NCBI GenBank assembly: GCA_020630395.1
Contig: JAHDBM010000006.1
Coordinates: 50,187 to 85,053, forward strand
Direction: 5' to 3'
DNA from: Flavobacteriales bacterium
Lineage (GTDB): Bacteria; Bacteroidota; Bacteroidia; Flavobacteriales_D; CAJJDF01
Length of the DNA: 34,867 bases
Of this stretch, positions 1 to 34,867 are shown piece after piece (position 1 is the first letter of the stretch; every line of letters begins with the position of its first letter). The position numbers and the translations under genes were made by a program. The notes beneath the pieces were generated by a model. The model was given only the letters and a program-made list of their open reading frames with translations. It searched no databases and was not told the origin of the DNA.

Positions 1-2
1 TA

Positions 3-773
3 TTTATTAATAAGTCAAAAACTAAACAGCCAATTGTGATTTTTTGTCATGGCTACAAAGGGTTTAAGGACTGGGGAGCATGGAATTATGTAGGAGAATC
101 TTTTGCAGGGGCTAATTTGAATTTTATAAAATTTAATTTTTCATTTAATGGAACTACGCTCGAACAACCGTTAGATTTTTCCGATCTAGAAGCTTTTGGT
201 AAGAATAATTATGTAACTGAGTTAGATGATTTAGGTCAAGTTATTGATTGGATTGAATCTGATGAAGGATTAGATAAGTACTTCGACAAAACTAACATAT
301 ACCTTATAGGGCACAGTAGAGGAGGAGGTATAGTGTTATTGAAATCTTATGAGGATAAAAGAATAAAGAAAGTTATCACTTGGGCAAGTGTTAGCGATTA
401 CTTTACTAGGATTCCAAATGAGGAAGGACTAAAAAAATGGAAACAAGAAGGAGTGATATATGAGAAGAATGGGAGGACAAATCAAAATATGCCCATTTAT
501 TATCAATTTTATGAATCTTTAATGAATAATAGGAAAAGATTAGATATTTCTAATACTATAAAATACCTTGAAATTCCTTTGTTAATTATTCATGGAGCAA
601 AAGATCATGTAGTAAAAATAGAAGAAGCAACTAACTTAAATAGATGGAGCAAAACTTCTGTTTTAGAAATAATCCCCAATGGAGATCATACATTTGGGAC
701 AAAACATCCTATTACTGAAAGCTATGAAATAATAGATGAATTAATTGAAAAAAGCATTCACTTTTTGATGTAA
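3..773 (+). CDS. Alpha/beta hydrolase (5' end outside window)
   Basis: This is a serine hydrolase of the alpha/beta fold. Numbering from the GTG at 36, the sequence shows the oxyanion-hole HG after the first core strand (IFCHGYKGF), a nucleophile elbow GHSRGG with Ser94, an acidic residue in HGAKDH (Asp190), and the catalytic His in NGDHTFG (His218). The triad is therefore complete and in the usual order. The frame stays open from base 3 through 36 (reading ...KTKQPIVIFCHG), so the true start lies upstream and the GTG is not a real start. The substrate cannot be told; relatives include dienelactone-hydrolase-like and acyl-peptidase-like enzymes. Its stop codon abuts, without any spacer, the stop codon of the convergent gene on the other strand. 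Confidence 0.85.
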   Translation, partial: FINKSKTKQPIVIFCHGYKGFKDWGAWNYVGESFAGANLNFIKFNFSFNGTTLEQPLDFSDLEAFGKNNYVTELDDLGQVIDWIESDEGLDKYFDKTNIYLIGHSRGGGIVLLKSYEDKRIKKVITWASVSDYFTRIPNEEGLKKWKQEGVIYEKNGRTNQNMPIYYQFYESLMNNRKRLDISNTIKYLEIPLLIIHGAKDHVVKIEEATNLNRWSKTSVLEIIPNGDHTFGTKHPITESYEIIDELIEKSIHFLM

Positions 774-2225
774 TTACTTACCACCAATATTCCATCTTTT
801 CTTTTTGGTTAATTTTTTATTTATGTCAAAAAATGTTTTATCAATTGAGATATAACTTCCATTTGGAGATGGACTTTGAGCAGGATTTTGTATGACTACA
901 CCATTAGGACCAATTAGAATATAAAAAGGAATACTATTGACACCATAATCATCTAATAAATTAGTGTTTCCACCATAATACAAATGTGTCCATTTATCTT
1001 GTTGGTGAGCAGCTATATAATTGTCGAATTTTGATTTTTTTAGATCAATATTTATGCTTACAAACTCAACATGTTTTCCATATTTTTCTTGAAAAACAGG
1101 AAGCATAGCCATTTCTGCTTGACTTTCTTTAGACCATGAAGCCCAAAAATTAAGATAGATATATTTACCTTCAAAATCACTGAGTGTAATAGGTTTATTA
1201 TTTTTATCATTTAATGTGAAATCAATAGCAATTGATCCAATTTGCATTTTGGTAAGTTTACTAAACACATTCTGAGCTAGAACTCCCATTTCATTATCAT
1301 TAGAATCCTTTATCTCTTTTAATACATTTAGTATGTTTTCTTTAACAAAGCGTTTGTCATTATATAATTCAAAAAGATTAGTAAGCATAGCAAGTGTTCT
1401 TACTTTTTTATTTTTAAAAAAATAGTCTCGAGCAAGTAACGTGTCAAGCTCATAATAGCTGGCTTTAGTATTAATTGATTCAATTATTTTATTAGTAAAG
1501 CTAGAAGTGCTAACTGAAGGAGTTAAAAAATCTTTTTCATAAAATTGATTAAAAAATGTCATGTAAGCTACATTCTTATGATCCACATATTTATTAGCTA
1601 AATATACATTGTAATTGGATAATCTATTAATATGTTGATTTTTAGCTAACGCAATTAAATCTAAACTACCAATAGTATATTTAATGTATTTTTTGAAGTA
1701 AGCATCTTCTAATTTAGCGTAATCTAATTTTAACTTCTTTTTTAAAGTGTCGAGTTTGGTTTTATAGAGAGGAGATCCAATTAAGCCCATATTATCTTGG
1801 AAAAATTGATCTACTTTTCTATCGAATTCAAGAATTAAACCATTTATATCATTTTTAGGTATAGAATCAAATATTAGATTAACATAATTTCTGGTGAGTT
1901 TGTATGTGCCATCTTCAGATGTAGGGGGGAAGTATATGCTGTATGTTTGATTAGGATCAAGAAAAATAATACCGATAAGGTCTTCAATTTGAACTAGTGC
2001 TTGTTTGGTTTTTTCAAAATTAGCTGTTAATATAAATTTCCCTTCTTCATTAATAATAGTTGATGCTATGATATTATATTCGTAGGTTATATAATCGGTA
2101 TATTCAATTAAGTTTACCGTTTTACCAGCAAATTTATTGTATGTTTTACCATTAATTATTGCTGCATTGGATAAAACACCAAAACAGATCATACTAAGTA
2201 ATATTATAAATTTATGGCCAATCAT
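774..2225 (-). CDS. Exported thioredoxin-fold (TlpA-like) protein lacking the CxxC cysteines
   Basis: The protein (483 aa) has a signal peptide (about residues 1-21, cleavage near SNA-A), a beta-rich N-terminal region resembling the DUF4369-type domain seen in Bacteroidota TlpA-like proteins, a helical middle, and a C-terminal thioredoxin/AhpC-TSA-like domain (about 330-470). The latter shows the typical start (IDFTLNDKNNKPITLSDF), the FWASW strand end, and a cis-proline context (NSIPFYILIGPNG). The redox motif that should read WCxxC is WSKES here: both cysteines are serine (Ser365, Ser368). It should therefore not act as a thiol oxidoreductase, and may instead bind a partner or be a structural relic. 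It lies 11 bp downstream of coaD on the same strand, probably co-transcribed. The fold call is firm; the role is unknown. Confidence 0.75.
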   Translation of the reverse strand: MIGHKFIILLSMICFGVLSNAAIINGKTYNKFAGKTVNLIEYTDYITYEYNIIASTIINEEGKFILTANFEKTKQALVQIEDLIGIIFLDPNQTYSIYFPPTSEDGTYKLTRNYVNLIFDSIPKNDINGLILEFDRKVDQFFQDNMGLIGSPLYKTKLDTLKKKLKLDYAKLEDAYFKKYIKYTIGSLDLIALAKNQHINRLSNYNVYLANKYVDHKNVAYMTFFNQFYEKDFLTPSVSTSSFTNKIIESINTKASYYELDTLLARDYFFKNKKVRTLAMLTNLFELYNDKRFVKENILNVLKEIKDSNDNEMGVLAQNVFSKLTKMQIGSIAIDFTLNDKNNKPITLSDFEGKYIYLNFWASWSKESQAEMAMLPVFQEKYGKHVEFVSINIDLKKSKFDNYIAAHQQDKWTHLYYGGNTNLLDDYGVNSIPFYILIGPNGVVIQNPAQSPSPNGSYISIDKTFFDINKKLTKKKRWNIGGK

Positions 2226-2236
2226 ACGCTTACGTA

Positions 2237-2692
2237 TTATAGGTTGATATTCTCAGGTAAAAATTGAGAGGCATCTCCTTTATTAATGATTATATCACGT
2301 ACGATTGATGAGTTTATTGCTGATAGTTCAGGACTTGTGATTAAAAATACGGTTTCTATGGTATTATTTAACTGTCTGTTAACTTGACTAATTGATTTTT
2401 CGAATGTAAAATCACTAGAATTACGTAATCCTCTTAGCATAAATTGGGCATTTATGCTTTTACAAAACTCTATGGTTAATCCTTCATAAGAAACCACACT
2501 AACATTTTTATAATCTTTAAATGTTTGCTTTATATGTTGTATTCTTTCATCAAGCGTAAACATATATTTTTTAGCTGCATTGGTACCAATTGCAACAACA
2601 ACTTCATCAAAGAGTTCAAGGGCTCTAATAACTAGTGCTTCATGTCCTTTAGTAATTGGATCAAATGATCCTGGGAAAATTGCTTTTTTCAT
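2237..2692 (-). CDS. coaD: Phosphopantetheine adenylyltransferase CoaD
   Basis: CoaD catalyses the penultimate step of coenzyme A synthesis, joining 4'-phosphopantetheine and ATP to give dephospho-CoA. The 151 aa length is close to the usual 155-165. The nucleotidyltransferase signature FPGSFDPITKGHE sits at residues 6-18 with the GH pair, and the second conserved block near the C terminus (SPELSAINSSIVRD) carries the SSxxxR-type signature. It is cytoplasmic. The gene sits between the terminator of the lipoprotein gene upstream and the TlpA-like gene 11 bp downstream. A sequence close to a -7 box lies only 3 bases before the ATG (see promoter entry). The call is secure. Confidence 0.97.
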   Translation of the reverse strand: MKKAIFPGSFDPITKGHEALVIRALELFDEVVVAIGTNAAKKYMFTLDERIQHIKQTFKDYKNVSVVSYEGLTIEFCKSINAQFMLRGLRNSSDFTFEKSISQVNRQLNNTIETVFLITSPELSAINSSIVRDIIINKGDASQFLPENINL

Positions 2693-2695
2693 AAC

Positions 2696-2703
2696 TAAAG
2701 ATA
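2696..2703 (-). promoter_or_regulatory. Possible -7 box of coaD
   Basis: Reading the minus strand, TATCTTTA is one mismatch from the Bacteroidota -7 consensus TAnnTTTG. It ends 3 bases before the coaD ATG, so a transcript from it would have almost no leader. No convincing TTG lies 20 bases upstream; that position is in the T-tract of the preceding terminator. Weak call. Confidence 0.3.
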
Positions 2704-2720
2704 ATGGATTTATAAGGCAT

Positions 2721-2748
2721 AAAAAAACCGCTCAAAATTTGAGCGGTT
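2721..2748 (-). terminator. Rho-independent terminator of the lipoprotein pair
   Basis: A perfect 11-base inverted repeat (AACCGCTCAAA / TTTGAGCGGTT around one A) is followed on the minus strand by seven T (the A-run 2721-2727). It lies just after the stop of the 622-aa lipoprotein gene and before coaD, so it ends the lipoprotein transcript. The plus strand has no T-run after the stem, which sets the direction. Confidence 0.85.
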
Positions 2749-2765
2749 ATATAAAAAATAATTAA

Positions 2766-4634
2766 TTAAGGCATATTTAGGTATGGACCACTGTAAGCAT
2801 TACCTAACACTGCATTACCACTTAAATCCATATTAACTGCTACACATTTTTCTCCAATATTTATATTTTGAGTTTGACTACTCAAAACTTCAAATGATCC
2901 ATAACCATATACAGATGTAGGATAAGGGCCATAGCCTGATAAAATATCTCGCTTACTCCATGAAAAATCATTGAACCAGTTTGCACCTAATTCTTCATAT
3001 TTAACATTGTCAATGCATAAGTAAAAATAATTTCCTGCATTAACCTTACAATCCATAGTTGTAAATGGATCATAAGCAGAACAATTTACAGCTTTTATAT
3101 CTCCATTAGATATAAAAGCTAAAGAATTCCAAACAGCATTAGAGGGAAATGATGAATTAGATGTTCTAATAACATTTCTAGATTCATCATGATCAAACAT
3201 GAGTTTTATAGTTTGAGAATTTATAGGGTCATTATCGGAGGGAATAAAATCATTTGCAATTGGATTAAATTTATATGTTAATACTTTTACAGCTGAGCCA
3301 CCAGCATTGGTTATTGCATCTGTTGCATATTTTATTGTGGCTGTTGGACCAGTTACGATTGTAGCTAAATCACATATACTTCCTAATCCAAAGTATTCCA
3401 ACAATCCTTTTTCCCAAATCACCCATGTAGGAGTTGTATATAAATTAAATGAAGCCGCAACAATATCAGCTTTTAAATCAAATCCTAAAAACACATCACA
3501 TGTACCACCTGTTCCAGCACCAACACTCATAACACCTTTTAGGTAAACACCAGGTCTAACAATTATTCCTGCTAAAGTACTAGAGCCAATACTTAAAATT
3601 AACTGTGGTTCTAAAGTGAATTTAGTTTCAATTTGTGCAGATCCTCCACATACATTAAATTCAGGTGTTACCGTAGTATTGTTTTTTACAAAAAATGGAT
3701 CTTTGTGTTCAACAACTGTATAATTATATCCCCAAAGAGTTCCTGGAGTCTTTTTATACTTAAATTCTTCACGCTCTATTTGATCATAATTAGCTATGTA
3801 ATTAAAACAAGTTTTTAGATTACCAGACAATTGAGCAACATTAACTTCAAGAACAGGATTAAATTCAAGCATTAAAGGAGTTCCTGTAGGTATTTTTATA
3901 GGTATTGGAATAATTGCTTTTCTCCAAGATTCAGAACCAAACCAATTATTTACAGATCCACTCACTACTTCTATATCTAAAGAAGCATTACTTAATATAG
4001 TTGAACCAACCATTTTGTGTTCTTTAACAACTGTATAATATTCAGAACCGTTTTCAGTATATGTAGAGTTTGGTTTAATAAACTCATCAAAACAAACTGC
4101 TTGGTAATCAGAAGTAAGTTCACCTTTTATATTAACTTCTATTTCAAAGCTGCCAAGGTCAATAGTCTTTTTAAAATCAAATGATTTGTTGTGCGTATAG
4201 GACTTGCAATTATCATTAAGATTCCCATTTCTACTAGAAGTTGAGAACAGACTATTAAAGTCTATTTCTGAATATTTATAATTTTCAAATACATCAAACA
4301 ATGCAGCTTCTTGAACTCCTATTATAATATCAGAACCTACAGTATCAACAGAAACAATATTTCTTAATAAACCTTCTGGGAAATTAGCACAAGGACTACC
4401 CATAAATGAATGTCCTTCGACTAAAGAATCTATGTTGTTAGATAATGGAAATGATATAACTGAGTCATTAATGATAGAAATTGTGTTCATAGTATTTTCA
4501 TCAAATATCTGAGCACTTTTTTTAACATCATTCGTGTATTTTTTCTCTTGTGGCTCCCAAGGAATTCTTTCTTTCTTTTTACAACTACCAAACCCTATGA
4601 TAATTGTTAATAGGACAAATAATGTTCTTTTCAT
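2766..4634 (-). CDS. Lipoprotein of unknown function, paralogue A
   Basis: The protein (622 aa) has a lipoprotein signal peptide with a lipobox ending GFGSC (Cys18), followed by KKKERIPWE. No known domain was recognised. The body is rich in beta-prone, Asn/Ser/Thr-rich segments, and a Gly-rich hydrophobic stretch (VGAGTGGTCDVFLGFDLK) recurs in the neighbouring gene. Shared blocks with paralogue B (4650-6389) are: Cys18 then KKERIPWE; an FPL...NFPEG...SVDTVG block near residues 63-103; EIDFNSLF; the GAGTGG block; and a C-terminal IG..C...N. motif. The two genes are 15 bp apart in the same direction, so this is a tandem duplication followed by strong divergence. It is probably anchored to an envelope membrane. 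The function is unknown. Confidence 0.8.
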   Translation of the reverse strand: MKRTLFVLLTIIIGFGSCKKKERIPWEPQEKKYTNDVKKSAQIFDENTMNTISIINDSVISFPLSNNIDSLVEGHSFMGSPCANFPEGLLRNIVSVDTVGSDIIIGVQEAALFDVFENYKYSEIDFNSLFSTSSRNGNLNDNCKSYTHNKSFDFKKTIDLGSFEIEVNIKGELTSDYQAVCFDEFIKPNSTYTENGSEYYTVVKEHKMVGSTILSNASLDIEVVSGSVNNWFGSESWRKAIIPIPIKIPTGTPLMLEFNPVLEVNVAQLSGNLKTCFNYIANYDQIEREEFKYKKTPGTLWGYNYTVVEHKDPFFVKNNTTVTPEFNVCGGSAQIETKFTLEPQLILSIGSSTLAGIIVRPGVYLKGVMSVGAGTGGTCDVFLGFDLKADIVAASFNLYTTPTWVIWEKGLLEYFGLGSICDLATIVTGPTATIKYATDAITNAGGSAVKVLTYKFNPIANDFIPSDNDPINSQTIKLMFDHDESRNVIRTSNSSFPSNAVWNSLAFISNGDIKAVNCSAYDPFTTMDCKVNAGNYFYLCIDNVKYEELGANWFNDFSWSKRDILSGYGPYPTSVYGYGSFEVLSSQTQNINIGEKCVAVNMDLSGNAVLGNAYSGPYLNMP

Positions 4635-4649
4635 TTTTTTAATTTTAAA

Positions 4650-6389
4650 TTAACAACCAGTAGTACTGTAATACCCAGCAACTAGTCCCCATGCATTATT
4701 ACCAGCAAAATCATTCACAGGTATAGTTTTACAATTACCAATGTCTGCACTTGTTACAGAAAAAGTATTAGACACTAACGTAAATGAATTGTTTTGTGAA
4801 GAAAATACTATAAAATAATCACCTTGAGGGATGTAAGCTTCTTCGGGAGGTGTACCATTGTAAAAGTTAAGTTGAGAACAATTTCCATTAAAATTACAAG
4901 GCTCATTAAAATGACTGTTTAAATCAAAGACCATGCTATTTTGTCCTTGAGGTATATAAGCCATTTTTCCATCAAAATATCCAACTAGCTCACCAGAAGT
5001 GGCTTTGTGGATCATGACATTAAACCCATTCCAATTTCCTGGATTGGCAACTCTATTTGTATATGGCTTAATTAAACAACCATTTGATGGAGTCCATATT
5101 TGGACTAGTTTACAAGGGTCATCAATGCCAAAAACATTACCCGAAAATTGTATGATATCAAATGCATTTGTGAGGTTAACTGTCCACTCACCTAAAGAAA
5201 TAGGTTCCATTCCAAGGTATTCCAAAAAGCTAAATAAATTAATTTCAAATTTAGATTTTATACTAAGTTCCGCAAAACATTCTAATGTAACCCCTCCAGT
5301 ACCAGCACCTAACACAAAGCCTGCTTTAAGATTTAAATGAGGAAATGCAATAAGAGCAAGTATATCAGAGTCTCCAATTCCAACAGCAATTTTAAGACCT
5401 ATGTTTAATTGAAATTCACATTCAGCTTTACCAGTAACTTTCCATGATGGCACTGGGTTAGAGTTATTAGAATGTATAACTTTTTTTGGATGCTTATATT
5501 TTGTGTATAAATTATTTTGATTAAATGGGGTATAAAACCATTCTTCATCTTGAGTATATAATTCATTAAAAGTCTTGTGACTTCCATATTCAACTTCAAT
5601 AGCTCCAGCTAGCTTTTTTAATTCCATTTTTCCAAATAGCTGAAAATCAAAACTAAGAGGTCCTGCTTGTAACCTAGCCGGTATTTGAGGAAATTCTAAA
5701 AATACTTTCTCCCATGTATCTAATTGTAAAGAATTGTCTCCTGATACAACTTCTATTTTAACTAATGCTACTACATCTTGAAAACCTTCTTCAAAATGAG
5801 AAATAGTTTTAATAAAACCATTGTCTTCAGTATCAACACTAGTTTCATTATATGTAACTGTTTTTTCTTCAGTTATTGTATACTCAACTTCAATAATAAC
5901 ATCTTTATTCCCAAAACTTATTGTAGGAGAAGTATATTTATCGGCATAAGTGTCTTTGTGCACTACAGTACCGTTATTTCTTACATTAGAATTAATATTG
6001 AATAGTTTATTAAAATCAATTTCCTTTAAATTATAATTACCATCAAAAATTTCTCCAAAATCGGCAAATCTTGTTGTGTAAAAAACATTAGCTCCTATTG
6101 TATCTACACTTTTTATATATCGATAAGTTCCATTTGGAAAGTCTGCAGAGAAAGATCCTACAAAATACTCTCCACTTGTTAATGAGCCACCCATTGAATT
6201 TAATGGAAAGACAAGTGATGCTGAATCATGACTAACAACAGATTGAATATTATTTACATCAATTACTGTAGCATTTTTAGAAAGTTTGTTTTCAAATTGT
6301 TCTCCGTGTTCCCAAGGGATTCTTTCTTTCTTTCTACAGCTGCTTAGAGCGATAATGACCATTAATGCGGTAAATAGTACTCTTTTCAT
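4650..6389 (-). CDS. Lipoprotein of unknown function, paralogue B
   Basis: The lipoprotein signal ends in ALSSC, followed by RKKERIPWE. Two ATGs are available (6395, giving MSMKR, and 6389, giving MKR). I chose 6389 because it puts the lipobox Cys at residue 18, exactly as in paralogue A, which also starts MKR. The protein is about 579 aa, with the blocks FPLNS...ADFPNG...SVDTIG, EIDFNKLF and GAGTGG shared with paralogue A, plus its own C-terminal part with two YIPQG motifs. It is first of the pair in transcription order, and the shared transcript probably ends at the terminator near 2721-2748. No known domain was recognised; a cell-surface or periplasmic structural role is possible but unproven. 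Confidence 0.8.
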   Translation of the reverse strand: MKRVLFTALMVIIALSSCRKKERIPWEHGEQFENKLSKNATVIDVNNIQSVVSHDSASLVFPLNSMGGSLTSGEYFVGSFSADFPNGTYRYIKSVDTIGANVFYTTRFADFGEIFDGNYNLKEIDFNKLFNINSNVRNNGTVVHKDTYADKYTSPTISFGNKDVIIEVEYTITEEKTVTYNETSVDTEDNGFIKTISHFEEGFQDVVALVKIEVVSGDNSLQLDTWEKVFLEFPQIPARLQAGPLSFDFQLFGKMELKKLAGAIEVEYGSHKTFNELYTQDEEWFYTPFNQNNLYTKYKHPKKVIHSNNSNPVPSWKVTGKAECEFQLNIGLKIAVGIGDSDILALIAFPHLNLKAGFVLGAGTGGVTLECFAELSIKSKFEINLFSFLEYLGMEPISLGEWTVNLTNAFDIIQFSGNVFGIDDPCKLVQIWTPSNGCLIKPYTNRVANPGNWNGFNVMIHKATSGELVGYFDGKMAYIPQGQNSMVFDLNSHFNEPCNFNGNCSQLNFYNGTPPEEAYIPQGDYFIVFSSQNNSFTLVSNTFSVTSADIGNCKTIPVNDFAGNNAWGLVAGYYSTTGC

Positions 6390-6489
6390 ACTCATACTTC
6401 TAATTTTTACTAATCATATCAATATACGTACAAAATCGTTAAAAGATGCTAAATTATACAAGAAATTATAAACTAATAAATGTTTGTAT

Positions 6490-6497
6490 TACATTTG
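6490..6497 (+). promoter_or_regulatory. -7 box candidate for the OmpH-like gene
   Basis: TACATTTG matches TAnnTTTG exactly and lies 15 bases before the ATG at 6513. No TTG is found at the usual 20-base distance upstream. If real, it rules out the earlier in-frame start codon at 6480. Confidence 0.35.
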
Positions 6498-6512
6498 GCA
6501 AAATTTATAATT

Positions 6513-7268
6513 ATGAACAAAGGTCTTTTAGCGTTAAATGGAATTTTAGGTGCAGCTGTTATTATATTGTTTTATTTACACTTTACTTCGAGTAATGCTA
6601 GTAATACTACTAATACTAGCACAGAAAATAATAATAGTAACAACAATGTAATACCTGCTGATTCTTTAAATCAATTTTTAGCTTTAGATTCTAATATTGC
6701 AGCAAAACCTATAAAAATTGCTTATGTAGATAGCGATTCACTTGACAGAAATTTAAAAATGCTTGATGATGTTGAAAAAGTAATTTTAGAAAAGGAGCAA
6801 GAATTACAGCAAAAAATAAAAGATGAGGATGCTAGAATTAAAAGAAAGTATCAAGGCAAGCTAACTAAATTTGAAAAAAGAAGGAAGGATTACACCATGA
6901 AAGGGCCTACTATGACTGATGCTGAATTACAAAAAGAACAACAGGCTCTTCAACAAATGCAACAAGAATTACAAGGTGCAGATCAAAATTATCAAATGGA
7001 AATTATGAGTTTGCAAAGTAAATTAGAACAAGAATATATGGTCTTGAAAACTCAGAAAATGAGTGAGTATTATAAAAAAGTTCAAGAATTTTGTGAAGGT
7101 ATAGCAACTAGGTTAGGTTTTGATTTTATTATGATTTATCAAGAAGGTGGTGCTATGCTTCATGCAAATAAGGATTTAGATATATCAAAATATGTTATTG
7201 ATGCTATCAATAAAGAGTATGATCAAAATAACATAGCTAATCCAGTTCAGGTTCCTTTAGCTCAATAG
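6513..7268 (+). CDS. OmpH/Skp-family membrane-anchored coiled-coil protein
   Basis: The protein is 251 aa from the ATG at 6513. An in-frame ATG at 6480 would add 11 residues, but it precedes a candidate -7 box and would put charged residues before the hydrophobic segment. One N-terminal transmembrane or uncleaved signal segment (about residues 5-25) is followed by an Asn/Thr/Ser-rich linker. Then comes the Skp/OmpH pattern: a beta strand IKIAYVDSDSL, a long Lys/Glu/Gln-rich coiled coil, and a closing strand (LGFDFIMIYQEGGAMLHA) with a helix. Skp-type proteins are periplasmic chaperones for outer-membrane proteins; the linker and anchor suggest this version stays tethered to the inner membrane. 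It is followed by the DUF4924 gene 7 bp downstream. Confidence 0.8.
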   Translation: MNKGLLALNGILGAAVIILFYLHFTSSNASNTTNTSTENNNSNNNVIPADSLNQFLALDSNIAAKPIKIAYVDSDSLDRNLKMLDDVEKVILEKEQELQQKIKDEDARIKRKYQGKLTKFEKRRKDYTMKGPTMTDAELQKEQQALQQMQQELQGADQNYQMEIMSLQSKLEQEYMVLKTQKMSEYYKKVQEFCEGIATRLGFDFIMIYQEGGAMLHANKDLDISKYVIDAINKEYDQNNIANPVQVPLAQ

Positions 7269-7275
7269 TTATTCT

Positions 7276-7827
7276 ATGTTAATTGCTCAACAAAAACTAA
7301 AAGAAAACATAGCCGAATACATTATTTACATGTGGCAAGTTGAAGGCTTAGTTAGAAGTCTTAATTTTGATCTTTCACTAATCAAGAGCCATATAGTTGA
7401 TATAATGACCTCTAATGAAGATGCTAGAAAAGATGTGTTAGCATGGTATGAACAGTTAGTTGATGAAATGAAACAAGATGACCTAATTGTGTCTGGTCAT
7501 TTAAAAAGAGTTAATCTTATTATTGAGGAGGTTGTTTTTTTACACAATACTCTTTTAACTAAGTTGGAGGATGATAAGTATAAGGCAATTTTTACTGAAG
7601 CTTATCCTTTCATTGAAGAGTTAAGAGCTAAATCTAATAATGAAGCTAATGATATTGAAATTTGTTTGACAGCTGTTTATGGTAAGCTATTGTTAAAAAT
7701 GAAAAAACAAGAAATTTCTAAAGAAACTGAAAAGGCTATGCAGGTATTTACAATAGTATTAGCTTATTTGTCTCAAAAATATAAAGAATTCAAATCTGGA
7801 AAGTTAAGATTTGAAATCAATAATTAG
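7276..7827 (+). CDS. DUF4924-type protein
   Basis: This is a 183 aa all-helical, soluble protein. The N terminus IAQQKLKENIAEYIIYMWQ matches my recollection of the Bacteroidota-specific DUF4924 family, whose function is unknown. There is no signal peptide or membrane segment, so it should be cytoplasmic. It begins 7 bp after the OmpH-like gene and is likely co-transcribed with it. The family name is recalled rather than searched. Confidence 0.65.
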   Translation: MLIAQQKLKENIAEYIIYMWQVEGLVRSLNFDLSLIKSHIVDIMTSNEDARKDVLAWYEQLVDEMKQDDLIVSGHLKRVNLIIEEVVFLHNTLLTKLEDDKYKAIFTEAYPFIEELRAKSNNEANDIEICLTAVYGKLLLKMKKQEISKETEKAMQVFTIVLAYLSQKYKEFKSGKLRFEINN

Positions 7828-7856
7828 GTTAGAAAACTTATGTTTAAACTGTGTAA

Positions 7857-8474
7857 TTATTCTTTAAAGTAGGTAAGAATAAATTCGTCCTTAACATGAA
7901 GTCCAAGTTTAAAGGATGCTTTTTTATCATTTGAATATTTAATCACACCTTCGATTTTGTTATTTACCTTATCTATTGTTGTAACAATTAATTGCTTTTT
8001 AAACTCTAATTTATCCTTGGAATAAGCTTTGTACAAAGTTTCTTTTGCTGACCATATAATATTGAGTACTTCATTATCATCTATGTCAAATAATGATTTT
8101 TCAGTTGGATGTAAAAACTTATGTTTAACCCTTAAAACAGTATCCGAATAATATTGTATATCAATACCCGTGTTTGTTTTCTCATTTTGAATCATTACAG
8201 CCACATAATCTTTTGTATTACTTATCGATATTTCTTTACTTGAATTTATTAAGATAGGTTTTCTATTATGATATTCTATGTGAACTTTAGATAAGTATTG
8301 TTGAGCTAGAATTCTAGAAGTAATAAGTTCTTTTCTTCTTTGTGGTCTTTTATGGTTATTAATATGTTTTTTCTCCCATTCATTAAGATTTACCATTGAA
8401 AGAAGTTGATTTTCACTTTCTTCAATTTTCCAACAAAGTATCGAAGGATTAATATTAAGGTTATGTATGGGCAT
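7857..8474 (-). CDS. 4'-phosphopantetheinyl transferase, Sfp type
   Basis: The enzyme transfers the phosphopantetheine arm of CoA onto a conserved Ser of acyl, peptidyl or aryl carrier proteins. In the 205 aa sequence the catalytic core shows GID at residues 103-105 (the Mg2+-binding Asp), FLHPTEK (the F..xxE block) and WSAKETLYKAY at 141-151 (the conserved W(S/T)xKE(A/S)xxK motif). An N-terminal half of about 95 residues holds a pseudo-repeat, as in other Sfp/Gsp-like enzymes. It is cytoplasmic. It is divergent from ahcY, with a 77 bp gap. It could be the only holo-ACP synthase of this type or serve a polyketide/flexirubin-like pathway; no such pathway lies in the window. Confidence 0.9.
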   Translation of the reverse strand: MPIHNLNINPSILCWKIEESENQLLSMVNLNEWEKKHINNHKRPQRRKELITSRILAQQYLSKVHIEYHNRKPILINSSKEISISNTKDYVAVMIQNEKTNTGIDIQYYSDTVLRVKHKFLHPTEKSLFDIDDNEVLNIIWSAKETLYKAYSKDKLEFKKQLIVTTIDKVNNKIEGVIKYSNDKKASFKLGLHVKDEFILTYFKE

Positions 8475-8493
8475 ATCTTATTTTTGAGTAAAG

Positions 8494-8525
8494 GTTGATT
8501 ATAATAAAAACTAGCCTTATCTTTG
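8494..8525 (+). promoter_or_regulatory. Promoter of ahcY
   Basis: GTTG at 8494-8497, then exactly 20 bases, then TATCTTTG at 8518-8525, which fits the Bacteroidota sigma-ABfr consensus (TTG - about 19-21 - TAnnTTTG). It leaves a leader of roughly 20 bases before the ahcY ATG at 8552. Confidence 0.7.
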
Positions 8526-8551
8526 TGCTAAATTAATAATTAACGATAAAA

Positions 8552-9868
8552 ATGAGCGAAGTGCAAAACAACACATTACCTTACAAAGTTAAAGATATTT
8601 CATTAGCAGACTGGGGAAGAAAAGAAATTAGATTAGCTGAAGCAGAAATGCCAGGTTTAATGTCATTAAGAGAGGAGTATGGAGAAGCTAAACCTTTAGC
8701 AGGTGCTAGAATTGCTGGGTGTCTACACATGACTATTCAAACAGCTGTTTTAATTGAAACATTAACTGCTCTTGGAGCTGAAGTTACTTGGTCATCATGT
8801 AACATATTTTCTACTCAAGATCAAGCTGCTGCTGCTATAGCTGCTACAGGAGTTCCTGTATATGCTTGGAAAGGTATGAACGAAGAAGAGTTTGATTGGT
8901 GTATTGAACAAACAATCTTTGGATTTGAAGAAGGTAAGCCATTAAATATGATTTTAGATGATGGAGGTGACTTAACGAATATGGTATTCGATCGTTTTCC
9001 AGAATTATGTAAAGATATTAAAGGTTTATCTGAAGAAACTACTACTGGAGTTCATAGATTATACGAAAGAGTTAAGAATGGTACGTTAGTTATGCCAGCT
9101 ATTAACGTTAATGATTCTGTTACAAAGTCTAAATTTGATAATAAATATGGATGTAAAGAATCTTTAGTAGATGCTATTAGAAGAGCTACTGATACTATGA
9201 TGGCAGGAAAAGTTGCTGTTGTTGCAGGATATGGAGATGTTGGTAAAGGATCTGCTGCTTCTTTAGCTGGATCTGGAGCAAGAGTTATTGTAACTGAAAT
9301 TGATCCAATTTGTGCTTTACAAGCTGCAATGGATGGATTTGCTGTTAAAACAATGGAAAATGCTATTAAAGAAGCTGATATTGTTGTAACGACTACAGGT
9401 AATAAGGATATTATTGTTGGAAAGCATTTTGAAGCTATGAATGATAAAACTATCGTTTGTAATATTGGTCATTTTGATAATGAAATTGATGTAGCTTGGT
9501 TAAATAATAACTGGGGAAATACTAAAACTACAGTTAAACCACAAGTTGACATTTACAATGTTAATGGCAAGGATATCATTTTATTAGCAGAAGGTAGATT
9601 AGTGAACTTAGGTTGTGCAACAGGTCACCCTTCATTTGTTATGAGTAATTCATTTACTAACCAAACATTAGCTCAAATAGAACTTTGGAATAATAGCGAT
9701 AAATATGATAATGATGTTTATATGTTACCAAAACATTTAGATGAAAAAGTTGCTAAACTTCACTTAAAGAAAATTGGAGTTGAATTAACTGAATTATCTA
9801 AAGATCAAGCTGATTATATTGGAGTTAAGGTTGAAGGACCATACAAACCAGAACATTATAGATACTAA
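8552..9868 (+). CDS. ahcY: Adenosylhomocysteinase (S-adenosyl-L-homocysteine hydrolase)
   Basis: AhcY splits S-adenosylhomocysteine, the by-product of SAM-dependent methylations, into adenosine and homocysteine using tightly bound NAD+. The 438 aa protein has the N-terminal substrate domain ([17 protein letters not shown]), the catalytic region around [13 protein letters not shown] (active-site Lys and Asp), the NAD-binding GYGDVGKG at 226-233, and the typical C-terminal end with KPEHYRY that closes over the cofactor of a neighbouring subunit. Length and motifs are canonical. It is cytoplasmic. It has its own promoter (8494-8525) and terminator (9919-9952), so it is probably monocistronic. 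Confidence 0.98.
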
Positions 9869-9918
9869 GCCATTGATGGCAAGTTATTCTATGTTTTAAT
9901 AGAATATATAAAACATTT

Positions 9919-9952
9919 AAAGGCGATATACAGTTGTATTATCGCCTTTTTT
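9919..9952 (+). terminator. Terminator of ahcY
   Basis: A 10 bp stem (AAAGGCGATA at 9919-9928 with TATCGCCTTT at 9940-9949) and an 11-base loop end in a run of six T (9947-9952). It lies 50 bases after the ahcY stop and just before the next gene. Confidence 0.85.
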
Positions 9953-9965
9953 AATTTTAAAAACA

Positions 9966-10400
9966 ATGAAAACAAAAAATAATAAAGAATTACAGGAACT
10001 TGTTGATGAGCAAGGAAACAAATTAAGTCCTCAGCTTACAGATGATGTAAAAAACTATTTAATTGATATTGATGGGACAGTTACTGAAGATGTGCCGAAT
10101 GAAGAGCCTGAGAGAATGGCAACATGTAAGCCTTTTCCTGATGCTTTAGAAACTCTAAATAAATGGTATGATGAAGGTCATATTATTACATTCTTCACTT
10201 CTAGGACATTAGAACACAAAGAGGTTACAGATAAATGGTTAGACGATCATGGTTTTAAGCATCATGGTGTATTATATGGTAAGCCAAGGGGCGGAAATTA
10301 TCATTGGATTGATAATCATTTAGTTAAAGCTACAAGATATAAGGGGAAATTTACAGATCTAATAACAAAAAACCTAGATATTGAGGTTTTTGAAGATTAA
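9966..10400 (+). CDS. Small capless HAD-family hydrolase
   Basis: The protein is 144 aa. Motif I is DIDGT (Asp34 nucleophile, Asp36 acid/base), motif II is FFTSR (Thr78/Ser79), motif III Lys is in GKPRGGNYHW (Lys106), and motif IV is WIDNH (Asp116), so the haloacid-dehalogenase active site is complete. The short length leaves no room for a large cap domain, so macromolecular or sugar-phosphate substrates are possible. Similar short Bacteroidota proteins are sometimes labelled phosphoheptose isomerase in databases, but the sequence is a HAD hydrolase, not a SIS-domain isomerase. It is cytoplasmic. It follows the ahcY terminator and precedes a T9SS cargo gene with no obvious functional link. 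Confidence 0.8.
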   Translation: MKTKNNKELQELVDEQGNKLSPQLTDDVKNYLIDIDGTVTEDVPNEEPERMATCKPFPDALETLNKWYDEGHIITFFTSRTLEHKEVTDKWLDDHGFKHHGVLYGKPRGGNYHWIDNHLVKATRYKGKFTDLITKNLDIEVFED

Positions 10401-10440
10401 TGATGTACACTTGCTATTATTAAAATTTAACAATTAAAAT

Positions 10441-11979
10441 ATGAAGACATTAATACTTACTGTTATTTTATTAACAAGCTTTTTCACTTTTAGTCAAAAT
10501 GCTACCATTATGTGGCAAAAAGTTTATGGGGGATCAGGTCAAGATTATTCAGATGAGATTATTAAAACTAATGATGGAGGTTTTCTAGTTATGGGAAGAA
10601 CAAACTCATCTGGAGGAGATATAACAGGACCAACTCTAGGTTCTTATGATATGTGGGCAGTAAAACTTGATAGTGCTGGAAATAAACAGTGGGATAAAAG
10701 TTATGGAGGTACTTCAATAGATTATGGAACTGGAGTTAGGCAAACAACTGATGGAGGATATATAATGTGTGGATATACATTGGATACTGTATTTGGAGGG
10801 TTTAGTTTTAATTTTTTAGTAATTAAAACAGATGCTTCTGGAAATGTTCAATGGGAAAATCAATATGGAGGATCTGATGCTGATTATGCTGATGATATTA
10901 TTCAAACTTCAGATGGAGGATATGTAGTTGCTGGATACTCTCAATCTACAGATAATGATTTCACTGTTAATGCGGGATTTTTTGATGCTTGGATTTTAAA
11001 ATTAAACCCAAACGGAATTGTTCAATGGGCAAGCTCTTATGGAGATTCCCTTTCTGATAGATATGCTAAAGTAATTGAAACTACAACAGGTGAAATAATG
11101 GCTGTTGGCCAAGCAACCGATTCTTTAGCTCAACCTGGAGATGCGCCAGGAGATTATTTAGTCTCAGTTTATTCTAGCACAGGTGTTGCTCAATGGCATA
11201 AAACTTATGGTGGTTCTTTTAATGATAATGCAACAAGCATTTTACAATATGATGCAACAAACTTTTATGTTGGAGGTACAAGCGCATCAACAGACAGAGA
11301 TGTTGTTAATCCTAATAACGGGAATAGTGATTTTTGGGCTATTAAAATTAATAATACTGGATCTTTATTATGGGAAAAATCTTTTGGAGGTGATTCTACT
11401 GAAATAGGGTATGATTTATATAAAGATACTGATGGTGGTCTTTTGGCTGCTGCAAGATCTATTTCTTCTGCTACTGGAGATGTTAGTGAGAATAATCAAG
11501 GAAGTCCAGATTGGTGGATTTTTAAGTTTAATACTGCTGGTGTTATTCAGTGGGAAGAAAGTTTTGGGGGTAATGATTGGGAAGATCCAGCATCTTTAAC
11601 ACAAGATACAGATGGGGGAGTGGTAATAGCTGGTAGAAGTGAATCATTAAACGGAGATGTCCCATCTAATGCTGGTCAAGCAGATTTATGGATAATGAAA
11701 TTATTACAACCTAATTCAACTGGATATGAATTTAATAACAGTGAAGAATTAGATGTATATCCAAATCCAACAAATGACATCATTAATTTATCAATACCAT
11801 CATTTTTATTAGGAGAACAACTACATATCTATAATGCAGTCGGTAAAGTTGTTTATTCTTCAAGTATTTTATCAAATAAAACAACATTATCTTTAAATTC
11901 CTTTACCGAAGGTTCTTATTTAATTAAGATCAATAGTGGAGAAAAAGTTTTTTTAAAGAAAATTATAGTTACAAAATAA
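10441..11979 (+). CDS. Secreted seven-repeat (beta-propeller-like) protein with T9SS type A sorting domain
   Basis: The protein (512 aa) has a signal peptide (about 1-19, cleavage after TFSQ). Seven repeats of 54-60 residues follow, each beginning with a Trp in a (Q/L/M)W.K.(Y/F)GG-like motif (Trp25, 84, 138, 196, 252, 311, 371), continuing through a (T/S)DGG turn and ending in a (D/W)W.(I/V)K strand. Seven such units would close a seven-bladed beta-propeller. The C-terminal part (about 437-512) is a T9SS type A sorting domain (VYPNPTNDIINL..., ending SYLIKINSGEKVFLKKIIVTK), which directs export across the outer membrane and is removed or anchored at the surface. The ligand is unknown. A strong terminator follows. 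Confidence 0.9.
   Translation: MKTLILTVILLTSFFTFSQNATIMWQKVYGGSGQDYSDEIIKTNDGGFLVMGRTNSSGGDITGPTLGSYDMWAVKLDSAGNKQWDKSYGGTSIDYGTGVRQTTDGGYIMCGYTLDTVFGGFSFNFLVIKTDASGNVQWENQYGGSDADYADDIIQTSDGGYVVAGYSQSTDNDFTVNAGFFDAWILKLNPNGIVQWASSYGDSLSDRYAKVIETTTGEIMAVGQATDSLAQPGDAPGDYLVSVYSSTGVAQWHKTYGGSFNDNATSILQYDATNFYVGGTSASTDRDVVNPNNGNSDFWAIKINNTGSLLWEKSFGGDSTEIGYDLYKDTDGGLLAAARSISSATGDVSENNQGSPDWWIFKFNTAGVIQWEESFGGNDWEDPASLTQDTDGGVVIAGRSESLNGDVPSNAGQADLWIMKLLQPNSTGYEFNNSEELDVYPNPTNDIINLSIPSFLLGEQLHIYNAVGKVVYSSSILSNKTTLSLNSFTEGSYLIKINSGEKVFLKKIIVTK
10510..11703 (+). repeat. Seven tandem protein repeats (propeller blades)
   Basis: This in-frame repeat region spans residues 24-421 of the T9SS cargo protein. 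Spacing of the repeat-start Trp codons is 59, 54, 58, 56, 59 and 60 residues. Repeats 4 and 5 are the most degraded: YGD instead of YGG in repeat 4, and no DGG turn in either. Confidence 0.8.
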
Positions 11980-12009
11980 GTTTTAGAATTCATATAACTT
12001 AACTAATTT

Positions 12010-12040
12010 AAATGCAACCAATTAATTGGTTGCATTTTTT
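12010..12040 (+). terminator. Terminator of the T9SS cargo gene
   Basis: A perfect 28-base palindrome (12010-12037; arms AAATGCAACCAATT and its complement) runs into TTTTTT. It stands between the T9SS cargo stop and the ATG of the next gene at 12044, only 4 bases later. Confidence 0.85.
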
Positions 12041-12043
12041 GTT

Positions 12044-12961
12044 ATGAAAAAAATTAAAAAATATAATAAAGAAGCTATTGTCGAGGCAATATCTTCTATG
12101 GACCAAAGTACATTTAGTGATTTAGGGAACAGTAATATTGATGAAGAAGATTTATTGTCAATGCTTAATCAAGAAATTAATCCTGATACGTTTGAAGATA
12201 AGACAATCTTAGGTATTGATATATATCATTACAGCCAGTATAAGCCTCTTGAACAAGCATTAATACCGATTCTTTTTAGAATAATTTTTGAGCAAGTAGC
12301 CTCATTATGTATTTTAAATTCAAGCTATATTTTTCAAAAATATAAAAATACAGAAACATTTGATAAACTGTTTATTAATACTGGTGATGGTGGATTTTTA
12401 GTGTTTGATAGTCCAATCCATGCAGTAGCCTATACCATTAATTTTCAAATGGTGGTTAGGTATTATAATTCTTCACGATTTTATCCGAAATTAAGAAAGA
12501 TTATTGGACCTCTAGGGCTAAGGTATGCCATGACTACTGACAAAATTTATCGATTAGATAATAATTTTTATGGTAGTGCAATTATTAATAATTCTAGAAT
12601 TTTAGAAAAAGATTCTTTAAATAGGTTCTTATTAGATGAAAATACGTATCAATGGTTGCTACAAGAGATTAATGGAATAGAAAATCTTCAATTAATTTCA
12701 ATCAATCAACTTAAAAAATTAAGTGTGTTTCAAGATTATGAGGAAATAAGTGAAGGTGAAAATGAAATTTATCCTGAAAAAATGGGATATAATTTCGATA
12801 AAATAATTACTTCTGATATACAAAAAATTGGAAAGATCATTTCAAAATCAACCCCTTTATCAATTTACAACCTTCATTTGCAGTTTCAAGGGTCTTTGAG
12901 TAATGATAATCAGAAAGTTATAGTTTCTTTAGGTAATTTAAATGCTACTGGGATTAGTTAA
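12044..12961 (+). CDS. Diverged class III nucleotide-cyclase-like protein
   Basis: I take the ATG at 12044 (305 aa); an earlier in-frame TTG at 12026 lies inside the terminator palindrome. The central region follows the layout of the class III adenylyl/guanylyl cyclase domain: TILGIDIYHYS with the first metal-type Asp (Asp59), INTGDGGFLVF with the second (Asp115), an Ala-rich helix, then LGLRYAMTT and FYGSAIINNSRIL with the conserved Arg185, and a closing LDENTYQWL strand-helix. The Asn normally four residues before that Arg is Ile181, with Asn at the next two positions, and the two Asp are about 12 residues further apart than usual. Activity is therefore uncertain. An acidic 50-residue leader and a C-terminal region of about 95 residues are unassigned. 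No signal peptide. It overlaps the convergent DUF5522 gene by 4 bp. Confidence 0.55.
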   Translation: MKKIKKYNKEAIVEAISSMDQSTFSDLGNSNIDEEDLLSMLNQEINPDTFEDKTILGIDIYHYSQYKPLEQALIPILFRIIFEQVASLCILNSSYIFQKYKNTETFDKLFINTGDGGFLVFDSPIHAVAYTINFQMVVRYYNSSRFYPKLRKIIGPLGLRYAMTTDKIYRLDNNFYGSAIINNSRILEKDSLNRFLLDENTYQWLLQEINGIENLQLISINQLKKLSVFQDYEEISEGENEIYPEKMGYNFDKIITSDIQKIGKIISKSTPLSIYNLHLQFQGSLSNDNQKVIVSLGNLNATGIS

Positions 12962-13146
12962 CTCTTTTCAACTTTACCAGTTTTTTTATTAAAACCATAA
13001 GGACAGTGTTTACAACCATTTTTACAGCAGTATCCTCTTTTTAAGAGATATTTTTCTGTGAAAACAATATATCCATTAGGTGATGTGTAATAGTCTTCTG
13101 GATCTAATTTGGCTTTTTTTGAAAAACCACTCATATCATCACTCAT
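12958..13146 (-). CDS. Small cysteine-rich DUF5522-type protein
   Basis: This 62 aa protein carries a conserved FTEKYLLKRGYCC.NGC.HCPYGF block with four Cys and one His close together, which I recognise as the DUF5522 family of Bacteroidota and others. The cluster looks suited to binding zinc or another metal, but no function is established. There is no signal peptide. It lies 2 bp downstream of the DUF4340 gene on the same strand and is probably co-transcribed. Confidence 0.75.
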   Translation of the reverse strand: MSDDMSGFSKKAKLDPEDYYTSPNGYIVFTEKYLLKRGYCCKNGCKHCPYGFNKKTGKVEKS

Positions 13147-13148
13147 AA

Positions 13149-14165
13149 CTACTGAAGGAAAAATGATTTAGGCATAATTATCTTATCTAATGTAAAATAT
13201 TGAAAACGTTTAACTTCATTTTCATTATTAATTATTCCTAAAGCATGGTTAATATCCCATTTATATGGTTTTCCTGTTACAGGATCAATACCTTTTTTAT
13301 TTGATGGCATTTTATAAATAGAGAGTTTAGTTGTTTTTTCATCTGAATCAATTACTTCCACACTAAAATGTGGAGTTAATCCCTTTAAAGAATCTATTTG
13401 TGCTTGATTAAATTGTTCAATCCTGTTGTAATGAATGTTTTTATAATTTAATAAATAGTTTTTGACAAGAGTTGAATTGAAACTTTGAATTGATTTGCCA
13501 TCACTATCTAGAAATGAAATATTACCATTAGATTGTTTTATACTAAATGATTCTTTCTTGTTTTCAACATCTTGAATAGTGACTGATTTAATATTAGCTA
13601 GTTCATAAGTAAAAACTCCTGTATACTTCCATAAGCCTTCATTTCCAAAAAAACGTGTATTTAAAAATCCATTAAAACCAGGTAAATGTATAATGTAGGG
13701 TATGCTTGATCTTCCTTTATTAGGAGTTTCTAATAGCATGTATGTTCCTGTGTTATCTTGAGTTGCATTACCAATATAATATGTTTTAGAGAGGTTTCCA
13801 TTTTCATAAAAATCTACTTTTTTACTTTGAGCAGCTAAATCAGTAATGACACTTTTTTCTGCGATAGCAGGGACTTTACTTTGTACTTTAATGTTTTTTA
13901 TCGTCTCTAAAATTAAATTAATGCTTTCAGGCTTAGCTTTAAACTTTCCATTAATCATCCAGGTATCTTGTTCTTTTGTAAGTGTAGCAACATCATTTGT
14001 AATATCCCTTATTACTATTTTATCAATTGCTGATGTTTCTTTAAATGCAAATTCACTATTAGGAGTTTTATTACTAATAGCTCCGTCATTGACAAAAAGA
14101 TATGTAGCATAAGTAGCTAGTGCAAGCACTATTATAATACTAATAATTGTTTTTTTACTCTTCAT
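13149..14165 (-). CDS. DUF4340-type membrane-anchored envelope protein
   Basis: The protein (338 aa) has one N-terminal hydrophobic segment (about 7-26), followed by a large extracytoplasmic region. The pattern of beta strands with ITKEQDTWMINGKF-like and YYIGNATQDNTGTYMLL segments matches DUF4340, a family often found beside gliding/ABC-transporter (GldF/GldG-like) genes. No such transporter is adjacent here. A candidate promoter lies 20-27 bases upstream of the ATG. The family call is from memory of the pattern. Confidence 0.65.
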   Translation of the reverse strand: MKSKKTIISIIIVLALATYATYLFVNDGAISNKTPNSEFAFKETSAIDKIVIRDITNDVATLTKEQDTWMINGKFKAKPESINLILETIKNIKVQSKVPAIAEKSVITDLAAQSKKVDFYENGNLSKTYYIGNATQDNTGTYMLLETPNKGRSSIPYIIHLPGFNGFLNTRFFGNEGLWKYTGVFTYELANIKSVTIQDVENKKESFSIKQSNGNISFLDSDGKSIQSFNSTLVKNYLLNYKNIHYNRIEQFNQAQIDSLKGLTPHFSVEVIDSDEKTTKLSIYKMPSNKKGIDPVTGKPYKWDINHALGIINNENEVKRFQYFTLDKIIMPKSFFLQ

Positions 14166-14184
14166 AGTTATATCGTAATTAAAA

Positions 14185-14192
14185 CAAATTTA
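14185..14192 (-). promoter_or_regulatory. -7 box of the DUF4340 gene
   Basis: On the minus strand TAAATTTG matches TAnnTTTG exactly, 19 bases before the ATG at 14165. A CTTG lies 23 bases further upstream, inside the terminator stem, at the long edge of the allowed spacing. Confidence 0.45.
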
Positions 14193-14196
14193 AAAC

Positions 14197-14227
14197 AAAA
14201 AAATCTCCTTGAGTACAAGGAGATTTT
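14197..14227 (-). terminator. Terminator of the coiled-coil protein gene
   Basis: A perfect 12 bp stem (AAAATCTCCTTG / CAAGGAGATTTT) with an AGTA loop is followed on the minus strand by seven T (A-run 14197-14203). It lies 18 bases after the stop of the gene at 14246-15355. Confidence 0.85.
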
Positions 14228-14245
14228 AAAATTATTTAAGGGTTA

Positions 14246-15355
14246 TTAATTTAAAAGTTTAGTTCTTTTTTTATCAAGTTTTTCTTGAGCTTCTTTTAAT
14301 TTTAGTCTTTCTTGATCTAGTTTTACTTGTTTGTCTTTTAGTTTTAGTAAAGCACTTTCATCTTTAGCTTTTGCTAGTTTTTTAGTTAGATCTTCTTGTT
14401 TTTTACCCAGTTTTTTAACTTTCTTATCAAGTTTGGCTTGAGATTTATCAAGTTTAGCTATTTTCTTTTCTAGTTTTTCTGCAGCTTTCTTTTCTTTGGC
14501 AGCTTTTTTTGCTGCTTTCTTTTCAGCTTTTTCTTTCTTTTTAGCTTCTTTGGCTTCCTTTTTTGCCTTTTTAGCAGCTTCTTTTTCAGCTTTTTCCTTT
14601 TCTTTTAATTCTTTTTCAGCCTTTTTTGCTTCTTTTTTAGCTTTTTTTATTTTTTCCTTTTCTTCAGCTTCCTTTTTCTCAGCTGCTTCAGCTGCCGCAA
14701 TTCTCTCTTCTGCAGCTTTTTCAGCCTTTTCTCTTTGTTTTTCAGCTTCTTTATTTTGTTGAGCTTCCTCTTTTTTTCTTTCGGCAAGCGCTTTAGCTTC
14801 TTCTTCTTTTTGCTTTCTTATTTCATTAGCTCTGTCTTTATCAGCTTTCGCTTTTTCAGCAGATTCTTTTGCTTTACTTTCAGCATTTGCTTTTTCGTTA
14901 TTTGCTTTTTCAGCTTCTTCTCTTGCTTTTTCAGTATTATCTTTAATAGCATCTTGAGCTTTTTCAGAATTTTCTCCAACTTTTGAAATTGCTCCATCAA
15001 TATCTTTTCTCTTTCCTAAATCGAAAAAATAATATTTCCCCTCTCTTAACGATACATTTTTTAGCGTGTCATTAGGGAATCCACTTTTATTACATACTAT
15101 ATACGTATTTTGGTGACTGTATCCCTTTACAAGAATAGAGGTCATTCCCATTTCATCAGTGGTACTTGGGCCAGCTGTTTTTCCTCCATAATAAACAGAA
15201 ATTGAAGCCCCGCTTATTTTAGATTCTCCATTTTTTACAACAACAGTTATATTTACATCATGCTCATGTAAGGATGTATTAATACCTTCGACTTTATTAG
15301 CAAAAAAAGAACTGCTCAATAAGATTGATGTTATGAGTAAGTTAATCTTTTTCAT
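14246..15355 (-). CDS. Exported Lys/Glu/Ala-rich coiled-coil protein
   Basis: The protein (369 aa) has a signal peptide (about 1-19, MKKINLLITSILL...). A beta-rich domain of about 90 residues (about 30-115) resembles carboxypeptidase-regulatory/Ig-like folds (GASISVYYGGKTAGPSTTDEMG). From about residue 120 to the end, some 250 residues consist almost only of K, E, A with some D, Q, R and L. The last part (about 300-369) shows Leu at heptad positions (LEKKI.KL.K...LDKK...LGKK...L), which predicts a long stiff coiled coil. TolA-like periplasm-spanning or surface fibres are possible roles. Low complexity prevents family assignment. It has its own terminator. Confidence 0.75.
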   Translation of the reverse strand: MKKINLLITSILLSSSFFANKVEGINTSLHEHDVNITVVVKNGESKISGASISVYYGGKTAGPSTTDEMGMTSILVKGYSHQNTYIVCNKSGFPNDTLKNVSLREGKYYFFDLGKRKDIDGAISKVGENSEKAQDAIKDNTEKAREEAEKANNEKANAESKAKESAEKAKADKDRANEIRKQKEEEAKALAERKKEEAQQNKEAEKQREKAEKAAEERIAAAEAAEKKEAEEKEKIKKAKKEAKKAEKELKEKEKAEKEAAKKAKKEAKEAKKKEKAEKKAAKKAAKEKKAAEKLEKKIAKLDKSQAKLDKKVKKLGKKQEDLTKKLAKAKDESALLKLKDKQVKLDQERLKLKEAQEKLDKKRTKLLN

Positions 15356-15446
15356 ATCCTATATATTTAGTTTAAATTAATGATTAGGTTACGAATGTAA
15401 GTGATTTAGGATATATGTTTATAATATTAACCAAAAATTAATAAAG

Positions 15447-15956
15447 ATGAGATTGTTTATTATTCCTGTATTGTTTGTTTGGTGTTTAAGTTTTCAAGTT
15501 AGTTTTGCACAAAATCCAGATGGTTTTGGAGAAATGGCAGTTGAAATGGCTGATAAATCTGTACCATTAATTAGAGCAAAGCAAGCTATTAAACTTGAAG
15601 CCAAAGGAAAAAAAATCGTTTATCTAGATGCTCGAGAGAAAGCTGAATATGAAATGAGTCATATAAAAAATGCAGTTTACATTGGGTATGATAAATTTGA
15701 TAAAAATAGTTTAGTAAGGTATGATAAAGACGCGATTTATGTTGTGTATTGCTCTGTTGGTTACCGAAGTGGGCAAATAGGAAAAAAAATGATGAAATTA
15801 GGATTTAAAAATGTCTTTAATTTATATGGAGGTTTATTTGATTGGGCTAATAATGGGAATCCTATCTATAAAAAAGATAAACAAGTTAAAAAGGTACACC
15901 CTTATGATAATAAATGGGGGAAATGGCTAAAAAAAGAACTTTGGGGAAACATATAA
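15447..15956 (+). CDS. Periplasmic rhodanese-like sulfurtransferase
   Basis: The protein (169 aa) has a cleavable signal peptide (about 1-21, ending FAQ) and a single rhodanese domain (about 40-150). The conserved VYLDAREKAEYEMSHIKNA stretch carries CH2A-like residues, and the active-site loop CSVGYRSG has the persulfide-carrying Cys102 and an Arg closing the loop. Rhodaneses carry sulfane sulfur from donors to acceptors; the acceptor is not known here. The next gene starts 1 base after the stop, so the two are translationally close and surely co-transcribed. In other Bacteroidota a rhodanese accompanies TIGR04282 glycosyltransferases in arsenosugar loci. Confidence 0.9.
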   Translation: MRLFIIPVLFVWCLSFQVSFAQNPDGFGEMAVEMADKSVPLIRAKQAIKLEAKGKKIVYLDAREKAEYEMSHIKNAVYIGYDKFDKNSLVRYDKDAIYVVYCSVGYRSGQIGKKMMKLGFKNVFNLYGGLFDWANNGNPIYKKDKQVKKVHPYDNKWGKWLKKELWGNI

Positions 15957-15957
15957 T

Positions 15958-16554
15958 ATGAAAAAGGCATTAATCATTTTTACCAAAAACCCTGAGTTGG
16001 GAAAGGCTAAAACTCGTTTAGCTTCTACTGTAGGGGATGAGTCGGCATTGAGGGTGTACAAAGCTTTGCTACATCATACTGCTTCTTTTGCAAAAGAAAC
16101 AAAGGTAGATCGTTTTGCCTTTTATTCAAATGAAATAGGAGGGGATGCGTATTTTGATTCTCAATACTTTAATAAAGTTGTTCAAGAAGGTAATGATCTT
16201 GGTGCTAGAATGTTGCATGCTTTTCAATATGTGTTTGAGTTAGGCTATGAACAAGCTATTATTATTGGTAGTGATTGTTATGATTTAACATCTTCCAAAT
16301 TGCATGAAGCATTTTCTTTGCTATATCATAAAGATTTTGTTATTGGACCCGCATTAGATGGAGGATATTACTTAATGGGTATGAGAAGATTATTGCCAAA
16401 ACTTTTTAAAGGTAAAGTTTGGAGTACAGAAACTGTATTAGATGAAGCAATAGCAGATATTGAAAATGCTAATATGTCTTACCAAAAGTTAGAGGCGCTT
16501 AGTGATATAGATTATGAAGAGGATTTGCCTGAGGAATTAAGAGAACTTATTTAA
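15958..16554 (+). CDS. TIGR04282-family (DUF2064) glycosyltransferase
   Basis: This is a 198 aa nucleotide-sugar transferase-like fold. An N-terminal IIFTKNPELGKAKTRL motif typical of GT-A/nucleotidyltransferase phosphate binding is followed by EGNDLGARM, IIIGSDCYDL (metal-binding Asp) and IGPALDGGYYLMGM. This set of motifs fits TIGR04282, named for arsenosugar biosynthesis. It is cytoplasmic. It starts 1 base after the rhodanese stop. The radical-SAM partner ArsS usually expected in arsenosugar loci is not in the window; the next gene is a convergent HipA, overlapped by 8 bases. Confidence 0.85.
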   Translation: MKKALIIFTKNPELGKAKTRLASTVGDESALRVYKALLHHTASFAKETKVDRFAFYSNEIGGDAYFDSQYFNKVVQEGNDLGARMLHAFQYVFELGYEQAIIIGSDCYDLTSSKLHEAFSLLYHKDFVIGPALDGGYYLMGMRRLLPKLFKGKVWSTETVLDEAIADIENANMSYQKLEALSDIDYEEDLPEELRELI

Positions 16555-17827
16555 GAATATAATTTGTTGTATTTATCTTACTGCCAATATATTCTAACCT
16601 TTCCATAGATATACCTATTTCTTTTGCTAGCTTATACCATTGAGATAAACTTTTATTTACTTCATTAATAATTTGCTTTGGATGTTTGATGGAGTATTCT
16701 TCTGCAACTGTTAGGATATCTTTTAATCTAATGTTTTTATTCTTACCATTCACAGATAAAAAGTGAGGAGTTTCTCTATTAAAATTATCATTGTAAGTGA
16801 AGGTTATATCATAAGCGGGAGACATAGACCATTTTCCTTCCTTGTTCATATTAAAACCAAAATTTTTAGTATGATCGTCTACGTTTCGACTAATAATATT
16901 AAATACCATCATACGAAACAGTTGCTCTTTAGCTGGATATCCTAAATTAAGTTGGTTAATTACAGAAAACGTTTGTTCGTAAGAATAGGTATTAGAAAGC
17001 ATAAAATTCATTCCTGCAATAGCATGTAATGTTTGAGTATGTAGTTTTTCTCCATTAATTCGATCAAAACGTTTGGTCATGAAGAAAAATTCTCCATCAA
17101 TTTCCATTAGTTTTGATTCCATCATAGGAATACCAGCATCCTTAGCCATTAAATAATAACCATATTCTATTTTTCCTTTTTCTTTATCACTTGGCTGTCC
17201 AATATCTCGATTAAATTTTAAAATCCATGACTCCTGGTTGTTTAAAGGAGCATTGTCACCTCTATAAATATCTCCTGTTTCTTTATCTATATTAATTAAT
17301 ACTTTTGGTTGTGCGCCACCAGGAGAAGTACCTACATGAAATAAGTTTCCTATATCGGCTAAATTTGCAACTGGTTTATCGTTAAGTAAAGAAGTGGAAA
17401 GTTTATTTAATTTCTTTAAATCTAATGTTGTAGATCGGTCTTGATTATGTTTTGCTGGCTTAAATTCGAGAGCTCCCATTCCTCTGTTTCCTATATAGGT
17501 TAGTTTTTCAATAGGAGTGAGGTTACGATAGTTTTTACCTTCTTTCTCTAAGTATTTTGCAAATAATTCGGTTCCAAATTTATCGGGTAATGAATCTGCT
17601 ATAAATAATGGAAGTCCTTTGTTTGTGTCGAAAGATAAATTGCCTAAGCGATCATCATTAGCATTTGCCTTTATAATTTTTGAGGATAATGGATGGATAA
17701 GTGGTGATAATTGTAGTCCTGTTTTAAGAAAATTGTTAGCATACTCAAAAGTAGAGGTATTGTTAGTTTCATTGTAAATAATAACACCTACTAGTTGATT
17801 CCATATGATAACTTCTACTAATTCCAT
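16547..17827 (-). CDS. hipA: HipA-family toxin Ser/Thr kinase
   Basis: The protein (426 aa) begins with a HipA N-terminal domain (VIIWNQLVGVIIYNE...), followed by the kinase core. It shows the SPGGAQPK loop at 168-175 (equivalent to the E. coli HipA loop carrying the autophosphorylated Ser), a catalytic RNVDDHTKN at 314-322, and the metal-binding Asp in SPAYD (Asp340), so it looks active. E. coli HipA phosphorylates glutamyl-tRNA synthetase to cause growth arrest; the target here is unknown. It is preceded on the same strand by a HipB-like gene 79 bp upstream, and its 3' end overlaps the convergent glycosyltransferase by 8 bp. Confidence 0.9.
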   Translation of the reverse strand: MELVEVIIWNQLVGVIIYNETNNTSTFEYANNFLKTGLQLSPLIHPLSSKIIKANANDDRLGNLSFDTNKGLPLFIADSLPDKFGTELFAKYLEKEGKNYRNLTPIEKLTYIGNRGMGALEFKPAKHNQDRSTTLDLKKLNKLSTSLLNDKPVANLADIGNLFHVGTSPGGAQPKVLINIDKETGDIYRGDNAPLNNQESWILKFNRDIGQPSDKEKGKIEYGYYLMAKDAGIPMMESKLMEIDGEFFFMTKRFDRINGEKLHTQTLHAIAGMNFMLSNTYSYEQTFSVINQLNLGYPAKEQLFRMMVFNIISRNVDDHTKNFGFNMNKEGKWSMSPAYDITFTYNDNFNRETPHFLSVNGKNKNIRLKDILTVAEEYSIKHPKQIINEVNKSLSQWYKLAKEIGISMERLEYIGSKINTTNYILK

Positions 17828-17906
17828 ACGTTTATCATAAGGTAATTGTTTGATATTGTGAATCTTGATTTATTCATGACAGTTATTGCAACCCATCATG
17901 GGCATT

Positions 17907-18221
17907 TCATTTTTTATAACCACCTCTTTTTTTCTTTTTTTGTTCCCTTTCGTATATCTCCATAGGAGAAAGTTCATAGGTTTCTTCTTTAAAGAAGTAT
18001 TCAAATTGATCTAGGAAGTTTAACGCGCGAGCAATGGAAAGGAGGGAAGCAATCGAAAAATTTCTTCCTTTTTCTATTTCAGCAATAGAACTCCTACTCA
18101 TGCCTGTTTGTTCTGCCAAATCAGTTTGAGATAGATTAGCAGCTAATCGGAGTGCTTTTAATTTTTCTCCCCATTTACGAATGAGTTCTTTATCAGAATA
18201 TTGTTGAAATGTGTTAATCAT
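17907..18221 (-). CDS. hipB: HipB-family antitoxin / Xre-type repressor
   Basis: From the ATG at 18221 the protein is 104 aa. A longer frame from 18242 (111 aa) is less likely, because a promoter-like box lies between the two starts. A helix-turn-helix of the Cro/C1 type is clear: LRLAANLSQTDLAEQTGMSRSSIAEIEKGR...SLLSIARALN. The basic C terminus (EQKKKKRGGYKK) is typical of a flexible antitoxin tail. It should bind HipA, neutralise it and repress its own operon. Putative operator repeats lie upstream. Order antitoxin-toxin is standard, though the 79 bp spacer to hipA is longer than the usual overlap. Confidence 0.88.
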   Translation of the reverse strand: MINTFQQYSDKELIRKWGEKLKALRLAANLSQTDLAEQTGMSRSSIAEIEKGRNFSIASLLSIARALNFLDQFEYFFKEETYELSPMEIYEREQKKKKRGGYKK

Positions 18222-18224
18222 ACT

Positions 18225-18255
18225 TAAATGTACGATAAACAAATCAAAAAATCAA
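18225..18255 (-). promoter_or_regulatory. Promoter candidate of hipBA
   Basis: On the minus strand TTG, exactly 20 bases, then TACATTTA (18225-18232), one mismatch from TAnnTTTG. The box ends 3 bases before the ATG at 18221, so the message would be almost leaderless. The same TTG-N20 spacing is seen at ahcY and recQ. Confidence 0.4.
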
Positions 18256-18268
18256 TTAATGAGCCATA

Positions 18269-18288
18269 ATGACTTTTATATATGTCAT
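18269..18288. promoter_or_regulatory. Possible HipB operator (inverted repeat)
   Basis: ATGAC, ten bases, GTCAT, just upstream of the hipB promoter candidate. The octamer TGTCATGA that overlaps its right arm (18283-18290) recurs in inverted orientation in the hipB-hipA gap (17874-17881). The arms are short, so this is tentative. Confidence 0.3.
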
Positions 18289-18307
18289 GATTATTGATTA
18301 AATAAAA

Positions 18308-19207
18308 CTACTTCCTAGGATGAAACCTCATAATTTCTTCTCTAATATAAGATTTATCAAGATGCATATAAATTTCTGTAGTCGTAATAGAAACATGACC
18401 TAGCATATCTTGAACAGCTCTTAAATCTGCACCTGCTTCTACTAAATGAGTAGCAAAAGAGTGTCTTAAGGTATGTGGGCTAATATTTTTATTAATTCCA
18501 GCTTTTTCAGTCAGTCTTTTAATGATTGTAAAAATCATAACTCGAGTTAAATTTTTTCCTCTACGATTTAAAAACAAAAAATCTTCGTATCCGTTTAAAA
18601 TTGATAGCTTATTTCTAATCTTAGAAACATAAATCTCAATTTCTTTAAGAGCTACATTACTTATTGGTACAAGCCTTTCTTTATTACCTTTGCCTACTAC
18701 TTTTATAAATTCTTCTTCTTTGTATACATTAGAAAGTTTAAGATTTACTAACTCGCTAACTCTTAGTCCACAAGCGTACATGGTTTCAATAATAGCTTTA
18801 TTTCTATGTCCTTCTGGTTTTGATAAATCTATTGCAGAAATAAGTAGATTAATTTCATCTGTAGATAATGTATCAGGTAATTTCCTACCTAGTTTAGGAC
18901 TTTCAAGTAATATTGCAGGATTTTGATCAGTTATACCTTCAATATTTAAGTACTTATAAAACGCTTTAATACCACTAATAATTCTAGCTTGCGACCGAGC
19001 TCCAATACCTAAATCAACAATCCATGATAAAAAGTGTTGTAAGTCTTGTAAAGTGAGTGTTTTTGGTGTTACGTTTTGTTTGCCGTATGCTTCAAGGTAT
19101 TGAGTTAATTTATCAAGGTCATTTAAATAGGCTTCAACAGAGTTTTTAGCCAAACTTTTTTCTATTTGGAGAAATGATTTAAAGCCTGATTTATAGATTT
19201 TCCACAC
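18308..19207 (-). CDS. xerD: Tyrosine recombinase XerD/XerC
   Basis: The protein (299 aa) has the normal Xer length. The N-terminal core-binding SAM-like domain (about 1-90) is followed by the catalytic domain with all six residues: Arg149 (GLRVSEL), Lys173 (GKGNKER), His245 and Arg248 (SPHTLRHSFATHL), His271 (LGHVSI) and the nucleophile Tyr280 (TEIYMHLD). Xer proteins resolve chromosome dimers at dif with the divisome. The regular length, context (11 bp after cvfB) and absence of attachment repeats favour the housekeeping enzyme over a phage or transposon integrase. XerC versus XerD cannot be settled by eye; XerD is the usual Bacteroidota assignment. Confidence 0.88.
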   Translation of the reverse strand: MWKIYKSGFKSFLQIEKSLAKNSVEAYLNDLDKLTQYLEAYGKQNVTPKTLTLQDLQHFLSWIVDLGIGARSQARIISGIKAFYKYLNIEGITDQNPAILLESPKLGRKLPDTLSTDEINLLISAIDLSKPEGHRNKAIIETMYACGLRVSELVNLKLSNVYKEEEFIKVVGKGNKERLVPISNVALKEIEIYVSKIRNKLSILNGYEDFLFLNRRGKNLTRVMIFTIIKRLTEKAGINKNISPHTLRHSFATHLVEAGADLRAVQDMLGHVSITTTEIYMHLDKSYIREEIMRFHPRK

Positions 19208-19218
19208 AAATAGAAAAG

Positions 19219-20049
19219 TTAATTTAATCGAATACCTTTATCTTCTATTTTAATTATTTTATCCTTGTACAAGCCTCCAATAGCTCGTTTAAAGGCTTTT
19301 TTGCTTATTTTGAGTCTAGCATATATCTCATCAGGAGAACTTTTATCATGTAGTCCAGAATAGCCATTATTTTTTTTAAGAAGATTAACGATTTTTTCTT
19401 GATCCTTATCTTTTCTTTCTTGACCTCTTCGATTAAGTCTTACATCAATTTTTTTGTCGTTTCTTATTGTATTAATGAAACCTTTTGCTCTAGTTCCCAA
19501 CTCAACAAACTGAAAGATTTGATTGTGATATACAAGTCCTTTGTAAAGATTATTGATGACTACATTGTATCCAAGTTCTGTTTTTTTATAGAAAAACAAA
19601 TCAACTTCTTGTTCTTCTTCTAGCTCAATATCTTCTAACTCCAAAAATCGATCAATTTTATTGGAGGCGATTAACCGTTCAGATTCATAATCTAAATAAA
19701 GCGTAACAGGATACGATTCTCCAACTTGCATTTTCTCATGTTGTTCTCGGTATGGAACAAAAAGGTCTTTTGGTAAGCCCCAGTCTAAAAAGGCTCCAAC
19801 TTTATTTACGTCAACAACTTCAAGAGATTCAAAGCCATAGAGTTCAATTTTTGGACGAAGTGTTGTAGCTACAATTCTATCTTCAGAGTCTTTGTAAATA
19901 AAAACATCTATCTTATCTCCAATTTTCCAATTTTCTTCAGTGTAGGCATTAGGAATAAGGACTTCATTATTTTCTTCATCTTTAAGAAAATATCCAAAAT
20001 CAGTAAGTCTATTTATCTCAAGTGTATTTACTTCTCCAATATTTATCAT
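19219..20049 (-). CDS. cvfB: CvfB-family S1-like RNA-binding protein
   Basis: The 276 aa protein has tandem S1/OB-like domains (about 1-65, 66-140 and 141-210; note GAFLDWGLPKDLFVPYREQ, a clear S1 strand pattern, and YKGLVYHNQIF) and a C-terminal winged-helix region (about 215-276; KSSPDEIYARLKISKKAFKRAIGGLYKD). This is the CvfB/YitL layout, known for RNA binding and virulence control in Staphylococcus. It is cytoplasmic. Its ATG overlaps the TGA of the terC gene by ATGA, so translation is likely coupled, and it precedes xerD. Confidence 0.9.
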   Translation of the reverse strand: MINIGEVNTLEINRLTDFGYFLKDEENNEVLIPNAYTEENWKIGDKIDVFIYKDSEDRIVATTLRPKIELYGFESLEVVDVNKVGAFLDWGLPKDLFVPYREQHEKMQVGESYPVTLYLDYESERLIASNKIDRFLELEDIELEEEQEVDLFFYKKTELGYNVVINNLYKGLVYHNQIFQFVELGTRAKGFINTIRNDKKIDVRLNRRGQERKDKDQEKIVNLLKKNNGYSGLHDKSSPDEIYARLKISKKAFKRAIGGLYKDKIIKIEDKGIRLN

Positions 20050-20882
20050 TGATTATTTTCTTCTAAATTTTCTGCAGCTATAATTTTCTTTTTATATCTA
20101 GTTTGAACTAAATCAACAACAACTAGAGTTAAAATAATAAAGTAGAAAGTAGTATTGTTCATAGGGGTTATAGGGTTTTCGAAGATATAAATGTGTGCTA
20201 AATGCCCACCTTCAGCAACTAGCATAACACCAACAATAAGTAATATAAATAGACCTAGCACCTCATACATTCGATTTTTCTTTAAAAACTCAGAAACTTT
20301 ATCTGCAAGAACTAACATTAAAATACCACTTATAACAATTGCTATAGACATTACTATAATTTGAGTGTAATAGCCATCAATATCTTTGGTTAACCCAATA
20401 GCAGCTAAAATAGAATCAAAAGAAAAAACCAAGTTCATAATTACAATTGATATAATAACCGAGTTTACAGATTTTTTAGCTCCTTTATCATTTTTTTTAG
20501 TCTCTATATCAGATTCTTGAGATATCATATGCCATATTTCTTTAACGGCAGTATACATTATAAATCCACCTCCAATTAATACAATTAAACTATGAATATT
20601 AAAATGAGAATCAATTATACTATGTATAGCAAAGTCATCAGTTCCTTTTTCGCCAAGATTAATCCCAAAGATTGGATTTTGAAAATATTGTATAAGTGAC
20701 ATTAAGACAAATAATAATACAACTCTTAGTACTATTGCAATCAAAATACCTTTTTTTCTAACAGATGATTGCTTCTCAAGTGGAGCTTTCTTAGATTCTA
20801 AAGAAATGTATAAAAGATTGTCAAAACCTAAAACAGCTTGAAGCATAATTAACATTAGCAGTGTACCAATAATCTCAATCAT
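20046..20882 (-). CDS. TerC-family integral membrane protein (putative metal transporter)
   Basis: I start at 20882 (MIEIIGTLL, 278 aa). An in-frame upstream ATG at 20921 would include a perfect -7 box in its coding sequence. Seven to eight membrane helices are visible. Conserved acidic TerC motifs are GFDNLLYISL near the N terminus and LVFSFDSILAAIGL in the middle; these Asp residues are thought to bind metal. TerC homologues export manganese in bacteria and are linked to tellurite resistance in name only. It leads the terC-cvfB-xerD group and its stop overlaps the cvfB start. Confidence 0.88.
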   Translation of the reverse strand: MIEIIGTLLMLIMLQAVLGFDNLLYISLESKKAPLEKQSSVRKKGILIAIVLRVVLLFVLMSLIQYFQNPIFGINLGEKGTDDFAIHSIIDSHFNIHSLIVLIGGGFIMYTAVKEIWHMISQESDIETKKNDKGAKKSVNSVIISIVIMNLVFSFDSILAAIGLTKDIDGYYTQIIVMSIAIVISGILMLVLADKVSEFLKKNRMYEVLGLFILLIVGVMLVAEGGHLAHIYIFENPITPMNNTTFYFIILTLVVVDLVQTRYKKKIIAAENLEENNQ

Positions 20883-20898
20883 AGTTATAAAATTTACA

Positions 20899-20906
20899 CA
20901 AATATA
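20899..20906 (-). promoter_or_regulatory. -7 box of the terC-cvfB-xerD group
   Basis: On the minus strand TATATTTG fits TAnnTTTG perfectly, 16 bases before the ATG at 20882. The -33 region has only TTT at 20-base spacing. Confidence 0.45.
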
Positions 20907-21005
20907 TTTTTTATAATTCAATAGATAAAGAACTTATCGCTATAAAAGCAAAAGAAGTTGTTACTTTTTAATAATCTTGTCGTTAATGAAGTAAATGAAA
21001 GAAAT

Positions 21006-21548
21006 ATGGGAGATGAAAAAGAAATAATAATCAAAGTTCAAAGAGGAGAATTATCCTTTGAGATTATCTATAACAATTACTTTGTCTCGGTATTTAAATA
21101 TGTATTTAATAGAATAGGAGATAAAGAGTTAACTCAAGATATAGTAGCTGATGTATTTGTAAAAGTATATCAAAACATGAATAAATATCAAGATAGAGGG
21201 TACTCATTTATTAGTTGGGTGTATAGAATAGCACATAATGAAATCATGAATTATTACAGAAGGTCGAAGAAGAGTTATTTCATAGGTATAACTGAGGTTG
21301 CCATATCATCTATTGAAGAAGAATTTGAATTTGATATGAATGAAGATGAAACATCTAAAGTGAATGCCATATTTAATCAGTTAAAAGAAGAAGATGCTGA
21401 ATATCTTAGAATGCGATTCTTTGAAGGATTATCTTTTAAGGAGATAGCTGATTTTTTTAAAACTAAAGAATCAGCAGCAAAAATGAAGTTTTATCGATTA
21501 TTAGATAAAATAAGAGGAATGAAAATTATACAGGATTTAAAAGCTTAA
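21006..21548 (+). CDS. ECF-type RNA polymerase sigma factor
   Basis: The chosen ATG at 21006 gives 180 aa; a TTG at 20958 would add 16 residues without extending homology. Sigma region 2 spans about residues 15-85 (YNNYFVSVFKYVFNRIGD, then AEDI-like TQDIVADVFVKVYQN, YRIAHNEIMNYYRR). An acidic linker follows, then region 4 (about 115-165) with the helix-turn-helix EGLSFKEIADFFKTKESAAKMKFYRLLDKIRG. There is no region 1.1 or 3, so it is an ECF sigma. It is followed 5 bp later by a membrane protein gene, the position normally held by an anti-sigma factor. Confidence 0.93.
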   Translation: MGDEKEIIIKVQRGELSFEIIYNNYFVSVFKYVFNRIGDKELTQDIVADVFVKVYQNMNKYQDRGYSFISWVYRIAHNEIMNYYRRSKKSYFIGITEVAISSIEEEFEFDMNEDETSKVNAIFNQLKEEDAEYLRMRFFEGLSFKEIADFFKTKESAAKMKFYRLLDKIRGMKIIQDLKA

Positions 21549-21553
21549 ATAAG

Positions 21554-23092
21554 ATGTCAACATATAAATCAAAAAAAACGAGCCCCATGTCTGACGAAGA
21601 CATTGAAAAATTAAAAGACTATTCGTCTTTAGCAAACAGAATAAACCCTTCTGTTGCCAAAACGGAGGGCATTAACATAGTTAAACTAGGACTGGTACTT
21701 GGTATAGCCATAGTTTCTTTTCTATTAGGATATTATATCATCAATTCTTTTAAAGATAAAGAGGAATTTGTTGATGTTATTGAAACAAAAGATGAAATTA
21801 AAGAAAAGCCATTTACCTTTTCTAATAATAAGTTTACAGAGTCTATTGTGATATCAAATATAGAGAAAGGATGTAATTGGATAACGAAATCTAATACAGC
21901 TGTTATTATTAAACCAAATAGTTTAATAGATAAAAGTGGTGATGCTGCTACAGGAGAGGTAACCTTGGTTATTAAAGAATATAAAGATGCTGTAGATGCT
22001 GTTTTAGCAGGTATTCCTATGGAATATGATTCAGCTGATTATACCTATAATTTTAGAACTAGGGGAATGTTTGAATTAAGAGCTTATAAAGACGGAGAAG
22101 ACTTACAAATTGCAGATAATAAAAGAGTAGAAGTGTTATTAAGCTCATATTCTTCTCGTAAATCATTCAACACATATTATTTTGATACTATTTCGAATAA
22201 GTGGAATTATACAGAAGCAAATAAAGTTCTAGAGCGTGATATAGTTTATAACAAAACTAATGATGTTGTTAAAGTTGATATTCCAACATCAAAACCAATT
22301 GTGTTAGATTTTGATCCTGATGAATTTCCTGAGTTTAGATCATATGAAAACACTAAATTTTATCCGTTAAGAGAAAACAAAGATAAAATGAATAAACTAG
22401 AACAAACAGATTGGGAAGACATAGAACTGTCAAAAAAAGGAGATCATTACAGCATTACTGCTTTTAATAGAAATGAAGAGCTCGTAATTGAAGTTATGTC
22501 TAGTATACAACTAGAAAAATTAACAAATAAGAAGCTAAATAAGTCAGATTCTGTTGAGAGAAAAATTAATGTTATCAAATATGTTTGGCCAGTTGATGAA
22601 TCTTTAATTTTAGATGATGATGAATATTTAGAAATCAATAATCCAGATTTAAGTTTTAGTGCACAATATCAATACTCTCCAAGTATGCAGTCTATTATAA
22701 ACTCTAGGGTGGTTAGTGTTTTTTCTATGGAGAAATTTGGAATTTGGAATTGTGATGCTCCTGAAAAGCTTCCTAAAGGGTTGTTAGCTAAAAATGTTAA
22801 TTTTATTGATAAAGATTCTAAAGATACACTTGAGTATAACGGTAGTTATTACTTAACAGAAAACGATAGGCAATTAATGTATAAATATTATCGAAATAAT
22901 GAATTTTCATGTAATCCTAAACAGGATAATTGCTTATGGTTTATTCATTTAATTGATAAAAAGCCTCATTTATTTTTTGTTAATAAAGATAACTTTGAAT
23001 TAGATGAGAATGACTATTTCAGAATGAATAAAGTAGAAATTGATCCAGAAAAGATGAATCCATTAGATATAAAACGAATTTTAAATATATGA
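21554..23092 (+). CDS. Single-pass membrane protein of the ECF operon (possible anti-sigma/sensor)
   Basis: The protein (512 aa) has a short N-terminal region (about 1-42, presumed cytoplasmic), one transmembrane helix (about 43-65, KLGLVLGIAIVSFLLGYYII), and a large presumed periplasmic part of 445 residues. The first part of that region has a pattern I know from several Bacteroidota envelope proteins: VIIKPNSLIDKSG, GEVTLVIKEYKDAVDAVLAGIPMEYDS, then RGMFELRAYKDG. A later block reads FGIWNCDAPEKLPKG. No ZAS (HxxxCxxC) anti-sigma motif is visible in the N-terminal part. By position (5 bp after sigma, 4 bp overlap with the next gene) it is the best anti-sigma or signal-transducer candidate, but that is inference. 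Confidence 0.7.
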   Translation: MSTYKSKKTSPMSDEDIEKLKDYSSLANRINPSVAKTEGINIVKLGLVLGIAIVSFLLGYYIINSFKDKEEFVDVIETKDEIKEKPFTFSNNKFTESIVISNIEKGCNWITKSNTAVIIKPNSLIDKSGDAATGEVTLVIKEYKDAVDAVLAGIPMEYDSADYTYNFRTRGMFELRAYKDGEDLQIADNKRVEVLLSSYSSRKSFNTYYFDTISNKWNYTEANKVLERDIVYNKTNDVVKVDIPTSKPIVLDFDPDEFPEFRSYENTKFYPLRENKDKMNKLEQTDWEDIELSKKGDHYSITAFNRNEELVIEVMSSIQLEKLTNKKLNKSDSVERKINVIKYVWPVDESLILDDDEYLEINNPDLSFSAQYQYSPSMQSIINSRVVSVFSMEKFGIWNCDAPEKLPKGLLAKNVNFIDKDSKDTLEYNGSYYLTENDRQLMYKYYRNNEFSCNPKQDNCLWFIHLIDKKPHLFFVNKDNFELDENDYFRMNKVEIDPEKMNPLDIKRILNI

Positions 23093-23781
23093 TTAAGAAA
23101 GTAGTTTATATTGTTCTTTTTCATCTGTTTAGCTTCAGTCTAGTTTTTTCACAAGGAAATGACACTGTTGTTAAGCTTAGACTTAGAAAAAAGAATGCTA
23201 ATATTATCATTAAAAGTGACTCTAATGTTTTGTATAGATGGAGAACACCAAATAAAGTTATTGTTTTTTCTGATAATCCTAAAATACCTGTTGCACATGT
23301 CAGAGGACAAAATATGGAGGTGAAAAAAATTTCAAAAAATAAATATCAATTGTTTCCAGTATATTCAGATACATTAAATTATCAAGGAGGAAAACTTAAG
23401 GTTTATTGCAAAAATAAAAGGGGTAAAATAAAGCTGCATACAATAAAAGAGTTTAAATTTATTGATCCGATTATGCCTAAAGTTTCTATTGCAGGCATTG
23501 GGAATGATTCTGTTATTAAAAGAGATTTGTTAGTGTCTTCTCATCTTAACGCTAATTATAATGGTGTTAATTGTAAAATATTAGCATATAATTTAATTTA
23601 TATGGATGATGATGGTGAGCAAAGTATTATTGAGTATTCGGGTAGGTTTCCTATTCATGTTCGAAATGCTTTTAGAAAACTATCAGCAGGAAGCACCATT
23701 AAATTTCAAGATATTAAAATATTATTACCAAATGGAGAATTAGAAACTGTTAGACTACAGACATATTTTGTTGATTTATAA
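23089..23781 (+). CDS. Exported GldM C-terminal-domain-like protein
   Basis: The 230 aa protein has a signal peptide (about 1-21, ending VFSQ). The rest resembles the two C-terminal periplasmic domains of GldM, the T9SS/gliding motor component: an Ig-like part (about 37-127; LYRW.TPNKVIVFSDN... ending EFKFIDPIMPKVSI) and a last domain (about 128-230) with SVIKRDLLVSS, a central beta core and LSAGSTIKFQDIKILLPNGE near the end, where GldM has a KG-x-VYFEDIKA.GPDG-type block. It lacks GldM's N-terminal membrane helix and first two domains. The start codon overlaps the previous gene's stop (ATGA), so the two are coupled. The similarity is by eye. Confidence 0.55.
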   Translation: MIKKVVYIVLFHLFSFSLVFSQGNDTVVKLRLRKKNANIIIKSDSNVLYRWRTPNKVIVFSDNPKIPVAHVRGQNMEVKKISKNKYQLFPVYSDTLNYQGGKLKVYCKNKRGKIKLHTIKEFKFIDPIMPKVSIAGIGNDSVIKRDLLVSSHLNANYNGVNCKILAYNLIYMDDDGEQSIIEYSGRFPIHVRNAFRKLSAGSTIKFQDIKILLPNGELETVRLQTYFVDL

Positions 23782-23895
23782 AAATTCTTAGCTATTTCAT
23801 GTAGTATAGTAGTTGTTTTATGAAATAATAATCTTTTTTACAGTATTTATTATTATTTTAAAATTTTAAAACACACAATACTCTAAGCTATAAAT

Positions 23896-25344
23896 ATGAT
23901 TAAATTTAGTTTATTAATTAGTCTTTTTTGTTCTTACTCCATTTTTTCACAATGTGGAGGAAATATTAGTTTGTCTACTTGGATTCAAGAAGGGCCAGCA
24001 GCATCAGGTAATTGGTCTGTTAATGCTGGTGGCACTAGTGTTACACAATCGATTAACGGGCAGCCTACTATGTTTGTTAGTCCAGATGACTATATAAACG
24101 TAAGAATTAAAGGTAAGTTTAGAGTAGATGTTGGTTCTGGAGATAATGACTTTATGGGGTTTGTATTTGGCTACAAATCTCCAAATGTTATTAGCGGCCC
24201 TAATGAATGCGATTTTTATCTATTTGATTGGAAACAAGAATTTCAAGTTGTAAGTGGAGTTACAGCAGATGAAGGATTTTCATTATCTAAAATAGATACA
24301 AACATCAATTTATCAAATGCAGCTGCAAATTATCCTGTTTTTTGGGATCAAGAAGATGTTGGTATTAATAGGACTAATTTAGGTAAATACATCAATACGA
24401 CTTTAGGCTGGAATTATAGTCAAACTTATGATTTTGAATTAACATTTACCTACAGTAAAATTATAATAAAAATTGATAATGATACTATTTTTGATGTTAA
24501 TGGATGTTTTCAACCTGGTAGATTTGGATTCTATAATTATTCACAACCGGATGTAACTTATTCAGATTTTTCATATGAACTTATATATGATTTTTATGTT
24601 CCTCCAACAATTACATGCATAGGTGATACTTCAGTTTTTAATGCAGTTTCTGATACTTGTTTTTATGCATTACAAGATACCTCAATTGCATTGTGGAATT
24701 GGGATTTTGGAGATGGAAATTCTAGTACTGACACTGTAGGAATTCACCCATATTCTGCTCCTGGATTATACACTGTGACTCTTGTTGTTGAAGATGTTAA
24801 TGGATGTAGAGATACTACAACACAAACAGTAGATATTAAACCAAAACCATCTGATTTAGATTTGGCTGATACTCTTGAACATTGTTTTGATAATGGTGGT
24901 TTGGTGTTAGATGCAGGTATATGGAATAGTTATTTGTGGTATGATAATACTGTAGGGCAATATAATACAGTTTTTCAAGAAGGAGATTACCGCATAACCG
25001 TTTTTGATCAGTTTGGTTGTGATGTATCAGATGAGATAGCAGTTGTAGAATTTTGTCCTGCAGAGCTTTTAGTCCCTAATGTGTTTTCACCAAATAATGA
25101 TTTTCAAAATGATTCGTTAACTTATTTCGAAAAACATATTTTTGGATTTGATTTTACTATTTATAATAGATGGGGAGAACTTGTTTACCAAACTGATGAT
25201 ATAAATATGTTTTGGGATGGTAAAAACATCAATAATGATAAAGAAGTATCAGATGGCACGTATTATTGGTTTGCCAAGTATAAAGATAAAAAGCAACAAG
25301 AATTTGAGCAAAAAGGAAATGTTACTGTATTTAGAAATAAATAA
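23896..25344 (+). CDS. T9SS type B secreted protein with thrombospondin-C-like and PKD domains
   Basis: The protein (482 aa) has a signal peptide (about 1-18, ending FSQ). Residues 22-235 look like the thrombospondin C-terminal jelly-roll (DNDFMGFVFGYKS...YLFDWKQ, then GRFGFYNYSQPDVTYSDFSYE). A PKD domain follows at about 255-314 (WNWDFGDGNSSTD...LYTVTLVVEDVNG), then an Ig-like segment (318-387) and a gliding-motility-associated, T9SS type B sorting domain (about 390-482; VPNVFSPNNDFQNDSL, YNRWGELVYQT, W-DGK, SDGTYYW). It should be secreted to the cell surface or medium. It lies 114 bp after the GldM-like gene in the same direction; whether it shares that transcript is unclear. Confidence 0.88.
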   Translation: MIKFSLLISLFCSYSIFSQCGGNISLSTWIQEGPAASGNWSVNAGGTSVTQSINGQPTMFVSPDDYINVRIKGKFRVDVGSGDNDFMGFVFGYKSPNVISGPNECDFYLFDWKQEFQVVSGVTADEGFSLSKIDTNINLSNAAANYPVFWDQEDVGINRTNLGKYINTTLGWNYSQTYDFELTFTYSKIIIKIDNDTIFDVNGCFQPGRFGFYNYSQPDVTYSDFSYELIYDFYVPPTITCIGDTSVFNAVSDTCFYALQDTSIALWNWDFGDGNSSTDTVGIHPYSAPGLYTVTLVVEDVNGCRDTTTQTVDIKPKPSDLDLADTLEHCFDNGGLVLDAGIWNSYLWYDNTVGQYNTVFQEGDYRITVFDQFGCDVSDEIAVVEFCPAELLVPNVFSPNNDFQNDSLTYFEKHIFGFDFTIYNRWGELVYQTDDINMFWDGKNINNDKEVSDGTYYWFAKYKDKKQQEFEQKGNVTVFRNK

Positions 25345-25623
25345 TTATCGTTTTTTAAGATATTTCCAATCAACATAAAAAGTAGCAAAGGGTAGGAGAG
25401 ATGCAATTAGAATAATTGCTAAATCTTTATAGTTCCATTTTTGAGGTTTGAATAGTAGTATAGCTAACACAATATAAGCTATAAATAAAACTCCATGTGG
25501 CATACCAAGCATTTTAACATAGCTATCATTTTGTGTAAGGTATTTAATAGGCATTGCAACAAATAGAAGTAGTATGTATGAAATACCTTCAAGAATAGTA
25601 ATAACTCTAAACAAGGTAAGCAT
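25345..25623 (-). CDS. DUF3817 small membrane protein
   Basis: This 92 aa protein is nearly all hydrophobic, with three membrane helices. The layout (RVITILEGISYILLLFVAMPIKY, then MPHGVLFIAYI, then LLPFATFYVDWKYL) is the DUF3817 pattern, an integral membrane family of unknown function. Its ATG shares one base with the lptB stop (TAATG), so it is the last, coupled gene of the tatC-DUF5686-lptB group. Its stop abuts the convergent T9SS cargo stop with no spacer. Confidence 0.85.
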   Translation of the reverse strand: MLTLFRVITILEGISYILLLFVAMPIKYLTQNDSYVKMLGMPHGVLFIAYIVLAILLFKPQKWNYKDLAIILIASLLPFATFYVDWKYLKKR

Positions 25624-26366
25624 TATCGTGTGGCGATTTTATTTTCTCTAAATACAAAATTCTGACCAAGATAAACCTTTCGAACAGTTTCATCTTCAAC
25701 TAGTTCCTTTGGTTTTCCTGCTTTTAAAATATTTCCTTCGAACATTAAATATGTTCGGTCTGTAATAGCTAACGTTTCTTGTACATTATGATCGGTTATA
25801 AGAATACCAATGTTTTTATCTTTTAAATTGTAAATAATTTGTTGAATATCCTCAACAGCAACAGGATCAACACCTGCAAAAGGTTCATCTAATAAGATGA
25901 ATTTAGGATCAGATGCTAATGCTCTAGCAATTTCAACTCTTCTCTTTTGCCCTCCAGATAATGATTGTCCAAGAGTTTTTCTATGCTCGGTTAATCCAAA
26001 TTCTTCTAATAACTCTTCTAACCTGTTATTTCGTTCGCTTTTGTTTTTATTACCAAGTTCTAAAACAGACATAATGTTGTTTTCAACATTCATTTTTCTA
26101 AAAACCGAAACTTCTTGTGGTAAATACCCTATTCCCATTTTAGCTCGTTTAAACATAGGAGCTTTAGTAATGTCTTCACCATTAAAATGAACTGAGCCCA
26201 AATTTGGTCTAACCAAACCAACAATCATGTAAAAAGAGGTTGTTTTACCAGCTCCGTTAGGACCTAATAAGCCAACAATTTCACCTTGAGACACTTCTAA
26301 AGAAACATCTTTAACAACTTCTTTACGACTGTAAATCTTTTTTAAATTTTTAGCTTCTATTTTCAA
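25623..26366 (-). CDS. lptB: LPS export ABC transporter ATPase LptB
   Basis: LptB powers extraction of lipopolysaccharide from the inner membrane together with LptF and LptG (not in the window). The 247 aa protein shows the Walker [11 protein letters not shown]-loop region [10 protein letters not shown], signature [15 protein letters not shown], Walker [14 protein letters not shown] and switch His ITDHNV. The sequence around Q-loop and DEPFAGVDP is characteristic of LptB rather than other ATPases. It acts at the cytoplasmic face. It lies 10 bp after the DUF5686 gene. Confidence 0.95.
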
Positions 26367-26376
26367 ATTACTAGGT

Positions 26377-28866
26377 TTAAAATCTTATTTGCAATTTTGC
26401 ACGAATACCAAACTTAAGAACGCTAATATCTTCAGATCCATTGTCTAAATACGTCATTCTCCATAATGCATCAACTCTTAATACTTTAAATATATTTTCT
26501 ATACCAGCAGATCCTTCTAGATATGGTTTGTCAGCTAATGATCTACTGAAGTTTGGTAGTTCAAAAATCGAACTATGTTTATCATTTAATCTACCATAAA
26601 TTCCTTTCAATGAAAGTACTTCTCTCCATTTTAGTTTTCTTAAAAAAGGAAATTTATTTAAAAATAAACCTTCAAAATGTTGCTCTAGATTAACACTAAC
26701 GTATTCATCACTAATAAATTCTCCAATATTCATAGCGTTAAAAGAATTGTTATCGTATCCCCAAGTTTCATTTCCTTGATGCACAAATAAAAGAGGGTAG
26801 GGTACGGTTCCCCATAACTTACCAGCTTCAATTTCATAGCTTAAGTATCCAAAATAGCCAACATTAAACCAGTCATCAATATTAATTTTTACCTTTGTAT
26901 AGTCATAATCACTAGAAAAAATATCTACCAATCCTTTAGATAAAGTAGTGGTAATAACAGGGTACTTAGTTCCTAAACTAATTCTGTTAAACTCTCCTGA
27001 AACAAATTTTTCATTATGAGCATAGCGCATAGTTAAACTAATTTCACTGTTTTGAAAACTTGGGCTTCCTCCTCTAGAAGAATCAGCATTTAGATATTCA
27101 AATGGTAAAATATCGGTAAGCGTTTCTAAATTATATGTTTGAAAACGTATAGTATTCGATAACCCTTCAAACCATTCATTATAGTATTCAAAATTGAATC
27201 CTTCTACATTAACTAATTTGTTAAAAGGATTTCGTCTAAAAAAAGAAGAAATGATGTTTTGATTGTAAACACTAAAAAAGTCTCTGTCGAATTGACGAAC
27301 TTCATTTGTGTAATCGATAGATACAAGACGCCTAGGCTTTTTAGATAAGAAAAATTTAGTCCCAAATGTATATTTCCATTTCTTATCAAGAAATCCATAA
27401 GCACCTAAACCTTTAAACATTATTTTTGTGCTAAAATCATTGCTAGTTTGCATTCCAAAAGCAAGTCTATGGCCTTCTATAGGATTAAAGCTATAAAAAG
27501 AGGTGTAGGGGCCAATTTCAATCGGACCTAGCACTTTGTATCCAGTAATAATTGTAGATATAACATCAATATATGTTCTAACAATAGGGAGGTCCTTAAC
27601 TGTATCTATCATTTGATAGATATTACTTTCTTTTTCAGTTAACTTAACATGTCTTGCAGAATCCCAATACGTTTTGTCTTTTTCATCTGATCCATCAAGT
27701 ACAGTAATGTTTTCTGCTCCCTCAAAAACTGATGATGGTAACTCAGTATTTACTGAAAAATTCTTGTAAGATGTAGTTTTTCTTCCGTAAATTCCTTTTT
27801 TCTTATTGTTTTCAAGCGGACTAATATCAACCATAGATTCATCTAGTACCATTAGCCAAGCCTCTGGCTGAACTTGTTTAAATGTATGTTTAATGTGATA
27901 TTTATTAACGAAATTAATATTGGCATCTTCAGCAATAGTGGCATCAAATATTTTTACCGCATAAGTAGTGTCATGAATCCAAATTTCACCTGTAAAGGTC
28001 ATGTCTCCTTTACGCTTGGGCTTAAATTCTAGTTTATAACACCAATTACCATCAATTGTAGCGCTATCTGTTAGGTAGTATTTATAATAGAATAAAGCTC
28101 CATGTGTAATCGGACTAACAAAACTTTTTCCAAAAATTGGAATCATGTCTTCGTAAACATTTATGTTTTGATACATATCACCCAAAAACTGATTTACTGA
28201 TTCATTTTCAACTCCAGATATTTTAGAAGCCTTAATGATTTCTTTTTTACGCTTTGGATTTCTTGTGTAATAAAAATCTGATACTGATTCGGTTATGAAA
28301 ATAGGCAAATAAGGTTTTTCATCAGAAGAATCAATATAGTCAAATATAAAATCGAATTTATTGAACATTTTTCGATTCATAAATTTCTCATCCAAATTAT
28401 TGATATCAAATTCTACTTTGTTATATACTTCATAAGAATATGAGTCTAATTTTTTCTTGTTGTTTATTTTCTTGTTACGAATTACATTTTTTAAAATTGG
28501 ATGGGCTGGGTTATCATCTTTTTTTGAAGCAGTAATTACAGCTGCTTTTAGTGTTAATTCTGATTCCTTTAAACTAACATTAATTTCTTGAGATTTATCA
28601 GCTTTCACTGCAAATGATTGAGGTGAAAAACCTAGAGATGAAAAAGTTAGTGAATCTGATACATAATAAGTTTCTAGTCTGTATTTTCCATCCAAATCAG
28701 TAGATGTACCAGTCTTAGTTCCTTTAAATCCAACATTTACAAAAGGAAGAGGTTCGCTAGTTTTAGCATCTGTTACAATACCATACACTATCGTTTTTTG
28801 CCCTACAGCAAAATTGCCACATAAAAGCAGGAAAATGAATAGTGTAAATAATAGTTTTGTAATCAT
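26377..28866 (-). CDS. DUF5686 outer-membrane protein with carboxypeptidase-regulatory-like N-terminus
   Basis: The protein (829 aa) has a signal peptide (about 1-22, ending AVGQ) and a CarboxypepD_reg-like domain (about 25-105; [36 protein letters not shown]). A long region with many amphipathic strands ends in the aromatic residue Phe ([12 protein letters not shown]), as in outer-membrane barrels. The order and length fit the DUF5686 family, which is widespread in Bacteroidota and usually predicted to be an outer-membrane protein without a known ligand. It sits between tatC (24 bp) and lptB (10 bp), in an envelope operon. Confidence 0.9.
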
Positions 28867-28890
28867 TAATCTTAAATACGTAAAAGAGGG

Positions 28891-29691
28891 TTAAATGTTT
28901 GATGTTTTTTTCAAAATTCGAGCAGAAATACCAATACTAATTTCATATAAAATTAAAACAGGAATAGAAACGATTACCTGACTAACAAAATCTGGGGGAG
29001 TAATCACAGCAGATAACACCAAAATAGCGACTATGACATGTTTTCGATATTTCTTTAGGACAACCGGATTCATCACACCAATTTTACTCATTATATATAT
29101 AACCACTGGTAGTTGAAATAAAATGGCACAGGCTAATACTGGATTTATAATAAACTTAAAGTAAGATAAAAAGGAAGGTATTTTCTCAAGTTTTAATGGA
29201 TCATAATTACCAAAAAAGTTAATGCACAAGGGAGATACAATAAAATAACCGAAAGCAATTCCTATCATTAAAAGTAAAAAAACATAGAATCCGAAACCTT
29301 TAACAGCCTTTAATTCATTTAGTTTGAGTGCTGGTTTTACAAATTGCCATAATTGGTATACAATCCAAGGAATAGAGGCGATAATACCCCCAACTATAGA
29401 AAACCACATGCTTACTGTAAACTGTTGCCCAACTGTATCTTCTCTTAATGCTATTGGTACATCTAAACAAAAATTGGATTCTATATTAACCGATTGAGCT
29501 AAATAGCAAAACATCTTATAGGTAGGAAAATCCTTGTAAAGAGGAGACATTAATATAGTGTCAGATAGTTGTTCGAAAAAGATAAAGATTACAACTGCAA
29601 AAACAAGAATTGGAAATATGGACAATATAATTCGTTTCCTTAGCTCGGCTAAGTGATCTATAAATGACATATTCTCTTTTTGTTCTTCCAT
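28891..29691 (-). CDS. tatC: Twin-arginine translocase subunit TatC
   Basis: TatC recognises twin-arginine signal peptides and, with TatA/B-type subunits, moves folded proteins across the inner membrane. The 266 aa protein has the N-terminal FIDHLAELRKRI motif, six membrane helices, the cytoplasmic-loop Glu/Pro pattern (QFVKPALKLNE), and the late VITPPDFVSQ motif. The periplasmic loop between helices 1 and 2 is longer than in E. coli (about 50 residues with NIESNFCLDVP), as is common in Bacteroidota. It is first of the four-gene minus-strand group and divergent from recQ. Confidence 0.95.
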   Translation of the reverse strand: MEEQKENMSFIDHLAELRKRIILSIFPILVFAVVIFIFFEQLSDTILMSPLYKDFPTYKMFCYLAQSVNIESNFCLDVPIALREDTVGQQFTVSMWFSIVGGIIASIPWIVYQLWQFVKPALKLNELKAVKGFGFYVFLLLMIGIAFGYFIVSPLCINFFGNYDPLKLEKIPSFLSYFKFIINPVLACAILFQLPVVIYIMSKIGVMNPVVLKKYRKHVIVAILVLSAVITPPDFVSQVIVSIPVLILYEISIGISARILKKTSNI

Positions 29692-29702
29692 AAAATGAAG
29701 TT

Positions 29703-29733
29703 CAAATTTAAAATATATTTACACAATGATGAA
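29703..29733 (-). promoter_or_regulatory. Promoter candidate of the tatC operon
   Basis: On the minus strand TAAATTTG (29703-29710) matches TAnnTTTG exactly, with TTC in place of TTG 20 bases upstream. It ends 11 bases before the tatC ATG. Confidence 0.45.
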
Positions 29734-29958
29734 CTATTATAACTAAATAAGTAAAATGAATAATGAATTACTTGTATTCAACCTGCTGTTTATTTGGTTC
29801 TTTGATTTTTTTAATTCTATTTTTTGACTTGTAAACTATAAAAGTATCGAAGCTGTAATATTAATAAGGTGTAATGGGAATAAACTATAACTTAATATTT
29901 AGTTGAAAACTAGCCTGTTTAAAAAGTGTTAAAAAAATATGTGTTTAGTTAAATCTTT

Positions 29959-29990
29959 TTTGATTTACTTGAAAACTTGTGCTATATTAG
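29959..29990 (+). promoter_or_regulatory. Promoter of recQ
   Basis: TTTG (29959-29962), exactly 20 bases, then TATATTAG (29983-29990), one mismatch from TAnnTTTG, 27 bases before the recQ ATG. Confidence 0.55.
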
Positions 29991-30017
29991 AGTATAGACA
30001 ATTAAGAAGAAAAAAGT

Positions 30018-32201
30018 ATGCATACTGCATCAAGTATTGATTTATCAGAAAGTTTAAAAAGTCACTTTGGCTTTGATGGATTTAAAGGGAATCAAGAAAA
30101 AATTATTCGAAGCGTTTTAGAAGGTAATGACACATTTGTTATTATGCCTACTGGAGGTGGGAAATCTCTTTGTTATCAATTACCTGCTCTTATACAAGAA
30201 GGAACAGCTGTTATTGTGTCTCCGCTTATTGCTCTCATGAAAAACCAAGTAGATGCAGTTCGTTATCATAGTAAAAATGATGCTGTTGCCCATTTTTTAA
30301 ATTCTTCTTTAACTAAAGGAGAGATAAAGCAAGTAAAAGAGGATATTCTTTCTAATAAAACTAAATTGCTTTTTGTTGCACCAGAGTCATTAACAAAACG
30401 CGATAATATTGAATTTCTTAAGCGTGCTAATGTGTCTTTTTTTGCTATTGATGAAGCTCATTGTATATCGGAATGGGGGCATGACTTTAGACCAGAATAT
30501 AGAAGGTTAAAAAACATGATGCAGCAAATTAGCAATGTGCCTGTAATGGCATTAACTGCAACTGCTACACCTAAAGTACAACAAGATATAAGAAAAACGC
30601 TTGGCATGACCAATGCCAACATATTTAAATCTTCCTTTAATAGAGATAATTTATTTTACGAAGTAAGACCTAAGCATGATGTTGAAAAACAAATTGTTCA
30701 ATATGTTAAACAGCATGAGGGGAAATCAGGTATAATATACTGTCTCAGTCGTAAAATGGTTGAGAAATTTGCCGAATTGCTACAAGTTAATGGGATAAAA
30801 GCATTACCGTATCATGCAGGATTAGATTCGAAAGTAAGGGCTCAACATCAAGACATGTTTTTAATGGAAGATGTTGATGTTATTGTTGCTACTATTGCTT
30901 TTGGTATGGGTATTGACAAACCTGATGTGCGTTTTGTTATTCACCATGATATTCCTAAAAGTTTAGAAGGGTTTTATCAAGAAACTGGTAGAGCAGGTAG
31001 AGATGGAGGAGAGGGTAACTGTGTGACTTTTTACAGTTATAAAGATATTGAGAAGTTAGAGAAGTTTTTACAGGGAAAACCCATTTCTGAACAAGAGATT
31101 GGTAAGCAATTACTGTATGATATTGTTTCCTTTGCTGAGACTTCTTTATGTAGGAGAAAATATATACTTCATTATTTTGGAGAAGAATATGACGAAGGTC
31201 AATGTTCAGAAAAATGTGATAATTGTAAACACCCTAAGGAATCTTATGAAGGAAAAGACCTAGTCGTTTTATTGCTTAAAACCATAAAAGATTTATGCCA
31301 AAAACAAAAGGCAAAACACATAGCGCATGTCTTATCCGGATTAAAGAATAATGACATAGTAAATTACAAACATGACCAATTACCAATTTTTGGTAAAGGA
31401 AAAGAGCAAGGATTAAAAAAATGGGAAGCTATAATAAGACAATCACTTGTTCATGGTCTAATAGATAAAGAAATAGAATCTTATGGGATTTTAAAAATAA
31501 CACCCAAGGGTGAGGAATTTATTCTGAACCCTCAGTCAATAAAGCTTTTTGCAGAGCGAGATTATGAATCTGATATACAATCTGATATTACAAAGCCTAA
31601 AAAGAATGTATTAGATGAGGAATTATATGCTATGCTTAAAGATTTAAGAAAAAAAGTAGCTATAGAGAAAAATGTACCGCCATTTGTAGTGTTTCAAGAT
31701 CCTTCACTTCAAGAAATGTGCATCCATTATCCTATATCTATAGCTGATTTACAAAATATATCTGGAGTTGGAAAAGGGAAAGCTGCTCGTTTTGGGGCTA
31801 AGTTTGTAGCGTTAATTGATAAATACGTAATTGAAAAGGAAATTGAGCGACCTCAAGATGTAGTAGTTAAATCTGTAGCTAATAAATCAGGCATTAAAAT
31901 TCATATTATTACCAATATTGATAAGAAGATAGACTTAAATGATATTGCTGAAGCAAAAAAACTATCTATTAATGAGTTAATTACAGAAATAGAAACAATT
32001 GTTTCTTCTGGCACTAAGGTTAACCTTAATTATCACATTGATGATATGCTAGATGAAGATTCACAAGAAGAAATATTTGATTATTTCAGTGAAGCAGAAA
32101 CTGATTCAATAGAAGTAGCTATGGAAGAATTTGAAGGAGATTTTGAAGAAGAAGAATTAAGGCTAATGAGAATTAAATTTATGTCAGAAATGGCAAATTA
32201 A
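30018..32201 (+). CDS. recQ: ATP-dependent DNA helicase RecQ
   Basis: RecQ unwinds DNA 3' to 5' in recombination and fork repair. The 727 aa protein has Walker A MPTGGGKS at 43-50, the DEAH box at 145-148, motif VI QETGRAGRDG near 321-330, RQC zinc ligands Cys378, Cys396, Cys400 and Cys403, a winged helix (about 410-505), and an HRDC domain (about 532-605). About 120 residues beyond the HRDC form a C-terminal extension with a helix-turn-helix-like part (IDLNDIAEAKKLSINELITEI) and a very acidic tail, which is common in Bacteroidota RecQ and absent in E. coli. Divergent from tatC; the E1 gene follows after 17 bp. Confidence 0.97.
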   Translation: MHTASSIDLSESLKSHFGFDGFKGNQEKIIRSVLEGNDTFVIMPTGGGKSLCYQLPALIQEGTAVIVSPLIALMKNQVDAVRYHSKNDAVAHFLNSSLTKGEIKQVKEDILSNKTKLLFVAPESLTKRDNIEFLKRANVSFFAIDEAHCISEWGHDFRPEYRRLKNMMQQISNVPVMALTATATPKVQQDIRKTLGMTNANIFKSSFNRDNLFYEVRPKHDVEKQIVQYVKQHEGKSGIIYCLSRKMVEKFAELLQVNGIKALPYHAGLDSKVRAQHQDMFLMEDVDVIVATIAFGMGIDKPDVRFVIHHDIPKSLEGFYQETGRAGRDGGEGNCVTFYSYKDIEKLEKFLQGKPISEQEIGKQLLYDIVSFAETSLCRRKYILHYFGEEYDEGQCSEKCDNCKHPKESYEGKDLVVLLLKTIKDLCQKQKAKHIAHVLSGLKNNDIVNYKHDQLPIFGKGKEQGLKKWEAIIRQSLVHGLIDKEIESYGILKITPKGEEFILNPQSIKLFAERDYESDIQSDITKPKKNVLDEELYAMLKDLRKKVAIEKNVPPFVVFQDPSLQEMCIHYPISIADLQNISGVGKGKAARFGAKFVALIDKYVIEKEIERPQDVVVKSVANKSGIKIHIITNIDKKIDLNDIAEAKKLSINELITEIETIVSSGTKVNLNYHIDDMLDEDSQEEIFDYFSEAETDSIEVAMEEFEGDFEEEELRLMRIKFMSEMAN

Positions 32202-32218
32202 ATAGAATATAAAGATAG

Positions 32219-34309
32219 ATGGAAGATCAGACGGTAGAGCAGAAAAATACAAAATCAAATATACCAAAAGACGTATTGCTAAAAGCTTATGGTTTAATGT
32301 GTAAAGCTAGAGCAATGGCAGAGCTTTATGAAGAAAACAAAGCAGTTACCAGTAAGTATGTTCATGCAACCTCAAAAGGTCATGAGGCAATACAATTAGC
32401 AGCTGCTCTTCAATTAACACCCAAAGATTATGTTTATCCATACTATAGAGATGACTCTATTTTGTTAGGTATTGGTATGTCTCCTTACGATTTAATGTTG
32501 CAGTTATTAGCAAAAAAAAGTGATCCATTTTCTGGTGGAAGAACATATTATTCTCACCCTAGCTTAAGAGATGATGATAAGCCAAAAATTCCTCATCAAT
32601 CGTCTGCAACAGGCATGCAAGCAATACCATCTACTGGTGCGGCAATGGGTATTCAGTATAAAGATTTACAAGGTTTAACCGAAAAAGGTAATGAAAATGC
32701 GGTAGTAATATGTTCACTTGGTGATGCATCTGTCACTGAAGGAGAGGTTGCAGAAGCATTTCAAATGGCTGCACTCAAACAATTGCCTATCATTTATTTA
32801 ATTCAAGATAATGAATGGGATATATCGGCTAGTGCAGATGAAATTCGCGCTCAAAATGCTTATGAATATATACAAGGATTTAAAGGGATAGAAGCTAAAA
32901 CTATTAATGGAGCTGATTTTTTAGAATCTTACAACACACTTCATGAAGTTGTAAATACGGTTAGAAAAGAAAGAAGACCATTTTTAATACATGCAACAGT
33001 ACCATTACTTAATCATCATACATCTGGTGTTAGGATGGAGTGGTATAGAGATGATTTAGAAGAACATGAAGCAAGAGATCCCTTTCCATTATTTAAATCG
33101 CAATTACAAGATTTAGGTGTTGAATTAGCCGATTTAGTTAATATTGAAGTTAATGCTCATAAAGAAGTAGCAGAAGATTATCAAAAAGCATTAAAAGAAG
33201 AAGATCCATCTCCATCAGATTTGTATACTCATATTTTTGCTCCGACACCAATAACAGAAGAAAAAGGAAGTCGTTCTCCAGAAGGAAAGGAACCAACTGT
33301 AATGGTAGATAGTGCTTTATTTGCTGTTCAAGAAATCATGCAAAAACATAAAGAATCTTTATTATACGGACAAGATGTAGGAGGTAGATTAGGAGGTGTA
33401 TTTAGAGAAGCTGCTACATTAGCTCAAAAATTTGGAGATGATAGGGTGTTTAATACACCAATACAAGAAGCATTTATAATTGGAAGTACAGTTGGTATGT
33501 CGGCTGTAGGTTGTAAACCAATTGTAGAAGTTCAATTTGCAGATTATATATGGCCAGGCTTAAACCAATTATTTACTGAGGTTAGTAGATCAAATTATTT
33601 ATCAAATGGTAAGTGGCCTGCAAGCTGTATTTTAAGAGTTCCCATAGGAGCTTATGGGAGCGGAGGTCCTTATCATTCCTCTAGTGTTGAATCAGTTTTA
33701 GCAAATATTAAAGGGATAAAAATAGCTTATCCTAGTACTGGGGCAGATTTAAAAGGATTGATGAAAGCTGCATATTATGATCCAAACCCATGTGTAATGT
33801 TAGAGCATAAAGGGTTGTATTGGAGCAAAATAAAAGGAACTGAGGATGCAAAAACGATCGAGCCAGATGAAGATTATGTTGTTCCATTTGGTAAAGGTAG
33901 GGTTGTACTAGAAGCTGATAACGAACAAATTGAAAAAGGCAATTCAATTGCAGTTATCACCTATGGTATGGGGGTTTATTGGAGTAAAACTGCCGCTAAA
34001 GATTTTGATGCACAAGTAGAAATAATTGACTTAAGAACAATTCATCCATTAGATGAAGAATTAGTAATTAATACCGCTAAAAAGCACGGTAGATGTTTAA
34101 TTGTTACAGAAGAACCTTCAGCTAATACTTTTGCACAAAGTATTGCTGCATTAGTGAGTGATAAATGTTTTGAACAATTAGATGCTCCTGTTCAAGTAAT
34201 TGGATCTGAAAATACGCCAGCAATACCATTAAACTCAACTTTAGAAGAAGCTATGATTCCAAACGGAAAAAAGGTTTCTACTAAAATAAAATCTTTATTA
34301 GATTATTAA
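32219..34309 (+). CDS. Fused 2-oxoacid dehydrogenase E1 (alpha + beta), thiamine-diphosphate dependent
   Basis: This 696 aa enzyme joins the E1 alpha chain (about 1-345) and E1 beta chain (about 357-696), usually separate, in one polypeptide. The alpha part shows HEAIQLAAAL, DYVYPYYRDDS, and the thiamine-diphosphate motif starting GDAS (168-171) and ending at N198 (QDNEWD). The beta part shows LLYGQDVGGRLGGVFREA, PIQEAFIIGSTVGMSAVG, VEVQFADYIWPGLNQL and VIDLRTIHPLD-like EIIDLRTIHPLD. Such fusions in Bacteroidota are usually the branched-chain 2-oxoacid dehydrogenase E1, feeding branched acyl-CoA for lipid synthesis. E2 and E3 are not in the window. The second position of the GDG motif triplet is Ala, a minor variant. 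Confidence 0.92.
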   Translation: MEDQTVEQKNTKSNIPKDVLLKAYGLMCKARAMAELYEENKAVTSKYVHATSKGHEAIQLAAALQLTPKDYVYPYYRDDSILLGIGMSPYDLMLQLLAKKSDPFSGGRTYYSHPSLRDDDKPKIPHQSSATGMQAIPSTGAAMGIQYKDLQGLTEKGNENAVVICSLGDASVTEGEVAEAFQMAALKQLPIIYLIQDNEWDISASADEIRAQNAYEYIQGFKGIEAKTINGADFLESYNTLHEVVNTVRKERRPFLIHATVPLLNHHTSGVRMEWYRDDLEEHEARDPFPLFKSQLQDLGVELADLVNIEVNAHKEVAEDYQKALKEEDPSPSDLYTHIFAPTPITEEKGSRSPEGKEPTVMVDSALFAVQEIMQKHKESLLYGQDVGGRLGGVFREAATLAQKFGDDRVFNTPIQEAFIIGSTVGMSAVGCKPIVEVQFADYIWPGLNQLFTEVSRSNYLSNGKWPASCILRVPIGAYGSGGPYHSSSVESVLANIKGIKIAYPSTGADLKGLMKAAYYDPNPCVMLEHKGLYWSKIKGTEDAKTIEPDEDYVVPFGKGRVVLEADNEQIEKGNSIAVITYGMGVYWSKTAAKDFDAQVEIIDLRTIHPLDEELVINTAKKHGRCLIVTEEPSANTFAQSIAALVSDKCFEQLDAPVQVIGSENTPAIPLNSTLEEAMIPNGKKVSTKIKSLLDY

Positions 34310-34365
34310 CAGTAATGAGTTTATTACTTAACTGAAAGCTAGTGGAAAATGATATTAAATTACAC

Positions 34366-34373
34366 TATGTTTG
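34366..34373 (+). promoter_or_regulatory. -7 box of the last gene
   Basis: TATGTTTG matches TAnnTTTG exactly and ends 9 bases before the ATG at 34383. The -33 position has only TGG. Confidence 0.4.
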
Positions 34374-34382
34374 TAACTTGCT

Positions 34383-34867
34383 ATGTTAAAAGGGTTATTT
34401 AAAAAGAAAATATCAGAAGATAAGTTATCGAATGCACTTATTAATTCTCTCATTCAAACCATGGAAGAGGGATTTGGAGATGTTGCCGAACTTATCAATA
34501 ATGATCCTGATTTTATTGAAAATCCTGGAATTCTAAAAGATAATTACGATAAATTTTTATTTGTAATTTTTGTAGGTAATCTTAGCCTAATGGATAAAAG
34601 TTTAGAGCCTGAATTGTCTCAAACTATAACAGATATGCTAATTGAGAAGTTTTCTTTAGCTTTTTCATTAGAAATTGAGCAAACTAATAAATACATCAAA
34701 GAGCACAAAGATTATATGTCTAGGATTAATTATCCTTCAAAAAATGTGCTATACGGAATGTCTAAATCAATTTTTTATAAATACAACTTATCTCAATATC
34801 AAGATGCTTATTTTAAAGATATGAATGTTCCAAACCCTGTATTTTTAAAAAGACTAAATGAATTAGT
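34383..34867 (+). CDS. Hypothetical protein, 3' end outside window
   Basis: The ATG at 34383 opens a frame that runs off the window after 161 codons without a stop. The protein starts MLKGLFKKKISEDKLSNALI and is mostly helical and charged, without signal peptide or membrane segment, so it is probably cytoplasmic. I recognise no domain. A perfect -7 box lies just upstream, and codon use looks like the neighbours, which supports a real gene. Confidence 0.7.
   Translation, partial: MLKGLFKKKISEDKLSNALINSLIQTMEEGFGDVAELINNDPDFIENPGILKDNYDKFLFVIFVGNLSLMDKSLEPELSQTITDMLIEKFSLAFSLEIEQTNKYIKEHKDYMSRINYPSKNVLYGMSKSIFYKYNLSQYQDAYFKDMNVPNPVFLKRLNEL

Follow-up and report, generated by a model that had tools for sequence, protein, structure and literature searches.

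A widespread sigma factor and membrane protein pair of Bacteroidota with a GldM-derived exported partner, a candidate T9SS signalling module

In the window, by which we mean the whole stretch of 34,867 nucleotides analysed here, four genes follow one another on the forward strand behind a predicted promoter:

20959 to 20986, + strand: predicted autoregulatory ECF promoter, TGTTACTTT-N13-CGTTAA, with the -35 box TGTTAC at 20959-20964 and the -10 box CGTTAA at 20981-20986
21006 to 21548, + strand: ECF sigma factor of 180 aa starting at ATG 21006 (Pfam Sigma70_r2 E 3e-14, r4 E 7e-7; TIGR02937 over cut-off)
21554 to 23092, + strand: single-pass membrane protein of 512 aa, a probable anti-sigma factor by its adjacency to the sigma gene (AF2 mean pLDDT 77)
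23089 to 23781, + strand: exported GldM D3-D4-like protein of 230 aa with a signal peptide, assigned by profile, sequence and fold matches
23896 to 25344, + strand: T9SS type B cargo protein of 482 aa with TSP_C, PKD and CHU_C domains, a neighbour outside the conserved module

The sigma gene is separated by 5 bp from the membrane protein gene, which overlaps the third gene by 4 bp (23089-23092), and a further 114 bp lie between the third gene and the cargo gene; all coordinates, gaps and the overlap given for the four genes in a sequence-only reading of this DNA were exact on recheck. A TTG at 20958 would allow the sigma reading frame to be extended, but the ATG is the likely start because the predicted promoter overlaps this TTG. 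The product is an ECF sigma factor as evidenced by matches over cut-off to regions 2 and 4 combined with the absence of region 3, while NF058625, which describes another sigma of the PG0214 type, scores 59 against a cut-off of 130.

The second gene encodes a protein with the layout of a membrane anti-sigma factor, consisting of a cytosolic segment, one transmembrane helix and a periplasmic part, and lies beside the sigma gene. Its parts are as follows:

21554 to 21679, + strand: cytosolic N-terminal segment of 42 residues, presumed to bind the sigma factor, with short AF2 helices at residues 14-21 and 23-30
21680 to 21748, + strand: transmembrane helix, residues ~43-65 (AF2 helix 42-65, hydropathy)
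21839 to 22234, + strand: ZU5/GAIN-like periplasmic beta domain, residues 96-227 (structural alignment of the AF2 model)
22709 to 22768, + strand: closing strand of the ZU5/GAIN-like domain, residues 386-405
22775 to 23080, + strand: C-terminal periplasmic beta domain, residues 408-509 (AF2)

The AF2 model also contains a second beta domain (residues 268-316) and a charged disordered stretch (residues 327-383). About 447 residues follow the transmembrane helix, in agreement with the presumed periplasmic part of 445 residues that had been noted from the sequence. Pfam matched no family, FecR included, in any of 43 members of the membrane-protein family, and no sequence-family match to any known anti-sigma factor was found. 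Foldseek searches with the model returned nothing significant. Structural alignment of the first periplasmic domain with VIA-align recovered ankyrin ZU5 (4d8o, Z 10.1, 128 aligned residues, 3.0 A), GAIN domains (Z 9.5 for that of CD97, and 8.9) and FIIND domains (Z 8.2 for that of NLRP1, and 7.1), all well clear of the unrelated rows beneath; ZU5, FIIND and GAIN make up most of the top 15 rows. The C-terminal beta domain gave weak matches to Ig, pilin and transthyretin-like folds by the same method (Z ~3).

The likeness to ZU5, FIIND and GAIN is one of fold, whereas the membrane-protein family differs from them in lacking a conserved H[FL]-[ST] motif for self-cleavage; no such column occurs among the invariant or nearly invariant columns of alignments A2 and A3. 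Autoproteolysis by analogy with GAIN and FIIND was accordingly rejected, the cleavage motif being absent. Three invariant residues, G396, N399 and D401, lie close to the closing strand. Conservation is pronounced at the cytosolic end, where the family consensus reads KINxxR.P...EEI....DF and residues 1-32 are better conserved than the transmembrane helix (mean 2.04/1.71 bits versus 1.19 bits). This cytosolic conservation combined with the gene order makes the membrane protein a probable anti-sigma factor, and holding the sigma factor through this segment is its most likely role.

Gene order was compared across 113 full-length relatives of the membrane protein, three of which lie at a contig start and were left out. 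An ECF sigma gene is found directly upstream, that is within 400 bp on the same strand, in 108 of the 110 usable loci across Bacteroidota, and is nearly always at most 130 bp from the membrane protein gene or overlaps it. The relatives were drawn from whole genomes of the order and from named Bacteroidota metagenome-assembled genomes (MAGs; the best 80 of 359), with five loci common to both sets; these samples are not random, and the adjacency far exceeds what non-random sampling could produce and is beyond chance. MAG relatives were retrieved with an alignment as query, a single-protein query of the contigs having given nothing. A phylum-wide profile search of 392 genomes, among which few close lineages are represented, yielded only partial matches outside the order, and full-length relatives elsewhere in the phylum were revealed by the MAG scan. 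Shorter exported paralogues share the same beta domain and have neither a transmembrane helix nor a neighbouring sigma gene.

The order of the first three genes recurs in Flavobacteriales, Chitinophagales and other Bacteroidota and is clearly not peculiar to this genome. This order is ancient and widespread, and the first three genes are a real module, in which the first two are constant and the third varies. The sigma factors and their probable anti-sigma factors are a real and widespread family; literature searches recovered no publication on it, and it appears to be undescribed.

The third protein had been described from the sequence as GldM_C-like, and this likeness proved to be true homology. 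Pfam GldM_4th matches it with E 0.0013 and 19.8 bits, under the cut-off of 24.6, and a profile of the six third proteins known at that stage aligns with the C-termini of real GldM proteins (hhalign 96.7%, E 3e-10). Solved GldM structures 6ey4 and 6ys8 match this profile over D3-D4 with E 5e-4 and 1e-3, respectively, and the top seven Foldseek matches of its model are all PorM or GldM. Since the alignment behind this model included GldM rows, the claim of homology to GldM domains D3-D4 is based on the comparisons of sequence. The likeness to GldM/PorM in D3-D4, the tip of the stalk of the gliding and secretion motor, thus extends over profile, sequence against solved chains and fold, whereas the third protein differs in having no transmembrane helix, D1 or D2, and carries a signal peptide and a free N-terminal segment instead. 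It also lies outside the gldKLMN gene position typical of GldM/PorM, and a full-length gldM encoding 563 aa sits elsewhere in this genome (G000:C117).

The free segment begins with a short motif:

23164 to 23193, + strand: strand-like motif TVVKLRLRKK, residues 26-35 of the third protein, outside the modelled fold (AF2 pLDDT <50 at residues 28-33)

Quite different third proteins start alike after the signal peptide, for example with NTIKVRK, GTIKVSK or DTFYVKA. Using a plain pattern that was written after the motif had been seen in the first set, and leaving out duplicate loci, the motif was detected in 21 of 48 third genes versus 8 of the 123 remaining exported proteins from these loci (p 5e-8), and in 8/13 of the GldM-like subset (p 5e-6). 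An earlier trained motif model, for which five loci were in both sets, gave a p of only 0.005 for the GldM-like subset, and the motif comprises few residues and is degenerate in the GldM-like proteins. That the segment serves as a docking strand on the membrane protein is a guess that fits. The motif also resembles a TonB box. It recurs in another gene of this genome (G000:C3), whose start is preceded at a distance of 19 bp by a TGTAAC..GTTAT site.

The third gene varies with the lineage of the membrane protein. Among 79 third genes, nine match FGE-sulfatase (Pfam) and GldK/GldJ (NCBIfam), eight match GldM_4th, four GldM_3rd and two are LRR proteins, while most are unnamed. The GldK-like assignment is supported by TIGR03525 (best E 1.5e-38) and by a comparison of one such protein with solved chains, in which PorK/GldK gave E 9e-20 to 1.5e-19 and FGE enzymes 6e-5. 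GldM-like third genes fall in one supported clade of 22 rows that includes the window, GldK-like genes in another clade, and other lineages have small exported proteins of unrelated kinds. In a phylogeny of 109 membrane proteins, a single change suffices for the GldM-like class (SH-aLRT 95; shuffled mean 18.9) and likewise for the GTIK class, and two changes for the GldK-like class; the window itself belongs to the GldM clade, where its long branch (2.57) makes the placement less sure. Because the third gene tracks the membrane-protein lineage, contact is suggested between the two proteins.

In Porphyromonas gingivalis, D4 of PorM contacts PorN, and PorK and PorN together form a ring (PMC12421860). 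As both PorM D4 and PorK contact PorN, both look-alikes could meet GldN, and the resemblance to GldM D4 and GldK, two ring-contacting T9SS parts, supports a link between the module and the T9SS. This resemblance is the strongest argument for such a link. A more generic role is conceivable, in which the GldM and GldK folds were borrowed as convenient docking domains for a periplasmic regulator whose signal is unrelated to the T9SS or to gliding. Many third proteins have indeed nothing to do with the T9SS, including small exported families, the two LRR proteins and the GTIK class; most in the wider family are not T9SS-like, and the module as such needs no T9SS. As the sigma and membrane-protein pair has several kinds of partner, of which the GldM-like protein is one, motor sensing cannot be what the family does in general. 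We nevertheless consider such borrowing less likely, as truncated forms of precisely two T9SS parts that contact the ring, GldM and GldK, serve in two independent clades, and genes for PorG-like proteins or for type A T9SS cargo lie downstream in further loci.

Upstream regions of the sigma genes suggest autoregulation by a predicted promoter whose boxes vary by clade. In the GldM clade, CTTT-15-TTAT occurs in 15 of 20 regions versus 0.31 expected, and TGTA-18-GTTA is present in 29 of 82 non-redundant regions overall (0.35 expected). Scans of the genome for a regulon were pattern-based: TGTWWCTTTN{13}YRTTAW has three sites in 3.5 Mb, namely the operon in the window, a position at which a short membrane protein gene begins and one within a gene. 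None of these is at a T9SS core gene, so a T9SS regulon of this sigma factor was not borne out by this pattern in this genome, a result that fits the generic regulator outlined above. Genome-wide, TGTAAC-N16-GTTAT showed no enrichment compared with its reverse, and its raw matches were therefore not taken as a regulon.

Sites before gldK were considered separately. In family f3, a conserved TGTAAC..GTTAT about 240 bp upstream of gldK was set aside as it falls within the coding end of the preceding gene. A site of the TGTWWCTTTN{13}YRTTAW kind precedes gldK in two genomes of one genus (G140 and G059), in which both boxes are kept and the spacer has diverged. Most genomes examined, including that of the window, carry a CGT-box promoter, TG[AT]AAC..CGT[TA]A, 80-125 bp before gldK. 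This box is present also in genomes without the module, and another sigma factor must therefore read it. In keeping with this, the SM6 promoters of Flavobacterium psychrophilum, whose -10 box is likewise CGT, govern an ECF regulon comprising GldN, PorU, a homologue of PorG and a pair of ECF sigma and anti-sigma factors (PMC9723704). The gldK promoters and the module promoter share a CGT-type box with SM6, whereas the occurrence of the gldK box in genomes without the module sets them apart.

The position of the third gene within a predicted autoregulated operon raises the prospect that the GldM-like protein is an output rather than an input, made as part of an envelope-stress regulon to take the place of GldM at the ring, or to inhibit it there, while the sigma factor is active; a ring-contacting D4 without a motor anchor could compete in this way. 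We regard this as unlikely, given that the operon would make the GldM-like protein together with the anti-sigma factor and that the match between third-gene class and membrane-protein clade is better explained by contact.

The cargo gene had been included in the proposed circuit. Its product carries TSP_C, PKD and CHU_C domains over cut-off (CHU_C 59.1 bits, cut-off 27) and scores 35.0 bits with TIGR04131 at a cut-off of 35, identifying a type B C-terminal signal. A circuit of four genes with the cargo at 23896 as its last member would be compatible with a same-strand gene 114 bp downstream and a gap in which neither a strong terminator nor a housekeeping -7 box was found, and T9SS cargo genes also lie downstream in four other loci with other third-gene classes (L050, L149-L151; three of the four scanned). 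Type A cargo or PorG-like genes occur downstream in some loci of other third-gene classes. Among the GldM-class loci examined, none has a T9SS cargo gene in the matching position, the cargo has no motif after its signal peptide and no module-type promoter was found before its gene. With the gene thus neither conserved beside the module nor preceded by its promoter, a four-gene circuit appears very improbable, and the cargo gene is a neighbour rather than part of the module.

We posit, with a probability of roughly 55%, that the three genes encode an envelope signalling module of three components, in which an anti-sigma factor and a GldM-derived periplasmic regulator read the T9SS ring. The cytosolic 42-residue segment would hold the ECF sigma factor, and the ZU5-like periplasmic part of the membrane protein would act as receiver. 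The third protein would be a soluble periplasmic regulator derived from GldM D3-D4 that docks on the membrane protein, probably via the strand-like stretch that lies free behind its signal peptide, and its D4 may meet the ring protein GldN, the T9SS partner of GldM. Altered occupancy, with GldN or the ring present, absent or stalled, would then change the complex such that the sigma factor is released, both the signal and its sign being presumed here, and the released sigma factor would transcribe at least its own operon. Direct observation covers the order of the genes and how widely it is conserved, homology to GldM D3-D4, a periplasmic fold like that of ZU5, agreement between third-gene class and membrane-protein clade, and a conserved promoter pattern. 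By analogy with the ring contacts of GldM we infer that the module may sense the state of the secretion or gliding motor, and the evidence suggests, without proving, that this readout serves to switch genes. More tentatively, ZU5-like anti-sigma receivers may read the T9SS or gliding motor via exported look-alikes (GldM D3-D4 or a GldK-like FGE domain) that dock by an interchangeable N-terminal strand, so that swapping the look-alike would change the input and leave the sigma switch the same.

The closest parallel is RpoE-RseA-RseB of Escherichia coli, an autoregulated system with the order sigma factor, membrane anti-sigma factor and soluble periplasmic modulator, in which the modulator binds the anti-sigma factor and governs the proteolytic release of the sigma factor. 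The module shares this gene order, known here from the genes alone, and differs in that its periplasmic part is ZU5-like and not that of RseA, and in that its modulator is GldM- or GldK-derived. It may thus be a variant of this kind of envelope signalling, with a mechanism that is likely similar in outline. SigP of Porphyromonas gingivalis is likewise an ECF sigma factor linked to the T9SS (PMC4800418). Going by its description, it is set apart from the module in being controlled via PorX, the response regulator of the PorX/PorY pair, whereas the module encodes a membrane protein and an exported partner together with the sigma factor.

The partner slot of this module repeatedly holds pieces of the T9SS motor, and its N-terminal motif offers a way to find further partners. 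If the proposed reading is true, the module would provide a concrete sensor by which Bacteroidota register that their T9SS and gliding machinery is built and running. It would consist of a sigma factor, an anti-sigma factor whose fold type is new to such a role and an exported piece of the motor stalk, and parts of the machine would have been duplicated, cut down and made into regulators twice, once from GldM and once from GldK.

Upstream of the module's sigma gene, the window carries a TerC-like gene:

20046-20921, divergent, TerC-like gene, TTG start at 20921

This TTG start is probably too early. The likely real start is overlapped by TGTACC..GTTATA, which resembles a second promoter but scores weakly (9.6).

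The window's own genome (G000) carries a second sigma/membrane-protein operon belonging to a different clade from that of the operon in the window (L040:4189-7125, G000:C127), the third protein of which is of the GTVKIRK type; a further start bearing the motif lies at the end of this contig. An orphan exported protein in which GTIKVKK follows the signal peptide is also encoded in G000 (L281, G000:C3:14155), with a TGTAAC-N16-GTTAT site 19 bp upstream of its start. The ZU5-like domain of the membrane protein has many exported paralogues that lack a TM helix, with several per genome in G000 and in other genomes of the order.

Short GldM D4-containing proteins also occur outside the sigma/membrane-protein module, some of them at a contig end, where they may be fragments:

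L057:5519-6205, short GldM D4-containing protein
L159:1266-2051, short GldM D4-containing protein
L160:4538-5323, short GldM D4-containing protein
L161:2-871, short GldM D4-containing protein
L163:3-869, short GldM D4-containing protein

In another genome, G002, a full-length GldM gene occurs twice, the two copies being separated by about 4 kb (G002:C1:2735526 and 2739503). Upstream regions of gldK from G000 (L165, G000:C117) and about 40 genomes (L058, L319, L329-L368) revealed a CGT-box ECF-type promoter before this gene in most Flavobacteriales examined, including genomes with and genomes without the module.
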